Origin: Peristeroidobacter soli
GTDB lineage: Bacteria; Pseudomonadota; Gammaproteobacteria; Steroidobacterales; Steroidobacteraceae
DNA length: 64,000 nucleotides
Reading direction: 5' to 3'
NCBI RefSeq assembly: GCF_004138485.1
Contig: NZ_RYEV01000003.1
Span: forward strand, 744,001-808,000
In this document: piece by piece, positions 1 through 64,000 of the stretch
Numbering within the stretch: the stretch's first letter is position 1
Layout of the letters: each line of letters opens with the position of its first letter
Notes under the pieces: generated by a model
What the model was told of the DNA's origin: nothing
The model's input: only the letters and a program-made list of their open reading frames with translations
Databases searched by the model: none
Position numbers and translations under genes: made by a program

Positions 1-1
1 C

Positions 2-469
2 CACATCCTGATGCCTCAGCGCAGTCTGCGCCGTGCCTTCGACGAGGCCGCGCTGAACGACATCGAGAAGGCAATTACCGACACCGAGAAGACCCACGGC
101 GGCGAGATTCGTATCGCGCTCGAAGCGAGCCTGGAGCCTGGCGAGTTGTTCAGCGACGTTTCGCCGCGTCAGCGCGCCTTGCAGGTCTTTTCCCAATTGG
201 GCGTGTGGGACACCGAACTGAACAATGGCGTGCTGATCTACGTCCTGTGGGCGGATCGTGACGTCGAGATCGTCGCCGATCGCGGCTTTAACGGCCGGGT
301 TAGCGCCCAGGAATGGAGCGACGTCTGCCAGCGCATGGAGCAGCTGTTCAGTCGGAGCTCGCCCTCCGCCGCCGTGCTCGCGGGCATTCAGGCCGCGGGC
401 GCGCTGATTTCGCGGCATTTCCCGGGCGGGGATCGCAACGAGCTGCCGGATCGGCCAGTGTTGCTGTGA
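2..469 (+). CDS. TPM-domain protein (5' end outside window)
   Basis: The reading frame resembles small TPM (Psb32/YgcG-type) domain proteins. Visible matches are the N-terminal RRAFDEAALNDIEKAI segment, GEIRIALE, and the NGVLIYVLWADRDVEIVADRGF core, typical of the family. The track starts at the ATG at 11, but the frame is open to the window edge. The preceding codons (H-I-L) continue the RHLL-type leader seen in relatives, so the true start is probably upstream. Relatives of this length are usually soluble or membrane-associated, often beside LemA and a longer TPM protein; that context lies outside the window. The biochemical role is not established. It is followed 48 bp later by the L,D-transpeptidase gene on the same strand. 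Confidence 0.75.
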   Translation, partial: HILMPQRSLRRAFDEAALNDIEKAITDTEKTHGGEIRIALEASLEPGELFSDVSPRQRALQVFSQLGVWDTELNNGVLIYVLWADRDVEIVADRGFNGRVSAQEWSDVCQRMEQLFSRSSPSAAVLAGIQAAGALISRHFPGGDRNELPDRPVLL

Positions 470-517
470 GCCCACGGAAATGGAAAAGCGTGGCCCAATG
501 AGGTAATAAGTACCCCT

Positions 518-1756
518 ATGAACCCGTCGATCCGTCCCGTCCTTGGCCGTCTGGTCTTGCTGGCCGCGGCCCTGGTAGCCGCCGGTTGCCAAGTCACCAA
601 ACCGGTCGAGCCGCCTCCGCCGCCGCCCGCGCCACCGCCGATCGAGGCGCCGGTCGCCACGCATACGTTCCGCTTCGATCCGAAGCATGACGAAGTGGTG
701 GGCGAGCTTCAGATCACTCACGTGCAGGGCGAGGACACGCTCTCGGACATCGCACGGCGCTTCAATGTCGGCTACGAGGAGATTCTGCGCGCCAACCCTG
801 GCGTCGATCCGTGGCTGCCGGGTGTCGGTCGCGAGATCGTCGTGCCGACTCAGTTCATCCTGCCGGATGCGCCTCGCGAAGGCTTGGTGGTAAATCTTGC
901 ACAGCTGCGCGTCTATTACTTTCCGAAGCCGGCCAAGCTGAAGAAGGGCGAAGTCGACGACGGCATGCGCACTGTCATCACGCATCCCATCGGCATCGGC
1001 AAGATCGGCTGGCAGACGCCGGAAGGCAGCACCAAGGTCGTCAGCAAGCAGAAAAATCCGACCTGGACGCCGCCGGTGTCGGTGCGCAAGGAGCACAAGG
1101 AGAACGGCGACCCGCTGCCGGCCCGTGTGCCGCCGGGCCCGGACAATCCGCTGGGCGCGTACAAGATGACGCTCGGCTGGCCGAGCTATCTGGTGCACGG
1201 TACGAACAAGCCTTACGGCGTCGGCATGCGCTCGAGCCACGGCTGCATTCGTTTCTATCCTGAAGACATCTCGGCGCTGTACGACCAGATTCCGGTCGGC
1301 ACCAAGGTGACCGTCGTCAACCAGCCGTTCGTGTTCGGCTGGCAGAAGGACGCGATGTATGTGCAGGTGTTCCCGGTGCTCGAGGATGATCAGCGTGAGC
1401 ATCCCAAGAGCGCCGAAGAATTGCTCACCGCCGGCATCAACGACCGGTTGTCGCAGAGGCTGCAGGAGCACGGCGCCGGTATCGATTCCGCGCTGCTGAA
1501 TCAGATCATCGCGCAGCCGCGTGGCATCGCCATGCCGATCTCGCGTAGGAATGTGACGGTCGAGACGTACCTCGCCGCCGCGCGCCACGTGGAGAACCGG
1601 GTGCCCGAGGGCGCGACCTGGAACTACACCGAAGAAGGTCTGTTTCTCGCCGAAGAATTCGAAGCGGTGCGCAACGGTCAGCCGTTGCCCAAGAAGACGC
1701 CGCCCAAAGTCAAAAAGACTGCCGCGAAGCCTGCTGGCGCCGCCAGCGGCTCCTGA
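518..1756 (+). CDS. L,D-transpeptidase lipoprotein with LysM domain (YkuD/ErfK family)
   Basis: A periplasmic peptidoglycan-remodelling enzyme that would form 3-3 crosslinks or attach lipoprotein to the wall. The N-terminus has a lipoprotein signal ending in VAAGC (lipidated Cys about residue 24), then a proline-rich linker. A LysM-like domain follows (about residues 68-115, GEDTLSDIARRFNVGYEEIL). The YkuD catalytic domain spans about residues 125-270 and carries the HG and SHGCIR motifs with nucleophile Cys243. The C-terminal 140 residues are an extension ending in a Lys/Pro/Ala-rich tail. At 412 residues it is longer than E. coli ErfK/YbiS (about 310). The start at 518 fits the signal peptide. 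Assignment to the family is firm; the exact substrate is not known. Confidence 0.9.
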   Translation: MNPSIRPVLGRLVLLAAALVAAGCQVTKPVEPPPPPPAPPPIEAPVATHTFRFDPKHDEVVGELQITHVQGEDTLSDIARRFNVGYEEILRANPGVDPWLPGVGREIVVPTQFILPDAPREGLVVNLAQLRVYYFPKPAKLKKGEVDDGMRTVITHPIGIGKIGWQTPEGSTKVVSKQKNPTWTPPVSVRKEHKENGDPLPARVPPGPDNPLGAYKMTLGWPSYLVHGTNKPYGVGMRSSHGCIRFYPEDISALYDQIPVGTKVTVVNQPFVFGWQKDAMYVQVFPVLEDDQREHPKSAEELLTAGINDRLSQRLQEHGAGIDSALLNQIIAQPRGIAMPISRRNVTVETYLAAARHVENRVPEGATWNYTEEGLFLAEEFEAVRNGQPLPKKTPPKVKKTAAKPAGAASGS

Positions 1757-1775
1757 TCCCAAGCTTTCCCTGCGA

Positions 1776-1807
1776 CCGGGCGCCCGCTTGAAGCGGTGGG
1801 CGTCCGG
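1776..1807 (+). terminator. Hairpin after the L,D-transpeptidase gene (possible terminator)
   Basis: A stem of about 10 bp with one G-T pair joins CCGGGCGCCC to GGGCGTCCGG, with an inner GCTTGAAGC mini-stem. It lies 20 bp after the stop of the L,D-transpeptidase gene. No T-run follows, so intrinsic termination is uncertain; it may slow polymerase or protect the mRNA 3' end. Confidence 0.35.
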
Positions 1808-1888
1808 CCGCATATCGTGCGCAGGTTAGCTGCGTTCGATGGTTCCGCGTGTCCCCAGCAATCGATCCACCGACCTAGAGTCATTCAC

Positions 1889-2773
1889 ATGAAACGCATA
1901 TTGCTGTTCGTCGCCACCAACGTGGCCATCCTGCTGGTTCTCAGCGTCACCCTGCGCCTGCTCGGCGTGGATCGCATCCTCAATGAGCAGGGCACCGGCC
2001 TGGATTTCAACAACCTGCTGATCTTCTCCGCCATCGTCGGCTTCAGCGGCTCGTTGATTTCGCTGGCGATCTCGAAGTTCGTCGCCAAGCAGAGCATGGG
2101 CGTGCGGGTGATCGAGCAGCCGGGCAACGCCACCGAAGCCTGGCTGGTCGAGACCGTGCGCAAGCAGGCCGAAGCCGCCGGCATCGGCATGCCTGAAGTC
2201 GGCATCTTCGATGCGCCCGACATGAACGCCTTCGCGACGGGCGCGAATCGCAACAATGCGCTCGTCGCGGTCAGCAGCGGGCTGTTGCGTGGCATGTCAC
2301 AACGCGAAGTCGAGGCGGTGCTCGCGCATGAAGTGAGCCACGTTGCCAACGGCGATATGGTGACGCTGACGTTGATCCAGGGTGTGGTGAACACGTTCGT
2401 CGTGTTCCTGTCGCGCGTGATCGGTTACACGGTCGATAAAGTCGTGTTCAAGACCGAGCGTGGCCACGGCCCGGCGTTCATGATCACGACCATCGTCGCG
2501 CAGCTGGTGCTGGGCATCCTCGCCAGCATGATCGTCATGTGGTTCTCGCGTCGTCGCGAGTTCCGTGCCGACGCGGGCGGCGCGACCCTGGCCGGTCGCG
2601 AGAACATGATCGGTGCGTTGGAACGGCTGCGTCATGGTCACTCCACGCCGCTGCCGGATTCGATGCAGGCCATGGGTATCAGCACCGAGAAGGCGCCCGG
2701 CGGTCTGAAGCGTCTGTTCATGACCCACCCGCCGCTGGAAGAGCGCATCGCCGCGTTACGTCAAGCTGCCTGA
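1889..2773 (+). CDS. htpX: Protease HtpX, membrane zinc metalloprotease (M48B)
   Basis: An inner-membrane, cytoplasm-facing zinc protease that works with FtsH in membrane protein quality control. Starting at [16 protein letters not shown] gives 294 residues, close to E. coli HtpX (293); the track's upstream start at 1796 adds an unlikely leader. Four membrane segments are visible (about residues 5-25, 35-57, 155-180 and 195-215). The zinc motif HEVSH begins near residue 147, and the third ligand Glu lies in the [12 protein letters not shown] segment after the fourth helix. The downstream GT4 gene is 243 bp away behind a strong hairpin, so htpX is probably monocistronic. Confidence 0.95.
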
Positions 2774-2787
2774 TTATTCAGCCGGAA

Positions 2788-2939
2788 GACCCACCCCCTG
2801 GCCCCCTCCCGTGAACGGGAGGGGGTTTTATTTTTACGTTAGTGAAAAGATTTACCCCGTCCGTGTCCGGAGGGGTTGTCTCCAACGTGTCAAAAAGAAT
2901 TCCCCCTCCCGTGCACGGGAGGGGGCTAGGGGGTGGGTC
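2788..2939. repeat. REP-like inverted pair (BIME-type)
   Basis: Two near-identical copies of a roughly 26-bp unit, GACCCACCCCCTRGCCCCCT then CCCGTG, face each other about 150 bp apart. Each copy has its own 10-bp perfect stem, CCCCCTCCCG / CGGGAGGGGG, with loops TGAA (2802-2825) and TGCA (2902-2925). The spacer holds a third imperfect C-rich/G-rich palindrome (CCCCGTCCG...GGAGGGG). This arrangement of small extragenic palindromes in an intergenic gap is typical of REP/BIME elements. No other copy was noticed in this window. Confidence 0.7.
2802..2830 (+). terminator. Intrinsic terminator downstream of htpX
   Basis: The first REP-like palindrome has a 10-bp G/C stem with a TGAA tetraloop, followed directly by TTTTATTTTT. 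It therefore has the form of a rho-independent terminator for htpX, 28 bp after its stop codon. Confidence 0.7.
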
Positions 2940-3016
2940 TTTTGGCCTGACTTCTTCATCAGCCTGTCATCTAAACGCCATACGCTCCGCGCCATCGTTA
3001 AGCAACGAGTGCCGGC

Positions 3017-4213
3017 ATGCGCATCTTGATGATTTCGGATGTTTATTTTCCGCGCATCAATGGCGTTTCCACTTCGATCCAGACCTTCCGCCGGGGCCTG
3101 CACGCTGCCGGGCACGAGACGGTGCTGATCGCGCCGGAATATCCCGTCGAGTATTCGGACGCCGGCCAGGAGCCCATCATCCGCGTGCCGTCGCGTTACC
3201 TGCCGCGAGATCCCGAAGATCGCATCCTGCGACAGGACGCCCTCCGCAAGTTGCGACCTGAGCTGAAGCGCCGAGGTTTCGATCTGGTGCACATCCAGAC
3301 GCCGTTCATCGCTCACTACTACGGTGTCAGCGTCGCCAGGGAGCTCGGCATCCCGGTCATCGAGACGTATCACACGTACTTCGAAGAGTATCTGCATCAC
3401 TACGTGCCGCTGATTCCCCGCTCGGTGATGCGCTTCGTCGCGCGTCGCTTCACCGTGTCTCAATGCGCCGCGCTCGATGCGCTGGTGGTGCCGTCGCAGG
3501 CCATGCAGAAGGCGTTGGAAGACTACGGCGTGCGTTGTCCCATGCACATCATTCCCACCGGCATGGAGATGGAACGTTTCGCGAGCGGCGACGGCCGTCG
3601 GTTCCGCGAACGTCTGGGCATTCCGGCCGATCGGCCGACGCTGGTGCACGTCGGGCGCATCGCTCACGAAAAGAACATCGACTTCCTGTTGCGAATGTTT
3701 GCCCGGGTCGTGAAGAGCAAACCCGAGACCATGCTGGTCGTTGCCGGCGAGGGGCCCGCGCTCGAACACTGCAAGTCGTACGTCGAATCGTTGCAGCTGT
3801 CGGCCAGCGTTCGCTTCGTCGGTTACCTGTCGCGCGATCGCGAGCTGCCCGACTGTTATAACGCCGGCGACCTGTTCGTTTTCTCCTCGAAGACCGAGAC
3901 GCAAGGATTGGTGTTGCTGGAGGCGATGGCGTGCGGCACGCCGGTTGTTTCCACCGCGTACATGGGAACCGCCGACATCGTGAAGCCTGAGCGCGGTGCT
4001 CGCGTGGCACCGGACAACGAAGAAGGGTTCGCGAATCTGGTCGTCGAGCTGCTCAACGACCCGGCTCGCCGTCGTGCCATGACGGAGCAGGCGCGGGAGT
4101 ACGCCGCTACCTGGTCCGCCACGGCAATGGCCGGTCGGATGGCCGATCTCTACAAGTCGATGATGTCCACCGGCGGCGAGCGCCTGGCCACGGCCAACAG
4201 CGCCCGCTATTAA
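3017..4213 (+). CDS. Glycosyltransferase family 4 (GT-B)
   Basis: A retaining GT4 glycosyltransferase of the MgtA/alpha-mannosyltransferase style, probably acting on a membrane lipid or cell-surface glycan from the cytoplasmic face. The N-terminal domain opens with RILMISDVYFPRINGVSTSI, the typical acceptor-domain start with the glycine-rich loop. The C-terminal donor-binding domain has VHVGRIAHEKNIDFLL and the nucleotide-sugar motif ETQGLVLLEAMACGTPVVS (E-x7-E, near residue 294). At 398 residues it has normal family length and no signal peptide. It stands alone: the REP pair lies upstream and the convergent S9 peptidase gene ends 17 bp downstream. The sugar and acceptor cannot be read from the sequence. 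Confidence 0.85.
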   Translation: MRILMISDVYFPRINGVSTSIQTFRRGLHAAGHETVLIAPEYPVEYSDAGQEPIIRVPSRYLPRDPEDRILRQDALRKLRPELKRRGFDLVHIQTPFIAHYYGVSVARELGIPVIETYHTYFEEYLHHYVPLIPRSVMRFVARRFTVSQCAALDALVVPSQAMQKALEDYGVRCPMHIIPTGMEMERFASGDGRRFRERLGIPADRPTLVHVGRIAHEKNIDFLLRMFARVVKSKPETMLVVAGEGPALEHCKSYVESLQLSASVRFVGYLSRDRELPDCYNAGDLFVFSSKTETQGLVLLEAMACGTPVVSTAYMGTADIVKPERGARVAPDNEEGFANLVVELLNDPARRRAMTEQAREYAATWSATAMAGRMADLYKSMMSTGGERLATANSARY

Positions 4214-4228
4214 ACGGTCAATGGGGCA

Positions 4229-4245
4229 CGTCACTTCATGTGACG
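4229..4245. terminator. Small hairpin between convergent genes
   Basis: CGTCAC-TTCAT-GTGACG forms a 6-bp stem overlapping the stop codon of the S9 peptidase gene, 16 bp after the glycosyltransferase stop. It is a possible weak bidirectional terminator with no clear T-run. Confidence 0.25.
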
Positions 4246-6558
4246 ATCCAGAAATTCGAGCATGCGCCGAGCCGCATCCACGGCGTTGGGCAGCGACCAT
4301 CCGGTGACGGCATGTCCTTCGCCCGCATACTCCGCCAACTCGACTGTCTGGCCGAGCCGCTCCAGCGCATTGAACATCTTTCGAGCATCCTCCACCTGGC
4401 AGATGTAGTCGCTCTGTCCGTGAAGCATCAGTAGTGGGGTGTGAATGCGATCCGCGCGGTAGTACGGCGAATTGTTCAGATAGCGTTGCAGGTCGCTCCA
4501 GGGGGGAGCGCCCATGCGTCCCTGTCCTGTTTCAGACCAGCGAGCCCCACTCATGCCGCGCTTGTCCATCCAGGAATAATGGCTCGGCAAATCATATATG
4601 CCCGCGATCGCGACACCAGCGCGAAACAGGCCAGTGCCCGTGAGCACGGAGGCCGCGCCATATCCGCCATAGGACTGTCCGCTCACCGCCACGCGATGGA
4701 TGTCTGTGTAGCCGAGATCTGCCGCGCGATAGACCTGCGGAATCAGCGCATCGACCATCTCCGCAATCGGATTTCCCGCCTTTCCATCAGGTCCGATCGG
4801 CAACTCGGCAAGTAACACGGCGTAGCCGCGCGTCGTCAGCAGCGAGACGGGAATTGTTGAAGGTGCGCCACCGCCGAATTCCGCGGCGGCTCCGGACACC
4901 TTGCTGCCGGGATACAGAAACACCACCGTCGGTAAACGATCGCCGCGCTTCGCTCCGGCCGGCAGCAGAATAGACGTCGTCACCTGCGTAACGGAACCAT
5001 CGAACAGCGGTACTGTGGTTTGAAATGTCTGCGCCGTTCCGAATCGAATACCGGCCAGGCGAGGCTCCATGTCGGACAGTCGTTCCTTACCGCCGAAATT
5101 CGCTGCAAACCGGTAATAGTCCACCGGGGTGTTCAGATCCTCGAACGCAGCGACGAAGGCGCCGTGATCGCGCGTAGCCCCGGCAGGCTGCAGCTTTGCG
5201 AGGCCTTGCCACAGCGTCGTGGATTTGCCGGAGCGCAGATCGATACGCAACACCACCGTTTGCGCAGACTGATCGCGGGCCTGAAGCGTGATCGAGTCCG
5301 CCCGTGGTTGCCACGCGACCGAGCGACCGTGGCGAAGCACGCTCTGCAGGATCAAACCCTCCGGCAGGTCGACGATCCGCGGCTCAGCGCCGTTCAGCGG
5401 AACGATCGCCAACGCACGCGGATGTGGATTGCGGTAGTCGTTCAGATCCACCGACTTCACGCCGACGATGACCGCATCGCCATCGCGAGTCACCACGATC
5501 GGTTGTACCGTCACATCCGTGAGCTGCGCCGCCAGTTCGCGCGGCGCGCTGTTTGCATTGGCCAGGTCGATCGTCCACAGCTTTTTATCCTGCACCCAGA
5601 ACAACTGATCACGGCTGGGATGCCAGGCATAGGCATCCAGGAAGTAGTTGCTCGTCGTCACTGAGTGATCCGACACGATCACGCGAGGCAGGCCGCCAGA
5701 GACCGGCACCACGGCGATGTCATGAAACATCGTGCTCTGAACCGCGCTCGAGGTACGAAACACACTCAGATACGCCAACCACTTTCCGGTGGGAGACAGC
5801 TGCGAAACGCTCGGCATCGGGGTCGTATCCGCGGGCACGACGATGCGAACTCGTCCGCTCGCGAGATCGATCGCGCCGATGCCGGCATTGCTCTCGCGAT
5901 TGAAATGCGCCTGAACGGCACCGTCGCCCGCGGAGCTCGCACGTTCAGAAGACGCATCACCGCCCGCGCGATGAACGATCACCTCCGCGCCGCCGTCGGA
6001 TGTCTTGGGTTGCAGAGCGTCGGGCGGGGCCGGCGACACCTCGGTTGCAAGCGGCACGAACAGGGTCTTGCCATCCTCGCTCCATTGCGCGGCATCGCCC
6101 TCCCACAGCATGGGTTTGATCGCGACCGGACTCACCCGATGCGATTCGGCCTTCGCCAGATCGTGCACCCACAGGTTCACGACACCCTCCACATCGCAGT
6201 AGAAGGCCAGCTGCCTGTCGTCCGGTGAGAACACGGGACGCCAGCAGTTCGCGCCCTGCGGCCCGACCGGAGTGCGTCGCTGTCCCTTTGTCTCTGCAAC
6301 GAAAACGGCATTGCCAACAGCGAGCGCGGGCGTACCCGTTGCAGTAAATCTCCCTTCGGCAGGACTTTTCGGCGGTGGGGTATGCACGGTGTACGCAAGC
6401 AAGCGCCCGTCGGCCGATAGCGATGGCCGATCGTCGTAGGCCTCGGACGAACGACTGAATGCCAGCTCGAACGGCATGGGCGCCGCTGCCTGACTTTGCT
6501 GATACGCGAGCAACAGCGTGCTCAGCAGCGCACCCAGTGCGCCGATACGATCTCGCAT
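4231..6558 (-). CDS. S9 family prolyl-oligopeptidase-like serine peptidase, exported
   Basis: A secreted alpha/beta-hydrolase peptidase likely to cleave short peptides in the periplasm. A Sec signal ends near QSQAAAP. Residues about 30-500 form WD40/beta-propeller-like repeats (RPVFSPDDRQLAFY, LSPTGKWLAYLS and others). The C-terminal catalytic domain has the nucleophile elbow VSGQSYGGYGA (Ser629), the acid in HGQSDYIC and the base in EGHAVTG. Its length of 775 residues is normal for DPP4/acylaminoacyl-peptidase relatives. The start is only 10 bp after the TonB receptor stop, so it is probably the last gene of the sigma-FecR-receptor-peptidase operon. The likely job, inferred from context, is digesting the peptide substrate that the receptor imports. 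Confidence 0.9.
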   Translation of the reverse strand: MRDRIGALGALLSTLLLAYQQSQAAAPMPFELAFSRSSEAYDDRPSLSADGRLLAYTVHTPPPKSPAEGRFTATGTPALAVGNAVFVAETKGQRRTPVGPQGANCWRPVFSPDDRQLAFYCDVEGVVNLWVHDLAKAESHRVSPVAIKPMLWEGDAAQWSEDGKTLFVPLATEVSPAPPDALQPKTSDGGAEVIVHRAGGDASSERASSAGDGAVQAHFNRESNAGIGAIDLASGRVRIVVPADTTPMPSVSQLSPTGKWLAYLSVFRTSSAVQSTMFHDIAVVPVSGGLPRVIVSDHSVTTSNYFLDAYAWHPSRDQLFWVQDKKLWTIDLANANSAPRELAAQLTDVTVQPIVVTRDGDAVIVGVKSVDLNDYRNPHPRALAIVPLNGAEPRIVDLPEGLILQSVLRHGRSVAWQPRADSITLQARDQSAQTVVLRIDLRSGKSTTLWQGLAKLQPAGATRDHGAFVAAFEDLNTPVDYYRFAANFGGKERLSDMEPRLAGIRFGTAQTFQTTVPLFDGSVTQVTTSILLPAGAKRGDRLPTVVFLYPGSKVSGAAAEFGGGAPSTIPVSLLTTRGYAVLLAELPIGPDGKAGNPIAEMVDALIPQVYRAADLGYTDIHRVAVSGQSYGGYGAASVLTGTGLFRAGVAIAGIYDLPSHYSWMDKRGMSGARWSETGQGRMGAPPWSDLQRYLNNSPYYRADRIHTPLLMLHGQSDYICQVEDARKMFNALERLGQTVELAEYAGEGHAVTGWSLPNAVDAARRMLEFLDRHMK

Positions 6559-6568
6559 GATCCTTACC

Positions 6569-9208
6569 TCAGAACGATTTGGTGAGTTTCAGGCTGACGA
6601 AGCGCCCGAGCGGGCTGGCATTCGTGGAGTCGTAATTGAGTCCCGGATAGCCCGAGGTGAACAGCACGAACGGCGGATCCCGATCGAGAATGTTCTGACC
6701 GGACAACACGACGCTGAAGCGGCCCAGCGCGCCATCGCCAGGACTCTCGTAGGCCATCTGGGCATCCAGCGTGGTCCAGGATGAAACATGCGGTGCGCTG
6801 GGTTCGTAGATATTGTCCGAACCACCGACGTAGTTCGCCGCGCCGGTGAATGACCAGGAACCCAGCATCCAAGTTGCGCCCAACCGCGCGCGAACATGCG
6901 GAGGCGCGAACACGGTGCCGGCAAGCTCCTCCACCGGCGATGCGCTCGTCAGGCGCTGGCGCAATTTTAGATACATGCCGTTGACGAACGACGTGAGCGT
7001 ACCGCTGCCGAGTGCCGTGGAATACTCGACGCTTGCGTTCACACCGGACGCGTTCTGATACGCGGCATTGTTCGGTCGTGCGTCGACGATCGCCGCGATG
7101 AGGGAAGGGTCGTAAGGCAACCCTGTGTAGTTGATGAAGGTGCCGGCGTTGTTCAGTACCTCCTGCTGCAACTCCGTCGATGGGTTCCGGGTGACCAGCG
7201 GTGCATCGGCCGGGTTCACCAGCGCCGTGCGATAAGACGCGAGATTCTTGATGACGTGACTGTAGCGGATGCTGAAATAACCCAGGGCCATGTGCAGCGG
7301 GGGCAGGGCGCTGGGGGAATAATCGAGGCCCGCGGACCAGGTGCGCGCCGTTTGCGGATCCAGATCCGGATTGCCGATCAATCGAATCAGATTGTACGAA
7401 GTGCCGGTGGCCGATTGGTCGTCGGGGAGCCGATTCATCACCAGGAATTCCGGCGCCAATGTGTCGTCCAGCAGCGGTGCGTGAAACGACCGGCCCCACG
7501 AGCCGCGCAACGTCAGGTCCGACGTCGGCTCATACACCAGGCCGACTTTCGGCACCGTGCTGTCGCCGAAATCGGAATAGTGCTCGAAGCGGCCGCTGAC
7601 ACTCAGGTCCAGGCGATTCAGGCCGGGCCGGCTCATCGGCGTCACCAGCGGAACATGCAACTCGCCGAACGCGTACGACACCGTTCTGTCGCCATCGGCC
7701 GTGGCATCTTGATAGTACGTATCGCGCCGGTGACCGCCGCCCACGGCCAGACGCGCGACGCCAGTCGGCAGGGTCAGCAACGCTCCATCCGCATTGGCTT
7801 CGAAAGTGCGCGATTCGCCGCTATAGGCATATTCGAAATCGATCGGGACCTGGAGTTGATCGGTGGAATGTTTGGAATCCGTGGCGAAGAGCGTGCCGTG
7901 CCAGGACTCCGAGAAGTCCAGGTTCGCGCCGATCGTCACATAGTGCTGCTTCACCTGCGCGGTTGTCGTGTATGGAGTGGCGCCCACATACGATGTGATC
8001 TGCGACCTCACCCACCGATCGGTGTAGTAACCCTCGGCGAACACAGATACGGCAGCACTGATGTCCTGATGCGCAGATCCGAAGAACGAGTTTCGATTCG
8101 ACGCTGGCAGCAGCGTGTCCGGTCTCGGCGCTTCGAGCGTGAAGTCGCGTTGATCCGACTGCACATCGCCTTGATGCGAATAGCTGTAGTCGAAGATGAC
8201 ACCGCCGCCCTGCCATGAAGTACCGACCAGCTGGCTGAAGCCCGTTTCGAAGGCGCCGCCCTGGGTTGCACCACCCACGATCCCGCTGGTCACTGCGCCG
8301 TCGAAGTCCTGTTTCAGGATGATGTTGACCACGCCCGCAACGGCATCCGATCCGTAGACCGCGGAGCTGCCGTCCGGAACGACCTCGATGCGCTCGATGA
8401 CCTCCAGCGGAATGGGCGTTATGTCGACCGCGCCGCCGTTGCCTTCCGGCAGACGCCGCCCGTTCACGAGTGTCAACGTGGAGGTCGGGCCAAGCCCGAA
8501 CAGATTGGGAGCCGATCCACCCGAGGGTTGTTGTAACTGATTCGGCGCGGAGTTGGTCATCAGCGCGGGATTGCTGCCGCCACCGTAGTTTTGCGGGATG
8601 GTGCGGATGACATCGCCGACGGCTGTGTAGCCTGTCGCCTGGATGGCTTGCCGATCCAGGACGATTAGCGACGCGGCAGGTGTCACGCCGCGGATATGGC
8701 TGCCCGTCACTACAACTTCATCGACAGAGCTGGCGGTGGGCTTCGATGCGTCGACGGATTCTTCCGCGCGGGGCTCGGCGACATCGCTCGCCTGCGCGAG
8801 TCGCAACCGATTCCAGAATGTGAGTTCTGCCGGCTCCGGCAACCTTGCCCCCGTCGAAGCTTTCTCCCGCGAAGGTTTGTTGGTTGCGTCCATCCGGCGT
8901 ATCGAAATCGTTCGCTCGTTCACGTAAACGTAGGTGAGCCCGGTGTCTTGCAGCAGATTCTGCAAGGCCTCTTCCGCGGATGCTCCTGCTTGCACGCCAT
9001 GCGATGACAGGCCGACGGCGAGCTCCGCTCGATAGACGAGTTGTATGCCCGTCATCTTCGCGAAGTCATCGAGCGCATCTGCCAGAGGTTGCGGCGGAAG
9101 TGCGCGCGGCAGCCCTCCGGCGATCGCCAGCGCGCTGTTGAATACAGCGACGGTGCTTAGAAGGAGCGAAGCGCGCACGAAGGTGCGAACCAGACTGCGA
9201 TTGGACAC
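6569..9208 (-). CDS. TonB-dependent receptor with N-terminal STN signalling domain
   Basis: An outer-membrane active transporter that also signals to an anti-sigma factor. After a signal peptide ending near ALAIAGG, residues about 35-105 form a secretin/TonB N-terminal (STN) domain (PQPLADALDDFAKMTGIQLVYR). The TonB-box-like DEVVVTGSHIRG follows, then the plug (SSAVYGSDAVAGVVNIILK) and a long beta-barrel ending in the aromatic terminus KLTKSF. It uses a GTG start with GGGAGG four bases upstream. The FecA-like layout, with fecI- and fecR-type genes upstream, indicates surface-signalling control. The ligand is unknown; the S9 peptidase downstream suggests a peptide rather than an iron chelate. 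Confidence 0.92.
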   Translation of the reverse strand: MSNRSLVRTFVRASLLLSTVAVFNSALAIAGGLPRALPPQPLADALDDFAKMTGIQLVYRAELAVGLSSHGVQAGASAEEALQNLLQDTGLTYVYVNERTISIRRMDATNKPSREKASTGARLPEPAELTFWNRLRLAQASDVAEPRAEESVDASKPTASSVDEVVVTGSHIRGVTPAASLIVLDRQAIQATGYTAVGDVIRTIPQNYGGGSNPALMTNSAPNQLQQPSGGSAPNLFGLGPTSTLTLVNGRRLPEGNGGAVDITPIPLEVIERIEVVPDGSSAVYGSDAVAGVVNIILKQDFDGAVTSGIVGGATQGGAFETGFSQLVGTSWQGGGVIFDYSYSHQGDVQSDQRDFTLEAPRPDTLLPASNRNSFFGSAHQDISAAVSVFAEGYYTDRWVRSQITSYVGATPYTTTAQVKQHYVTIGANLDFSESWHGTLFATDSKHSTDQLQVPIDFEYAYSGESRTFEANADGALLTLPTGVARLAVGGGHRRDTYYQDATADGDRTVSYAFGELHVPLVTPMSRPGLNRLDLSVSGRFEHYSDFGDSTVPKVGLVYEPTSDLTLRGSWGRSFHAPLLDDTLAPEFLVMNRLPDDQSATGTSYNLIRLIGNPDLDPQTARTWSAGLDYSPSALPPLHMALGYFSIRYSHVIKNLASYRTALVNPADAPLVTRNPSTELQQEVLNNAGTFINYTGLPYDPSLIAAIVDARPNNAAYQNASGVNASVEYSTALGSGTLTSFVNGMYLKLRQRLTSASPVEELAGTVFAPPHVRARLGATWMLGSWSFTGAANYVGGSDNIYEPSAPHVSSWTTLDAQMAYESPGDGALGRFSVVLSGQNILDRDPPFVLFTSGYPGLNYDSTNASPLGRFVSLKLTKSF

Positions 9209-9223
9209 GAGGCCTCCCGGATG

Positions 9224-9243
9224 TGTGACGAATTGACGTCACA
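9224..9243. promoter_or_regulatory. Inverted repeat upstream of the TonB receptor
   Basis: TGTGACG-AATTGA-CGTCACA is a perfect 7-bp dyad with a 6-bp spacer, 16 bp before the receptor's GTG start. It could be an operator or an mRNA hairpin near the ribosome binding site. The spacing does not fit a CRP site (TGTGA-N6-TCACA), since here the half-sites are 10 bases apart. Confidence 0.35.
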
Positions 9244-9292
9244 TTTGTGTTGTTCATCCGAAAGAGGGAGCCGAATCGAAATACGGGCACCT

Positions 9293-10375
9293 TCAGTAGA
9301 GCACGGTGGCATCGCCTTGCTCCCTGGCGCGAACGCCTTCGAGTTGTTGCAGATACTCGATGAAGGACTGACGATCGCTGGAATCGAAGGTGCCGTTGAT
9401 GCGCATGTCGGCGAGCACAGGATCGTCGATGCGAATCACACGCCGGTTGTAGCGATTGAATTCCGCGACCACCTCCGCGAGCGTTTCATTTCTGAACACG
9501 AGACGGCGCTCGGTCCACGCCGAGACACGATCCAGCGAAGGCCCCGAGCCGGGAAGAATCTCGCCTCGATCGGTAACGGCCGCGAGCTGTCCGGCGCTCA
9601 GGATCAAAGCGGCACCGGTGCGATCGACCGAGGCGGACGGTGGTGATTGCGTCGTCGGCGTCGATGAGCTCGTTTCCCGAACTTCGACCCTGCCTTCGAG
9701 CACGGCTACTGCCGTTCGCGTGCTCTGGGCTCGAACGTTGAATACGGTGCCGACCGCACGCACCGTGGCCTGAGGCGCGATAACGATGAATGGCCTGCGC
9801 GGATCTTTCGCGACTTTGAATCTGGCCTCGCCACGCAACAGCGACACCGCTCTGCGTGGCCCGTCGACGTCGATGCGAATTGCCGAGCTGGTGTTGATGT
9901 CCACCACCGAGCCATCGGTCAACGTCACGCTGCGCAACTCGCCGATTCCCGTTTGTATATAGGAACCGGAGAACCGATCCGCGAGCAACCAGATGGAAAG
10001 TCCCAACGTCAGCGTCGCGATTACGGCCGCAATCGGACGCGACAAAATGCGCGAGCGCGGCAGTTCACGTCGAGGCAATTGCGCGTGACTGTCCGGACTG
10101 AGCGCGACCACCTTCCCTGCACCTTTGCTCTCGAGCTCGGCGAGCGCAGCGGCTTCCAGCGCCGCAACTGAGTATTCGCCTTCCGGCGCCGGCATCGAGT
10201 CGGACCACACGCGCGAAACAGCAAGGTATTCCCGGACGTGGAGCGGTGAGCGAAGCAACCACTCACTGAATTGCGCGCGGACCTCAGGCGTGTCGCCATC
10301 GGCCCCACGCAGGCGTGCGAACCATTCGGAGGCTTCGCCGGCAAGATGTTCATCGAGACGAGGCGTACTGTCCAT
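9293..10375 (-). CDS. FecR-type anti-sigma factor
   Basis: An inner-membrane regulator that would hold or activate the adjacent ECF sigma factor in response to the STN domain of the TonB receptor. The N-terminal cytoplasmic DUF4880-like region has the form SEWLLRSPLHVREYLAVSRVW. A single membrane helix lies near residues 112-132 (IAAVIATLTLGLSIWLLA). The periplasmic FecR domain follows (TLTDGSVVDINTSSAIRID, RPFIVIAPQATVRAVGTVFNV) with a C-terminal STN-like tail (NRYNRRVIRIDD). Its length of 360 residues is normal. It lies 8 bp downstream of the sigma gene with GGAGG just before its ATG, indicating co-transcription. Confidence 0.92.
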   Translation of the reverse strand: MDSTPRLDEHLAGEASEWFARLRGADGDTPEVRAQFSEWLLRSPLHVREYLAVSRVWSDSMPAPEGEYSVAALEAAALAELESKGAGKVVALSPDSHAQLPRRELPRSRILSRPIAAVIATLTLGLSIWLLADRFSGSYIQTGIGELRSVTLTDGSVVDINTSSAIRIDVDGPRRAVSLLRGEARFKVAKDPRRPFIVIAPQATVRAVGTVFNVRAQSTRTAVAVLEGRVEVRETSSSTPTTQSPPSASVDRTGAALILSAGQLAAVTDRGEILPGSGPSLDRVSAWTERRLVFRNETLAEVVAEFNRYNRRVIRIDDPVLADMRINGTFDSSDRQSFIEYLQQLEGVRAREQGDATVLY

Positions 10376-10383
10376 GCACCCTC

Positions 10384-10893
10384 CTAAATCAGATCCCGCA
10401 GCTGGCTGCGGCAGTGGCGCAGGGCCGTGGCCAGATATTTCTTCACCATGCTGGAAGAAATCCCCAGACGAGCCGCGATTTCGTCATAGGTCATCCCGTC
10501 GCGGCGGTGAAAAATCAGCACGGCGCGACAGGTCGGATTGAGCTGCCGCAGCGCCTGGTCGATGCGGTTGCGCAAAGTCGGGGCATCCGCCTGCACCTCC
10601 GCGGGGAGCTCGGGCTCGTCGTGCTCCCGTGTCCAGCGCATCAATCGAGCATCGTCGTTGCCCCGTTTGAGCTCGAGTTCGTGAATCAGGTTCGTGGCCA
10701 GGCGGAACAGATACGGCTCGGGGTCGCGGATCAGATCCTTGCGATCCAGACGCATCAGACGCACGTACGCTTCTTGCGCCACGTCGCGTGCGTCCGTCCC
10801 CGGCCGGACGCGCCGCCTGAGATAGCGGACCAGATCCGTGCCGATCTCGGCCACCACCTGGCGGACAAAGCGGTGGGAAGTGTCTTTTGCCAT
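10384..10893 (-). CDS. ECF RNA polymerase sigma factor (FecI-like)
   Basis: A small extracytoplasmic-function sigma factor predicted to drive the FecR-receptor-peptidase genes downstream. Starting at MAKDTSHRFVRQV gives 169 residues, normal for FecI; the track's 262-residue frame adds a non-homologous leader reaching into the divergent promoter region. Region 2 is visible as DARDVAQEAYVRLMRLD. Region 4 (LNPTCRAVLIFHRRDGMTYD then EIAARLGISSSMVKKYL) is a clear helix-turn-helix. It is the first gene of a four-gene minus-strand unit and diverges from the YpfJ-like protease gene. Auto-regulation through FecR is expected for this family but not shown by the sequence. Confidence 0.92.
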   Translation of the reverse strand: MAKDTSHRFVRQVVAEIGTDLVRYLRRRVRPGTDARDVAQEAYVRLMRLDRKDLIRDPEPYLFRLATNLIHELELKRGNDDARLMRWTREHDEPELPAEVQADAPTLRNRIDQALRQLNPTCRAVLIFHRRDGMTYDEIAARLGISSSMVKKYLATALRHCRSQLRDLI

Positions 10894-11059
10894 CGATCCG
10901 GGATCCGTCTGCCCTCGGGGACTCCGCACGGTATGAGCGCGTTGATGATATGAGGGAGCCAACCCGAAAATCGGGTACCGGAATAGTAGCGCGGGAGGAA
11001 CCATTGAGGCTCCGGTCCGTATAAGCTCTGCGGACACGAATACCGCCTGGGGTGACGTC

Positions 11060-11908
11060 ATGCGTTGGCAAGGTCGGCAAGGCAGCTCGAACATCGAGGA
11101 TCGGCGCGGCGTCCGTTTCGGACGGGCCGGTGGCATTGGCATCGGCACCATCGTGCTGGCGCTGATCGCCATCTACTTCGGCCAGGACCCGTCGGTGGTG
11201 CTGCAAGGGGTGCAACCCTCGACGCCCACTGCCGAAGAGGGGCCGTATCAGGAGAGTCCCGAGGAAGCGCAGCTGCGCGAATTCGTCGGCGTGGTGCTGG
11301 CCGACACCGAAGAAACATGGGGCGACATCTTCAAGGGCATGGGACGCACCTATGAACAGCCGAAACTGGTGCTGTTCTCCGGCGCGGTTCAGTCCGCTTG
11401 CGGGTTTGCCGAGGCGGCGGTCGGGCCGTTCTATTGCCCCGGCGATCACAAGGTCTATATCGATCTGTCGTTCTATCAGGAACTGCAGAGCCGCTTCGGT
11501 GCACCCGGCGATTTCGCGCAGGCGTATGTGGTCGCGCATGAGATCGGGCACCACGTGCAAACGCTGCTGGGCATTTCCGAACAGAACATGGCGGCGCGGC
11601 AGCGGGCCAGCCAGGCCGAAGCGAATGCTTTGTCGGTGCGGCAGGAACTGCAGGCCGATTGTTTCGCCGGCATCTGGGCACACAACGCCGATCGTTCCCG
11701 TCAGCTGCTCGAGCAAGGCGATATCGAGGAAGGTTTGAATGCCGCGGCCGCCATCGGCGATGACCGGTTGCAGAAACAGGCGCGCGGCTATGTGGCGCCC
11801 GAGTCGTTCACTCATGGCAGCTCCGAACAGCGCGTGCGATGGTTCAAACGCGGTCTGGAGAGCGGTCAGCTGGACGCTTGTGATACTTTCGGTACGAAAC
11901 AGCTGTAA
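11060..11908 (+). CDS. YpfJ/KPN_02809-type neutral zinc metallopeptidase
   Basis: A membrane-anchored putative zinc peptidase of the YpfJ (DUF/PF04228) family. An N-terminal cytoplasmic segment with the family signature MRWQGRQGSSNIEDRRG precedes a single membrane helix (about residues 29-48, GIGIGTIVLALIAIYFG). The soluble domain has the zinc motif VVAHEIGHHVQ beginning near residue 160 and a downstream RQELQADCFAGIWAH segment that should supply the third ligand. The 282-residue length matches E. coli YpfJ (287). The physiological substrate of the family is unknown. It diverges from the ECF sigma gene across 166 bp that should hold both promoters. Confidence 0.88.
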   Translation: MRWQGRQGSSNIEDRRGVRFGRAGGIGIGTIVLALIAIYFGQDPSVVLQGVQPSTPTAEEGPYQESPEEAQLREFVGVVLADTEETWGDIFKGMGRTYEQPKLVLFSGAVQSACGFAEAAVGPFYCPGDHKVYIDLSFYQELQSRFGAPGDFAQAYVVAHEIGHHVQTLLGISEQNMAARQRASQAEANALSVRQELQADCFAGIWAHNADRSRQLLEQGDIEEGLNAAAAIGDDRLQKQARGYVAPESFTHGSSEQRVRWFKRGLESGQLDACDTFGTKQL

Positions 11909-11971
11909 ACAGTTGTATCGCCTGTCAATAGCTATGATAACTTAGGCTCCGCACACACCTGGGGAGGTACG

Positions 11972-13609
11972 GTGCGGGAGCAGCTCGCTGGTATCCAGTT
12001 CGCGGCAACGTCGAGTGCGGAGCAACCCATTGCACGCGCCAGCGCGCAACTGACCGCGTTTGTCGGACGCACCCTTCGCGGCCCGCTGCATCAACCCATC
12101 ATCGTCCGCAGCTTCGCGGACTTTCAGCAGCACTTCGGCGGCTTGTGGCAGCCGAGCCCCCTTTCCTACGCGGTCGAGCATTTCTTCGAGCAGGGCGGTC
12201 GCCAGGCAGTGATCGTTCGAGTCGCGAATGCGGCTGCGCCGGTGACTTTATCTTTGAAATGCGGCCGCGAGACCTTGCGGTTGGAAGCGCGGGCGCCCGG
12301 CACTCGTGAGTTTCTGCGAGCTTCGATCGACTACGACAACATCGAGAGCGGCGAAGAGCAGACCTTCAATCTGGTCATTCAACGGGTGCGCTCGCCGGGC
12401 TCCGAACGGGTCGAGGAACAGGAAACGTTCCGCGCGCTGTCGGTGGATCCGCAGTCGCCCCGGTATGTGACTTCGGTGTTGTTGGAGTCGGACCTGATGC
12501 GCGTGCGCGGCAGTGTGCCGATGCTGCGACCCGATCGCACGCTCATGCCGGGCACCAATCTGCCGGTGGGCTATGTGAGCTCCAATCCCGATGGCGACGA
12601 TGGCAAGCCCATCACCGACTATGACGTCATCGGTTCGGCGGCCCGCTGCACGGGTTTGTTTGCTTTGGAAAATGTCGACGACCTGGCGTTCGTCTATATC
12701 CCGCCGCTCGCGCGGGTCATCGATGTGGGCGTGAGCGCGTTGCTGGTTGCGACCCGGTTCTGCCGGGACAAGCGGGCGATGCTGATCGTCGATCCGCCGT
12801 CGTCCTGGGAAAGCACGTCCGAGGCGATTCGTTCGCTCAAGGCGCTCGACTTCCGCAGTGATAACGCGCTGCTGTTCTTTCCCCGGATCTCGGCGATGGA
12901 TCGGTTGCGGGGGCGGGTCGAAGTGTTTGGCAATGGCGGGGCGGTGGCAGGATTGTTGTCACGCTCGGGCGAGGCGGTTGCGGCGGCGGTGACTGAGCGC
13001 GAGCCGGAACCGATGCTACGGTCCAGTGCCAAGCTCGCCAGGGAAGTAAACAGCTCCGACCGGTGGTTGCTCGCGGCCATGGGCGTCAATGTGTTGCAGT
13101 CGGTGCGCAACCCCGATCGCGAATGGCCTGCGTTGCGGACCTTGGCCTGCGGCGCGAGTGCGTCGTCGGATTGGTCTTATCTGGCGCAGCGGCGGTTTTC
13201 GCTGTTCGTCGTCAACGCGATCGAGCGCGGCACTCGTTGGTGCTCGGGATCGCCCAATACGGCGAGCACCTGGATGCGCGTGTCGCGGCAGATCTCAAAT
13301 TTCTTGAGCGAGCTGCGCAGTGCCGGCGCGTTTGCTTCGGTGCCGGCGGATCAGGCGTTCCTGGTCATTTGTGACGAGCGCATCAATGACGAGGCGGATG
13401 GCATCAACATCCTGGTGCAGTTCGCGGCGATGCATGCGGGCGCTTATCACAGCTTCATGCTGACTCATCGACCCGGCGGCGCCACGGTGCGGCCCGTGAT
13501 GGTGAACCGCTTCGAGGCGACGCTCGTGGTGTCGCGTGAGCTGGAGCAGGAGATCACCCTGCGGCTCACGCCCAAGGACGATCTGATTAGCGTGCTGGCT
13601 TTGAATTGA
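11972..13609 (+). CDS. Phage tail sheath-like protein (orphan)
   Basis: A contractile-tail sheath family protein. The opening PIARASAQLTAFVGRTLRGP and QPIIVRSFADFQQHFGGLW match the standard sheath N-terminus, in which a TAFVG segment is followed by a named-range offset. The C-terminus (VNRFEATLVVSRELEQEITLRL) resembles the sheath beta-strand exchange region. The length of 545 residues is normal for a long sheath. The start is GTG with GGGGAGG five bases upstream. No tube, baseplate, spike or AAA+ gene flanks it: the neighbours are a zinc protease and, overlapping by 23 bp convergently, an adenosyltransferase. It may be a relic, a component encoded in trans, or a repurposed polymer. The call rests on recalled family patterns only. 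Confidence 0.7.
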   Translation: MREQLAGIQFAATSSAEQPIARASAQLTAFVGRTLRGPLHQPIIVRSFADFQQHFGGLWQPSPLSYAVEHFFEQGGRQAVIVRVANAAAPVTLSLKCGRETLRLEARAPGTREFLRASIDYDNIESGEEQTFNLVIQRVRSPGSERVEEQETFRALSVDPQSPRYVTSVLLESDLMRVRGSVPMLRPDRTLMPGTNLPVGYVSSNPDGDDGKPITDYDVIGSAARCTGLFALENVDDLAFVYIPPLARVIDVGVSALLVATRFCRDKRAMLIVDPPSSWESTSEAIRSLKALDFRSDNALLFFPRISAMDRLRGRVEVFGNGGAVAGLLSRSGEAVAAAVTEREPEPMLRSSAKLAREVNSSDRWLLAAMGVNVLQSVRNPDREWPALRTLACGASASSDWSYLAQRRFSLFVVNAIERGTRWCSGSPNTASTWMRVSRQISNFLSELRSAGAFASVPADQAFLVICDERINDEADGINILVQFAAMHAGAYHSFMLTHRPGGATVRPVMVNRFEATLVVSRELEQEITLRLTPKDDLISVLALN

Positions 13610-14159
13610 CCGGCGTCGTCTTCTTCCACAGCACTTCCTGGCCGTTCTCGTGCCGCGCCAGCACTCGTGCGATGACGAACAGCAGATCGGACAGCCGATT
13701 CAAGTAACGCGTCACTTCCGGCGCGATCTCTTCCTGCTTCGACGCCGCCCATGAACAGCGTTCCGCTCTGCGCGTGATGGCGCGCGCCAGGTGACAGGTC
13801 GATGCGGCCGGTCCACCGCCGGGCAGAATGAATTCCTTCAACGGCGGCAGCGGCTCGTTGAACTTATCCAACGTGTCCTCCAGCCCATCGATATGCGCCG
13901 CCGTGATCACCCGATACCCCGGCACCGCCAGCTCCCCCCCCAGATCGAACAACTCATGCTGAATCCGGGTCAGCGCCGTCGCCACCTCCGCCGGCAGGTT
14001 GGGCACCGCCAGAATCATCCCGATCGCACTGTTCGCCTCATCCACCGTCCCATACGCCTCGATCCGCGCATGCGTCTTCTCAACCCGCGAACCGTCGCCC
14101 AATCCGGTCGTGCCGTCATCCCCGGTGCGTGTGTAGATTTTCGAGAGGCGGTGGCCCAT
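13587..14159 (-). CDS. Cob(I)alamin adenosyltransferase, PduO/MMAB type
   Basis: Transfers the adenosyl group of ATP to cob(I)alamin to form coenzyme B12. The signature YTRTGDDGTTGLGDGSRV at residues 9-26 is the PduO ATP-binding motif. The conserved trimer-helix segments (VDEANSAIGM, HELFDLGGELA, CHLARAITRRAERC, NRLSDLLFVIAR) follow in order. The length of 190 residues is normal. It is separate from the B12 operon and has no riboswitch at its start, unlike the second, unrelated adenosyltransferase CobO at 20.8 kb. Its 3' end overlaps the sheath-like gene by 23 bp on the opposite strand. Confidence 0.92.
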   Translation of the reverse strand: MGHRLSKIYTRTGDDGTTGLGDGSRVEKTHARIEAYGTVDEANSAIGMILAVPNLPAEVATALTRIQHELFDLGGELAVPGYRVITAAHIDGLEDTLDKFNEPLPPLKEFILPGGGPAASTCHLARAITRRAERCSWAASKQEEIAPEVTRYLNRLSDLLFVIARVLARHENGQEVLWKKTTPVNSKPAR

Positions 14160-14341
14160 GTCGGTGCTCGTCAGTAGGAGTCGAAAAGCTAACCTTGCCC
14201 GGATCGGGCGGGATTGTCGACTGCTCGGACGGAGCGCGCTCGGCAGCCTGCTAAATTTTCCAGAAGTGACAAAAATTTTCTGATGAATCTATCAAATAAT
14301 TATAAATTAAATCAATTAGTTATGTACAAATTGGCAAGCCG

Positions 14342-14436
14342 TATTCTTTATTCTTGAATTGAGAATATTGACTCAGCTCGGAAGCCTGCTAGGGTCGCTG
14401 ACGGAGCCGGCATTCTCAATTCAAGAATCAAGAATA
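14342..14436. promoter_or_regulatory. 25-bp inverted repeats flanking the promoter of the HTH/nucleotidyltransferase pair
   Basis: The left arm at 14342-14366 and the right arm at 14412-14436 are reverse complements over 25 bases with one mismatch (core ATTCTCAATTCAAGAAT). The right arm runs into the ATG of the HTH gene. Between the arms lies a plausible sigma70 promoter, TTGACT at 14368 and TAGGGT at 14390 with a 16-bp spacer. The layout suggests an autoregulated promoter bound by the HTH protein at two sites. The 80 bp upstream are markedly AT-rich compared with the rest of the window. Confidence 0.6.
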
Positions 14437-14981
14437 TGGCGCGACGGAGCACCCAGCAGCTGGTGTTGAAACCGCAGGATCTGTACGTCCTGCTGGCGCT
14501 GCTTACCAGTGCCGAAGATCGACCCACCTATGCCCGACTGGCGGATCGCACCGGCTTGGCGGTATCGGCGGTGCATGCATCTTTGAAGCGGGCTGTCGCT
14601 GCCGGACTGGCAGTCATTCGTGAGGGGCGGCCGTCGGTTCTGAGGCCGCAGCTCAAAGAGTTTGTGCTCGGAGGCGCCCGATACGCTTTCCCAGCAGTGC
14701 TCGGTCGGGTGGGGCGCGGTGTACCCACTGCCTATGCGGCCGAGCCACTGAAGAGTGTCATCGCTGCGTCCGCCGACCCGATCCCGGTTTGGGCTCACAG
14801 CAGCGGCAAGGCGCGAGGTGTCAGTCTGGCTCCGCTATATCCGACCATTCCCGAAGCGGCGCCGAGGGACGCGGATCTTTACGCCGTCCTTGCGCTGTTC
14901 GATGCATATCGCTCCGGTCAGGCGCGCGAGCGCGCGGCCGCGCAGAAGCTATTGGAGAAATATTTCAGTGGCGCTGCGTGA
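14436..14981 (+). CDS. Winged-helix/MarR-like DNA-binding protein, partner of the nucleotidyltransferase
   Basis: The N-terminal third (QDLYVLLALLTSAEDRPTYA, ARLADRTGLAVSAVHASLKR, AAGLAVIREGRPSV) is a clear winged helix-turn-helix with a basic wing. The C-terminal part is an uncharacterised domain ending in DADLYAVLALFDAYRSGQAR and a helical tail. The length is 181 residues. The start codon lies inside the right arm of a 25-bp inverted repeat, pointing to autoregulation. Its end overlaps the start of the nucleotidyltransferase gene by 14 bp, so the two are translationally coupled. The layout parallels AbiEi-AbiEii antitoxin/toxin operons, but the protein is not a recognised AbiEi. The toxin-antitoxin role is inference. 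Confidence 0.7.
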   Translation: MARRSTQQLVLKPQDLYVLLALLTSAEDRPTYARLADRTGLAVSAVHASLKRAVAAGLAVIREGRPSVLRPQLKEFVLGGARYAFPAVLGRVGRGVPTAYAAEPLKSVIAASADPIPVWAHSSGKARGVSLAPLYPTIPEAAPRDADLYAVLALFDAYRSGQARERAAAQKLLEKYFSGAA

Positions 14982-15663
14982 CCCGAATGTCGCGAAGCTG
15001 CAATTGGTCGCTCACGCGCTTGGCTCATTGCGCGAGCAAGTCGTGTTCGTGGGCGGTTGCGCGGTCGGCCTGCTCATAACAGATGAGGCTGCGGCGCCAG
15101 TGCGAGCCACGCTGGATGTCGATCTCGTCGTGTCTGTGTCGGCGCTGTCTGCATATCACGGGCTCGAAAAGGATCTTTCCGCGCTGGGCTTCAAACGAGA
15201 CATGACTGCCGACGCGCCGATCTGCCGCTGGCGTTATCGAGGACTGGAAGTCGATGTGATGCCCACCGACCCGGGCATTCTCGGTTTCTCGAATCGGTGG
15301 TATCCACTGGCCGTGAGCAGCGCGCAGTCTTTCAAACTTCCCAATGGCCATGAGATCCGGTTGATTGCCGCGCCGGTCTTCGTCGCAACGAAATTTGAAG
15401 CGCATGCGGACCGCGGCGCTGGCGATCTGCTCGCCAGTCACGATTTGGAAGATATCGTCAATGTCATTGATGGCAGGCCCAGTCTGCTGAATGAAATTGC
15501 GATGAGCCCGCGCGAGTTGCGTGAGTATCTCGCTCAACGCTGCACTGCTTTGTTGGAGACGCCGCTGTTCGCCGACTATTTGCCAGGGTTGATTGCATCT
15601 GGTGACGACCAGGCCGACCGGGTGCAATTGGTTTACGAACGAATTCAGGCAATCGCCAGTTAG
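14968..15663 (+). CDS. Nucleotidyltransferase-fold protein (AbiEii/MenT-like), possible toxin
   Basis: A DNA polymerase beta-type nucleotidyltransferase. The motif VFVGGCAVGLL (the G-G replacing the usual G-S) is followed by ATLDVDLVV, giving the D-x-D metal pair. LEVDVMP supplies the third acidic residue, so the active site looks complete. The GTG at 14968 is preferred: GGAGAAA lies eight bases upstream and the start overlaps the HTH stop. The track's longer 302-residue frame reads back through the HTH gene. The resulting 231 residues fit a single-domain enzyme. It could transfer a nucleotide to tRNA or protein, as AbiEii/MenT toxins do. It ends in a 4-bp convergent overlap with cobQ. Confidence 0.75.
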   Translation: MALRDPNVAKLQLVAHALGSLREQVVFVGGCAVGLLITDEAAAPVRATLDVDLVVSVSALSAYHGLEKDLSALGFKRDMTADAPICRWRYRGLEVDVMPTDPGILGFSNRWYPLAVSSAQSFKLPNGHEIRLIAAPVFVATKFEAHADRGAGDLLASHDLEDIVNVIDGRPSLLNEIAMSPRELREYLAQRCTALLETPLFADYLPGLIASGDDQADRVQLVYERIQAIAS

Positions 15664-17141
15664 GTCGCGAGCTTCGCGACTTTCTCGAGCCCATCGATAT
15701 CCAGCGACAGCTCGATCTGCCGCGCCACGCAGTCGAGTGCTTGTTCCACCCTATGAGCGTAGTCCTCGTTGTTGGATTGCGCGCCCAGGCGTGCAAGGAA
15801 AGCTGAGCGGAAGGTGGGGGAGTGGAAGAGGCCGTGGATGTGGCAGCCGAGGATGCGGGTGTCGGGGGAGACAGCGCCATCGGTGGTGCCGTTGTCGAAG
15901 CGGATGAAGGGGCTCGAAGCGGCGGCGGGGCCGGTGGAGAGGCCGAGGTGCATTTCGTAGCCGCTGATCGCGGAATCGGTGACGAGGTCCGTGCCGGTGA
16001 TGGCGCGGAGTTGTTTGTCGCCGGTCATGGTGGTGGTGATGTCGAGCAGGCCGAGGCCGCGGGTGGAATCCAGGTGGCCTTCGATCCGCTGCGGATCGAG
16101 CACGACGTTGCCGAGCATTTGATAGCCGGCGCAAATGCCGAGCACGCGGCCGCCACGGCGGACGTGAGCGAGCAGGTCGATGTCCCAGCCTTGCGAACGG
16201 AAGAATTCGAGGTCGGCGATGGTCGCCTTGCTGCCGGGAAGAATGATCAGTGTCGCATCGAGCGGCAGCGGCTGACCCGGCGGAATGAACATCAGCTCGA
16301 CCTGTTCCTCCCCGCGCAGCGGATCGAAGTCGTCGAAGTTCGCGATGTGAGGCAGCCGGGGAATGACGATGCGAATGCGGCCTCGCTCGCCCGTGCTCGA
16401 AGGCGCAACGCCCGACTGATCGAGCTGCATGGCGTCCTCCGCCGGCAGCGCGCCAGCATGATGCAGCCAAGGCACGACACCGAGTCGCTGCCATCCGGTG
16501 CGCCCCTCGATCGTCCTCAGCCCGTCATCGAACAAACTCGCATCGCCTCGAAACTTGTTGATGATGAACCCGCGAATGCGAGCCCGATCCGCCTCGTCGA
16601 GCACTGCATGCGCGCCGACCAGCGAAGCAATCACATGCCCGCGGTCGATATCGCCGACCAGCACGACAGGCACATCGGCGGCATGCGCGAATCCCATGTT
16701 CGCGATGTCATGGGTTCGTAAGTTTGTTTCGGCAGGGCTGCCGGCGCCTTCGACGATCACGAGCTGCGACTCATCTTGCAGTCGGCGGAAACTTTCCACC
16801 GCGATCTGCAACAGCTGCCGTTTGTCACGCCCATGCGCACTGGCCTGCATGACACCCTGGCGACGACCGCGAACGATCAGCTGCGAGCCGATATCGCTTT
16901 GCGGCTTCAACAACACAGGATTCATATCGACCGTCGGCGGTGTCCGGCAGGCGAGGGCCTGCAGCGCCGTCGAGCGGCCGATCTCGCCGCCATCCGGCGT
17001 CACGGCGGCATTGTTCGACATGTTCTGCGGCTTGAACGGCCGCACGGTCAGGCCGCGATTGGTGAACAGGCGGCACAACCCGGCGACCAGCAGGGATTTG
17101 CCGACGTCCGAGCCGCAGCCTTGAATCATGATCGCTGGCAT
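15660..17141 (-). CDS. cobQ: Cobyric acid synthase CobQ
   Basis: An ATP-dependent amidase that converts adenosylcobyrinic acid a,c-diamide to adenosylcobyric acid by four glutamine-dependent amidations. The N-terminal synthetase domain has IQGCGSDVGKSLLVAGLCRL (P-loop) and FKPQNMSNNAAVT. The C-terminal class I glutamine amidotransferase domain has the nucleophile Cys in RVLGICAGYQMLG and a downstream His in CHIHGLFHS. The length of 493 residues is normal. It is the last gene of the riboswitch-led minus-strand operon, 67 bp after cobD. Without ring-building genes nearby, its likely role is salvage of partly amidated corrinoids. Confidence 0.95.
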   Translation of the reverse strand: MPAIMIQGCGSDVGKSLLVAGLCRLFTNRGLTVRPFKPQNMSNNAAVTPDGGEIGRSTALQALACRTPPTVDMNPVLLKPQSDIGSQLIVRGRRQGVMQASAHGRDKRQLLQIAVESFRRLQDESQLVIVEGAGSPAETNLRTHDIANMGFAHAADVPVVLVGDIDRGHVIASLVGAHAVLDEADRARIRGFIINKFRGDASLFDDGLRTIEGRTGWQRLGVVPWLHHAGALPAEDAMQLDQSGVAPSSTGERGRIRIVIPRLPHIANFDDFDPLRGEEQVELMFIPPGQPLPLDATLIILPGSKATIADLEFFRSQGWDIDLLAHVRRGGRVLGICAGYQMLGNVVLDPQRIEGHLDSTRGLGLLDITTTMTGDKQLRAITGTDLVTDSAISGYEMHLGLSTGPAAASSPFIRFDNGTTDGAVSPDTRILGCHIHGLFHSPTFRSAFLARLGAQSNNEDYAHRVEQALDCVARQIELSLDIDGLEKVAKLAT

Positions 17142-17208
17142 CAGCCGTGCGCTCCGAGTGGGAATGCCGCGGGCATCAGCCGTTCGCTGCTATCGCGAGG
17201 CGAAGTCA

Positions 17209-18153
17209 TCAATCGTTCGTTCCCATGGCAAATCCCACCGCCAAAGCGGCGAGCCACAACAGGCCGCACGCGATCACATAGATCCGCAAGCCACGCTTGA
17301 GATCGTCGACCGTCGGCGACGAGCCTGCGCCGAAGATCGGCCGTTCATGCATGACGCCGTCGTAAGCCGTCGGCCCGCCCAGTCGAATGCGTAACGCGCC
17401 TGCCATCGCAGCTTCCGGCCAGCCCGCGTTGGGCGACGCATGTTTCGGCGCATCTCGCCACATGACCAACAAGCCGCCGCCGCCCGCGATGGCGAGCAGC
17501 GCGCCCGCGAGCCGGGCGGGAATGAGATTCACGAGATCGTCGGTGCGTGCTGCGAACCAACCGAACATTCGCCACCGCGGTTCGCGATGGCCGATCAAAC
17601 TGTCGGCGGTGTTCAGTGCTTTATAGGCAAACAGTCCGGGCAGGCCGCCAACGAACAACCAGAACGCCGGCGCGACGATGCCGTCGTTGAAACTCTCCGC
17701 GAGGCTTTCCAGCGCCGCGCCAGCCACATCGGATTCATTCAGCGACGCCGTATCACGACCAACGATCTGTGCAACCTCACGCCGTGCGGCAACCAAATCG
17801 CCGTCGGTCAAAGGCAGAAGCACCGCGCGAACGTGAGTGTACAAACTGTGCTGGGCCAAACCGGTGCTGGCCACCAAAGCAACCAGAGCGGCACCGAAAG
17901 AAACGCCACCGGCCAGGCGCTGGACGAGATAGCCAACGCCAGCCGCGCCACCCGTCACAATGACGACGGTGACGACACCCAGCATCCGACGCGTCAGATC
18001 GCCCAGCTCCGGCCGGTTCAACCGGCGCTCCAGCGCGGCGAGGGCGACACCGATCCAAACGACGGGATGACGAATCGCTCGATAGATGGCGTGCGGGTAG
18101 CCGACGCAGGCTTCGACGACGAGCGCGGCGACCAGCAGCCAGGGATCGAACAT
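17209..18153 (-). CDS. cobD: Adenosylcobinamide-phosphate synthase CobD/CbiB
   Basis: An integral membrane protein that attaches the aminopropanol (phosphate) arm to cobyric acid. Starting at MFDPWLLVAALVVEACVGYP gives 314 residues, the normal size; the track frame adds a 47-residue leader. Recognisable family segments are YPHAIYRAIRHPVVWIG, VAQIVGRDTASLNESDVAGA, AALESLAESFNDGIVAPAF and KALNTADSLIGH. Four to five hydrophobic helices are visible. It sits 4 bp after the BtuD-type ATPase gene and before cobQ in the B12 operon. Confidence 0.94.
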   Translation of the reverse strand: MFDPWLLVAALVVEACVGYPHAIYRAIRHPVVWIGVALAALERRLNRPELGDLTRRMLGVVTVVIVTGGAAGVGYLVQRLAGGVSFGAALVALVASTGLAQHSLYTHVRAVLLPLTDGDLVAARREVAQIVGRDTASLNESDVAGAALESLAESFNDGIVAPAFWLFVGGLPGLFAYKALNTADSLIGHREPRWRMFGWFAARTDDLVNLIPARLAGALLAIAGGGGLLVMWRDAPKHASPNAGWPEAAMAGALRIRLGGPTAYDGVMHERPIFGAGSSPTVDDLKRGLRIYVIACGLLWLAALAVGFAMGTND

Positions 18154-18157
18154 GGCG

Positions 18158-18949
18158 CTAACTCCGGCTCGCGCGCCCGTGGATGGCGATGGTTGGCGGC
18201 GTACCGTCGGCGCCGTCGATCCACCGCGCGTCGATGTTATAAACATCGCGCAGGATCTGCGGCGCCAGTGCTTCTCGGGGCGGACCGTCCGCAACGATGC
18301 GACCGCCGTTGATGATGACCACGCGGTCGGCGATTCTCGCCGCCAGCGTGAGATCGTGAATGGTCAACACCACGCCGCCGCCTTGATCGGCCGCCGCGCG
18401 CAACAACTCCGCTGCTTCGAACTGATGTGACGGATCGAGACCGGTGAACGGCTCGTCCGCCAGAATCCAGTCCGACTCTCCGGCCAGCACCCGAGCCAGC
18501 AGCACGCGAGCGCGCTCACCACCCGATAGCGTGGTAACGGTGCGATCCGACCATTGCGTGACTTCGGTTTTAGCCATGGCCCGTGCGACAGCAGCGCGAT
18601 CTTCTTCGTCGCTGCTGAGGCCATGAAACGGAATGCGGCCGAGCCCAACCAACGTTTGCACGTCGACCGCCCAGGCGATCTCGGGGGTCTGGGGCAGGAA
18701 GGCGATGTGACGCGCACGTTGCATGGCTGCCATGGAATAGAGCGATGTTCCATCCAGTTCGACCGCGCCGCGCTCCGGCCGAAGCAGGCCGACGATGCAC
18801 GACAACAGCGTGGACTTGCCGGCCCCGTTCGGGCCGAGCACCGCGGTGATGGCGCCTGACTGCAATTGCAGATCGATGGCATCCAACACGACGCGGCTGC
18901 CCCGTCGAAACTGTAGTCCGCTGATCTTCAGAGTGCTAGGGCGCGTCAT
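18158..18949 (-). CDS. btuD: ABC transporter ATP-binding protein, BtuD-like
   Basis: The nucleotide-binding subunit of a FecCD-type importer for B12/corrinoids. It has Walker A GPNGAGKST (about residues 38-46), Q-loop FLPQTPEIAW, ABC signature LSGGERARVLLARVLA, Walker B WILADEP and the H-switch LTIHDLTLAARIA. The length of 263 residues is normal. Its ATG overlaps the permease stop by 4 bp, and btuB, btuF and cob genes surround it, so the substrate assignment comes from context. The sequence alone would also fit a siderophore or haem ATPase. Confidence 0.9.
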   Translation of the reverse strand: MTRPSTLKISGLQFRRGSRVVLDAIDLQLQSGAITAVLGPNGAGKSTLLSCIVGLLRPERGAVELDGTSLYSMAAMQRARHIAFLPQTPEIAWAVDVQTLVGLGRIPFHGLSSDEEDRAAVARAMAKTEVTQWSDRTVTTLSGGERARVLLARVLAGESDWILADEPFTGLDPSHQFEAAELLRAAADQGGGVVLTIHDLTLAARIADRVVIINGGRIVADGPPREALAPQILRDVYNIDARWIDGADGTPPTIAIHGRASRS

Positions 18950-19923
18950 GTGAGCTTGCGTCGCATGGAGTGCAGCAGCACGAAGAAGAAGGGCGCGCCG
19001 ATCAGTGACATCACTACACCGAGCTCGAGCTCAGACCCGCCGGGAAGCAGCCGCACGACAATATCGCCTGCGAGTACCAGAGCCGCGCCACCGATGGCGC
19101 TGGGAACCAGCAATGCACCCGGACGCGAGCCGACCAGCGGACGCATCAGATGCGGCACGATCAATCCGACGAAGCCGATCACCCCGGTCACCGCCGTGCT
19201 GCCACCGACGATCAGCCCGATGCCGAACGCCAGTTGCCACTGCGCACGATTCAAATCGATGCCGAGCGAGCGCGCGCCCGATTCGCCGAGCGTCAGCGCG
19301 TCCAGTGCGCGACGACAGCCGAGCACGGCGATGCAGCCGACGACGATCAATGGCGCGGCGATGGTCAGCTCATCGAAACTTCGATCGGTGAGTCCGCCCA
19401 GCATCCAGCGCACGATTTCCTGGGACGCCCACGGGCTGGGCGACAACGACAACGCCAGCGAGATGCCGGCAATGGCGAGCGCGCTGAGGATGATGCCGGA
19501 GAGCACCAGCGTCAGTACGCTGGCCGCCATGCCGGACAAAATGAACAACGCGGCCATCGCGGTCATGCCGCCGATGACGCCGCAAATCGGCAGCACCCAG
19601 GGATGCAGGCCGGCGATGTTGAAGAAGATGCTCAGCACCGCGCCGAGCGCCGCCATCGCCGATACTCCCAAGGTGCCAGGCTCGGCGAGCGCGTTTCGCA
19701 AATAACCTTGCATCGCTGCGCCCGCAAGACCCAGCGAGGCGCCGACCAGCACGCCGAGAATGGCGCGAGGCAGGCGCAACTCGAGCAGAATCACGCGGCT
19801 GATGGTGTCCTGTGCCTGCCACACATCCCAACTCAGGGTCACGCGGCCGACGGCGATCGACAGCAGCCAGAGGACGACGACCAGCGCCGACAGCGCGGGA
19901 ATGGCCCATCGACGTGAGATCAC
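18946..19923 (-). CDS. btuC: FecCD-family permease, BtuC-like
   Basis: The transmembrane subunit of the corrinoid ABC importer. There are about nine to ten hydrophobic helices. Family signatures are LRLPRAILGVLVGASLGLAG, AAMQGYLRNALAEPGTLGVS and GVIGFVGLIVPHLMRPLVG, the last being the coupling-helix region. The length of 325 residues matches BtuC (326). It overlaps btuF upstream and btuD downstream by 4 bp each, giving tight translational coupling. Confidence 0.92.
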   Translation of the reverse strand: MISRRWAIPALSALVVVLWLLSIAVGRVTLSWDVWQAQDTISRVILLELRLPRAILGVLVGASLGLAGAAMQGYLRNALAEPGTLGVSAMAALGAVLSIFFNIAGLHPWVLPICGVIGGMTAMAALFILSGMAASVLTLVLSGIILSALAIAGISLALSLSPSPWASQEIVRWMLGGLTDRSFDELTIAAPLIVVGCIAVLGCRRALDALTLGESGARSLGIDLNRAQWQLAFGIGLIVGGSTAVTGVIGFVGLIVPHLMRPLVGSRPGALLVPSAIGGAALVLAGDIVVRLLPGGSELELGVVMSLIGAPFFFVLLHSMRRKLT

Positions 19924-20786
19924 AAGGTGCTCCTGTTTCGTCGTGCGGCGAGCGCTGCTTCACGGGCCTGCACGAGCGCCGCGACCGCGGGAACCATCGT
20001 CGGCCCGGCGCAGTACAACAGGCGCGCTGGAAATACAGCGCGAGTCATTTGAGACTCCAGTGCTCGCAAAGCCCGATGACGCACGATCTTTTCTTCCTGC
20101 ATCGGTGCACCGGGCGACGTTTCGCCGACCAGTAACACATCCGGCGGCGATGACAACAATACTTCCAACGGCAGCGGACGATACTGCTCGACGCCATAAC
20201 GCGCGGCGATGTTTCTGAGTCCGGTGAGCTCCATCAACTCTCCGGCCACCGTATCCGCGCCGGCAGACAGACCTCCCGGCTGATAAACCGCAGCAGTCAA
20301 CGGCGGCTCATTCGGCGGCAGGCGGGCAGCGTCCAGCGCGGCCTGAATGCGCGCGATCATCGCTTCACCCTCAGGCTCCGCGCCGAGCAGACGGGCGACG
20401 GTTCTGATCTGCGCGAAGCTCTCTTCGACGGTATCCGGAACACCGAACAGCTCGAAATGGATGCCCACTCGCTTCAGCGCATTCCGAGTGGCGATGGCTG
20501 AATGACGGCTCGTGAGCACGAGATCCGGCCGAAGCGCGACCACTTCCTCGGCGGTTTCATAAGTGATCGGCAGATGTCGTGCGGCTTCCGAAATCGTCGA
20601 TCGCTGTGGATCGCGCGCGTAATGACTCAACGCCACGATTCGATCGTGCGAGACCAGCTCCACGAGGATGCTGTCGACGCACATGTTCAGCGAGACGATA
20701 CGCATCGGATGATGCGGCGGCTCCTCGGCCTGCGCGGCGGGCGCGAGGCAGAGCGCGGCGAGCAGCGGTGCGAGCCAGCGTTTCAA
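19920..20786 (-). CDS. btuF: Periplasmic corrinoid-binding protein, BtuF-like
   Basis: The substrate-binding protein of the importer. A signal peptide ends at AAQAEEP. The mature domain follows the class III (helical-hinge) pattern: RIVSLNMCVDSILVELV, EEVVALRPDLVLTS and VYQPGGLSAGADTVAGELME. The length of 288 residues is close to E. coli BtuF (266). It overlaps cobO and the permease gene by 4 bp each. The Cys in LNMCVD is typical of B12-type binding proteins, in which other FecB relatives have other residues. Confidence 0.9.
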   Translation of the reverse strand: MKRWLAPLLAALCLAPAAQAEEPPHHPMRIVSLNMCVDSILVELVSHDRIVALSHYARDPQRSTISEAARHLPITYETAEEVVALRPDLVLTSRHSAIATRNALKRVGIHFELFGVPDTVEESFAQIRTVARLLGAEPEGEAMIARIQAALDAARLPPNEPPLTAAVYQPGGLSAGADTVAGELMELTGLRNIAARYGVEQYRPLPLEVLLSSPPDVLLVGETSPGAPMQEEKIVRHRALRALESQMTRAVFPARLLYCAGPTMVPAVAALVQAREAALAARRNRSTL

Positions 20787-21412
20787 AATTCCACTCCGCG
20801 CTGGGGTTTGAAGCCGGCGTCGTATGGATGTTTGATCAGCGTCATCTCGGTGACCAGATCGGCAATCTCCATCAGCTCCGGCTTCGCGTCGCGGCCGGTG
20901 ATACAGATGTGCTTGTCGCGCGGCCGGTTCTTCAGAAAGCCGACCACCTCGTCGATGCTGACGTAGTCGTTGCGAATGGCGATGTTCAACTCGTCGAGCA
21001 GCACGAAATCGTAGTCGGGATCGAGGATCAGCTCACAGCTGCGCTGCCAGGCTTTCTGGGCGGCGGCGATGTCGCGCTGCCGGTCCTGCACGTCCCAGGT
21101 GAAGCCTTCGCCCATCACCTCGAAGCTCAGCAGGTCGGGGAAGCGGCGGAAGAAATGATGCTCGCCGGTCTGCCACTTGCCCTTGATGAACTGCACGATG
21201 CCGACGCGCATGTCCCAGCCGAGCGCGCGGGCCACCATGCCGAAGGCGCTGGAGGATTTGCCCTTGCCGGGGCCGGTGAGAATGAGCAGCAGGCCGCCGC
21301 GCTCTTTCTTGGTGGCGCGTTCGGCGCGACGCTCGGCCTGGCGCAGCTTCATCTCTTCGGCGTGCTGGCGGTCTTTCTCGGCTTCGGACTGTCCGTCGGT
21401 CGTCGTGGTCAT
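20783..21412 (-). CDS. cobO: Cob(I)yrinic acid a,c-diamide adenosyltransferase, CobO/BtuR type
   Basis: Adenosylates corrinoids, including incomplete ones, which is useful for salvage. Starting at MTTTTDGQSEAEKDRQHAEE gives 209 residues, the normal size; the longer track frame reads into the upstream gene. The P-loop is GPGKGKSSSAFGM and the family segments VGIVQFIKGKWQTGE, VLLDELNIAI and ITGRDAKPELMEIADLVTEM are all present. It overlaps cobC by 4 bp upstream and btuF by 4 bp downstream. Another adenosyltransferase, of the unrelated PduO fold, is encoded at 13.6 kb. Confidence 0.95.
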   Translation of the reverse strand: MTTTTDGQSEAEKDRQHAEEMKLRQAERRAERATKKERGGLLLILTGPGKGKSSSAFGMVARALGWDMRVGIVQFIKGKWQTGEHHFFRRFPDLLSFEVMGEGFTWDVQDRQRDIAAAQKAWQRSCELILDPDYDFVLLDELNIAIRNDYVSIDEVVGFLKNRPRDKHICITGRDAKPELMEIADLVTEMTLIKHPYDAGFKPQRGVEF

Positions 21413-22449
21413 GGTTGCATCTTCAGCGCGTTGGCCACGCGCCGCCAGTCGTTTGCAGCAAGCGGCAGGCCGAAACGCAGCAGGGTGCTGTCGTAGTCGA
21501 ACGGCCGGGCGAGAATGCCTCGGGAGGCGAGTTGGGTGAATCTGGCGCGGGCATCCGGCGCACGGGCCAGTCGATAAAGCGAGGTGCCGCCGACGATCGT
21601 CATGCCGCCACTGACCAGCAACTTGTCGAGTCGCTGCGCGGCGCGATGCAGGCGCAGGCGTGTCCTCGCGGCCCAGGCTTCGTCCGCATAAGCGGCCAGG
21701 CCGGCGCATAGAGCATCGGCAGAGACGGGCCAGTCGCCCAGCAAGTGACGTAGCCGAGTGGCGATACTGGTCGAGGCGATGACGAATCCGAGTCGTATGC
21801 CGGCCAGTCCATAAAACTTTCCAAACGAACGCAGCACCATCATTCGCGGTGCGCGACTGGTGCCGGCGAGTCCGGCGACGCTGAGTTGTGGTTCCAGATC
21901 GGCGAAGGCCTCGTCGACGATCAACAGGCCGTTGTTTGCGTGCAAGGTACCGTGCAGCGACAACAGTCGCTCACGGCTCATCACCCGCCCATCCGGGTTG
22001 TTGGGAGTGACGACCGTCATCGCGGTTTTCGCGGCGGCACGCGTCGTCAACTCCGCGTCGGCGACGACGTTTGTTCCGATGCCTGCGCGCGTCCACGCAT
22101 CGGCATGTGAACCGTATGTTGGTCCGGCGATCACTGCGGACGCCACATTCAATAGATACGGCAGCAGCCTCAGCACGTTCTCTGTTCCGCCGGTCGCGAC
22201 CACTCTCGCCGGATCATCGACGCCGAACGCCGCCGCGGCTGTAGCCTCGAGCTTTGCCAGATCGGTGGGTTCGGGCAGCCGATTGCGCTCGCGAGCCGAA
22301 GCTCGCGGCGCGGGATATGACGAAGGATTGATGCCCGTGGACAAATCGATCCACGGCTGTGTCACATCCGGAAACAGCGCGCGTGCGACACAGAGCCGGC
22401 CGCCGTGATGAGCAAAGCGACCGGCGGCGATGTCAGCGCCACCTTTCAT
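21409..22449 (-). CDS. cobC: L-threonine-O-3-phosphate decarboxylase (class I/II aminotransferase fold)
   Basis: A PLP enzyme that makes (R)-1-amino-2-propanol phosphate, the linker attached by CobD. Starting at MKGGADIAAGRFAHHGGRLC gives 346 residues; the start codon shares one base with the btuB stop (TAATG). Key segments are WIDLSTGINPSSYP, VVATGGTENVLRLLP, VTPNNPDGRVMSR, LIVDEAFADLEP and the Schiff-base lysine region VLRSFGKFYGLAGIRLGF. The symbol follows Pseudomonas/Rhodobacter usage; in Salmonella this enzyme is called CobD. It lies between btuB and cobO in the riboswitch operon. Confidence 0.92.
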   Translation of the reverse strand: MKGGADIAAGRFAHHGGRLCVARALFPDVTQPWIDLSTGINPSSYPAPRASARERNRLPEPTDLAKLEATAAAAFGVDDPARVVATGGTENVLRLLPYLLNVASAVIAGPTYGSHADAWTRAGIGTNVVADAELTTRAAAKTAMTVVTPNNPDGRVMSRERLLSLHGTLHANNGLLIVDEAFADLEPQLSVAGLAGTSRAPRMMVLRSFGKFYGLAGIRLGFVIASTSIATRLRHLLGDWPVSADALCAGLAAYADEAWAARTRLRLHRAAQRLDKLLVSGGMTIVGGTSLYRLARAPDARARFTQLASRGILARPFDYDSTLLRFGLPLAANDWRRVANALKMQP

Positions 22450-24380
22450 TAGAAGCTCTGTCGGAGGCCCGCGTAGAAGGTGCGGCCGAGCGTGCCGTAG
22501 TTCCTCGCGGTCTGATATTCCTCGTCGAAAGCATTCTCGATGCGGCCATACACTTCCATCGAATCGCTGACCGCATACGACGCACGGAAGTCGCACAGCG
22601 TGTAGCTGTCGAGCACGAAAGTATTGGCGATGGTGTCGAAGGCGCGGCTGGCGTGCTGAACGGCGACCGTGGTGGTCAAACCCACCGGCCATTCGTAGCT
22701 CAGCTGCGCATTGGCGGTTTCATCCGGCCGGCGCGGCAGAGTGCGACCGAAAGTCGTCGCGCCCCGCGCGGTGTTCTCCGCATCCATGTTCGTGTAGTTC
22801 GCCGTCAACGTCAGCTGTTCGGTCAGGCGCGCCGCCACGGCCAGCTCCACGCCATGCGCGTTGGTCTTCTGGAAGTTGTCGTAATAACCGAAGCGTCCCT
22901 GGCAGAGCGGCGAGGTATCGCCGAAGTCGCAGGACACGAAGTCGATCATGTTCTTGGTGTCGCGATCGAAATAAGTCGCGGAGACCACCAGCTTCTTGTC
23001 GAAGAAATGTTGCTCGACACCGGCGTCCCAGCTCTCGGCCTCTTCGGCGTTGAGGTCGAGATTGCCGTACTCGCTGTACAGCTGATACAGCGTCGGCGCT
23101 TTGAAACCTTCGCCGAAGCTGGCGCGCAGGATGGTGGACGGCGTGACCGACCATGCGGCCGACGCGCGCGTCGTCGTGTGGCTGCCGAACGTGTCGTGAT
23201 CGTCATAGCGAACGCCGGCGCTCAACGACAACGTGTCGATTGGGGTCACGTTGACTTGCGCGTAGGCGCTGTCGATCTGCACTTCGCCGGTCAGCGGGAC
23301 GGGATTCGGATCGAACGTCGACGGCGAAGCCGTGCTCAGCTCGGAGCGTTCCGACTCCAGGCCGACGATGGTGCTCACGCGGTCCGTGATCCGCAGCGTG
23401 CCCTGATATTCCCAGCGCTTGTTGCTGCCTTCGGCATCGAACGTCTTGGGCACCGTCGATGACGGGTCGGTGTCCTGGCGATCCGTATCCGTGTAAGCGA
23501 AGCCGATGCGATTCTGCAGGCGGCCGTCGAACGCACCGAGGGTTACGCCGGTGTACGTCGTCAATTCTTCAGTGACTCCGTAGTCCGGAGTGTCGCGCAG
23601 CGGGAAGCCGTCGAATTCCGAACGGCCGTCACTCCAGGTCGAGCGCACTTCAGCGGTGATATTGTCCGTGATGTGCAGGATGCCGCGAGCGTTGAAGCCG
23701 ACGTTGCGATAGCTGTCCGGTTCGGTGCCGAGCGCATAGGCGGAGATGCCGTCGCTGGTCACATAGTTGCCGCCGACACGCCAGGCGAAACAGTCGCCGC
23801 CGGCCTGCACGTTGCCGCGGACGATCGCTGTGTCATGAGTGCCGCCCTCGACGGAGTACATCGCGGACAGCGGGCCTTCAGGCACCGGCGTCACGATGTT
23901 GATGACGCCGCCGATGGCCTGGCTGCCCCACAGCGTGGACTGTGGACCCCGCAACACTTCGATCTGTGCGAAGTCGGTGGTGATCAGATCGGCGAAGTTG
24001 AATTCGCCGCTGGCCGATGAGGGATCGTTGAGCTTGACGCCATCGATGAGCACGACGGTCTGATGGCTTTCAGCGCCGCGGATGCGCACGGTCGTGGTGC
24101 CGCCCAAACCACCGTTGCGAGCGACGGCAATGCCCGGCGTTACCGCGAGCAGATCGGACACCGCGGTCTTCTGACTCCGGCGCTGCTCTTTGGCGGTGAT
24201 CACGGTGACTGAATCGCCGACCTGCGATGTTTCCTGCGAAATTCGATTGGCGCTGACGATCACATCCTCGACGCCATCGCTGGCGTCGGCGGCCAGCGCG
24301 GACAACGCCGGATGTAACAACAGCGCCGCGGACGCGGCGAGAAGACGAGAAGACGGACGGCAGACGGATTGGGTGTGCAC
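22449..24380 (-). CDS. btuB: TonB-dependent vitamin B12 receptor BtuB
   Basis: The outer-membrane corrinoid transporter. A signal peptide ends near ALAADASDG, followed by the TonB box DVIVSANR, the plug (TAVSDLLAVTPGIAVARNGG, LRGPQSTLWGSQAIGGVINI) and a 22-strand-type barrel ending in FYAGLRQSF. The length of 643 residues is close to E. coli BtuB (614). It is the first gene behind a cobalamin riboswitch and heads the btuB-cobC-cobO-btuFCD-cobD-cobQ operon. That regulation makes the substrate call much firmer than the receptor sequence alone. Confidence 0.95.
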   Translation of the reverse strand: MHTQSVCRPSSRLLAASAALLLHPALSALAADASDGVEDVIVSANRISQETSQVGDSVTVITAKEQRRSQKTAVSDLLAVTPGIAVARNGGLGGTTTVRIRGAESHQTVVLIDGVKLNDPSSASGEFNFADLITTDFAQIEVLRGPQSTLWGSQAIGGVINIVTPVPEGPLSAMYSVEGGTHDTAIVRGNVQAGGDCFAWRVGGNYVTSDGISAYALGTEPDSYRNVGFNARGILHITDNITAEVRSTWSDGRSEFDGFPLRDTPDYGVTEELTTYTGVTLGAFDGRLQNRIGFAYTDTDRQDTDPSSTVPKTFDAEGSNKRWEYQGTLRITDRVSTIVGLESERSELSTASPSTFDPNPVPLTGEVQIDSAYAQVNVTPIDTLSLSAGVRYDDHDTFGSHTTTRASAAWSVTPSTILRASFGEGFKAPTLYQLYSEYGNLDLNAEEAESWDAGVEQHFFDKKLVVSATYFDRDTKNMIDFVSCDFGDTSPLCQGRFGYYDNFQKTNAHGVELAVAARLTEQLTLTANYTNMDAENTARGATTFGRTLPRRPDETANAQLSYEWPVGLTTTVAVQHASRAFDTIANTFVLDSYTLCDFRASYAVSDSMEVYGRIENAFDEEYQTARNYGTLGRTFYAGLRQSF

Positions 24381-24489
24381 AGAAGGCTCCGCGGAGAGTT
24401 ACAAACCGCACGGGCTGCAACTTCAAAACGCGTCGCGACCCATGCACCGGTCGCCTCTACAGGGAAAACTCCCGTTCTCTCGGCGGCAC

Positions 24490-24700
24490 CCCGGCCGATC
24501 GATGGACGACGGCGGCAAGCAGGTCTCCTGGCTGATGGCTGAAGTCCTCGCGTCACCTTCCCGGCGTAGCCCATCCCAAGGGGGCGGACGCCAGTGGTCT
24601 TTGACGCGCGGCGAACCACTTACAGTTGCGGGGGCAGCCCGGGTTTCACACCCGAGTTCCCTTTGAATCCCCTTGCGGGGAACTTGTCGCGCGGCGCGAG
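24490..24700 (-). promoter_or_regulatory. Cobalamin riboswitch upstream of btuB
   Basis: Read on the minus strand, the conserved aptamer core is present: GGGAACTCGGGTGTGAAACC, then GGGCTGCCCCCGCAACTGTA, and finally the B12 box AGCCAGGAGACCTGC. The order and spacing are those of the adenosylcobalamin class. The aptamer ends about 110 bp before the btuB start, leaving room for an expression platform at 24381-24490. It should turn the whole btuB-cobQ operon down when B12 is plentiful. The outer stem limits are approximate. Confidence 0.95.
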
Positions 24701-24723
24701 GATGAAGTTTGGGCGAGCCTTCG

Positions 24724-25197
24724 TCAAGTGTCGGACGAATTCTTGCGTCGGGCGCGCAGCTGGTGGTCCAGCGACCAGGCACCCGGGCCGTACACCGTCA
24801 GCACCAGCAGGATATAACCCCACAGATAATGCTGGCCGATGGCGGCCGCGAACCCTTCCTGGAACAGCACGTGCGCATAGGAGACGACCGCCAGCACGTT
24901 GACGGCCTGCAGGCCGAGTGCGCTGATCCGGCCAAATAGACCGAGTATGAGTAGCATCGGAAACAGCAGCTCGCCGGCGGTCCCGGCGATGGCGGCCAGG
25001 TGCGGGGACAGCACCGGCACGTGATATTCGTACTCGAACAGCGCGACCGTCTGGTCCCAGTCCGACAGCTTGAGATAGCCGCTCTTGAGAAATACCCAGC
25101 TCACATAGACCCGCGAGGCGAGTGCGAAGGGGGCCTGCAGGTGGTCGAGCAGGCGGGCGAGTGCGCTCTTCGGGTCCATCAAGGCGTCGCTAAGCAT
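24724..25197 (-). CDS. DoxX-family membrane protein
   Basis: A small integral membrane protein of the DoxX family with four hydrophobic helices (for example AAIAGTAGELLFPMLLILGL and HYLWGYILLVLTVYGPGAW). The family signature ASRVYVSWVFLKSGYLKLSD is near the N-terminus. Starting at MLSDALMDPKSALARLL gives 157 residues, and GGGAG six bases upstream supports it; the track frame adds 41 arginine-rich residues. It diverges from the BufA2-like gene. DoxX proteins are common in bufferin loci, so co-function with the peptide is plausible. Its stop lies about 25 bp from the start of the btuB riboswitch. Confidence 0.85.
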   Translation of the reverse strand: MLSDALMDPKSALARLLDHLQAPFALASRVYVSWVFLKSGYLKLSDWDQTVALFEYEYHVPVLSPHLAAIAGTAGELLFPMLLILGLFGRISALGLQAVNVLAVVSYAHVLFQEGFAAAIGQHYLWGYILLVLTVYGPGAWSLDHQLRARRKNSSDT

Positions 25198-25369
25198 GGG
25201 CAGCTCCCGATTCTTGGTTGTCAGCCACAGGACCGGTCGCAGCCGGCGCTTATTACTCCGTTTGCATGTAATGCGATGGCGCCGGCCCCGGTCTAGTGGG
25301 CAAGATGCTGTTCGCGGCATCGATGACGATCCGTTTCAACGCTCGAGAAATCAGATTCAGGAGAGAAGC

Positions 25370-25621
25370 ATGAGCACACAGAAAGCCACTCGCGCCGCTT
25401 TGGCTGCCGCCGCGGCACTGCTGTTCACCAGTGTCGCCACCACCGCGAACGCGGCGGACGAAGCCAAGGTGAAATGCGAAGGCGTCAATTCGTGCAAAGG
25501 CACGTCCGCTTGCAGCACCGCGACCAATGCCTGCCAGGGCCAGAACAAGTGCAAAGGCCACGGCTATTTGCTGCTGAGCAAGGCCGACTGCGATGCGGCC
25601 AAGGCCAAGATGAAGAAGTGA
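25370..25621 (+). CDS. BufA2-like cysteine-rich exported peptide (bufferin-type precursor)
   Basis: An 83-residue precursor with a long signal sequence (RAALAAAAALLFTSVATTANA) followed by a short mature region with six cysteines. The spacing VKCEGVNSCKGTSACSTATN then ACQGQNKCKGHGYLLLSKADC is the pattern of BufA2/DUF2282-type copper-binding bufferin precursors. The start at 25370 has GGAGAG upstream; the track ORF begins earlier. In known systems BufB (DUF692) and BufC (DUF2063) convert such cysteines to thiooxazoles, but neither gene is in this window. DoxX diverges from it, and an ECF sigma/DUF3379 anti-sigma pair lies just downstream on the other strand. Confidence 0.8.
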   Translation: MSTQKATRAALAAAAALLFTSVATTANAADEAKVKCEGVNSCKGTSACSTATNACQGQNKCKGHGYLLLSKADCDAAKAKMKK

Positions 25622-25669
25622 TTGCGATGGCCGGCGGCCTTGCGCTGCCGGCATTCCGCGATTCTTTGT

Positions 25670-25695
25670 CACAGCGGCGCGCAGGCGCCGCTGTG
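25670..25695. terminator. Bidirectional hairpin between the bufferin-like and anti-sigma genes
   Basis: A perfect 11-bp stem (CACAGCGGCGC / GCGCCGCTGTG) with a GCAG loop lies between the convergent ends of the bufferin-like gene and the anti-sigma gene. T-rich bases flank it only weakly on either side. Confidence 0.55.
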
Positions 25696-25706
25696 CATTT
25701 GTGGGC

Positions 25707-26360
25707 TCAGTATTCCAGCGCGCTCAGCAGCGTCTTCGCCACTGCATCCACCGGCACGTTCTGTCCCAGCACGACGATCACGCCGCGCGGTGCCGGAATG
25801 ATTTCACCCTGAAACCCTTTCTCATCGATATGTTCGCGCCCCTGCGTCGGCGCGTCCGTGACGACCAGCGCCGTCACCGGCCCTTGTTCGGTTTGCACGA
25901 CCAGGTGCGGCACTCGTTGACCCCGGAACGGGCAGCTCCGCGCGTACGACACTCGTGCCGCACCGGGCTTCAGTTTCAGCCTGTTGGCGGCCAGTACTTT
26001 TTCCAGTGCCTGCTGATCGACCGTTTCCGAAGTACGCACCAGCGAGAATTGCTCATGTTGGACGTGAGCGATGGCTTCCGCGGCGAAGCTCTGTCTCGGC
26101 GTCAGCAACCACAACGACATTGCACCGATGAACACAGCGACGAGCACGCTCGCAGCCATGCGCCACACACGTGACTGTTGAGGAGCGCGCTTTTCAGCCG
26201 GCGCGTCGACGGCCAGTGCGCGATAGATCAAGCGATCCATCGCCTGCATTTGCTGGCGGTAGCTGGCGCATTCCGGACAGGTTTCGATGTGCTTCAGGAC
26301 GTCGGGGTTGGTCGAGTCGGGCTCGGCGCCGAGGATCGTGCGCAGTTCTTCGCAGTTCAT
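25707..26360 (-). CDS. DUF3379-like anti-sigma factor
   Basis: A membrane-anchored regulator paired with the adjacent ECF sigma gene. The N-terminus has a zinc-finger-type anti-sigma motif (HIETCPECASY, H-x3-C-x2-C) near residues 24-33. A single membrane helix lies near residues 68-86 (AASVLVAVFIGAMSLWLL). The C-terminal periplasmic domain, with SCPFRGQRVPHLVVQTEQGP, is characteristic of DUF3379. The length is 217 residues. Its start overlaps the sigma stop by 4 bp. Placement beside a bufferin-type gene suggests a role in metal or oxidative stress signalling; that is inference. Confidence 0.85.
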   Translation of the reverse strand: MNCEELRTILGAEPDSTNPDVLKHIETCPECASYRQQMQAMDRLIYRALAVDAPAEKRAPQQSRVWRMAASVLVAVFIGAMSLWLLTPRQSFAAEAIAHVQHEQFSLVRTSETVDQQALEKVLAANRLKLKPGAARVSYARSCPFRGQRVPHLVVQTEQGPVTALVVTDAPTQGREHIDEKGFQGEIIPAPRGVIVVLGQNVPVDAVAKTLLSALEY

Positions 26361-26872
26361 GGCCGCGAGCCCTCCGCACCCAGCAACTGCTGGCGCAAGA
26401 CCTGTCGCGCACGAAATAGACGTGTCAGTACCGCCGCGACACTGATTTCCAGGTGCTGGGCGATTTCCTCGGTGGAATAGCCCAACAACACCTGGAGTAC
26501 CAGCGGCTCACGGTGAATCACGTCCAGTTTCAGAATCGCGCGTCGCATCTCCTCGACTTCATGCTGATCGTTGACAGCCAGCGACTCGGGCTCGGCCTCG
26601 TTGGCGAGGTCCAGATCCACCATCGGCAGCCTCTTGCGCTCGAACACTCGTGCCAGCTCCCGTCGCGCAATGGTGAGCAGCCACGGGCGCGCGGCCTGCT
26701 CGTCTCCCAATGAGTCGAGAGAGCGCCAGGCGCGCAACAGCGTCTCCTGCACCACGTCCTCCGCCAAAGCCCGGTCTCGGCAAAGCCAGTACACGAACCG
26801 AAACACGTCGGCCCGGAATGGCATGCACAGCGCCTCGAAGCGCCCGCGTTCACGAGCACTATTAGCGTTCAT
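26357..26872 (-). CDS. ECF RNA polymerase sigma factor
   Basis: An RpoE-type ECF sigma factor of 171 residues. Region 2 appears as RFVYWLCRDRALAEDVVQET with LLRAWRSL, and region 4 as HREPLVLQVLLGYSTEEIAQ then HLEISVAAVLTRLFRAR. It overlaps the DUF3379-like anti-sigma gene by 4 bp, making a classic sigma/anti-sigma pair. It follows the cobC phosphatase gene by 42 bp on the same strand but probably has its own promoter. Likely targets, from position, are the anti-sigma operon itself and the bufferin-like gene. Confidence 0.9.
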   Translation of the reverse strand: MNANSARERGRFEALCMPFRADVFRFVYWLCRDRALAEDVVQETLLRAWRSLDSLGDEQAARPWLLTIARRELARVFERKRLPMVDLDLANEAEPESLAVNDQHEVEEMRRAILKLDVIHREPLVLQVLLGYSTEEIAQHLEISVAAVLTRLFRARQVLRQQLLGAEGSRP

Positions 26873-26914
26873 TGGGAGTAGACCGGGGCAGGCGCGGGTT
26901 TATTGCAGAGCGCT

Positions 26915-27448
26915 TCAGGCCGGCACCAGGCGTGCGTGTTCGCCCCACTTCAGGGTCCAGGACCAGCGCTCCTCGGCGGGCAGCCTGAGAATCAAACATC
27001 GCAGTACGCGCAACGAGCCGCCGTGCGCGACGATGGCGCAGCGGGAGACTGACGGCGACAACGCCGTGCGATACCAGCTGTCGACTCGGGTCCATAGGGC
27101 TTGTTCTGTTTCTCCGCCGGGCGGCGCCAGATTCCAGGTGTCCGCCGCCCATGGGTCGCTATGTTCTCGCGGAATCCGGGCCCACGGCAATTGCTCCCAT
27201 TGACCGAAGTGCAGTTCCTGCAACTCGGGCGCCAGTGTCACGGCACAGTCGTCTCTTTGTGCCAACGCCTGCGCCAGGCGGGCACAGCGCTGCGCCGGGC
27301 TCGAATAGATCCTATCGAACTTGGGTAAGGGCGTCAGCGCGGCTTGAATGTCCCGCTCCGCAGTGTCCGCGAGCGGCACATCGGTCTGGCCGTAACACAC
27401 GCCGGCAGCCACCGCCGGCGCGGTGTGACGAATCAGATAGAGTTCCAC
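26915..27448 (-). CDS. cobC: Alpha-ribazole-5'-phosphate phosphatase (histidine phosphatase)
   Basis: A phosphoglycerate-mutase-like phosphatase that removes the 5' phosphate from alpha-ribazole phosphate or cobalamin phosphate in the last steps of B12 assembly. The RHT motif lies in VELYLIRHTAPA at the N-terminus. FGQWEQLPW and IVAHGGSLRVLRCL carry the remaining active-site residues. A GTG start at 27448 gives 177 residues, the normal size; the track's 403-residue frame is a read-through of cobS in another frame. The gene overlaps the cobS stop by 16 bp. The symbol follows Salmonella usage and differs from the decarboxylase at 21.4 kb. Confidence 0.88.
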   Translation of the reverse strand: MELYLIRHTAPAVAAGVCYGQTDVPLADTAERDIQAALTPLPKFDRIYSSPAQRCARLAQALAQRDDCAVTLAPELQELHFGQWEQLPWARIPREHSDPWAADTWNLAPPGGETEQALWTRVDSWYRTALSPSVSRCAIVAHGGSLRVLRCLILRLPAEERWSWTLKWGEHARLVPA

Positions 27449-28227
27449 GACGCGAGTACGGCCAGATAGAAGGCGATCTCGGTGAGCTGTTGCGTGGCGC
27501 CCAGCGTGTCGCCGGTGAAACCGCCGAGCCGTTGCATGAACCAGCGTGCCAGCACATACAGGACGATCAGCGAGCAAACTACGCCGGCGAGCGCGTGCAG
27601 CCCACACCAGTACATCGGTGCAGCGCCGATGACGATTGCAAACAAAAGCTCGCCATGACTCATGGGCTGCGCGACGACTTTGGCGCGTGACTGGTCTGGA
27701 TTGCCAACGTAATTGCTGGCAAACAGCAGCGTCACGGCGCAAGCGCGAGAGAATGCGTGGCCGGCGATCAACACAGCAATCGCAATCGTCACGGGCAGCG
27801 CGCTCAATGCGGCGATCTTGATGAGTAACACGAGCACGAGCGCGGCCGTGCCGAACGTGCCGAGTCGTGAGTCCTTCATGATTTCGAGCGCGCGCTCGCG
27901 GGTCGCGCCACCGCCCAATCCGTCGAACGTATCCGCGAGACCGTCTTCGTGGAACGCACCTGTCATGAGCACGGTGAAGGCCGTGCTGATGATGACCGGC
28001 AACGGCCCGGGCAGCACCAGGCTGGTCAGCCACAACACCAGCGCGCCGACCGCTCCAATCAGCACGCCAACTGCTGGGAAGTAACGCGCCGTGCCGCTCA
28101 AGTGCTCGGCGGAGTGACCAACCCACGCGGGCATGGGCACGCGCGTGAAGTACTGAACCGCCATGAGCAGCATTCGCAGCTCGGCGATCAAGCGAGACGG
28201 GCGCGCGGTTTGAGCTTCGGTGCTCAT
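27433..28227 (-). CDS. cobS: Adenosylcobinamide-GDP ribazoletransferase CobS/CobV
   Basis: A membrane enzyme that joins adenosylcobinamide-GDP to alpha-ribazole (phosphate). Starting at MSTEAQTARPSRLIAEL gives 264 residues. Signature segments are AVQYFTRVPMPAWVG and GAFHEDGLADTFDGLGGG, the latter containing the conserved acidic/His metal motif, then MKDSRLGTFGTAALVLVLL. About six hydrophobic helices are present. Its ATG overlaps the cobT stop by 4 bp. No riboswitch precedes the cobT-cobS-cobC unit on this strand. Confidence 0.94.
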   Translation of the reverse strand: MSTEAQTARPSRLIAELRMLLMAVQYFTRVPMPAWVGHSAEHLSGTARYFPAVGVLIGAVGALVLWLTSLVLPGPLPVIISTAFTVLMTGAFHEDGLADTFDGLGGGATRERALEIMKDSRLGTFGTAALVLVLLIKIAALSALPVTIAIAVLIAGHAFSRACAVTLLFASNYVGNPDQSRAKVVAQPMSHGELLFAIVIGAAPMYWCGLHALAGVVCSLIVLYVLARWFMQRLGGFTGDTLGATQQLTEIAFYLAVLASWNSI

Positions 28228-29234
28228 GTGGCCTTGTCGTCCACTCCGGCCGATTCGAAGCTGGCCATTTCCGTCAGCAATCGAGCAGCGGCGTCGATGA
28301 TGGGCCACGCCATCGCGGCGCCCGTGCCTTCACCGAGGCGCATGCCCAGATCGAGCAGCGGCTTCACATCGAGATGGGCCAGCAACTTGCGATGGGCATG
28401 TTCCGCCGAGCAATGACTGAAGATGCAGCGAGCGCGAACGCGAGGGTCGACTTCGATGGCAAGCAGCGCCGCGACGGTCACCGCGAAGCCGTCGATCACG
28501 GCAATACATTTCGCATCGGCAGTGGCGAGCAAGGCGCCGGTGATCATCGCCAGCTCGAATCCGCCGTACTCCGCGATCGTTTCGGCGGGCGTGAGTTTTT
28601 CCGGACGGCGCGCGGATGCTGCCGCCAACCGGTCGCGCTTGCGAGCCAGTCCGATATCGTCGAGCCCCGTGCCGCGACCGACACAGTCTTCCAACGACCA
28701 GCCGGTCCGACGATGCAGCAGCATCGATGCGCTGGCCGTGTTGCCGATCCCCATCTCGCCAAACAGCAGTGCGTTGGAGCCTTCGCTCAACGCTGCCTGC
28801 GCCAGCGCGCGCCCCGTATCGAGCGCTTGCGTGCATTGAGCTTGGGTCATCGCCGGCTCGACGCGAAAGTTTCGAGTGCTCCGGGCAACAGCGCGGGCGA
28901 GGAGCCCGGAATGTTCGCCGATGTCACTGGCCACCCCCGCATCGACGACGCGCAACGCGATGTCGTGCTGACGTGCGAGCACATTGATGGCCGCGCCGCC
29001 TTGCAGATAGTTGAGCAGCATCTGAGCGGTGACGGCTTGTGGGTAGGCGCTGACGCCATCGGTGGCGATGCCATGGTCGCCGGCGAATACAAACATTTGC
29101 GGCGCGCGGAATGCCGGGGTGTCGGTGTCGAGCGCCAGGCCGATACGAACGGCCAACGTTTCCAACGCGCCCAGCGAGCCCTGGGGCTTGGTGCGAGTAT
29201 CGAGGCGGCGTTGCAAGGTGGCGTTGGTTATCAT
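28224..29234 (-). CDS. cobT: Nicotinate-nucleotide-dimethylbenzimidazole phosphoribosyltransferase CobT
   Basis: Activates the lower ligand base to alpha-ribazole phosphate. Starting at MITNATLQRRLDTRTKPQGSL gives 336 residues, the normal size; the track frame adds 28 residues that run across the divergent cobU start. Conserved segments are VFAGDHGIATDGVSAYPQAV, LFGEMGIGNTASASML, CVGRGTGLDD and the catalytic glutamate region MRLGEGTGAAMAWPII. It diverges from cobU with only 28 bp between start codons, so their promoters must be very close or overlap. Confidence 0.95.
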   Translation of the reverse strand: MITNATLQRRLDTRTKPQGSLGALETLAVRIGLALDTDTPAFRAPQMFVFAGDHGIATDGVSAYPQAVTAQMLLNYLQGGAAINVLARQHDIALRVVDAGVASDIGEHSGLLARAVARSTRNFRVEPAMTQAQCTQALDTGRALAQAALSEGSNALLFGEMGIGNTASASMLLHRRTGWSLEDCVGRGTGLDDIGLARKRDRLAAASARRPEKLTPAETIAEYGGFELAMITGALLATADAKCIAVIDGFAVTVAALLAIEVDPRVRARCIFSHCSAEHAHRKLLAHLDVKPLLDLGMRLGEGTGAAMAWPIIDAAARLLTEMASFESAGVDDKAT

Positions 29235-29262
29235 GGCGGCATCTGAACGGTGAGTGCGGGCA

Positions 29263-29859
29263 ATGGTCGAGAATGACGGATCGGGTGAGCGGGCTTCGGT
29301 CGGGCGGCGCCTGATCATTGGCGGGGCGCGTTCGGGGAAGACCGCTCATGCCATCGCGCTGGCGAAATCGCTGTCGGCGGCGCGCGGCATGAATGTCACC
29401 TATGTTGCCACGGCGCAGGCGCTCGATCAGGAGATGCAGCATCGCATCTCGTTACATCGGGCGGAGCGGCCGGCAACGTGGCGCACCTTAGAAGCACCGA
29501 CCGGTCTTGCGCAAGCGTTGGCCGGGCAGGAGGCCTCGAGCATCGTGGTCGTGGACTGCATGACCCTGTGGCTGTCGAACGCATTGCTCCAGGATTTTCG
29601 CGAAGATGCGCCGACCGCGCCGTTGCCGGCCTGGCAAGCCGAGCGCGATAAATTCCTGCAATGGCTGTCATTAGCGCGCGTTGAGGTGTTGTTGATCTCG
29701 AATGAGGTCGGCATGGGCATCGTGCCGCTCGCGCCGGTGGCGCGGCGTTTTCAGGATGAACAAGGACGTTTGAACCAGATGCTGGCGGCGGCGTGCGATC
29801 AAGTGACGCTGGTGGTCGCCGGAATTGCCGTGCCCATCAAGCGCTTCCGGGCCGGTTGA
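29263..29859 (+). CDS. cobU: Adenosylcobinamide kinase/guanylyltransferase CobU
   Basis: A bifunctional enzyme that phosphorylates adenosylcobinamide and transfers GMP to it; it is needed for cobinamide salvage. The P-loop is LIIGGARSGKTAHAIALA, followed by VTYVATAQALDQEMQHRI with the guanylylation-region histidine (RISLHRAERP). VVDCMTLWLSNALL and ISNEVGMGIVPL complete the family pattern. The ATG at 29263 is preferred over the GTG at 29254 because GGTGAG lies eight bases upstream. The length is 198 residues. A cobalamin riboswitch begins about 30 bp after its stop, so cobU itself lies upstream of that control. Confidence 0.93.
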   Translation: MVENDGSGERASVGRRLIIGGARSGKTAHAIALAKSLSAARGMNVTYVATAQALDQEMQHRISLHRAERPATWRTLEAPTGLAQALAGQEASSIVVVDCMTLWLSNALLQDFREDAPTAPLPAWQAERDKFLQWLSLARVEVLLISNEVGMGIVPLAPVARRFQDEQGRLNQMLAAACDQVTLVVAGIAVPIKRFRAG

Positions 29860-29884
29860 TTGACGACGTGAGCCTTTTCGCGCA

Positions 29885-30090
29885 AGGTGCGCGCGAACGA
29901 CGAGTCATGGGAACCGGGTGCAATGCCCGGGCTGCCCCCGCAACTGTAAGCGGTGCCGCCATCGACGCTCCCGACTGTGAGGAGCAACCACTGGGTGAAT
30001 GCCTGGGAAGGTGATGCGCAGGCAGGGAACCTGTTCCTAGCCGCAAGCCAGGAGACCAGCTCGTCGCGGTCGTCTTCGTGCAGCCGGGGT
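29885..30090 (+). promoter_or_regulatory. Cobalamin riboswitch upstream of the CobN-like gene
   Basis: The core is complete in order: GGGAACCGGGTGCAATGCCC, GGGCTGCCCCCGCAACTGTA, and the B12 box GCAAGCCAGGAGACC at 30043-30057. About 75-100 bp of leader remain before the start of the CobN-like gene for the expression platform. Its position shows that the CobN-ExbB-DUF2149 operon responds to B12 level. The 307-bp gap after cobU is essentially this element. Outer stem limits are approximate. Confidence 0.95.
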
Positions 30091-30190
30091 GTGCTGAACG
30101 AGCGGGAATTCCTGCAGCGGCGACAGGTTCACGGAGCGGTGCCTGAAGGCCATCGCATCGTGTGGTGTGTCAGCTTGTGCAGGTCCCGTC

Positions 30191-33100
30191 GTGCGATCGC
30201 CGCCTCATTCCCTCGTCCGTTGGTTTCACGGACTGTGTTTCCTGATGCTTGCCTGTTTCGCCGCCGAATTGTCCGCGGCGACGTTGGTTGCGGTCGTTTC
30301 CGAGCGCAACTCCGGCGATCTCGCGCAGGCCGCGCGTGATTTCAACCAGCGCCTGCCCGATCATCGACTGATATTTCGCACGACTGCGCAGGTCGACGCG
30401 CTCAGCGATGCGCAGTTGCAGGAGCTGATCGGCGGGGCCGATGCACTGTTGCTGGCGACGGTGTTCAAGGAAACCGCTCAGCGCATTCAAGCGCAGCTCG
30501 CCACGACGCGCGCGAAAGAAATCATCGCGGTCGCCGGCGATCCTGGACTCGGGCGGCAAAGCCGATGGCGCGCCAAACATTTGTTTATCGATGAAGATCC
30601 GCGCTACGCGGAGCTCTCGTCATTGACCGCCGAGAAAGATGCCGGAGCGAGCGCTGTTGCTGCTGCAGTTCAGCGCTATCCCCGACTGGCGTCTTGGATT
30701 CAAGCGCGCGCTTATTGGCAGAACCGGGGCGAGTCCAACTTGATTTCGCTGTTGGCGTTGTTGCTCTCCGAGCAGGACCAGGCGGCCGCGGCGGCGATCA
30801 AGCCGGTTGAAGACGCGTTGCCCATGCAATTTCACTATCGCGATGAGTGGTCGACGGCTGAAACGTTGCGCATCTCCGGTGATCGACCGGTCGTCGCCGT
30901 GCTCGAAGATCAGCACGCCGATGTCACGTTGAGTGAATCGATCTGTCGTTCGCTGGCGGCGCGCGAGCTGGACTGCCTCACCGTGCTCGCGGGCTGGGGC
31001 AGGCCGAGCAGCGATGCGCTCGGCGTCATTGGCAGCAAGGTCGGCGCTCGCTTGGGCGCGATCGTGTCCGTGCAGGACTTCATCATCGGCGGCAGCAGTG
31101 ATCGTGCCGGGGCCACTCGTCGACTCGAGCAGCTCGATGTGCCTGTGCTCAAGGCACTCCGACTGCACGATGTGACGGCTGAAGGCTGGCGCATGTCCGA
31201 GCAGGGCCTGGCTTGGGACAGTGTTTACTACCGCGTGGCCATGCCGGAGCTGCAGGGAATCAGTCAGCCGATCGTCATCGCTGCCGCAGCCGCTGCTCAG
31301 TTGGATTCATTGACTGGCATCGCGGTGACGCGGACTGCGGCCATTCCGTCGCAAGTGGAACAGATGACGGCGCGGATCGAGCGCTGGACGCGTTTACAGA
31401 AAACCAGGAACGCCGACAAGCGCGTCGCCATCGTTTACTACAACCATCCGCCGGGTCGTCACAACATCGGTGCCGACAATCTCGACGTGCCCGCTTCGTT
31501 GCTGGAAATCCTGCGAGCGTTGCAGCGCGACGGCTACGACACCGGGCCGTTGCCAGCGACGTCGGCGGAACTGCTGGAGAGGCTGCAACAGGACGGCGTG
31601 AATCTTCCGGAGCAAGGCGATGTGCTGCGCTCGATGGCGACCCGTGTCACCAACGTCAGCACGGAACAGTACGGGAAATGGTTTGCAACGTTGCCTCAGC
31701 CGTTGCAGAAGGAAATGACCGGCGGCCCGCTGGCGTTCTTGCTAGCGAATGTTCAGGCAGCACAGGCTGCGCGCTTGCCTCAGCACGCGCGCGGTCAGAT
31801 CACTCGAACGCTGCATGAGATCGAGCATCTGCTCGAAGGCGCTCAGCATCCGGCGCGTGATCGCGCGCTGGATCTGGTCAAGCAGTTGCAGGTTGCTTAC
31901 GAGACGCAGCTCACCAAAGGCGGCAACGAAGCGACCATCGACAAGCTGACTCGCGCGATTGCAGCGACGGGTGTCGAAGGCTTGCGCGGCTGGGGAGAGG
32001 TCCCTGGCAACGTGATGGTGAACAAAGGCAAGCTGGTGCTGCCGGGCTTGCGCTTCGGGAATATCTTCGTGGGTCCGCAGCCGCCGCGCGGCTGGGAGTT
32101 GAACGAAGAGCTGCTTCACGCCAACACCAGCATTCCACCCACGCATCAGTATCTGGCGTTCTATTTCTGGTTGCGCCACGAGTTCCACGCCGATGCCATC
32201 GTGCATCTGGGGCGTCATTCGACGTATGAGTTCCTGCCGCGCAAAGGGGTCGGGCAGGACGAGCTCGATTATCCGGCGCTGATTGCCGGCGACATTCCGG
32301 GCATCTATCCCTACATCGTCGATGGCGTCGGCGAGGGGCTGCAGGCCAAGCGGCGCGGTCTTGCGGTGATGGTCGACCATTTGATTCCGCCGCTGACCGC
32401 GACGCCGCTCTATGACGATCTGTTGCGTCTCCGGCAGCTCGTGGAGAGTTACGAGTCGTCCAACAACCCGGCACTTCGCAAGCAGGCAGCGTCATCGATG
32501 CGCGCGCTCATCGATGAGTTGCATTTGAAAGACGCGCTGACCGCGAGCATGGATGCCGAGCTGAAGGTGCGTGGCATTTCGTTCGAGCAGACCGACGACG
32601 AGCTGCTGGTGCATGAGATCGGCCACTATCTCACTCACCTGCAGGAAGATTTCATGCCGCTGGGTCTGCATGTGTTCGGCAAGCCCTGGCAGAGGCAAGC
32701 GCTGGACACGATGCTGGTGTCCATGAAAGCGAAACCGGGCGACCGAGTGCTGCGTCAGAACCTCCAGAGCTCGCCGGAAAACGAAATGCGCGCGCTGCTG
32801 CACGGTCTCTCCGGTCGATTCATTCCCGCCGGGCCGGGCAACGATCCGATTCGCAATGCCGAGGCGCTGCCGACAGGACGCAACTTTCACGGTCTCGACA
32901 ACAGTCTGATTCCGTCGCGACTCGGATATTCGCTGGGCGCGAAGCTCGCAACCGAAGCGCGCGCCAAAGTCAAAGAGGATGGCAAGGAAGCGGTCATCCT
33001 GTGGGCGTCGGATTCGGTGCGAGACGAAGGCGCGATGGTGGGCTTCGGTTTGTCACTGCTGGGCATCGCCCCGGAATGGAATAGCCGTGGCATCGTGGCC

Positions 33101-34477
33101 GGCCTGCAACGGCAGCCGCTGAACGACGTCGGCCAACGTGCCGACACCGTGTTCGTCGCGTCGGGCCTGTTCCGCGATTTGTTCGGTCAGCAGATCGTGT
33201 GGTTGGATAAGGCGGTGTTGCTGGCGCTGGATGGCAGCCGCCGTACCATCGAACGCAGTCGTCCCGATCTCGCGCCGGCACTGCGTGCCGCGCTGGAACC
33301 GTTAGGACCGATGGCGAACGCGGGCGACGAGCCGCTGACACGAAACCATGTCGCACGCCATTGGGTGAATGAAACATCCGCGCTGATCAAGCAAGGCTTG
33401 AGTCGTGCCGACGCGGGTAAGCAAGCGAGCCTGCGTGTGTTCGGCACTTCGCCCGGAGACTATAGCGCCGGCATCAACCGCGCGGTGGAGCGCTCCGGGA
33501 GCTGGCACGATCGTAAGGAGCTGGCGAAGATCTATATCGATCGCATCGGTCACGCGTACTCCGCCGATGGCACGAGTCAGGCGCAACAGGAACTGTTGAA
33601 AAGCAATCTGCGCGAGGTGCGTAACACCTATTTGGGCCGCTCCAGCAATCTGTACGGCCTGATGGATAACAACGACGCGTTCGACTATCTCGGCGGCCTG
33701 AGTCTGGCCGTGGAAACGTTGAGCGGTCGCGTGCCGGCCAGTCATGTCGCCGATCATTCCAATCCGTCGCTGCCGACGATGCAGCCGTTGCCGACCGCGT
33801 TGCTGACGGAGTTGCGCGGGCGTTATCTGAATCCGGCGTGGATCAAACCGTTGATGCAGCATGGCTATGCCGGCGCGCGCACCATGGGCAGCGAATTCAT
33901 GGAGTACTTGTGGGGCTGGCAGGTCACGAACCCGGACGTGATCAAGAGCTGGGCCTGGGACGAGGTCAAACAGGTGTACGTGGACGATTCACATCACCTG
34001 GGCCTGGACCAGTTTCTGGAGCAAGGCTCCAACGTGCACGTGAAGACCAACATGATGGCCATCCTGCTGGTCGCGGCCGAGAAACAATTCTGGCAGACCG
34101 ACGAAGCTACGTTGCAGCAGCTCAGTCAGAAGTGGGTCGATCTGTTGCTCGAACATGGCCTGCCCGGCAGCGGTCACACGCAGCCCGATCATCCGGTGTT
34201 CCAATATGTGCAGCCGTATCTGCGTGCCGATCAGATCGAGCCGCTCAAACAATTGCTCGAACGCGCGCGTGTGGATGCGAAGGCTGCTTCATCGCCGACG
34301 ACGATGACGGAGTTGCAAGCAGCGCAGGAAAGCCAGACCAGGCAGCAGACGGCTGACGCTCAGGGTGCGGGCGGTCGATCGCCACGGGCTTTGGTGGTCA
34401 TCGTGCTCGGTATCGCGGTATTGCTGTCCGCTGGATATGTCCGCGGACGTTACATTCCCAAGGAACGTTCCGTATGA
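30191..34477 (+). CDS. Secreted, membrane-anchored CobN-like (cobaltochelatase/BchH family) protein
   Basis: Belongs to the CobN/magnesium-chelatase H family, whose core is visible in VHLGRHSTYEFLPRKGVG, IPGIYPYIVDGVGEGLQAKR and RGLAVMVDHLIPPLT. Unlike cytoplasmic CobN, it has a signal sequence (SLVRWFHGLCFLMLACFAAE then LSAA) and a C-terminal membrane helix (ALVVIVLGIAVLLSAGYVRG). This suggests a periplasmic body anchored in the inner membrane. About 1428 residues from the GTG at 30191 (AGGT seven bases upstream); the track start at 30167 is an alternative. Its stop overlaps an ExbB-like gene, followed by a DUF2149 gene. No CobS/CobT AAA+ chelatase partners are present. A role in handling cobalt or corrinoid across the envelope is inferred. 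Confidence 0.88.
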   Translation: MRSPPHSLVRWFHGLCFLMLACFAAELSAATLVAVVSERNSGDLAQAARDFNQRLPDHRLIFRTTAQVDALSDAQLQELIGGADALLLATVFKETAQRIQAQLATTRAKEIIAVAGDPGLGRQSRWRAKHLFIDEDPRYAELSSLTAEKDAGASAVAAAVQRYPRLASWIQARAYWQNRGESNLISLLALLLSEQDQAAAAAIKPVEDALPMQFHYRDEWSTAETLRISGDRPVVAVLEDQHADVTLSESICRSLAARELDCLTVLAGWGRPSSDALGVIGSKVGARLGAIVSVQDFIIGGSSDRAGATRRLEQLDVPVLKALRLHDVTAEGWRMSEQGLAWDSVYYRVAMPELQGISQPIVIAAAAAAQLDSLTGIAVTRTAAIPSQVEQMTARIERWTRLQKTRNADKRVAIVYYNHPPGRHNIGADNLDVPASLLEILRALQRDGYDTGPLPATSAELLERLQQDGVNLPEQGDVLRSMATRVTNVSTEQYGKWFATLPQPLQKEMTGGPLAFLLANVQAAQAARLPQHARGQITRTLHEIEHLLEGAQHPARDRALDLVKQLQVAYETQLTKGGNEATIDKLTRAIAATGVEGLRGWGEVPGNVMVNKGKLVLPGLRFGNIFVGPQPPRGWELNEELLHANTSIPPTHQYLAFYFWLRHEFHADAIVHLGRHSTYEFLPRKGVGQDELDYPALIAGDIPGIYPYIVDGVGEGLQAKRRGLAVMVDHLIPPLTATPLYDDLLRLRQLVESYESSNNPALRKQAASSMRALIDELHLKDALTASMDAELKVRGISFEQTDDELLVHEIGHYLTHLQEDFMPLGLHVFGKPWQRQALDTMLVSMKAKPGDRVLRQNLQSSPENEMRALLHGLSGRFIPAGPGNDPIRNAEALPTGRNFHGLDNSLIPSRLGYSLGAKLATEARAKVKEDGKEAVILWASDSVRDEGAMVGFGLSLLGIAPEWNSRGIVAGLQRQPLNDVGQRADTVFVASGLFRDLFGQQIVWLDKAVLLALDGSRRTIERSRPDLAPALRAALEPLGPMANAGDEPLTRNHVARHWVNETSALIKQGLSRADAGKQASLRVFGTSPGDYSAGINRAVERSGSWHDRKELAKIYIDRIGHAYSADGTSQAQQELLKSNLREVRNTYLGRSSNLYGLMDNNDAFDYLGGLSLAVETLSGRVPASHVADHSNPSLPTMQPLPTALLTELRGRYLNPAWIKPLMQHGYAGARTMGSEFMEYLWGWQVTNPDVIKSWAWDEVKQVYVDDSHHLGLDQFLEQGSNVHVKTNMMAILLVAAEKQFWQTDEATLQQLSQKWVDLLLEHGLPGSGHTQPDHPVFQYVQPYLRADQIEPLKQLLERARVDAKAASSPTTMTELQAAQESQTRQQTADAQGAGGRSPRALVVIVLGIAVLLSAGYVRGRYIPKERSV

Positions 34478-34911
34478 ACTCATTGATCGTGCAATGGACC
34501 CACTCGCTGGTGCCGTTGCTGCTGACGCCGGTCGTGATCGGATTGTTTGCTTGTGTCGCGCTCGCGTGCGTCGATATCGGCGTGTTGTTCGGCGAGCGGG
34601 GCTTGCTGCGCCGGCGTGAACGGCCGACCGATGTCGGCGCGGTCGAGCGTCGGGCGCATCGCCGGATCGAGCGGGCGGACATCCTCACCCGCACCTCTCC
34701 CATGCTCGGCTTGATGGCTACTCTGATCTCCCTCGGGCCCGGTCTGACCGCGCTCAGCAACGGCAATTTGAACCTGCTGGCCGAGGCGATGCTCACGGCC
34801 TTCGATGCCACGGTGCTCGGGCTGGCGGCCGGGGTGGTCGGCTTCATCATTGGCCGGCTGCGGCGCCGGTGGTACGACGAAGCCCTCGGGCGGTGGGAGG
34901 CGCAGTCGTGA
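34474..34911 (+). CDS. MotA/TolQ/ExbB-like proton-channel protein (short)
   Basis: A small member of the ExbB/TolQ/MotA family, 145 residues against 230-245 for ExbB/TolQ. An N-terminal membrane helix (LVPLLLTPVVIGLFACVALA) precedes a basic cytoplasmic loop. The core RTSPMLGLMATLISLGPGLT and AMLTAFDATVLGLAAGVVGFI is the conserved pair of pore helices. The ATG overlaps the CobN-like stop (ATGA), and its own stop overlaps the DUF2149 gene. It probably couples proton flow to the CobN-like protein in the same way that ExbB energises TonB. That coupling is inference from gene order and family. Confidence 0.88.
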   Translation: MNSLIVQWTHSLVPLLLTPVVIGLFACVALACVDIGVLFGERGLLRRRERPTDVGAVERRAHRRIERADILTRTSPMLGLMATLISLGPGLTALSNGNLNLLAEAMLTAFDATVLGLAAGVVGFIIGRLRRRWYDEALGRWEAQS

Positions 34912-35216
34912 GGCGGCGCTGGAGTAGTGCGCGATTTGACGAAACCCCCGAGGATCCGCAGGCGTCGCTGGTCAACCTCGTGGACATCATGCTGGTCTTC
35001 ATTTGCGGGCTGATCGTGGCGCTGGTGTCGGCTCAACCGGTGTTCAGCAGCCGCTCCGGCAGCGCCGAGGGAGGCAAGCAAGTCGTTGAGCCGGGACGCG
35101 AACTTGCCGAGCTGCCGGAGGGATTGAAGGGCCAGGCGGCCGGCGCCGGCATGCAGCCGGTGGGCCAGGTCTACCGGGATCCCGAGACCGGCAAACTGAT
35201 CCTGGTCGGGGAGTAG
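34908..35216 (+). CDS. DUF2149 protein, ExbD/TolR-like motor partner
   Basis: 102 residues from a GTG that overlaps the ExbB-like stop; the track start at 34869 reads from the previous gene. A single membrane helix near residues 22-42 carries DPQASLVNLVDIMLVFICGL. Its Asp aligns in position and context with the proton-carrying Asp of ExbD/TolR (IDVMLVLL). The C-terminal 60 residues are periplasmic and end in QVYRDPETGKLILVGE, a DUF2149-type tail. It is the last gene of the CobN-like operon. With the ExbB-like protein it would form a minimal proton-driven motor. Confidence 0.85.
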   Translation: MRRRWSSARFDETPEDPQASLVNLVDIMLVFICGLIVALVSAQPVFSSRSGSAEGGKQVVEPGRELAELPEGLKGQAAGAGMQPVGQVYRDPETGKLILVGE

Positions 35217-35326
35217 TCGCCGGGCGTACCCCCGCGGCTTGCCAAGCTCCAGGCCGGCGCTGCATTCTCGCATTGCCCACCAGTGCCGCTCTCCGCGGCT
35301 GGAAAGTGGCAATTGCGGAGACTGCG

Positions 35327-36424
35327 ATGATGATGACCGAGACGCGAGCGGCTGCCAGCCGGGGCTCGATGGTGGATGCGCTGGGATCTTTGCATCGGGC
35401 CGTCGATATCGAGGGGCTGTGGGAGAGCAGCGTGCGGCTGATGCAGTCCTCCCTGCACCATCATTCGTGCAGCCTGATGCTCGGCATCGACGACTATCGG
35501 CCGGTCACCGCCCGCCATCACGTGCAGGAGCCGCTACAGCCGGGCTACGTGCCGGCGACCAGTTTGACGGTGTCGCAGCCGTTCCTGGCCACGCATCCCA
35601 AGGTCCAGCTCTACACCTTTTCTCAGATCGCCGACGAAGATCCGCGTGCGCACGAGCGCAGGATCGCGCAGGAGGCGGGCTCGGATGAGTGGTGCGAGTT
35701 CGTGCACCTGGCGTTCTGGAACGAAACCGCCCCGCAAGCCGTGTTCAGCATCCGGCGCAGCGCGCGCCAGTCTCGCTTTTCCTCCGACGAACTGGCGCTG
35801 CTCCAGCAAATCTATCCAGCGATCGACGCCGGTTTGCACCGTTTGCGCACGCTCGAGCGCGAGCGCTTCAAATCGTTCGCGCTCGAGCAGGCGTTGAGCC
35901 GCTCCACGGCGGCGGTGATCCTGACCGACCGACGCGGCCGCGTGCTGTTCGCCACGCCGGAAGGACGTCGATTGTGCTCGCGCTGGGCGCAGGCATCTTC
36001 GGGACGACCCGGCACGGAGCAGCCGGCGGATGAGTTGCCTGCCGACCTGGTGCAGTCCATCGACAGCCGCCGCAGCGCCGGCGTCGACGACACGCAGTCG
36101 TTGCGGCACGCGGTCGATACCGATCTGACGGTCACTGTGGATGATGCAGAATCCGACGCGATGATGCGCACGGAGCCCGCCTACGTGCTGCATTTCTCCG
36201 CGACCAACGAGCGGCTGCCGCAGCGGGAACGAGCCAGCGAGATTCTCGGGCGCCTCTCGCCGAGCGAGCGAAAGGTCGCGTTGCTGGTCGCCGAGGGGCT
36301 GCGCAACGAACAGATCGCCCAACGGTTGTCACGTTCACGTCGCACCGTCGAATCGCAGCTCAACGCCGTATTCGGCAAGCTCGGCCTGGTGTGTCGTGCA
36401 CAGTTAGTGAAAGTTCTGTCGTAA
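35327..36424 (+). CDS. LuxR-family transcriptional regulator
   Basis: 365 residues from the first of three ATGs at 35327, with GGAG six bases upstream; the track's TTG at 35273 has no such site. The N-terminal and central part looks like a GAF/PAS-type sensor (FVHLAFWNETAPQAVFSIRR, AAVILTDRRGRVLFATPEGR). The C-terminus has the LuxR helix-turn-helix LSPSERKVALLVAEGLRNEQ with IAQRLSRSRRTVESQLNAVF. It lies 110 bp after the DUF2149 gene and 173 bp before a TonB receptor, with a strong dyad between. Control of the receptor-hydrolase pair downstream is a reasonable guess. The signal sensed is unknown. Confidence 0.85.
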   Translation: MMMTETRAAASRGSMVDALGSLHRAVDIEGLWESSVRLMQSSLHHHSCSLMLGIDDYRPVTARHHVQEPLQPGYVPATSLTVSQPFLATHPKVQLYTFSQIADEDPRAHERRIAQEAGSDEWCEFVHLAFWNETAPQAVFSIRRSARQSRFSSDELALLQQIYPAIDAGLHRLRTLERERFKSFALEQALSRSTAAVILTDRRGRVLFATPEGRRLCSRWAQASSGRPGTEQPADELPADLVQSIDSRRSAGVDDTQSLRHAVDTDLTVTVDDAESDAMMRTEPAYVLHFSATNERLPQRERASEILGRLSPSERKVALLVAEGLRNEQIAQRLSRSRRTVESQLNAVFGKLGLVCRAQLVKVLS

Positions 36425-36458
36425 CTTCTGCTTCACGTCGGTGCACGACGTGAAGTTA
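36423..36458. promoter_or_regulatory. Strong dyad between the LuxR-type gene and the TonB receptor
   Basis: A perfect 10-bp inverted repeat, CTTCACGTCG / CGACGTGAAG with a 5-base spacer (36431-36455), lies nested in an outer AACTTC/GAAGTT pair. It begins right at the stop of the LuxR-type gene. No true T-run follows (TTATATTCT), so it may be either that gene's terminator or an operator for the receptor gene 140 bp downstream. Confidence 0.45.
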
Positions 36459-36597
36459 TATTCTCCGCAACGCTCATCCCGCGCCTCGGGACTTCGAGCC
36501 GCTCGCCAGCGCGCCCGTCTTTGGGTGTTTTCTTTGATGATGAGCGCAGCAGCCTCGTAGAAGAATCGCCTGCACCCTGGCCGCTGGAGAATAAGGA

Positions 36598-39258
36598 ATG
36601 AAGTTCGCGTTTCGAACGCTCGGCGCATATGCGTTACCGTTGTTTGCTGTCGCGCCGGTCGGCGCGCAGAACGTCGGCAACGAAGGCAACGCGCCCGTCC
36701 TGGAAGAAGTAATGGTCACCGGTTCGAATCTGGCGACCAGCTCGGTGAAAGACGGCCCGGTGCCCATCACGGTGCTGAGCTCGGAAGACTTCACCGAGCG
36801 CGGCGTGACCACTGCGTATGAAGCTCTGTCCACGCAACCTTTCTTCGGTGGACAAGCGGACAACGACACGCGTGCCGGCGCCGGCAACGCCAACCAAGTC
36901 AACCTGCGCGGCCTGGGTTCGGAATACACGCTCGTGCTGCTCAATGGCCGTCGCGTCGGCAGCAGGGATTTGAACCTGGTGCCGTTCGCGGCCGTCGAGC
37001 GCATCGAGGTCGTCAAGGACGGTGCATCGTCCGTGTACGGTTCGGACGCGCTCGCCGGTGTCGTGAACGTGATCCTGCGTGACAAGTTCGACGGCATGGA
37101 AGTGAGCGCCAACTACGGCGACAGCACACACTACGGCGACGGCGGCAAGGGGCAGATCTCTTTCATCGGCGGCGGTCGCGGCGAGCAGGGCAGCTTCCTG
37201 TTGTCCGGACAATACGAGAAGCAGGACGCGATCCTGAGCCTGGAGCATCCGCTCGGCGCAAGCGACGACCAGCGCCCCTGGGGCGGGCTCGACCTGCGCT
37301 CGCAACGACGCAACCCCGGCCTGATCACGTTGAACAACGGCAGCAACGTCATGCTAGCGCCGGGCTTCGGCGTCGGCCAGACGGGAACCTCGGCGAGCGA
37401 CTATGTGCCGGCGTACTCGCAGCTCATCGACAAGCGTCAACCCAACAATCTGCAGAACGACCGTGAAGCCGGTACGTTGTATGCGCGCGGCGTCTACGAG
37501 TTGGCGGACAGCGGCATCGAACTGTTCGGTGATTTTCTATACAAGCACGCCAACGTCGGCTACGTCGACCATCGCGGCACGTATCTCAACTACAGCGTGC
37601 CCGCGAGCAACTACTGGAATCCGTTCGGACAGGACGTGACCGTCAGTTATCTGCTCGACTACGGCACCGCCGACGGCCGCCAGGAGCGGCCGCTGGAGGC
37701 GATGCAGTCCGATATGGACATCACCATGTATGTCGGCGGTGTCCGGGGCGAAATCGGCCGCGTGAACTACGAAATCGCGTACTCGGACTATCAACGCCGG
37801 GACGTGCAGAGCCATGACGGACTGAGCCGTGCCCTGATTCTTCAGCAACTGGCACGTACCGACGCGGGCGCGCTCAACCTGTTCGGCAATGCCGCCGTCA
37901 CCGCCGATCAGCTCGCTCCGGCTCGCGCCCGCTTCTCGCGCACCTATGAAACATATGTGAGTTCTTTGACAGGCGTGGCTCGTTTCCCGGTCGCTGAACT
38001 GCCCGCCGGCCCGCTCGCCGCCGCGGTGGGCTTCGAATTCCGTAAGAACGGTTTCTCGCAGCTCTTGGACGAGTCGTTGAACGTGTTTCGGGATGCCGCC
38101 TCGCTGACCTTCCTCAATGACAGCAGCGCTGCGCTGTCGCGCTCGGTCGATGCTTATTACGCCGAGGTGAATATTCCTCTGGCGGGCGGAGACTTCACGG
38201 CGCCGGCACTACAGCAGCTGGACCTGGGCCTCGCGGTCCGCCACGAAGAGTTCAGCGACTTCGGCAACGCTACCGTGCCGCGCGCCACGCTTCGATGGAA
38301 GCCGCTGGCCGATACCGATCTGCTGGTGCGCGCCTCCTACAGCGAAAGTTTCTATGCTCCCAACCTGCCCGACCTCACGCCGCAAGGCGACGTCAACGTC
38401 GATCCCTATTTCGATCCGTTGATCCTCGATGCCAACGGCAACCCGCTGCGCTATGACATGGAGACCGAAGGCGGCGGCAATCCCAATCTCGATGCCAGCA
38501 ACGGCAAGTACTACAACCTGGGGGTGGTGTTCAGCCCGAGCTTCATCGACGGGCTCACCGTTTCAGTGGACGGCTTCTGGCTGAAGCAGACCGATGGCTT
38601 CATCACGCCCGACGAACAGGTCATCTTGAACGGGCTCGCGCCCGGCGAAATCATCCGTTCCGGAGCGCTCACGCCGGGCGACAACTATGCCGGCGCGCCG
38701 GTGGGGCGGGTGACTCGCGTCGTCGCGCGCGTCGCGAACGCGGCGACTCGCACCGTCGAAGGCATCGATCTGGACCTGACGTATTCGTTCGATACCGCCT
38801 GGGGCGAGTGGACCATTGGCAGCAACAGTACCTACACGACGAAGTTCGAATATAACAACGCCGATGGCAACGGAGTGCAGAGCGCTCTGGGCAAGTACAC
38901 CGCGGTGTTCAGCACAGTGCCGCGTTTCCGTTCAGCGCTGCAGCTGGCGAACCGAATCGGACCGGTCAGCGCTTCGCTGGTGACGAACTATGTCGGCGGC
39001 GTGGACAACACCCGCTACAACAATCGCGCGATCAGCAGCTATGTCACCTCCGATCTGAACCTGCTGGTGGATTTCGACGAGACCGCGTGGGGCGATGGCG
39101 CGTTGGCGGGTACCACGGTGGGTTTGACGGTACGCAATCTGTTCGACGAGGATGCGCCGTTCTACGCCACTGCGTTCCTGCGCGGCGTGGCCACCAACTA
39201 CGCCTACGTCGATCTGGTCGGGCAGTTCGTCACGTTGTCGCTGCGTAAGAAGTTCTAA
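36598..39258 (+). CDS. TonB-dependent receptor (no STN domain)
   Basis: An outer-membrane transporter of 886 residues. The signal peptide ends at PVGAQNVG, followed by a TonB-box-like VLEEVMVTGSNL. The plug contains VNLRGLGSEYTLVLLNGRRV and SSVYGSDALAGVVNVILRDK, and the barrel ends in FVTLSLRKKF. It lacks the N-terminal signalling domain of the receptor at 6.6 kb. It lies 21 bp upstream of the serine hydrolase/D-aminoacylase fusion, so the two are likely co-transcribed. The shared context suggests import of a D-amino-acid-containing or N-acylated compound. The ligand cannot be read from the sequence. Confidence 0.9.
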   Translation: MKFAFRTLGAYALPLFAVAPVGAQNVGNEGNAPVLEEVMVTGSNLATSSVKDGPVPITVLSSEDFTERGVTTAYEALSTQPFFGGQADNDTRAGAGNANQVNLRGLGSEYTLVLLNGRRVGSRDLNLVPFAAVERIEVVKDGASSVYGSDALAGVVNVILRDKFDGMEVSANYGDSTHYGDGGKGQISFIGGGRGEQGSFLLSGQYEKQDAILSLEHPLGASDDQRPWGGLDLRSQRRNPGLITLNNGSNVMLAPGFGVGQTGTSASDYVPAYSQLIDKRQPNNLQNDREAGTLYARGVYELADSGIELFGDFLYKHANVGYVDHRGTYLNYSVPASNYWNPFGQDVTVSYLLDYGTADGRQERPLEAMQSDMDITMYVGGVRGEIGRVNYEIAYSDYQRRDVQSHDGLSRALILQQLARTDAGALNLFGNAAVTADQLAPARARFSRTYETYVSSLTGVARFPVAELPAGPLAAAVGFEFRKNGFSQLLDESLNVFRDAASLTFLNDSSAALSRSVDAYYAEVNIPLAGGDFTAPALQQLDLGLAVRHEEFSDFGNATVPRATLRWKPLADTDLLVRASYSESFYAPNLPDLTPQGDVNVDPYFDPLILDANGNPLRYDMETEGGGNPNLDASNGKYYNLGVVFSPSFIDGLTVSVDGFWLKQTDGFITPDEQVILNGLAPGEIIRSGALTPGDNYAGAPVGRVTRVVARVANAATRTVEGIDLDLTYSFDTAWGEWTIGSNSTYTTKFEYNNADGNGVQSALGKYTAVFSTVPRFRSALQLANRIGPVSASLVTNYVGGVDNTRYNNRAISSYVTSDLNLLVDFDETAWGDGALAGTTVGLTVRNLFDEDAPFYATAFLRGVATNYAYVDLVGQFVTLSLRKKF

Positions 39259-39279
39259 CGCTCCGCGGGGGGAGTATTC

Positions 39280-42120
39280 ATGAATAGAGTAAAGCGAGGG
39301 CGATGGTTCATTGCCCTCTGGTTCGTTCTTCTCGCTACCGCCGCGCAGGCTTTCGATGCCGGTCAGGTCTACGACTATCTGAAACGTGTGCAGGCCGAGA
39401 GCGGTTCACCCGGTGTCTCCGCGGCCGTCGCCGTCAATGGCGACATCGTGTTCTCGGGCGGCGTCGGTGTCTCCGACCTGCAAAGCGGTTTGGTCCAGAA
39501 CGGTCGCAGCGTTCATAACATCGGCTCCATTTCCAAGACCCAGGCCGTGGTCGCCATCATGCAGCTGGTGGAGCAGGGCAAGCTCGACCTGGACGCGCCG
39601 GTGCAGACCTGGGCGCCGTGGTTTCCCAAAAAACAAAAGCCCATCACCTTGCGCATGGTGCTGACTCACACGTCCGGCATCCGTCATTACAAGGATGGCG
39701 AGTTCGGCCCCGCCGATGTGCTGGCGTTCCGGCAGTACGACAATATCGAGGAATCGACGCGGTTCTGGCGTGACGATCCGTTGGTGTTCGAGCCGGGCAA
39801 GTATTGGATGTATTCGTCATTCGCGACCAATCTGCTGCACGCCGTAGTCGAGAAAGCGAGTGGCGAGGGTTTCGAAGAGTATTTGCGCAAGCATGTGTGG
39901 GTGCCGGCCGGCATGCTGGATACTCAGTTCGACGTGCCCGCGCGCATCGTCCCCCGTCGTGGCAAAGGTTATGTTCGCAACAAGCAGACCGGCGCGTGGG
40001 AAAACGCACCGGACGAGAACGTCAGTTACAAATACGCGGGTGGCGGCGTGATCTCGACTGACGAGGATCTGCTGCGGTTCGCGATGGCTCTCAATGCTGG
40101 GAAACTGCTGAGTGCCGCGTCGTTGGCGGAGATGTATCGCTTGCAGCTGCCGCGCGACATTCCGTACTCGCCCGAGCAAGCCAAGAATTTCAAAGCGGGC
40201 AAGGTCCCGCCGTCGATGGGACAGACGCAGGCACTCATCTGGCGGGTGGGCAAGGACCTGGCGGGACGCGCCTATGCGGGGCATTCCGGCAGCGTCAAAG
40301 GCACCGGGTCCATGCTGGCGAACTACAAGGACCAAGGTGTCGTCATCGCTCTGCATATCAACGGCGAAGGCGGTGGCAAGGCCACTGCCGCGGCCGAGCA
40401 GTTGGCGCAACTGTTTCTGCCAGCCGGGCAGGCCTCTCAGGCCGGCCGTTTCGATGTGCTGATCAAAGGCGGTACCGTCATCGACGGCACCGGCAATCAG
40501 CGTTTCACCGCCGACGTTGGCATCAGCGGCGACACCATCGTCGCGGTCGGCAATCTGTCCGGAGCGACTGCCGCTCGGACCATCAACGCCGCCGGCAAGA
40601 TCGTGACGCCCGGCTTCATCGACCTGCATGCGCATACGGCCGATGAGTATGGTGACGTCGGCCTGCTCTCCAAGGATCCGCGCCGCCGGGCCGCGCAGAA
40701 CTACATTGCTCAAGGCGTGACCACGACGCTGTCCAATCCCGACGGCTATCAGGCGCATACCGCCGACGGCAAAGTCATGCCGCTGGCCGAGCAGCGCCTG
40801 GCGCTCACCAATGCCGGCATCGGCATCAATGTCGCGCTGACCAACGGTCACAACGCCTTGCGCGAACAGGTGATGACCGGTGACATGAAACGTCCGGCGA
40901 ACGTGCAGGAGATTCGCCAGATGCAGGAGATTCTGCGTCGGGGCATGGCGGAAGAGGGGTCGTTCGGTCTGTCGCTCGGCGTGGAATATTTCAGCGCCCG
41001 GTACTCCGATCTGAATGAGGAAGTCGAGCTGGCGCGTGTCGCCGCCGAGTACAACGGCATCTTCATTCCTCACTTGCGCAGTCAGGGCATTTCACCGATG
41101 TGGTATCGCCCGAGCTCGGATGGCGACTCGCCACCGACGCTGGATGATTCCATCAATGAAACATTGGCGGTCGCCGAACAGACGGGCGTGACGGCCGTGT
41201 TCACCCACATGAAGGCATGGGGGCCGGGCTATCGCGGCCAGGCGCAGAGGATTGTCGATCGGTTGCAAGCGGCGCGCGACCGCGGACTGAAGGTGTTCAT
41301 GGACGTATATCCCTACGACAGCAGCGGCTCGGACGGTCAGTTCGTCGCGTTGCCGAGCTGGGCGATCACCAACGGTCAGCGGCCGAAGGAAGACGACAAG
41401 AACTTCGACTACACCGCGGCCCTCAACGCCGTGCTGAAACAGGCGGATGCCAAGCGACGCGACGATCTGGCCCGCGATGTCAAACATCAGCTGGCGCTCA
41501 AGGGCGGCCCCGAGAACGTGCGCATTCTCGACTATCCCAATGCGAAGTACGTGGGCAAGAGCTACGCGGAATTGATGAAGATGCGCCGGCTCGACCAGGT
41601 CGAGTTGGCCATCGCCTTGCAGAAGGAGGGCAATCCGAATTGGCCGGGCGGTGCGCGCATGCGCTCGTTCAGCATGGCTGAAGAGGACATTGCCGCGTTC
41701 TACAAGCCGAACTGGGCGGCGACGTCGACCGACGGCTGGATCGTGTTGCCGGAGGAAGCGGTCGGCGACAAGAAATATGTGGATACCAACCGTCGCTGTT
41801 TCGGCAGTTACCCGCGTCGTCTGGCTTATTACTCCCAACAGCTCGGCGTGGATTCGCTCGAGCACGCGGTTCGCTCGGCCAGCGGCTTGCCGGCGGAGAT
41901 TCTTCGTATTCAGGACCGCGGCCGCATCGCCGCCGGCATGAAGGCCGACGTGGTTGTGCTCGATATGGCGACATTGAAGGACAACACGACCTTCCTGGAG
42001 CCCAGCGTCTATCCCAGCGGCGTCGAGCAGGTGCTGGTGAACGGCCGTGCGGCCGTCGAGGATGGCAAGCGGACTCTGGCCCTGTCGGGCCGCGTGCTGT
42101 CGGCCTCGCCCCGGACCTGA
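39280..42120 (+). CDS. Fusion of beta-lactamase-fold serine hydrolase and N-acyl-D-amino-acid deacylase-like amidohydrolase
   Basis: A 946-residue exported protein with a signal ending at AAQAFDAG. Residues about 27-385 are a class C beta-lactamase/DD-peptidase-like domain with SISK (Ser83, Lys86), the YKYAGGG segment and the third motif HSGSVKG. Residues about 395-940 are a D-aminoacylase-like amidohydrolase: GTVIDGTGNQRFTADVGI, the metal motif PGFIDLHAHTADEY, PHLRSQG, FTHMKAWGPGY and the Asp in STDGW. The Cys usually found in GVTT-x-GNCG appears replaced (TTTLSNPDG), so the metal site may differ. The preceding TonB receptor suggests degradation of D-residue peptides or acylated compounds after import. 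The fusion itself is clear from one open frame. Confidence 0.85.
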   Translation: MNRVKRGRWFIALWFVLLATAAQAFDAGQVYDYLKRVQAESGSPGVSAAVAVNGDIVFSGGVGVSDLQSGLVQNGRSVHNIGSISKTQAVVAIMQLVEQGKLDLDAPVQTWAPWFPKKQKPITLRMVLTHTSGIRHYKDGEFGPADVLAFRQYDNIEESTRFWRDDPLVFEPGKYWMYSSFATNLLHAVVEKASGEGFEEYLRKHVWVPAGMLDTQFDVPARIVPRRGKGYVRNKQTGAWENAPDENVSYKYAGGGVISTDEDLLRFAMALNAGKLLSAASLAEMYRLQLPRDIPYSPEQAKNFKAGKVPPSMGQTQALIWRVGKDLAGRAYAGHSGSVKGTGSMLANYKDQGVVIALHINGEGGGKATAAAEQLAQLFLPAGQASQAGRFDVLIKGGTVIDGTGNQRFTADVGISGDTIVAVGNLSGATAARTINAAGKIVTPGFIDLHAHTADEYGDVGLLSKDPRRRAAQNYIAQGVTTTLSNPDGYQAHTADGKVMPLAEQRLALTNAGIGINVALTNGHNALREQVMTGDMKRPANVQEIRQMQEILRRGMAEEGSFGLSLGVEYFSARYSDLNEEVELARVAAEYNGIFIPHLRSQGISPMWYRPSSDGDSPPTLDDSINETLAVAEQTGVTAVFTHMKAWGPGYRGQAQRIVDRLQAARDRGLKVFMDVYPYDSSGSDGQFVALPSWAITNGQRPKEDDKNFDYTAALNAVLKQADAKRRDDLARDVKHQLALKGGPENVRILDYPNAKYVGKSYAELMKMRRLDQVELAIALQKEGNPNWPGGARMRSFSMAEEDIAAFYKPNWAATSTDGWIVLPEEAVGDKKYVDTNRRCFGSYPRRLAYYSQQLGVDSLEHAVRSASGLPAEILRIQDRGRIAAGMKADVVVLDMATLKDNTTFLEPSVYPSGVEQVLVNGRAAVEDGKRTLALSGRVLSASPRT

Positions 42121-42146
42121 TCAGGCGGGATCGGCCCGCGATCGGT

Positions 42147-42175
42147 ACAATGGCTGGCCACCGCCCAGCCATTGT
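42147..42175 (+). promoter_or_regulatory. Perfect hairpin in the leader of the inositol-monophosphatase family gene
   Basis: ACAATGGCTGG / CCAGCCATTGT is a perfect 11-bp inverted repeat with a 7-base loop, ending 9 bases before the ATG at 42185. A TACAAT box at 42146 overlaps its left arm. It could be an operator, an mRNA structure controlling translation, or the terminator of the upstream gene; no T-run follows. Confidence 0.4.
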
Positions 42176-42184
42176 CCTATCGCC

Positions 42185-42946
42185 ATGAACTCGCCGTTCC
42201 TAGACACCGCTCTCGAGGCCGCCCGCGCCGCGGCCGATGTCATCCGTCGCTACTACCAGAACAACCTGAAGGTCACCATCAAGGCGGACAAGACGCCGGT
42301 GACCGATGCCGATGTGGAGACCGAGAAAGTCATCCGCGGCATCATCAGCTCGCGCTTCCCCTCGCATGGCTTCTACGGCGAGGAGACGGGTCAGAGCGCG
42401 ATCGACGCGGAGTATCTGTGGCTGGTCGATCCCATCGACGGCACCAAAGCGTTCGTGCGCGAGTATCCGATGTTCTCCACGCAGATCGCGCTCATGCATC
42501 GTGGCAAGCTCATCCTCGGCGTGTCGTCAGCGCCGGTGTATGGAGAGCTGGCGTGGGCGGAGATCGGCAAGGGCGCGTGGCTGAACGACAAGCCGATCAA
42601 AGTCAGCGAGATCGATACGGTCGAGGGGGGCGCGATCTCGGCGGGTAACTTGAAAACATTGGCGAGCGGGCCGCGTTGGGATCGTTTTGGCAAGCTCGTG
42701 GCCCGTGCTCATCGCATTCGCGGCTACGGCGATTTTCTGCACTATCACTTGCTGGCGGCCGGCAAGATCGATGTGGTCATCGAGTCGGATGTGAACATTC
42801 TGGACATCGCGGCATGCGCGGTGATTGTTGAGGCCGCCGGCGGCAAGTTCACCGATCTGGACGGCAAGGCGCTGACGTTGCAGACGACGTCGGTGCTCGC
42901 GGCCAACGGCAAGTTACATTCGACGGTGCTGAGCGCGCTGAGCTGA
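42185..42946 (+). CDS. Inositol monophosphatase family protein (HisN-like phosphatase)
   Basis: A metal-dependent sugar/phosphate monoesterase of 253 residues from MNSPFLDTALEAARAAADVI; the track frame starts in the previous gene. Metal-site motifs are KTPVTDADVETE, GEETG, LVDPIDGTKAFV and the C-terminal ESDVNILDIAA. The sequence IDGTKAFVREYPMFSTQIAL is closest to the HisN-type histidinol-phosphate phosphatase branch. CysQ or generic inositol phosphatase activity cannot be excluded. It ends 1 bp before the convergent stop of the HExxH protein gene. Confidence 0.85.
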   Translation: MNSPFLDTALEAARAAADVIRRYYQNNLKVTIKADKTPVTDADVETEKVIRGIISSRFPSHGFYGEETGQSAIDAEYLWLVDPIDGTKAFVREYPMFSTQIALMHRGKLILGVSSAPVYGELAWAEIGKGAWLNDKPIKVSEIDTVEGGAISAGNLKTLASGPRWDRFGKLVARAHRIRGYGDFLHYHLLAAGKIDVVIESDVNILDIAACAVIVEAAGGKFTDLDGKALTLQTTSVLAANGKLHSTVLSALS

Positions 42947-42947
42947 G

Positions 42948-43718
42948 CTACTGCTCGATCCAGCGAATTTCCGTCGCGGTCAGCGGCCCGATGACGACCT
43001 GGTCCAGCGATTCGGGGATTTCCGACGTGCTGCTGGTCAGCGGGATGCGACCGCCCATCAGTTCGGCGTGTGTTTGCGGCAGCAGGGGCTGCTTGGTGGG
43101 CTCCGCATAGCCGATGGGATTCAGCGGCTGGCTGTTGCGCGGATCGTATTTATCGCTGGCTCCCAAGGTATGTAACAGCTCGTGCGCGGTGATCACGTCG
43201 TTCGAGCCGATCATGGATCGATCCGCAAACGCGTTTACCACGCCGTACAGCCCTTTCTGCATGCCGACCGAGTGCGCGAGCGTCGGCGTGACGGCTGGGT
43301 CGTGATACACGACGAATAGTTTGATGTCGGGCGCGACACCCGGCCCGTCCGGCGTTCGCCACGCCCAATAGCGCATGCGCAGGCTCCACCACATGATGCT
43401 GAACACGTTGGCATCACGGGCAAGTGCCGGCGGCCGGTCGCGCAGCTGCGGCGCGGACTCGAATTCGATCGGTCGCTGCAGGGGCAGGGTGCGGAAGCTC
43501 GCTTCGCGTTCGAAAAAGGCTTCCAACGGCTCGAAACGATCGGGTCGCAGCTTGCCGATGAACTGCGTGGTGACGGGGCTGCCATCGCCGTCGATCGGAT
43601 AGAGCGTCACGCGCAACGGGGTTTTCCAGTCCGTCGAGTACACGCGATCGAAGTACTGGTTCAGCGCGACGGCCAGCAGGATCAGCAATAGCACCAGGAT
43701 GCGGAGGTTGCGCCACAT
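42948..43718 (-). CDS. Uncharacterised membrane-anchored protein with HExxHxxGxxD motif
   Basis: A 256-residue protein with one N-terminal membrane helix (LRILVLLLILLAVALNQYF), so most of it should be periplasmic. Near the C-terminus, AHELLHTLGASDKYD matches HExxHxxGxxD, the zinc-binding consensus of metzincin-type metallopeptidases. Other recognisable features are VTLYPIDGDGSPVT and MWWSLRMRYWAWRTPDGPGV. I do not recognise a named family. A peptidase role is inferred from the motif only. Its start is 47 bp from the end of the CPXCG protein gene on the same strand. Confidence 0.75.
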   Translation of the reverse strand: MWRNLRILVLLLILLAVALNQYFDRVYSTDWKTPLRVTLYPIDGDGSPVTTQFIGKLRPDRFEPLEAFFEREASFRTLPLQRPIEFESAPQLRDRPPALARDANVFSIMWWSLRMRYWAWRTPDGPGVAPDIKLFVVYHDPAVTPTLAHSVGMQKGLYGVVNAFADRSMIGSNDVITAHELLHTLGASDKYDPRNSQPLNPIGYAEPTKQPLLPQTHAELMGGRIPLTSSTSEIPESLDQVVIGPLTATEIRWIEQ

Positions 43719-43765
43719 GCGCCGACCTTACCCGCTCGCGGCCGGCACGCCCCAGGCGCGACGTC

Positions 43766-43951
43766 TCAGTTCGCCGATGCCACGCGCAATTCGGTGAGCT
43801 CGCCGGCTTCGGCGCTGTAATAAACGGTCATGGGCTGGCAGCAGACGGAGCAATCCTCGATGTATTCCTGCGATTCGACCGACAGGTCCAGGAACAGCGT
43901 GATGGATTCGCCGCAATGGGGGCAGGTGGTTTCAGCAGTGGTCTCGAGCAT
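43766..43951 (-). CDS. CPXCG motif-containing cysteine-rich protein
   Basis: A 61-residue protein with two C-x2-C knuckles (TCPHCGES near residue 9 and DCSVCCQP near residue 34), typical of the small CPXCG family and probably a zinc ribbon. The function of the family is unknown. Its start overlaps the 3' end of yraN by 20 bp, so the pair is likely co-transcribed. Confidence 0.85.
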   Translation of the reverse strand: MLETTAETTCPHCGESITLFLDLSVESQEYIEDCSVCCQPMTVYYSAEAGELTELRVASAN

Positions 43952-44324
43952 GGTCTGAAAGGCTGAACGCGCTCCTGATCCAGTCGACTCTGGCTCGCGG
44001 CGCGCCCATGGTGATGGCGACCACGTCGAAACGCGCCGGATGGCAGCGGAGTTCGGCGCGTTTCATCAACAGGTGCTCGGCGGCGAGCACGAGCTTACGC
44101 TGCTTCTGCCGATCTATCGAGGCAGCGGGGCCGCCGTAGTCGGTGCTCGATCGACAGCGGACTTCGACCAGCACCAGAGTCTCCCTTTCCATCATTACCA
44201 GATCCAGCTCGCCCATCTTACAGCGGTAATTGCGGATGAGCGGCTTGAGGCCGTGTGCGAGTAGGTGAGCCAGTGCCAGCTCCTCGCCGAGCGCGCCTAG
44301 GGCTTTGCGTTCGCTATCGTCCAT
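43932..44324 (-). CDS. yraN: UPF0102 family protein YraN
   Basis: A 130-residue protein of the YraN family, related to Holliday-junction/endonuclease folds. Signature segments are GALGEELALAHLLAHGLKPL, IRNYRCKMGELDLVMMERET and LVLVEVRCRSSTDYGG. The E, D and E-x-R residues form the nuclease-like core. In many gammaproteobacteria yraN directly follows lppC. Here about 1.3 kb intervenes, holding a DUF72 gene, an inverted repeat and a gene fragment. Confidence 0.9.
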   Translation of the reverse strand: MDDSERKALGALGEELALAHLLAHGLKPLIRNYRCKMGELDLVMMERETLVLVEVRCRSSTDYGGPAASIDRQKQRKLVLAAEHLLMKRAELRCHPARFDVVAITMGAPRARVDWIRSAFSLSDHARDHC

Positions 44325-44530
44325 GGTCCACTCCGCCGCATTGAAAATATCGGCACTAGCGTGCCGGTACGGAGTGGGGCGAGAGGGTGGCGTTTCTCGA
44401 TGAAACGGCCGCTAAGTCGATGACTACGCCAGGGCGGATTGGTGTAGCCAGGGTGCCTGGGGGCGTTCCGACGCGCCCGAGCCAGGTCGTCGAGAGGAAC
44501 TCGACGGCTGGACGATGAGTTGGCTCGGCA

Positions 44531-45415
44531 ATGGCCAGCAAAGGTCGAACAACAACGACACGGCGCGCGCAGACGACCACGCCTCCTCGGTCGTCATCCG
44601 AGCCGCGGAGGCACGCGGAGAGGCCCACGCCTCCTCGGCCGGCATCCCTGCCGCGGCGTAAGCGCGCGGTCAGGAAAGTGCCGGGCAGGTTGTTTGTCGG
44701 GGTTGCGGGTTGGTCGATTCCGTCGCGATATGGATCGGAGCTGCCGGGCGAAGGATCTCGTCTGGAACGATACGCGCGGCGTTTACAGGCCGTTGAGATC
44801 AACAGCTCTTTCTATCGCCATCATCGCGCGCAAACGTATGCGCGTTGGGCGGAAAGCGTTCCGAAGACCTTTCGATTTGCGGTGAAGGCGCCGCAGGTTT
44901 TTACGCATGAGGGTGAACTGCGGGCTCACCCCGAGGTGCTCGATCAGTTTGCGGACGAGATCGACGGGTTGGGCAAGAAGCTCGCCGTCGTGCTCGTGCA
45001 GTTACCGCCGAAACTGGAGTTCGAGGCGCCGGCCGCGCGACGTTTCTTCAAGGCGATGAGAAAACGTATCGATGCGAAGTTCGTCTGCGAACCGCGCCAT
45101 CGAAGTTGGAGCTCCGAAAAGGCAGAGCGGTTGCTCGCAGAACTTTCCGTTGCGCGGGTCGCGGCCGATCCGCCGCTGTGGTCGGGTGGGAACGAGCCAG
45201 GCGGAGATCGAGGGCTGGTGTATTTCCGCTGGCATGGCCAGCCGCAGAAGTATTTCTCGGATTACGGGCGCGAGTGTCTCGCCACGCTCGAGAAACAAAT
45301 CGCCGCCGCGAAAGCGACCGAGGCGTGGGCGATTTTCGATAACACCGCGCACGGACATGCGATAGGAAATGCCTTGTCGCTCACGAGCGCAGTCGAGGCG
45401 CGCCGGAAGAAATAA
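44531..45415 (+). CDS. DUF72 (YecE-like) family protein
   Basis: A TIM-barrel-type DUF72 protein of unknown biochemical function. The domain starts near residue 52 with GRLFVGVAGWSIPSRYG and continues through LQAVEINSSFYRHHRAQTYA, FRFAVKAPQVFTHE and YFRWHGQPQKYFSDYG, all family hallmarks. The first 50 residues are an Arg/Pro/Thr/Ser-rich tail encoded partly by two imperfect 32-bp direct repeats with a 48-bp period. This tail is not part of the fold, and the true start could lie further downstream. It diverges from yraN across about 206 bp and ends just before the 74-bp inverted repeat. Confidence 0.85.
   Translation: MASKGRTTTTRRAQTTTPPRSSSEPRRHAERPTPPRPASLPRRKRAVRKVPGRLFVGVAGWSIPSRYGSELPGEGSRLERYARRLQAVEINSSFYRHHRAQTYARWAESVPKTFRFAVKAPQVFTHEGELRAHPEVLDQFADEIDGLGKKLAVVLVQLPPKLEFEAPAARRFFKAMRKRIDAKFVCEPRHRSWSSEKAERLLAELSVARVAADPPLWSGGNEPGGDRGLVYFRWHGQPQKYFSDYGRECLATLEKQIAAAKATEAWAIFDNTAHGHAIGNALSLTSAVEARRKK
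44577..44656 (+). repeat. Imperfect direct repeat in the DUF72 N-terminus
   Basis: Two 32-bp copies beginning CCACGCCTCCTCGG (44577-44608 and 44625-44656) differ at about four positions and are offset by 48 bp, so the reading frame is kept. They encode the low-complexity Pro/Arg tail. Confidence 0.6.
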
Positions 45416-45418
45416 ACT

Positions 45419-45492
45419 CTAGTGGCCTGTAACAACTGAATTTGAACTAACGCCATGCCACCGGTATGAAATCAGTTGTTACAGGCCACTAG
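45419..45492. repeat. 74-bp element with perfect 21-bp terminal inverted repeats
   Basis: The 21-base arm CTAGTGGCCTGTAACAACTG(A) at 45419-45439 is exactly reverse-complementary to 45472-45492, with a 32-base interior. It sits 3 bp after the DUF72 stop and directly before a SerC-like gene fragment. It could serve as a terminator, but the long loop and perfect ends look more like a small mobile element or the end of one. Confidence 0.65.
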
Positions 45493-45505
45493 TGGCGCGA
45501 TTGAC

Positions 45506-45650
45506 GCTGAAAGACAAGCCATTGCGGCGGCCGGCGGCGCCATGGGCCAGTTCGCCGGCGTGCCGATGAGTCTCAGCAAGCCCGGCGACACGATCGACTA
45601 TGTGAACACCGGCGCGTGGCCACGTCGTCGGCCAGGCGCTGAATTGTTCG
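45506..45650 (+). pseudogene. Phosphoserine aminotransferase (SerC)-like gene fragment
   Basis: The frame reads AIAAAGGAMGQFAGVPMSLS followed by KPGDTIDYVNTGAW. This resembles the SerC stretch with the GG-x2-x-QFA-x-VP core and the following DYV-x-TG-x-W. About 45 codons match before the similarity stops. No start codon, PLP-lysine region or C-terminal part follows, and the lppC gene begins (its 3' end) at once. It lies next to the perfect inverted repeat, suggesting a duplication or element-associated relic. Recognition is from memory of the family, so moderate confidence. Confidence 0.55.
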
Positions 45651-45654
45651 GACG

Positions 45655-47541
45655 TTACCGTGTCGACGCGGTAGCCGCAGTGCCGAGCGGAAGCGCGCGA
45701 CCGCCGGAGACTTGGGCCCAGTCGAGCTCGCGTTTGACGTGGCCTTTCTCGTCGATGGACAGCAGGCCTGTCATGCCTGGAATCGCGTGCGCGGAGCCGA
45801 ACTGGCCGGCTTTGAGGAGCGGCACGATGCGGCAGGCATCGAAGCCGAACGCATATAAACGACCACGGCCGCGGGCGCGGACGGGCCAGTGACGGGTGAG
45901 GGCGCTGCGCAGTTGAGTGGAGGCGGCGTCGGGGGAAATGACCCAGGGCATGTCCGGGAAGATCACGCCTTCGAGGTCATTGTTTGCTTGAGTGTCGGGC
46001 TCGAAGATATCCGACGTCGCGTAGATCGGCAGATCTTCGGCGAGATGGAACTTCAGGCCCGGGCGCAGCGATCGCCCCTGCACCGGCTGCGCGCCAACAA
46101 AGACAAACTGCGCATCACCCCGGCGACGCGGCTCGAATTCCATTCGCGTGCCGAGCGTCGCGAACAATGCGTTCGCACGAGCGCGGCTTTCGTTGATCAA
46201 CAACAACTCAGTGATGGGCTGAGAGTAATCGCGCGCGGACGGGTCATAAAACTTCATGCCCGCGATCTGGCCGCCCAGCGTCTTCAGCTCGGTATCGAAC
46301 GCGCGATACACGCGCTGACCCCATTCGTTATTCGGCAGCAGCACCAGCCCACGCATGCGCCCATCGGCCGTCACGCGTTGAGCAACCTGTCGCGCCTCTT
46401 CTTCCGGGTCGAGTGAGTACTGAAACAACAACGGCGGCGAAGCAACGTTCTCCGCCGTCTGATTCAAAGCAAGAGTCAGCACGGAGACCTCGCCCGAGCT
46501 GGCGATCGCCGTGACTTCATCTTTCGTCAGCGGACCCACGATGAACTGCGCGCCATCGGTAACAGCTTTGCGATAGGCAGTGGTCGCGCCCATTTCCGCC
46601 GAGTCATAAACATTCAACAGCGGCCGGCGACTCGCGTCCTGCTGAAGCAATGCCGCGAGGAAACCATCGCGCACCGCCATGCCCGCCGCCTGCTGACGGC
46701 CGGACAGCGGCAGTATCAACGCGATCTGGGTTGGATAAGTCAGCCCGACGCCGAGCTGCGGTAGCACGTCTTCAGTGATCAACGAATTCGCCGGATGGGT
46801 CGGATAGCGGCTGCGCCACTGCGCAATGTCTTCGTTCGCCGCGAACGGATTGCGCGCCGTCACGAGCGCCGCGCGACCCAGATCGAGCCAGCCTGCGAGC
46901 GTCTGACTCGCATTGGCCGGCGGCGTGAAATCAGCATTGCTCGCCGCGCTCTTCTGCAAGCCCTGCCAGATCATCCGCTGATTCGCGCGAATATCATCCT
47001 TGCTCGTCAACGCCCGCTCGCGCTCCAGCGCGGCACTGACCGCAGCGGCAGGGCGATTCAAAGCAAACAACGAGCGCGCGCGCAGCTCCAACACGTCGGA
47101 CGACAGCTCGCTGGGAATAGGCTGAGGAATGCGATCCAGCTCCGCGAGCGCCTTGTCACCACGGCCGGCACGTAGCGCGAGCTCAGCGGTGACCAGCGAA
47201 CGCAGACCAAAATCGGCGCGAGGCAGCGACGGGCTGACTTGATTCAACAGGTTCGTGGCTTGCGCAGTGTCATCGGCGCGTACTGATTCGCGAGAGGCAC
47301 GCAGGAGGAAGCGATCGCGCAGGTCGCCGGGCGACTGCGCAGCCAGAGCTTCGTACGCGCGGGAGGCGCCTTTGTGGTCGCCCTTGCGGGATAGGGCCTC
47401 GGCCTGATCGACTTGCCGGTCGGCGGAAGCGCTCGGGCTTTCCGGGGCGACGGGCTGGACTTCGCATGCGCTGAGCCCGATCGCCAGTATGATGGAGCCG
47501 ATCCAGGTCATCGCGAATCGAGCCGTCTTTGTGCCATTCAT
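45655..47541 (-). CDS. LppC/LpoA family outer-membrane lipoprotein (penicillin-binding protein activator)
   Basis: A lipoprotein expected to sit in the outer membrane and stimulate PBP1A. Starting at MNGTKTARFAMTWIGSIILA gives 628 residues with lipobox IGLSAC; the track frame adds 20 residues. The N-terminal half is helical/TPR-like (DQAEALSRKGDHKGASRAYE). The C-terminal half is a periplasmic-binding-protein-like LppC domain (YPTQIALILPLSGRQQAAGM, GAQFIVGPLTKDEVTAIASS, GLVLLPNNEWGQRVYRAFD). It diverges from rsmI, the usual arrangement, but yraN is displaced from its usual place next to it. Confidence 0.9.
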   Translation of the reverse strand: MNGTKTARFAMTWIGSIILAIGLSACEVQPVAPESPSASADRQVDQAEALSRKGDHKGASRAYEALAAQSPGDLRDRFLLRASRESVRADDTAQATNLLNQVSPSLPRADFGLRSLVTAELALRAGRGDKALAELDRIPQPIPSELSSDVLELRARSLFALNRPAAAVSAALERERALTSKDDIRANQRMIWQGLQKSAASNADFTPPANASQTLAGWLDLGRAALVTARNPFAANEDIAQWRSRYPTHPANSLITEDVLPQLGVGLTYPTQIALILPLSGRQQAAGMAVRDGFLAALLQQDASRRPLLNVYDSAEMGATTAYRKAVTDGAQFIVGPLTKDEVTAIASSGEVSVLTLALNQTAENVASPPLLFQYSLDPEEEARQVAQRVTADGRMRGLVLLPNNEWGQRVYRAFDTELKTLGGQIAGMKFYDPSARDYSQPITELLLINESRARANALFATLGTRMEFEPRRRGDAQFVFVGAQPVQGRSLRPGLKFHLAEDLPIYATSDIFEPDTQANNDLEGVIFPDMPWVISPDAASTQLRSALTRHWPVRARGRGRLYAFGFDACRIVPLLKAGQFGSAHAIPGMTGLLSIDEKGHVKRELDWAQVSGGRALPLGTAATASTR

Positions 47542-47677
47542 TTCCACTGCAACCTCTCGGCGTGAGCCGCGGACGGCATTATAGAAGTTATGGATACCCA
47601 ATCGTGAAACCCTCGCGCAGCGGCTTGATTAAGTTGGTCTTGCGACCAGTGGCATCGTCGAGTTCGGGGTAGTCGAA

Positions 47678-48571
47678 ATGTCCGGCAGTGAGTTTATCGC
47701 CTCAGGTTTTAGCACCGAGGTGGCGGCGGGAACGCTATACGTCGTGGCCACGCCCATTGGCAATCTCGGCGACCTCAGCGCGCGGGCGCGCGAGGTGTTG
47801 TCGGGCGTTCAGCTGATCGCAGCTGAAGATACGCGGCACACCCGACAATTGTTGCAAGCGTTCGGGATCGATACTGCGCTTACTTCGTTGCACGAACACA
47901 ACGAGATGCACAAGAGCGAGACGCTCATCACACGATTGCTCGCGGGCGAATCGATCGCGCTGGTCTCCGATGCGGGCACGCCGTTGATCAGCGATCCGGG
48001 GTTCGATCTGGTCGCGATGGCGCGCGCGCGGGGTGTTTCGATTGCCGTAGTACCCGGGCCATGCGCGGCGATCGCGGCGTTGTCGATCGCTGGATTGCCC
48101 ACCGATCGATTCGTTTTCGAAGGCTTTTTGCCCGCGAAAAACGCGGCTCGCGTGGCGCGGCTGCGTGCGCTCGCGAGTGAAGAACGTACGATGATCTTCT
48201 ACGAAGCGCCGCATCGCTTGCTCGAAGTGTTGCGCGACATGGCGGCGGAGTTGGGCGGTGAGCGTGCGGCGTCGGTGAGTCGTGAACTCACCAAACGTTT
48301 CGAGACGACCTACACCGGAACGCTGGCGCAATTGAGCGAAATCGCCGAAAAAAACGCCGATATGTCACGCGGCGAGATCGTGATCATCGTCAGCGGCAAT
48401 CCCGCTGAGACGAGCGCGGCGCAGAGTCTGAACGCGGATCAGCTGCTGCGCGCGTTGCTGGATGAGCTCTCGCCATCGCAGGCCGCGAAAGTCGCCGCCA
48501 AGCTGAGCGGGGAAAAACGCAGCGACCTGTACGCGCGGGCCATGCAATTGAGCGGCAAGCGCGAGGAATAG
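47678..48571 (+). CDS. rsmI: 16S rRNA (cytidine-1402 2'-O)-methyltransferase RsmI
   Basis: Methylates the ribose of C1402 in 16S rRNA using SAM. Typical segments are LYVVATPIGNLGDLSARARE, IAAEDTRHTRQLLQAFGI, LVSDAGTPLISDPGFDLV, VPGPCAAIAALSIAGLPTDR, FVFEGFLPAK and TMIFYEAPHRLLEVL. The length of 297 residues is normal (E. coli 286). It is divergent from lppC, the common gammaproteobacterial layout, and is followed 25 bp later by rnpB. Confidence 0.96.
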   Translation: MSGSEFIASGFSTEVAAGTLYVVATPIGNLGDLSARAREVLSGVQLIAAEDTRHTRQLLQAFGIDTALTSLHEHNEMHKSETLITRLLAGESIALVSDAGTPLISDPGFDLVAMARARGVSIAVVPGPCAAIAALSIAGLPTDRFVFEGFLPAKNAARVARLRALASEERTMIFYEAPHRLLEVLRDMAAELGGERAASVSRELTKRFETTYTGTLAQLSEIAEKNADMSRGEIVIIVSGNPAETSAAQSLNADQLLRALLDELSPSQAAKVAAKLSGEKRSDLYARAMQLSGKREE

Positions 48572-48583
48572 CTCGCGATTCGG

Positions 48584-48589
48584 TATGAT
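48584..48589 (+). promoter_or_regulatory. Likely -10 box of the rnpB promoter
   Basis: TATGAT lies eight bases before the inferred rnpB start, just after the rsmI stop. No good -35 hexamer is seen at the proper distance, which falls inside the end of rsmI. Confidence 0.45.
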
Positions 48590-48596
48590 GCGCGCT

Positions 48597-48973
<377 letters not shown>

Positions 48974-48987
48974 AATTTCCCACCTCG

Positions 48988-49111
48988 AACCCGCCCATTA
49001 CCGCCTTCGGCGGTTCGGGCTGCCATGGCAAGCCAGCGCCGCTTCCTTAACCCCGCCCATCACCGCCTTCGGCGGCTAGGGCTGCCACGCCAAGCAAACG
49101 CCGCCGCTTTC
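48988..49111. repeat. Two tandem ~61-bp direct repeats after rnpB
   Basis: Copies at about 48988-49048 and 49049-49111 share AACCCCGCCCATCACCGCCT followed by TCGGCGG, GGGCTGCCA and CAAGC-A-CGCCGC, with about nine differences. Each contains the 5-bp hairpin CCGCC-TTC-GGCGG. The first copy starts 15 bp after rnpB. Duplicated rnpB 3' flanks occur in some bacteria, but no copy of the rnpB end itself is repeated here. Confidence 0.65.
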
Positions 49112-49185
49112 ATCAGTCGCCTCCACGGCTTGAGACGGAGACCTCGGCTCGGCCGGCGTTCGCCTCCACCGCCAGCGGCGGAGGA

Positions 49186-49322
49186 CAGGGTGAGGTTCCT
49201 CCTTCCGGCAGCTTTTCGGCACAGGGACGGGGCCGAAACAGCAGGGCTCACCATGGACGTGCGGTGAGGAGCGCAATGCGCTCCGGCCGGCGCCCGGTGC
49301 CGGAAGGAGGAACCTCATCCTG
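49186..49322. repeat. 137-bp structured element with 25-bp terminal inverted repeats
   Basis: Ends at 49186-49210 and 49298-49322 are reverse complements over 25 bases with one mismatch (core GAGGTTCCTCCTTCCGGCA). The interior has further hairpins: TTTCGGC/GCCGAAA, GCTCACC/GGTGAGg, and GAGCG-CAAT-GCGCTC-like. The whole can fold into a multi-arm RNA or cruciform. No protein frame or known RNA signature is seen. A REP/MITE-type element is the simplest reading. Confidence 0.6.
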
Positions 49323-49700
49323 GCCTTCGCGAGCCACCGACGCCCTCCGAAAGAACCTTTAAAAATAAATAAACGCTGTTCAGGCCGCAGCTCTGGCTAC
49401 TGGGCGATTTATCCATGACTGTCGATAAATTCCTGACGAAAATGCCAAGCACAATTGGCCCGATTTAAACCTCTAAGCGGCCGCCTTCCGCCCCTCGATT
49501 GCGCATTTCCGCGCGTTAAGGTTTTCCCTGTACTGGTTGGAATCACAGGTGCGGGCAAACCCTGGTATTCGTGCAACGCCACGCAAAGAACGTTTCCTAA
49601 CCCACTGATTTCTGTCAGACCAGTTTTGTCCAGTTTCGGGGTGGGTCCCAGCTTAACGTTCTAAGTGCCTGTCGCTAAACAGGAAATGCCCCAGATTTTT
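49323..49700. other. Non-coding stretch before the dcw promoter
   Basis: I see no supportable gene in this stretch. It is less GC-rich than its surroundings (for example TTTAAAAATAAATAAACG near 49360). The 69-residue ORF at 49455-49664 has no recognisable domain, no clear ribosome site and a composition unlike neighbouring genes. It may hold distal regulatory sequence for the dcw cluster. Confidence 0.5.
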
Positions 49701-49729
49701 TTGACCCGCGACACAACGGTACCTATAGT
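49701..49729 (+). promoter_or_regulatory. Sigma70 promoter of the dcw cluster (Pmra)
   Basis: TTGACC at 49701-49706 and TATAGT at 49724-49729 are separated by exactly 17 bp, a close match to the sigma70 consensus. Transcription would start near 49736, immediately before the MraZ-type repeats and about 37 bp before the mraZ start codon. Confidence 0.8.
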
Positions 49730-49738
49730 GCAAATCGG

Positions 49739-49771
49739 TGGGAAAAAGTGGGAACACGTGGGTTGATGGGG
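49739..49771 (+). promoter_or_regulatory. MraZ operator repeats
   Basis: Three TGGGN boxes at 49739 (TGGGA), 49749 (TGGGA) and 49759 (TGGGT) lie at an exact 10-bp period, followed by a closer TGGGG at 49767. Regular TGGGA/G repeats with 5-bp spacers upstream of mraZ are the known binding sites of MraZ, which represses its own operon. The repeats lie at or just after the predicted transcription start. Confidence 0.85.
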
Positions 49772-49772
49772 C

Positions 49773-50228
49773 ATGTTCAGGGGCGCAAACAAGGTCACTC
49801 TCGATAGCAAGGGCAGGCTCGCCATGCCCACGCGCTATCGCGAGCGCATCGTGGAGCGCTCCAACGGCCGGCTGATCGCGACGGTGGATCGCGCCGACCG
49901 GTGTCTGCTCATTTATCCGCTGCCGGAGTGGGAAGAGATCGAGCTGAAGTTGCGTCGTCTGCCGACCTTGAATCCGGTCGCGCGCAGGCTGCAGCGATTG
50001 ATGATCGGTCACGCGACGGACCTGGAGCTGGACTCCAGCGGCCGCATCCTGATTCCACCGAGCTTGCGTGAGTACGCGACGCTGTCGCGGACCGCGATGC
50101 TGATCGGTCAGGGCAACCGGTTCGAGTTGTGGGACGAGGCGTTGTGGAACGACAGCCGCGAGCAGTGGCTGAAGGTCGACGAATCCGCCGAGGAGCTGCC
50201 GCCCGAGCTCGAATCGTTGTCGTTGTAA
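49773..50228 (+). CDS. mraZ: Transcriptional regulator MraZ
   Basis: A DNA-binding regulator of the dcw cluster with two tandem SpoVT/AbrB-like domains. The first is FRGANKVTLDSKGRLAMPTR (residues 2-21) and the second ATDLELDSSGRILIPPSLRE (about residues 77-97). The length of 151 residues is normal (E. coli 152). It directly follows its own operator repeats and precedes rsmH by 9 bp, the conserved first-gene position. Confidence 0.96.
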   Translation: MFRGANKVTLDSKGRLAMPTRYRERIVERSNGRLIATVDRADRCLLIYPLPEWEEIELKLRRLPTLNPVARRLQRLMIGHATDLELDSSGRILIPPSLREYATLSRTAMLIGQGNRFELWDEALWNDSREQWLKVDESAEELPPELESLSL

Positions 50229-50237
50229 GGGCCGGCC

Positions 50238-51167
50238 ATGTTGTCGCACACGCCGGTGCTTCTGCAGGAAGTGCTGGCCGCGCTCGATATTCGCGAGGGC
50301 GGCCGCTATCTCGACGCAACGTTCGGTCGCGGCGGTCACAGCGCCGCGATTCTGGAGCGGGTCGGGCCGCACGGAGCGGTGATCGCATTCGATCGGGACC
50401 CGGCGGCGATCGCGGCCGGGCGCGAGCGCTTCGCCAACGATGGGCGGATGACTTTGGTGAGCAGTGCGTTTTCGCGGTTGGGCTCGGTGGTGACGCAGAT
50501 GGGGCTGGCAGGCGCCATCGATGGCGTGCTGCTCGATCTCGGCGTGTCGTCGCCGCAGCTGGATGACGCCGCGCGAGGGTTCAGCTTCACGCAGGACGGG
50601 CCGCTCGACATGCGCATGGATGTTTCATCCGGCACGACCGCGGCGGAGTTCATCGCGAAGACGCCCGAGCACGAGCTTGCTCGCGTGATTCGCGATTTCG
50701 GTGAGGAGAAGTTTGCGAAGCGCATCGCGCGCGCCATCGTGAGTGCGCGTCGCGAGGCGCCGATTGTCAGCACGTTGCGACTCGCGGCAATCGTTTCGCA
50801 GGCGAATCCCAAGTGGGAGCCGGGCAAACACCCGGCGACGCGTACGTTTCAGGCCATTCGTATTCAGGTGAATCAGGAGTTCGAGGAAATCCGGGCCGCG
50901 TTGGCCGGCAGCCTCATTGCATTGGCGCCGCACGGGCGGTTGTGCGCCATCAGTTTTCATTCGCTCGAAGACAGCATCGTCAAACGATTCATGCAGGAGC
51001 AGTCGCAGGAAGATCCCGTGTACGCCGGCTTGCCCGACGTGCCTGCGCACGCCCGTCCGAAACTGCGCCGCATCGGTAAAGCCATTCATCCGAGCGAAGC
51101 GGAAGTCGCTGTGAATCCTCGTGCGCGCAGCTCTGTGCTGCGAGTCGCCGAAAGGGTGGCGGCATGA
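50238..51167 (+). CDS. rsmH: 16S rRNA (cytosine-1402 N4)-methyltransferase RsmH
   Basis: Methylates N4 of C1402 in 16S rRNA, the same nucleotide whose ribose is modified by RsmI encoded 2 kb upstream. Motifs are HTPVLLQEVLAALDIREGGR, the SAM site YLDATFGRGGHSAAIL, VLLDLGVSSPQLDDAARGFS and ISFHSLEDSIVKRF. The length of 309 residues is normal. Its stop overlaps the ftsL start by 4 bp. Confidence 0.97.
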   Translation: MLSHTPVLLQEVLAALDIREGGRYLDATFGRGGHSAAILERVGPHGAVIAFDRDPAAIAAGRERFANDGRMTLVSSAFSRLGSVVTQMGLAGAIDGVLLDLGVSSPQLDDAARGFSFTQDGPLDMRMDVSSGTTAAEFIAKTPEHELARVIRDFGEEKFAKRIARAIVSARREAPIVSTLRLAAIVSQANPKWEPGKHPATRTFQAIRIQVNQEFEEIRAALAGSLIALAPHGRLCAISFHSLEDSIVKRFMQEQSQEDPVYAGLPDVPAHARPKLRRIGKAIHPSEAEVAVNPRARSSVLRVAERVAA

Positions 51168-51430
51168 GCAACCGGCTCGGCATGGCCGTGTTGTGGATGG
51201 CGCTGCTTGCGGCTGCCATTGCTGTCGTGTGGAGCAAGCACGAGGCGCGCAGTTTGTTCATCGAGCTGCAGCGTCTGAATGCGGAGCGCGACCGGCTCGA
51301 TATCGAATGGGGCCAGTTGAAGCTGGAGCAGAGCGCTTTTTCGATGCACGGGCGAGTCGAGCAGGCAGCGCGCGTGAATCTGCAGATGGTCGTGCCGCGG
51401 CCTGACGAAGTCCGGATCGTGAAGCCATGA
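51164..51430 (+). CDS. ftsL: Cell division protein FtsL
   Basis: A small bitopic divisome protein, 88 residues. A short cytoplasmic tip precedes the membrane helix (LGMAVLWMALLAAAIAVVWS). A periplasmic coiled-coil-like stretch follows (FIELQRLNAERDRLDIEWGQ). Sequence conservation of FtsL is low, but position between rsmH and ftsI, size and topology make the call secure. ATGA overlaps join it to both neighbours. Confidence 0.93.
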   Translation: MSNRLGMAVLWMALLAAAIAVVWSKHEARSLFIELQRLNAERDRLDIEWGQLKLEQSAFSMHGRVEQAARVNLQMVVPRPDEVRIVKP

Positions 51431-53154
51431 TCCGTCGCGACGAAGGCAAACATTTCTCTCCGGAGCAGTATCGCGGGCGACTGCGATTCGTGCTCGGCAC
51501 GCTGGTGCTGATTGCCACCGGCCTGGTCGCGCGCGCGGTGGATTTGCAGGTGCTCGACGAAGGGTTTCTGGAAGGCCAGGGCGACGCTCGCTACACGCGT
51601 ATCGCCAAGCTGACCGCGAATCGCGGCGGCATCTACGACCGCAACGGCGAACCGTTGGCGGCGAGCACGCCGGTCGACACCGTGTGGGCCTGCCCGCCGG
51701 AAGTCATGAAGGCCGCGGATCAGATTCCGCGTCTGGCCGAAGCTTTGAATCGCGACAAGCGCTGGGTGACGCAGCTCATCACCAGCAACCTGGATCGCGA
51801 GTTCGTCTATCTGGTGCGCCACATGCGCCCGAGCGACGCCGCGCAGGTCAAGGAATTGAAGATTCCCGGCGTGTACCTGCAGCGTGAGTACCAGCGCTTC
51901 TATCCGGCCGGCGAAGTCACGGGCCATCTGCTCGGCTTCACCAAGAAGTACGACGACATCGGTCAGGAAGGACTGGAGCTGGCGTACGACCGTTGGCTCG
52001 GCGCCGAAGCGGGCGCGAAGCGCGTCATTCAGGATCGGCTCGGCCGCACGGTGGAAGACGTCGAAAGCATCCGCGCGCCGCATCCGGGTGGCGATCTGAT
52101 CACCAGTATCGATCTGCGCATCCAGTACCTGGCCTATCGCGAACTGAAGGCAGCGGTTCAGGAGCACGGCGCCAAGGCCGGCACTGTGATCGTGCTCGAC
52201 ATCGAAACCGGCGAAGTGCTGGCCATGGTCAATCAGCCGGCTTACAACCCGAACGATCGCGATCAAGTCGCGGCCGCGCGCTATCGCAACCGTGCCGCCA
52301 CCGACATCTTCGAGCCGGGCTCGAGCATCAAGCCGTTCGTCGCCGCCGCCGGTGTCGCGTCCGGGCGCTATCACGGCAACACCATCATCGATACCTCGCC
52401 GGGTTTCGTGCAGGTGGGCATCAAGCGAATTCCGGACAAGCACAACCTCGGCCCGATCACGCTGACCACGGTGCTGGCGAAGTCGAGCAACGTCGGCATG
52501 ACCAAGATGGCCATGAACCTGTCGCCCAAATCCATGTACGACATGCTGCATGCGTTCGGCTTCGGTCAGGTGACGGGCAGCGGGTTCCCCGGCGAATCGG
52601 CGGGCTTGCTCAATGAATCCTCGCACTGGCGCAAGATCGGCCAGGCGACCATCTCTTATGGATATGGATTGTCGGTGACGCCGCTGCAGTTGGTGCGCGC
52701 TTACGCGACGCTCGGTGCGTACGGCGTGAAGCGGCCTGTGACATTGCGCAAGGTCGAAGAGCCGGTGCCGGGCGAGCAGGTCATCGATCCGCGTGTTGCC
52801 AAAGAACTGCTCGAAATGATGGAGAGCGTCGTGTCGGCTGAAGGCAGCGGCAATCGTGCCGCGCTGGTCGGTTACCGCGTGGCCGGCAAGACCGGAACGG
52901 CGTGGACCGCCGACGGCGGCGCCTATTCGCAGGACCGTTACAAAGCTTCGTTCGGTGGCGTCGTGCCGGCCAGCCATCCGCGGCTGGCGGCGCTGGTCGT
53001 GATCGACGAGCCGAGCGGCAAGAAATTCTACGGCGGCGACGTGGCCGCTCCCGTGTTCGCCAATGTCATGGCGGGCGCGTTGCGTTTGATGGGCGTGCCT
53101 CCCGATGGGCTCGATCGAGTGCCTGCCACGACGCTGGTTCAGGCCAATCCATGA
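51427..53154 (+). CDS. ftsI: Peptidoglycan D,D-transpeptidase FtsI (PBP3)
   Basis: The septal class B penicillin-binding protein. An N-terminal membrane helix (FVLGTLVLIATGLVARAVDL) precedes the pedestal domain (RGGIYDRNGEPLAASTPVDT). The transpeptidase domain has FEPGSSIKPFVAAA (S-x-x-K), KSSNVG (S-x-N) and AGKTGTAW (K-T-G). The length of 575 residues is close to E. coli (588). It overlaps ftsL and murE by 4 bp each. Confidence 0.97.
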   Translation: MIRRDEGKHFSPEQYRGRLRFVLGTLVLIATGLVARAVDLQVLDEGFLEGQGDARYTRIAKLTANRGGIYDRNGEPLAASTPVDTVWACPPEVMKAADQIPRLAEALNRDKRWVTQLITSNLDREFVYLVRHMRPSDAAQVKELKIPGVYLQREYQRFYPAGEVTGHLLGFTKKYDDIGQEGLELAYDRWLGAEAGAKRVIQDRLGRTVEDVESIRAPHPGGDLITSIDLRIQYLAYRELKAAVQEHGAKAGTVIVLDIETGEVLAMVNQPAYNPNDRDQVAAARYRNRAATDIFEPGSSIKPFVAAAGVASGRYHGNTIIDTSPGFVQVGIKRIPDKHNLGPITLTTVLAKSSNVGMTKMAMNLSPKSMYDMLHAFGFGQVTGSGFPGESAGLLNESSHWRKIGQATISYGYGLSVTPLQLVRAYATLGAYGVKRPVTLRKVEEPVPGEQVIDPRVAKELLEMMESVVSAEGSGNRAALVGYRVAGKTGTAWTADGGAYSQDRYKASFGGVVPASHPRLAALVVIDEPSGKKFYGGDVAAPVFANVMAGALRLMGVPPDGLDRVPATTLVQANP

Positions 53155-54722
53155 GGAATGCCGCCGCAAAGATCACCATGAACAGCCGGGTTGACAACGT
53201 CCGCACCAAGAATCTGCGAGAGCTGCTCGCGGACAGCGGCGTGTCGTCCGTCGATTTCGTGCCGCCCGATCTGGAGATCACCGATCTCACACTCGACAGT
53301 CGCGCGGTGACGCCGGGTGCTGCGTTCGTCGCGCTGCCGGGCACGCGGACTCATGGCATCGGCTTCGCAGCCCAAGCGGTGAGTGCTGGCGCTGCCGCCA
53401 TTCTTTGGGAGCCGGTGGATGGAGTGATTCCGCCGCGCTTGCCCGAGGATGTGTCGCTGATCGGCATTCCCCGTCTGACGGCCTGGCTGGGGGCCATCGC
53501 GGATTGGTTCTTCGAAGCGCCGTCGGCGCGCGTGCGTGTCATCGGTGTCACCGGCACCAATGGCAAAACCACTACGGCGCATGTCATTGCCGCCGCCTTG
53601 CAACAGCTGAATGTGACTTCCGGTTACGCCGGCACGCTCGGTTACGGCCGGGTCGGCGCGCTGCATTCGGGTTCGCTGACGACGCCGGATGTCATCACGG
53701 TGCATCGGCAGATCGCCGAACTCCGCGATGAGGGTGTGCGTTGCCTCGGCATGGAAGTGTCCTCGCATGCGCTCCATCAGCATCGCGTCAACGCTGTGCG
53801 GTTCGACACTGCGGTCTTCACCAACCTCACTCGCGATCATCTCGACTATCACGGCACGCTCGAAGCGTACGGCGAAGCCAAGGCACATCTGTTTCGCTGG
53901 CCGTCGCTGCGCTATTCCATCGTGAATGTGGACGATCCGTTCGGCCGCGAGATCGCGACCCGGGTTGCCCACACCTGTCTGGTGGTGCTCAGCCGGGCGG
54001 GTGACATTCAGCTCGATCCGCGTTGGCGCAGCGACAAGGGCGAAGTGAAGCGCTTGTTCGCGCGCCGCGTGACCGCCGCGCCGAATGGCCTGGACATCGA
54101 GTTCGATGGCAGCTGGGGGGCGGCGACGCTGCGTTCGCAGTTCGTCGGCGACTTCAACGTCGAGAACTTGCTGGCGGTGCTGGCGACGTTGCTGACCAGT
54201 GGCGCGTCGCTGCAAGACGCGATCGCTGCGCTCGAAAAGTGCGGTCCGCCGCCGGGTCGCATGGAGACGATCACGGCGCCGAACCGGCCGCTCGCCATCG
54301 TCGACTACGCGCACACGCCGGACGCATTGGAAAAGGCATTGCAGGCCGTGCGCAAGCATCGCACTGGCAAATTGGTTTGTGTGTTCGGTTGCGGCGGTGA
54401 CCGTGACGCGGGCAAGCGTCCCTTGATGGGCGCGATCGCCGAGCGTCTCGCCGATCGAATCGTCATCACCGACGACAACCCGCGCACCGAGAACGGTGAC
54501 ACGATCGTCGCCGACATCCTCAAAGGTCTAACTCGTCCCGACGCCGCGATCGTCGAGCGCGATCGCGCCGCTGCGATCCATCGCGCGATTGCCGAAAGCG
54601 CGGCTACCGACGTTGTGCTGATCGCCGGCAAAGGGCACGAGGACTATCAGATCGTGGGCGCCGAACGTCGTTCGTTCAGCGATCGCGAACAGGCGCTGCA
54701 AGCGCTTGGGAGGCAGTCATGA
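53151..54722 (+). CDS. murE: UDP-MurNAc-L-Ala-D-Glu:meso-diaminopimelate ligase MurE
   Basis: Adds the third stem-peptide residue. The ATP site is GVTGTNGKTTTAHVIAAAL, and TDDNPRTENGDTIVADIL contains DNPR, the motif associated with meso-diaminopimelate rather than lysine. Starting at 53151 gives 523 residues with an ATGA overlap with ftsI; the longer track frame reads back through ftsI. E. coli MurE has 495 residues. The murF start overlaps its stop by 4 bp. Confidence 0.96.
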   Translation: MRNAAAKITMNSRVDNVRTKNLRELLADSGVSSVDFVPPDLEITDLTLDSRAVTPGAAFVALPGTRTHGIGFAAQAVSAGAAAILWEPVDGVIPPRLPEDVSLIGIPRLTAWLGAIADWFFEAPSARVRVIGVTGTNGKTTTAHVIAAALQQLNVTSGYAGTLGYGRVGALHSGSLTTPDVITVHRQIAELRDEGVRCLGMEVSSHALHQHRVNAVRFDTAVFTNLTRDHLDYHGTLEAYGEAKAHLFRWPSLRYSIVNVDDPFGREIATRVAHTCLVVLSRAGDIQLDPRWRSDKGEVKRLFARRVTAAPNGLDIEFDGSWGAATLRSQFVGDFNVENLLAVLATLLTSGASLQDAIAALEKCGPPPGRMETITAPNRPLAIVDYAHTPDALEKALQAVRKHRTGKLVCVFGCGGDRDAGKRPLMGAIAERLADRIVITDDNPRTENGDTIVADILKGLTRPDAAIVERDRAAAIHRAIAESAATDVVLIAGKGHEDYQIVGAERRSFSDREQALQALGRQS

Positions 54723-56107
54723 TTGCCTGGAAGCCGAGTGAGATCGCGCGCTACTCGCAAGGTCGAGTGGTCGGCACCGATCGAGAGTTCACCAGCGTCT
54801 CCACCGACACGCGAACGATCAAGCCGGGCGCGCTGTTCGTCGCGCTCACCGGTCCGTCGTTCGACGGTCACGATTTCGTCGCGACCGCGGCTCAGAACGG
54901 CGCGGCTGCCGCGCTGGTATCGAAGGAGCTGCCGGTCGACGTGCCGCAGATCGTCGTCGCCGATCCGCTGGCGGCGTTGTCCGCTTTCGCGCGCGAGTGG
55001 CGTCGCCAGTTTCATATTCCTGTGGTCGGCGTGACCGGCAGCAACGGCAAGACCACGACCAAGGAATTGATCGGCTCGATCCTGTCGCAGCTCGGTCCGA
55101 CGCTCGTGACCCGGGGCAATTTGAACAATCACATCGGCGTGCCGCTGACGCTGCTCGAGCTGACCGAGGAACATAAGTACGCGGTCATCGAGATGGGCGC
55201 GAATCACATCGGTGAAATTGCCCACCTCGCCTCGCTGGCGGAGCCGACGGTCGGCATCGTGACCAATGCAGGCGCCGCGCACCTGGAAGGGTTCGGCAGC
55301 TTGCAGGGCGTCGCGAACGGCAAGGGCGAAATGTTTCAGGCGCTGCCGTTCGAAGGCGTCGCCGTCATCAATGCCGACGACAAGTATGCGAGCCAGTGGC
55401 GGGACATGAGCGTCGCCGATCGCATCCTGACATTTGGCTTCGAACAGCCGGCGGATTTCATGGCCCACAAGGTTCGCGAGGTCAACGCGCCTGCGGGGTT
55501 CCGCATCGACTTCGATCTGGTGACGCCCGATGGAACGGTTGCGGCGACAGTGCCGCTCGCCGGTCTTCACAACCTGCGCAATGCGTTGGGCGCGGCCGCT
55601 GCTGCCTGCGCGGCTGGCACGCCGATCGAACAGATCGTCAAAGGTCTCGCGGCGATGAAGACCGTGGCGGGCCGGCTCGAGTTGAAGCCCGCCATCAACG
55701 GCGCATTCATCATCGACGACTCCTATAACGCCAACCCGAGCTCGCTCAAGGCGGGGCTCGATGCGATGAAAAGCTTCGCCGGCTCGCGCTGGCTGGTGTT
55801 GGGCGAAATGAAAGAACTGGGCGATGCGAGCAACGAGCTGCATGCCGAAGTCGGTCGCTATGCGCGGCAGGCCGGCATCGAGCGGCTGCTCGCCATCGGC
55901 GAAGGCTCGCGCTTCTCGGTGGAAGCGTTCGGTCGCGGCGGCCAATGGTTCGCCGATATCGACGCGTTGATTCGCGACGCCAAGGCGTCGCTGACCCCGG
56001 GCGTCGCAGTACTTATTAAAGGGTCGCGTGCGAATCGGTTGGAGCGCGTGTCGGCGGCGTTGTCCGCGACGCCGCCCGCGCCTGGCAGCACCGACGGTCA
56101 TCATTAA
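54719..56107 (+). CDS. murF: UDP-MurNAc-tripeptide:D-Ala-D-Ala ligase MurF
   Basis: Adds D-Ala-D-Ala to the UDP-MurNAc tripeptide. The N-terminal domain has SVSTDTRTIKPGALFVALTG and the ATP site VVGVTGSNGKTTTKELIGSI. Further family segments are NLNNHIGVPLTLLEL, AVIEMGANHIGEIAHL and IDDSYNANPSSLKAGLDAM. The length of 462 residues is normal. It lies 16 bp upstream of mraY. Confidence 0.97.
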   Translation: MIAWKPSEIARYSQGRVVGTDREFTSVSTDTRTIKPGALFVALTGPSFDGHDFVATAAQNGAAAALVSKELPVDVPQIVVADPLAALSAFAREWRRQFHIPVVGVTGSNGKTTTKELIGSILSQLGPTLVTRGNLNNHIGVPLTLLELTEEHKYAVIEMGANHIGEIAHLASLAEPTVGIVTNAGAAHLEGFGSLQGVANGKGEMFQALPFEGVAVINADDKYASQWRDMSVADRILTFGFEQPADFMAHKVREVNAPAGFRIDFDLVTPDGTVAATVPLAGLHNLRNALGAAAAACAAGTPIEQIVKGLAAMKTVAGRLELKPAINGAFIIDDSYNANPSSLKAGLDAMKSFAGSRWLVLGEMKELGDASNELHAEVGRYARQAGIERLLAIGEGSRFSVEAFGRGGQWFADIDALIRDAKASLTPGVAVLIKGSRANRLERVSAALSATPPAPGSTDGHH

Positions 56108-56123
56108 GAGAACAACTACTTAA

Positions 56124-57206
56124 ATGCTGCTGTACTTCACCAAACAGCTCGCCCTACTGGAAGGCGCATTCCGCGTCTTCCAGTACCTGACGCTGCGCGC
56201 GATTCTCGCGGCGCTCACGGCGCTGTTGATCTCTTTCATCATCGGCCCGTGGATGATCAACAAGCTGCAGCTGAACCAGATCGGTCAGCGCGTGCGCGAC
56301 GACGGTCCGAAGACCCATTTGCCGAAGGCGGGCACGCCGACCATGGGTGGCTTGCTGATCCTGGTCGCGATGACGTTCAGCACCCTGCTGTGGGCGGACT
56401 TGAGCAACCGCTTCGTGTGGGTCGCGCTGCTGGTGACGCTGGCGTTCGGCCTGATCGGTTTCTGGGACGATTATCTGAAGCTGGTGGTCGGCAACAGTCG
56501 CGGCCTGATCGCGCGCTACAAATATTTCTGGCAGTCGGTGGCGGGCCTGGGGTGCGCGATCGCCTTGTACATGACCGCGAAGACACCGGCCGAAACCTCG
56601 TTGTATGTGCCGCTGTTCAAGCAAGTGATCATTCCGTTGGGCATCTGGTACATCGCGCTCACGTATTTCGTCGTGGTCGGCACCAGCAACGCGGTGAATC
56701 TCACCGACGGTCTGGATGGCCTGGCCATCATGCCGGCGGTTCTGGTGGGTGGGGCCTTGGGGGTGTTCGCCTATGCGACAGGCAATGCAGTGTTCTCGAA
56801 CTATCTCGGCATTCCTTTCATCGAGGGCACCGGTGAAATACTGGTGTTCTGCGCGACGCTGGTCGGCGCGGGTCTCGGCTTTCTCTGGTTCAACACCTAT
56901 CCCGCGCAAGTGTTCATGGGCGACATTGGTGCCCTCGCGCTCGGTGCGGCACTAGGCGTCGTCGCCGTCATCGTCAAACAGGAGATCGTCCTGTTCATCA
57001 TGGGCGGCGTGTTCGTGATGGAGACCGTGTCGGTGATGTTGCAGGTGGCGTCGTTCAAGCTCACCGGCAAGCGCATCTTCCGCATGGCGCCCATCCATCA
57101 TCATTTCGAGCTCAAAGGCTGGGCCGAGCCCAAGGTCATCGTGCGCTTCTGGATCATCAGCGTGATCCTGGTGCTGATCGGGCTGGCGACGTTGAAGGTG
57201 CGCTAA
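56124..57206 (+). CDS. mraY: Phospho-MurNAc-pentapeptide translocase MraY
   Basis: An integral membrane enzyme that transfers phospho-MurNAc-pentapeptide to undecaprenyl phosphate, forming lipid I. About ten membrane helices are visible. Signatures are [54 protein letters not shown] and [13 protein letters not shown]. The length of 360 residues equals E. coli MraY. The murD gene follows after 4 bp. Confidence 0.97.
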
Positions 57207-57210
57207 GGCC

Positions 57211-58548
57211 ATGATGCAGCAACAGCGTGGACGTTCCATCGTCGTCGGCCTCGGCCGAACGGGGATGTCGTGCGCGCGTTATTTGCAATCGCGCGGCTTG
57301 AGTTTCGCTGTGACCGACAGCCGGGCCGCGCCGCCGGAAGCTGCGGCGCTCAAAAAGCTCGCGCCGGCGGCGGAAGTGCGCTTCGGCGGTTTCGATGAAG
57401 CGTTGCTGGACGGCGCGTCGCAGATCGTGGCGTCGCCGGGCGTGTCGTTGAAAGAGCCCTTCCTGATGAGTGCCGCCGTGCGGGGCATTCCGATCATCGG
57501 CGACATCGAGCTGTTCGTGCGCGAGGCCAAGGCGCCGATCGCGGCGATCACGGGGACGAACGGCAAGAGCACGGTCACGACACTCGTTGGCCTCATGGCG
57601 AACGCCGCGGGTCGGCGGGCCATCGCAGGCGGCAATCTGGGGCGGCCGGCGCTCGACTTGCTCGATGATCCCGTGCCCGAGTTGTACGTCCTGGAGCTGT
57701 CGAGCTTCCAGCTCGAGACCACGTTGTCGCTTCGGGCCGCGGCTGCGACCGTATTAAATGTGACGCCGGATCACATGGATCGTTACGCGACGATCGAAGA
57801 GTACGCCGCCGCCAAGGAACGCATCTTCCAGCGCTGCGAAGCCGCCATCGTGAACATGGACGACGTCGCGGTTCGCACCATGCATTACCAGTCGTCGCGC
57901 GTGCTTGGATTCAGCCTGCAGGCGGATCCGGCGGCCGATTACTACGTTCAGCATCAAGGCGATGACGTGATCCTGATGCACGCTCGCGAGCGGATGATCG
58001 CGATGTCGGAGTTGAAGATCCGTGGTCTGCATAACGCGGCGAACGCGCTGGCATCGCTGGCGATGTGTGATGCGCTGGGCCTCTCACGCGCGCCGTGTCT
58101 GCAGGCACTGCGTGATTTCCCTGGACTGCCGCATCGTTCGCAGTGGGTTGCGGATGTGAAGGGTGTGCGCTTCGTCGAGGACTCGAAGGGCACGAATGTC
58201 GGCGCGACGCTGGCCGCTGTCGCCGGCATGCCGGGTTCGCTGGTGTTGATCGCCGGCGGCCAGGGCAAGGGTCAGGACTTCGCGCCGCTCGCCCAGGCGT
58301 TCCGAGGCAAAGTGCGGCACGTCGTGCTGCTCGGTCAGGATGCGCAGGCGCTGGATGAGACCTTACGGGGCGTCGCGACGACTGAGTTCGCCAAAGATAT
58401 GAATGAGGCCGTGCGGCTCGCTGCGAACGCGGCGCGTCCGGGCGAGACGGTGTTGCTGTCGCCTGCGTGCGCGAGCCTCGACATGTTCCGGGATTACGGA
58501 CACCGGGGCGACGTGTTCGCCGCGGCGGTGAGAGGGCTGCAAGCATGA
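57211..58548 (+). CDS. murD: UDP-MurNAc-L-alanine:D-glutamate ligase MurD
   Basis: Adds D-Glu to UDP-MurNAc-L-Ala. The N-terminal Rossmann-like domain starts SIVVGLGRTGMSCARYL. The ATP site is AAITGTNGKSTVTTLVGLMA, and LELSSFQLETTLSLRAAAAT with NVTPDHMDRYATIEEYAAAK are family-specific. The C-terminal domain includes VRFVEDSKGTNVGATLAAV. The length of 445 residues is normal (E. coli 438). Confidence 0.96.
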   Translation: MMQQQRGRSIVVGLGRTGMSCARYLQSRGLSFAVTDSRAAPPEAAALKKLAPAAEVRFGGFDEALLDGASQIVASPGVSLKEPFLMSAAVRGIPIIGDIELFVREAKAPIAAITGTNGKSTVTTLVGLMANAAGRRAIAGGNLGRPALDLLDDPVPELYVLELSSFQLETTLSLRAAAATVLNVTPDHMDRYATIEEYAAAKERIFQRCEAAIVNMDDVAVRTMHYQSSRVLGFSLQADPAADYYVQHQGDDVILMHARERMIAMSELKIRGLHNAANALASLAMCDALGLSRAPCLQALRDFPGLPHRSQWVADVKGVRFVEDSKGTNVGATLAAVAGMPGSLVLIAGGQGKGQDFAPLAQAFRGKVRHVVLLGQDAQALDETLRGVATTEFAKDMNEAVRLAANAARPGETVLLSPACASLDMFRDYGHRGDVFAAAVRGLQA

Positions 58549-58612
58549 ACGCAGCCACATGCATGCCAATCCGATGTTTGGTGCAGGCCGGCGGCGCGTG
58601 GGGGTTGCTGTC

Positions 58613-59815
58613 ATGAGTGCAGCAAGCCTGACTTTCGCGCGCTCGAACGGCCGGCCGCGACGCTTCGCGTTCGACCCGATATTGCTGATGGCGGTCAGCG
58701 GCATCCTGTTGCTCGGGCTGGTGATGATGACGTCCGCGTCCATCAGCATCGCCGACAAGCAACAGCAGGATCCGTTGTTCTTCCTGGTCCGTCAGCTGTA
58801 TGGCGTGGGCTTCGGTGTGCTCGGCGCCCTGATCATGATGAGCATTCCCAGCGTCGTCTGGGAAAAGCTGGCCATGCCGCTGCTGCTGGTCGCGTTCATT
58901 TTCCTGGTGCTGGTGTTGATCCCAGGCATCGGTCATGAAGTGAACGGCAGCCGCCGCTGGTTGCGCGCGGGCATCATGAACTTCCAGGCGTCGGAGCTGA
59001 CGCGCGTGCTGCTACTCATATATCTGTGCAGCTACGTGGTCCGGAAGCAAGGCGAGTTGAAGGAAGAACTGAAAGGCTTCCTTAAGCCGCTGGGCGTGCT
59101 GATGGGCGCCGCTGCTCTGCTGCTCATGGAGCCCGATTTCGGCGCGGCGACGGTGCTGGTGGCCACGGGCCTCGGCGTGTTGTTCCTCGCCGGTGTGAAG
59201 CTGCGTCACTTCTTCGCGCTGGTCGCGATTGCGGCAGCCGGCATGGCGGTGATCGCCGTGACGTCGGCGTATCGATTGAAGCGTCTGACCGCGTTCATGG
59301 ACCCGTGGGCCGATCCGTTCAATTCCGGCTTCCAGCTGACGCAGTCGCTGATCGCCATCGGTCGCGGTGAGCTGTTCGGCGTCGGCCTCGGCTCCAGCGT
59401 GCAGAAACTTTTCTATCTGCCCGAAGCGCACACCGATTTCGTGTTCGCCGTGCTCGCCGAGGAGTTGGGCCTCGTGGGCGTCATCGTCACATTGGGGCTG
59501 TTCATTCTGCTCGTGTGGCGCAGCTTTTATATCTCGCGCCTCGCCTCCGAAGCTGGCCTCGCGTTTCAGGCGTACTGCGCGGCGGCGTTCGGCATCTGGC
59601 TGGCGTTTCAGACTTTCATCAACGTCGGCGTGAACATGGGCATCCTGCCGACCAAGGGTCTGACCTTGCCGCTCATGTCTTACGGCGGCTCGAGCATCAT
59701 GGTCACGCTCGGCTGGTTGGGTTTCATCATGCGCATTCATCACGAGGCACAGACATCGGGTCGGCTCGCGGTGTCGCGTCCTGCTCGCCGCGAGCGAGCG
59801 GAGAGTGACGAATGA
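58613..59815 (+). CDS. ftsW: Lipid II polymerase/flippase-family division protein FtsW
   Basis: The septal SEDS glycosyltransferase partner of FtsI. About ten membrane helices are visible. SEDS motifs include NGSRRWLRAGIMNFQASELT, QLTQSLIAIGRGELFGVGLG, LPEAHTDFVFAVLAEELGLV and TLPLMSYGGSSIMVTLGWLG. The ATG at 58613 (MSAASLTFARSNGRPRRFAF) gives 400 residues and has GGGGG about eight bases upstream; the track start at 58559 has no ribosome site. The murG gene overlaps its stop by 4 bp. Confidence 0.95.
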   Translation: MSAASLTFARSNGRPRRFAFDPILLMAVSGILLLGLVMMTSASISIADKQQQDPLFFLVRQLYGVGFGVLGALIMMSIPSVVWEKLAMPLLLVAFIFLVLVLIPGIGHEVNGSRRWLRAGIMNFQASELTRVLLLIYLCSYVVRKQGELKEELKGFLKPLGVLMGAAALLLMEPDFGAATVLVATGLGVLFLAGVKLRHFFALVAIAAAGMAVIAVTSAYRLKRLTAFMDPWADPFNSGFQLTQSLIAIGRGELFGVGLGSSVQKLFYLPEAHTDFVFAVLAEELGLVGVIVTLGLFILLVWRSFYISRLASEAGLAFQAYCAAAFGIWLAFQTFINVGVNMGILPTKGLTLPLMSYGGSSIMVTLGWLGFIMRIHHEAQTSGRLAVSRPARRERAESDE

Positions 59816-60900
59816 AGCGCACGGTGCTGATCATGGCTGGCGGAACGGGTGGGCACGTGTTTCCGGCGCTCGCGGCTGCTCGCGTGTTGCGCGAACGCGG
59901 CTTCGAACCCGTGTGGCTCGGCACGCGGAAGGGCTTGGAGGCCAAGCTGGTGCCGCCGGCGCAGATCGAAATCGAGTGGATCTCGATGAGCGGTCTGCGT
60001 GGCAAAGGCGCGGCGACGTTGTTACTTGCGCCGTTCAAGGTCGTGCAGTCGATCTGGCAGAGCCTGCAGGTCATCCGCAAGCGCAACCCGGTGGTGGTGC
60101 TCGGCTGCGGTGGCTTTGTCGCGGGTCCCGGTGGTGTCGCCGCGTGGCTGACGCGTCGGCCGCTGGTCATTCACGAACAGAACGCGGTCGCGGGCATGAC
60201 CAATCGGATGCTGGCCAAGCTGGCGCGTCGGGTGCTCGAAGCGTTTCCAAAGAGTTTCCCGTCGGGCACGCAAGCCGAGCAGGTGGGCAATCCGGTGCGA
60301 CGTGAGATCGCGGCGATTGCGCCTCCCGCGCAGCGTTACGCCGACCGTACAGGGCCGATCCGTCTGCTCGTCATCGGTGGCAGCCAGGGCGCGATGAAGC
60401 TCAATGCGACGGTGCCGGCGGCGCTCGCGACCATCGATGCGGCTGCTCGCCCTGTTGTGATTCATCAGGCCGGCGAGCGTCATCTGCCGGTCGTGCGCGA
60501 AACATATGAGAAGCACGGCGTGCAGGCCGACGTTCGCGCCTTCATTACTGATATGGCGGAAGCGTATAGCTGGGCCGATGTGGTCGTGTGCCGTTCCGGC
60601 GCCATGACCGTGTCGGAGCTCGCGGCCGCCGGTTTGCCGGCGATCTTCGTGCCGTTCGCCGCGGCAGTCGACGATCATCAAACGCTCAATGCGCAGTTCC
60701 TGGTCGAGGCTTCGGCGGGCATCTCGATCGCCGAGCGCGATCTCACTCCGGAACGGCTGGCGCAGGAGCTGAACAAATTGCTGAGCGGTGGACGTGAGCA
60801 GCTGAAAGCGATGGCCGTGCGGGCCCGCTCGGTTGCGATCACGGATGCTGACGTGCGTCTCGCGGACGCATGCGTGGCCGCCGCGGGAGGTGTCGCATGA
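59812..60900 (+). CDS. murG: Lipid II synthase MurG (N-acetylglucosaminyltransferase)
   Basis: A peripheral membrane GT28 enzyme that adds GlcNAc to lipid I. The N-terminus has the glycine-rich loop [20 protein letters not shown], then [40 protein letters not shown] and the donor-site segment [20 protein letters not shown]. The length of 362 residues is normal (E. coli 355). It overlaps murC by 4 bp. Confidence 0.97.
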
Positions 60901-62330
60901 TGAAAGACCGCATGCGTCGCATTCATCGCATTCATTTCGTGGGCATCGGCGGCAGCGGCATGGGCGGCATCGCCGAAGTGCTGTTGAACCTGGGCTATCA
61001 CGTTCAAGGCAGCGACCTGAAACCGAACGGGGTCACGCAACGGCTGGCGAAGCTGGGCGCGCAGATCAAGATCGGTCATGCGGCGGAGAACGTCGGCAAG
61101 GCGGACGTGCTGGTCGTTTCGACGGCCGTGCAGCCGGACAACCCCGAGGTCGTCGAAGCGAAATCGCGGCGTCTGCCCATCGTGCAGCGTGCGGTGATGT
61201 TGGGCGAGCTGATGCGCTTCCGCTATTCCGTGGCGGTCGCCGGCACGCACGGCAAGACCACGACGACCAGCATGGTCGCCTCGATTCTCGCCGAAGGCGG
61301 TCTCGATCCGACGTTCGTGATCGGCGGGCGCTTGAAGAGCGCCGACAGCAACGCGCGCCTGGGTGCCGGCAAGTATCTGGTCGCCGAAGCGGACGAGAGC
61401 GACGCGTCGTTCATGCATCTGCAGCCGATGATCTCGATCGTCACCAACGTGGACAACGATCACCTCGGCACGCACGACGGCGACTTCGAACGGTTGAAGC
61501 AGAGCTTCATCGACTTCCTGCACAACCTGCCGTTCTACGGCCTGGCGGTCGTGTGCGCGGACGATCCGATCGCGAAGAGCCTGTTGCCGCGAATCAATCG
61601 TCCGTTCGTGACTTACGGTATCGACAGTCCGGAAGCTGACCTGCGCGCTGTGAATATCCAGCGTGAAGGCGTGCAGACGCGTTTCGATGTGGAGCGCACC
61701 GGGTCTTCACACAAGCTGACGGTGAAGTTGAACCTGCCGGGACGGCACAACGTGCTCAATTCGCTGGCGGCGATTGCCGTGGCCAAGGAATTGGAAGTGA
61801 GCGACAACGCGATTCAACACGCGCTCGCATCGTTCCACGGTGTCGATCGTCGCCTGCAGCAGTACGGCGACGTGCAGACGTCGGCGGGCAAGGTCACGAT
61901 CATCGACGACTACGGTCATCACCCGACCGAGCTCGCGGCGACGCTCGAAGCGGTCCGACAGGGCTGGCCGAACCGTCGCGTCTTGTTGGCCTTCCAGCCG
62001 CATCGTTACAGCCGTACGCGCGATCTGCTCGACGACTTTGCTCGTGTGCTCGCCGCGAATGCCGACGCGCTGATCGTTACTGAAGTTTATGCAGCCGGTG
62101 AAACGCCGATCGCAGGCGCCGACGGCAAGGCGATCTGTCGCGCGGTGCGTTCGCATGGCCGCGTCGAGCCGGTGTACGTCGAGAAGATCGATGAATTGCC
62201 GCGTGCGCTGATTCAGATCGCTCGCGATGGCGATGTGATCGTGACGATGGGCGCCGGCAGCATCGGCAGCCTGGCGCCGGAATTGCCGGCGGCGTTGACG
62301 ACTCTGTCGGCCGAGCGGAGGCAACCGTGA
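60897..62330 (+). CDS. murC: UDP-MurNAc:L-alanine ligase MurC
   Basis: Adds the first stem-peptide residue. Starting at [20 protein letters not shown] gives 477 residues and has GGGAGG six bases upstream; the track start at 60870 is inside murG. Motifs are [20 protein letters not shown], the ATP site [38 protein letters not shown] and [16 protein letters not shown]. The murB gene overlaps its stop by 4 bp. Confidence 0.97.
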
Positions 62331-63229
62331 ACGCGTTGTCGCTGCCGCCCGATTTCGAAGCGCGAGTGAAGCGCGGCGAGCCGATGTCGAAGCACACGTC
62401 GTGGCACGTGGGCGGGCCGGCGGATTTGTTCTTTTCGCCGCTCGACGTGACCGATGTGTCCGGCTTCCTGCAAGGGCTGGAGCCCGGCACGCCGGTGATG
62501 TGGATCGGCCTGGGCAGCAACTTGCTGGTTCGCGACGGCGGCATTCGCGGCGCGGTGATCGAGACGCACGGCATCTTCGATGAGCTGGAGCGTCGCAACG
62601 ACAACGAGGTGTGGTGTGGCAGTGGCGTCGCGTGCGCGAAGCTCGCCAAGCAATGCATCAAGTGGGGTCTGGGACCGGCGGAATTTTTCGCGGGCATTCC
62701 CGGCACGCTGGGCGGCGCGCTGGCGATGAACGCGGGCGCGTTCGGTGGCGAGACGTGGCAGCACGTCGTTGCCGTCGCGACCATCGATCGCCACGGCGTG
62801 CGTCATGAGCGTCCGGCTTCCGAGTACAACATTGGTTACCGCCACGTTGCAGGTCCGAAGGACGAATGGTTTCTCGGCGCGTTGCTGAGATTCGAACAGC
62901 GTCCGGGCGTCAGCGACGACGACATCAGGCAACTGATGGCCAGGCGCAAGGCGACGCAGCCGATTCAAGAGTGGTCGTGCGGTTCGGTGTTCACGAATCC
63001 GCCGGGCAATCACGCCGCGCGCCTGATCGAAGGCTGCGGGCTGAAAGGGTTTCGCATCGGCGGCGCGCGAGTGTCGGAGATGCACGCGAACTTCATCGTC
63101 AACGACGGCACGGCGACGGCGACCGATATCGAACAATTGATCCGTCACGTGCAACAGACGGTGGAACAAAAGCAGGGGGTGCGACTCAACACTGAGGTGC
63201 GCATCGTCGGCGAGGTGAGTCATGGCTGA
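62327..63229 (+). CDS. murB: UDP-N-acetylenolpyruvoylglucosamine reductase MurB
   Basis: An FAD/NADPH enzyme that makes UDP-MurNAc. The FAD domain has [33 protein letters not shown] and [20 protein letters not shown]. The catalytic-Ser/substrate loop is [20 protein letters not shown]. At 300 residues it is the shorter type II form (E. coli type I is 342). Its last 8 bp overlap the ddl start. Confidence 0.96.
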
Positions 63230-64000
63230 AGCAAACAAGCCAAAATCCAATAGTCTTGCACCGAAGCGCGTCAGTAATGCGCGTGATTTCGGTCGCGTCG
63301 CCGTGCTGATGGGCGGCACGTCGAGCGAGCGTGAAGTGTCGCTGGATAGCGGCAGCAACTGTCTGGATGCGCTGAAGCGTCAGGGCGTCGATGCCTACAA
63401 AGTCGATGGCATCGCTGCGCTCGTCGATGAGTTGGTGAACAAACGCTGCCAGCGCGTATTCAACATCCTGCACGGTCATGCCGGCGGCGGTGAGGACGGC
63501 ATCCTGCAAGGGTTGCTGGACGCGTTCGGCGTGCCGTACACCGGCTCCGATGTGTTGGGCTCGGCGCTGTCGATGGACAAGATCCGCACCAAACAGGTGT
63601 GGCTGTCGCTCGGCTTGCCGACGCCGAAATATGCGCGTCTCGCCAGGAACAGCGACGTAGCGACGGCGGCCAACCACCTTGGTCTCCCGGTGATCGTGAA
63701 GCCTGCGTGCGAAGGTTCGAGCGTCGGCGTGAGTCGCGTGTTCAAAGAACAGGATCTGCAGCAGGCGGTGGATCTGGCCGCCCGCTATCAAGGCGAGATG
63801 CTGATGGAACAGTTGATCGTCGGCGATGAGCTGACGGTTGCCGTTCTTGGCGACACGGCGCTGCCGAGCATTCGTATCGTGCCGGCCGGCGAGTACTACG
63901 ACTATCACGCGAAGTACAAAGCCGAGGACACGCAGTACATCTGCCCGGGTTTACAAGGTGCTGCTGAAGACGAGATTCGTGCGCTCGCGCTGGAAGCGTT
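63222..64000 (+). CDS. ddl: D-alanine-D-alanine ligase Ddl (3' end outside window)
   Basis: An ATP-grasp ligase that makes D-Ala-D-Ala for MurF. It is absent from the ORF track because the frame is still open at the window end. From the ATG at 63222 it reads through [60 protein letters not shown] and [20 protein letters not shown]. About 259 residues are visible of an expected 305-320. The start overlaps murB by 8 bp. In this gene order ftsQ, ftsA and ftsZ normally follow. Confidence 0.94.

Follow-up and report, generated by a model that had tools for sequence, protein, structure and literature searches.

Organization of the locus

Within the window (the whole stretch of 64,000 nucleotides analyzed from Peristeroidobacter soli), positions 29868-35216 hold a trio of translationally coupled genes, encoding a CobN-family, an ExbB/TolQ-family, and a DUF2149 protein, with a cobalamin riboswitch ahead of them. 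The features of the locus, with neighboring elements and the residues discussed below, are as follows:

24501..24702, minus strand: second cobalamin riboswitch, ahead of btuB (22449-24380, minus strand); cmscan 107 bits
29254..29859, plus strand: CobU/CobP cobinamide kinase, directly upstream of the riboswitch and trio and belonging to the corrinoid-salvage neighborhood; PF02283, E=2e-55
29868..30078, plus strand: cobalamin riboswitch aptamer RF00174, full length; cmscan 87.3 bits, E=3.6e-20
30167..34477, plus strand: CobN-family chelatase-like protein of 1436 aa, predicted to be exported and anchored in the membrane; PF02514 (CobN-Mg_chel), E=7e-253
30191..30277, plus strand: predicted signal-sequence region, basic, then hydrophobic, with an AxA-like site before ATLVAVVSE; read from the sequence and kept in homologues
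32216..32218, plus strand: His684, which takes the place of the catalytic His538 of HmuS in an alignment to 9D26; invariant in 11/11 sequences of alignment A1
33674..33676, plus strand: Asp1170, in the position of His1209 of HmuS; canonical CobN also has Asp here, HmuS and ChlH have His
34388..34441, plus strand: predicted C-terminal membrane anchor, its end overlapped by a GxxxG/A/S motif (G1423-G1427)
34474..34911, plus strand: minimal ExbB/TolQ/MotA-family protein, a putative proton channel, 145 aa; PF01618, 35.1 bits (cut-off 22.9)
34908..35216, plus strand: DUF2149 protein, 102 aa; PF09919, 44.6 bits (cut-off 27.1)

A GTG at 30191 is a possible true start of the CobN-family reading frame. 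The trio genes are coupled, since every stop shares 4 bases with the start that follows it; the coupling described in an earlier note on this DNA therefore holds, as do the sizes and families it gave for the two small proteins and the complete riboswitch it placed ahead of them. No promoter was found at the locus, and terminator-like matches were not above chance.

Counting with the covariance model, we found a same-strand upstream B12 riboswitch in 65 of 80 clade relatives, within 800 bp in 44 of these, and a B12 riboswitch anywhere in the locus in 70/80, whereas the non-B12 sister type in Gammaproteobacteria had none (0/9; Fisher p=2e-6 against 65/80). The B12 control that had been proposed for the trio is thus borne out by the riboswitch upstream here and in most relatives.

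A corrinoid-salvage cluster extends over 13.6-29.9 kb of the window, and contig C4 of the same genome carries another CobN-ExbB-DUF2149 set that has no riboswitch; the earlier note mentions neither of these, nor the riboswitch ahead of btuB. The genome also encodes, outside the window, a canonical cytoplasmic CobN accompanied by ChlI-like, CobW, and CbtA genes. The statement that no CobS/CobT is encoded in the window was right, yet a CobT_C protein is encoded elsewhere in the genome.

Structure of the CobN-family protein

The N-terminal hydrophobic segment ends in ELSA-AT, and the C-terminal anchor, ALVVIVLGIAVLLSAGYV, is followed by a basic tail. Among the homologues, for which the signal and anchor calls are by hydropathy only, the N-terminal and the C-terminal hydrophobic regions each recur in 88/90 and the basic tail in 89/90; the GxxxG/A/S motif at the anchor is found in 87/90. 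The signal sequence and anchor first noticed in the window protein are thus predicted across the clade, consistent with an envelope-facing location. Marinobacter sp. M3C is the sole relative that lacks the motor genes and also lacks the anchor; a single deletion in a plasmid gene that is decaying could account for both losses.

The AF2 model (pLDDT 85) matches CobN 7C6O, with a Foldseek TM of 0.64, and HmuS 9D26, and the protein is accordingly predicted to adopt the six-domain class I chelatase fold. The equivalents of HmuS His538 and Glu577 are kept, and the active-site His and Glu with the core cleft are present even in distant members. None of the NCBIfam CobN/BchH cut-offs was passed (best 601.7 bits against 1619; TIGR02257, 524 against 822).

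The ExbB and DUF2149 partners

The ExbB-family protein carries Thr83 and Thr113 at the TolQ channel-Thr positions, the former in 102/102 and the latter in 92/102 sequences. DUF2149 is modeled by AF2, at low confidence overall, as a single transmembrane helix (residues 17-42) followed by a β-hairpin, with a mean pLDDT of 93 over residues 31-40. Asp26 in the membrane helix is found without exception in the intact sequences of the two types (100/100), plasmid-derived rows being left out of the set.

This arrangement resembles TonB-ExbB-ExbD and TolQR, which also combine an ExbB-family protein bearing a conserved Thr with a small one-helix partner bearing a conserved Asp. In contrast to those systems, the window ExbB lacks a large cytoplasmic domain, the predicted DUF2149 fold (AF2, low confidence) lacks the ExbD periplasmic domain, and no TonB or TolA was recognized beside most trios. 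The suggestion that DUF2149 is the ExbD of this motor therefore stands in part: the Asp in a single membrane helix and the two TolQ Thr of ExbB make the layout plausible, but a profile-profile comparison with ExbD/TolR (hhalign) gave only 3% probability over 15 columns and DUF2149 has no ExbD Pfam match, so that kinship with ExbD appears weak. The idea is not new, since Bacteroides HmuU/HmuV have already been named ExbB/ExbD-like (PMC10100974).

Distribution and genomic context

The window protein belongs to a clade with a bootstrap of 100, separate from canonical CobN, that ranges over Gamma- and Betaproteobacteria, Nitrospirota, Nitrospinota, Myxococcota, and Campylobacterota. ExbB and DUF2149 lie directly downstream of the CobN-like gene in 79/80 relatives, the remaining one being cut by a contig end; the genome search that the earlier note called for thus recovers both the conserved partnership and its frequent riboswitch. 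The partners are swapped between the two kinds of CobN: canonical CobN adjoins AAA+ or ChlID-type genes (loci L006 and L147), and the exported CobN adjoins ExbB-DUF2149. A haloarchaeal plasmid CobN (L146), located within a corrin-ring cluster, has no ExbB or DUF2149 annotated alongside.

Across 35 host genomes, CbiC/CobH of corrin-ring synthesis is missing in 31 and present in 4, CobT_C is missing in 30 and present in 5, and a ChlI/ChlD-type subunit (TIGR02442) is missing in 33 and present in 2; canonical CobN was seen in only 2. Nor is any such AAA+ partner encoded in the operon itself. These absences argue against an ordinary CobNST enzyme, in agreement with the earlier note. That the protein is nevertheless the ordinary cobaltochelatase acting late in de novo B12 synthesis, with its export wrongly annotated, would agree with its CobN family membership and with three host genomes that have corrin-ring genes and no other recognized chelatase, which indeed fit a biosynthetic role better. 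We regard this as most improbable, given the signal sequence and anchor throughout the clade, the mostly missing AAA+ partners and CbiC, the separate clade, and the canonical CobN that coexists in the source genome.

The neighbors in the relatives' loci include btuB, btuCDF, cobO, cbiB, cobQ, cobS, cobT, and cobU. As btuB or another TonB-dependent receptor often adjoins the trio, ExbB-DUF2149 might be a dedicated Ton-like energizer of BtuB, with the CobN-like protein serving as a periplasmic acceptor or link devoid of chelatase chemistry; the literature likewise assigns HmuU/HmuV to powering HmuR (PMC12583661, PMC10100974). However, a single-sequence search found TonB-like proteins in only two W-type loci (L021 and L028), Trichlorobacter pGLOV01 has a complete, separate ExbB-ExbD-TonB set adjoining ExbB-DUF2149-CobN, DUF2149 scores over the cut-off also in Methanosarcina acetivorans, an organism without an outer membrane, and the catalytic residues of the CobN-like protein are conserved, which together leave a BtuB energizer unlikely.

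Comparison with known systems

The closest known system is the hmuYRSTUV heme operon of Bacteroidota (gene content, PMC10434189), in which HmuS (PDB 9D26), like the window protein, is an exported, anchored CobN-family protein with the His538/Glu577 positions and has ExbB-family (HmuU) and DUF2149 (HmuV) partners. The two differ in that the window trio has a B12 riboswitch and a corrinoid-salvage context instead of iron control, neither HmuY nor HmuT was seen in the window, and the window protein falls in a separate clade. The HmuS motif LSLDHxxEFMGG, with His1209, is replaced by L(L/M)DNNDAFDYLGG, with Asp at 1209, and the long methionine-rich insertion in HmuS domain IV is absent, HmuS 636-897 spanning only ~59 profile positions; the Met content of the window-type region at this place is 3.9%. 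The heme-ligand region of HmuS (Met79/His254) lies in the head domain, which has no confident sequence alignment.

On the replaced motif and the missing insertion, membership in HmuS was rejected despite the kept catalytic His. An HmuS-like heme de-chelatase with incidental B12 control would explain the shared architecture and the kept His538 and Glu577, and Bacteroides fragilis BtuS1 affects heme-iron use (PMC6460266); these motif and insertion differences, the separate riboswitch-free set in the source genome, and neighbor genes that are for corrinoid and not heme make it very unlikely. HmuS, the nearest studied relative, is active with NADH in vitro as a protein purified in the absence of HmuU/HmuV (PMC12583661), an observation counted against the motor-driven machine proposed below.

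B12-riboswitch hmu-like operons have been mentioned (PMC10100974), and the BtuS family takes its name from Rodionov 2003 (as cited in PMC6460266). Like BtuS, the window protein is CobN-like, B12-linked, and predicted to be periplasmic and membrane-attached; the window clade, however, is proteobacterial to multi-phylum and has ExbB-DUF2149, the likeness to Bacteroides BtuS1 is by description, and the corrinoid role is putative for both. Pseudomonas aeruginosa PA1922-PA1925, a Zur-regulated operon of a TonB receptor, a CobN-like protein, an annotated ExbD, and a hypothetical protein (PMC4542158), is alike by description in pairing a CobN-like protein with a motor-type gene under metal starvation, but it is under zinc control. 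Related operons were thus already known, and the B12 trio is a variant of the hmu and BtuS kind.

The window protein has the catalytic His and, by prediction, the six-domain fold in common with the large subunits of the CobNST cobaltochelatase and the ChlHID Mg chelatase. Unlike them, it is predicted to be exported, ExbB-DUF2149 replaces the AAA+ partners, and the hosts mostly lack corrin-ring synthesis; location, partners, and the pathways of the hosts were the grounds for rejecting an ordinary CobNST enzyme.

A proposed role in corrinoid salvage

Because the trio is conserved mostly in species without corrin-ring synthesis, it probably helps to handle scavenged B12-like molecules, as judged from gene content. 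Our preferred reading, to which we give a probability of about one half, is that the trio makes up a machine of the HmuS/BtuS kind that faces the periplasm, processes corrinoids, is repressed by B12, and has an ExbB-DUF2149 proton motor. The trio would be made when B12 is scarce, and ExbB with DUF2149 would constitute a small motor, powered by protons, that takes hold of the CobN-like protein via its anchor and linker and drives a conformational cycle, filling the role of the ATP-driven CobS/CobT or ChlI/ChlD ring of cytoplasmic chelatases. The CobN-like body would bind a corrinoid arriving via BtuB and carry out a step at its metal site, in which the metal is inserted, exchanged, or removed or a ligand is changed, in either direction, and the processed corrinoid would then be taken up by BtuFCD and adenosylated by CobO. 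We infer the motor coupling, the substrate, and the direction.

In favor of this machine, the anchor is tied to the motor, both through the conserved motif and through the one relative that has lost the two together, but the co-occurrence of ExbB-DUF2149 with the CobN-like protein is no proof that the motor acts on it. Cobalt removal from corrin is chemically difficult and metal-free corrinoids are rare, so a metal step may not exist. The salvage gene context would also suit a periplasmic corrinoid carrier, in which the chelatase fold serves solely for binding corrinoid and handing it over to BtuF; a carrier needs no motor, however, many loci also have btuF, and even distant members retain the active-site His/Glu and the core cleft, so we consider a carrier quite unlikely.

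A broader generalization of the corrinoid-processing machine is possible, and we put it forward tentatively: a class I chelatase may work outside the ATP-containing cytoplasm, its AAA+ ring exchanged for a minimal ExbB-DUF2149 motor driven by the proton motive force, in B12, heme, and perhaps zinc/nickel versions, the B12 version acting on scavenged corrinoids in hosts unable to make the corrin ring.

If true, the HmuU/HmuV proteins of the gut heme de-chelatase operon would be motors for HmuS and not for the outer-membrane receptor, and a single chelatase fold would be drivable by ATP or by a proton gradient. In many environmental bacteria, including Pseudomonas/Stutzerimonas, Azotobacter, Methylophaga, Colwellia, Arcobacter, and Nitrospira relatives, the trio would provide vitamin B12 salvage with a step not assigned before. 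It would also give a reason why corrinoid scavengers retain a "cobaltochelatase" gene and correct a widespread mis-annotation in which CobN is taken as evidence of B12 synthesis.

The cobalamin-controlled operon and its surroundings

The trio of CobN-like, ExbB-family and DUF2149 genes lies on contig C2 of the 9.37-Mb Peristeroidobacter soli genome, in a window with a G+C content of 63%, and the closest named relatives of this genome, Steroidobacter and Peristeroidobacter, share 84–89% identity in the CobN-like protein. The first gene begins ~90 bases past a full-length cobalamin riboswitch, and each gene overlaps the next by four bases.

Riboswitches and trio genes (window coordinates, strand, feature)
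24501–24702, minus, second cobalamin riboswitch, in front of BtuB
29868–30078, plus, cobalamin riboswitch, full-length, 87.3 bits
30167–34477, plus, CobN-family ORF, 1436 aa
34474–34911, plus, ExbB/TolQ/MotA-family ORF, 145 aa
34908–35216, plus, DUF2149 ORF, 102 aa

Corrinoid uptake and salvage genes are located just upstream of the trio (13.6–29.9 kb), including adenosyltransferases, CobQ, CbiB, BtuCDF, BtuB, CobS, CobT, and CobU, several of these names being read from the sequence. Directly downstream (35273–39258) are a LuxR-type regulator and a TonB-dependent receptor, for which no riboswitch of their own was found; an ordinary class A RNase P RNA is located at 48597–48977.

Two types of the trio

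Of 369 gammaproteobacterial genomes, 21 contain DUF2149, and the scores fall into two classes. The high-scoring class (H-type, at least 85 bits) adjoins CobN-like and ExbB genes and usually a TonB-dependent receptor, and none of its nine gammaproteobacterial loci showed a B12 riboswitch. In the low-scoring class (W-type), to which the trio of the window belongs, 8 of the 10 loci whose CobN is complete carry such a riboswitch, and the neighbors are mostly btuB, cobO, cbiB, cobQ, and btuCD. P. soli carries both types, the H-type set being riboswitch-free beside a TonB-dependent receptor on contig C4 (L007:7711–12422). Both types also share one locus in Zoogloea, where an H-type DUF2149 gene end lies ~6.6–6.8 kb upstream of the W-type trio (L108:1–210, L111:3–212).

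Scanning the W-type alignment against the genome collection gave 279 relatives, and the best 80 of these, from Gamma- and Betaproteobacteria, Nitrospirota, Nitrospinota, Myxococcota, and Campylobacterota, were analyzed. ExbB and DUF2149 lie downstream of the CobN-like gene in 79 of the 80, the remaining contig ending inside ExbB. A covariance model trained on 14 W-type riboswitches detected a riboswitch upstream on the same strand in 65 of the 80 (44 within 800 bases) and anywhere in the locus in 70; six of the ten loci without one have short upstream sequence.

Topology and the putative motor proteins

In the CobN-like protein of the window, a basic-hydrophobic-AxA segment opens the sequence, and at the C-terminus a low-complexity linker leads into a single hydrophobic helix followed by a basic tail. 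Among 90 relatives, hydropathy places an N-terminal hydrophobic region in 88, the C-terminal helix in 88, and the basic tail in 89, and a GxxxG/A/S motif ends the helix in 87. Topology was read from hydropathy, and canonical CobN also passes the N-terminal threshold, so that the case for export rests on the AxA site and the anchor. The predicted envelope-facing arrangement, with signal sequence and anchor, recurs across these relatives. The same topology has been reported for HmuS, the heme de-chelatase of the hmu operon, in P. gingivalis, along with its absence in CobN and ChlH (PMC13227078).

In the ExbB proteins, Thr83 is invariant (102/102) and Thr113 occurs in 92 of 102, both at the TolQ Thr positions, and every one of the 100 intact DUF2149 sequences has Asp26. 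The predicted DUF2149 fold (mean pLDDT 68) consists of one helix and a β-hairpin and contains no ExbD domain; when the DUF2149 profile was compared with ExbD/TolR, the Asp aligned, but over only 15 columns at 3% probability. As judged from sequence and model, DUF2149 is ExbD-like in layout, with the invariant helix Asp; the suggestion that it is the ExbD of this motor is plausible to that extent, as a likeness rather than an established descent.

In published work, HmuU (ExbB-like) and HmuV (DUF2149) are assigned to energizing the outer-membrane receptor (PMC12583661, PMC10100974). Three observations favor the CobN-like protein, rather than the receptor, as the client of the putative ExbB–DUF2149 motor. 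In Trichlorobacter lovleyi, a full ExbB–ExbD–TonB set adjoins the ExbB–DUF2149–CobN genes. DUF2149 is present in the control genome Methanosarcina acetivorans, an organism without an outer membrane, although its position relative to CobN there was not seen. Finally, in the sole relative found to lack the motor genes, carried by a Marinobacter plasmid, the anchor is missing too, but one deletion could account for both losses. This W-type gene (Marinobacter sp. M3C, L031:8980–13182) is directly followed by cobO. Canonical CobN genes adjoin AAA+ or ChlID-type genes, whereas the exported protein accompanies ExbB–DUF2149, and we propose a partner swap in which the proton motor would take the place of the ATP ring.

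Phylogeny and active site

Maximum-likelihood analysis recovers the W-type as a single, long-stemmed clade (bootstrap 100) that falls outside the clade of canonical CobN (bootstrap 100); grouping of the W-type with HmuS and the H-type is weak (bootstrap 52). An AlphaFold model of residues 38–1237 (pLDDT 85, pTM 0.82) matches CobN (7C6O, TM 0.64) and HmuS (9D26, TM 0.68) over the whole length. HmuS residues His534, His538, and Glu577 are all retained in the W-type. In contrast, the His at 1209 in HmuS and ChlH is Asp, as in CobN, the Gly after His538 is Ser, and the methionine-rich insertion of HmuS is missing. Since His538 is required for heme de-chelation (PMC12583661), the presence of this residue favors chemistry over simple carriage, without proving it.

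Relation to corrinoid biosynthesis

CbiC/CobH is required for any corrin-ring synthesis. Among 35 genomes with the W-type, it occurs in only 4, CobT_C in 5, a ChlI/D-type subunit in 2, and canonical CobN was seen in 2. An ordinary biosynthetic CobNST enzyme is therefore strongly disfavored, in line with the earlier reading that this is not the textbook chelatase. P. soli, in whose genome CbiC was not found, encodes on contig C1 a canonical cytoplasmic CobN, apparently an orphan cobaltochelatase. CobW, CbtA, and a ChlI-like gene accompany it, and the set lies behind two divergent riboswitches (L006:1278–9189). The window protein is thus a paralogue with different partners.

Three ring-making W-type genomes yielded no CbiX, CbiK, canonical CobN, CobT_C, or ChlI/D-type subunit, so the W-type may insert cobalt there. 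Near the W-type clusters of two genomes (G089 and G121; loci L143 and L144) are CbiD, CobG-like, and TP methylase genes, with no other recognised corrin chelatase in the genome. Most hosts are unable to make the corrin ring and would have little use for cobalt released for its synthesis; the corrinoid itself is a likelier target, whether for metal insertion or exchange, a ligand change, or hand-off.

Earlier reports and possible adaptation to other metals

In Geobacter lovleyi, a CobN that lacks CobS/T and is located close to B12 and Ton genes was left without an assigned role by the authors who noted it (PMC3403914), and B12 riboswitches before hmu-like operons have been noted (PMC10100974). 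We found no description of a motor-driven chelatase in the open-access literature, most subscription papers lying outside the search. On the Runella slithyformis plasmid pRUNSL01 (L148:1–11845), genes for a TonB receptor, permease, ExbB, DUF2149, and a CobN-like protein lie within a nickel-hydrogenase maturation cluster, with hypF on one side and hypCDE on the other, which suggests a nickel version. The Zur-controlled P. aeruginosa PA1922–1925 genes include a CobN-like gene (PMC4542158). As a lead rather than a result, the hmu heme, B12, Runella, and PA1922–1925 contexts together suggest a single machine adapted to several metals.
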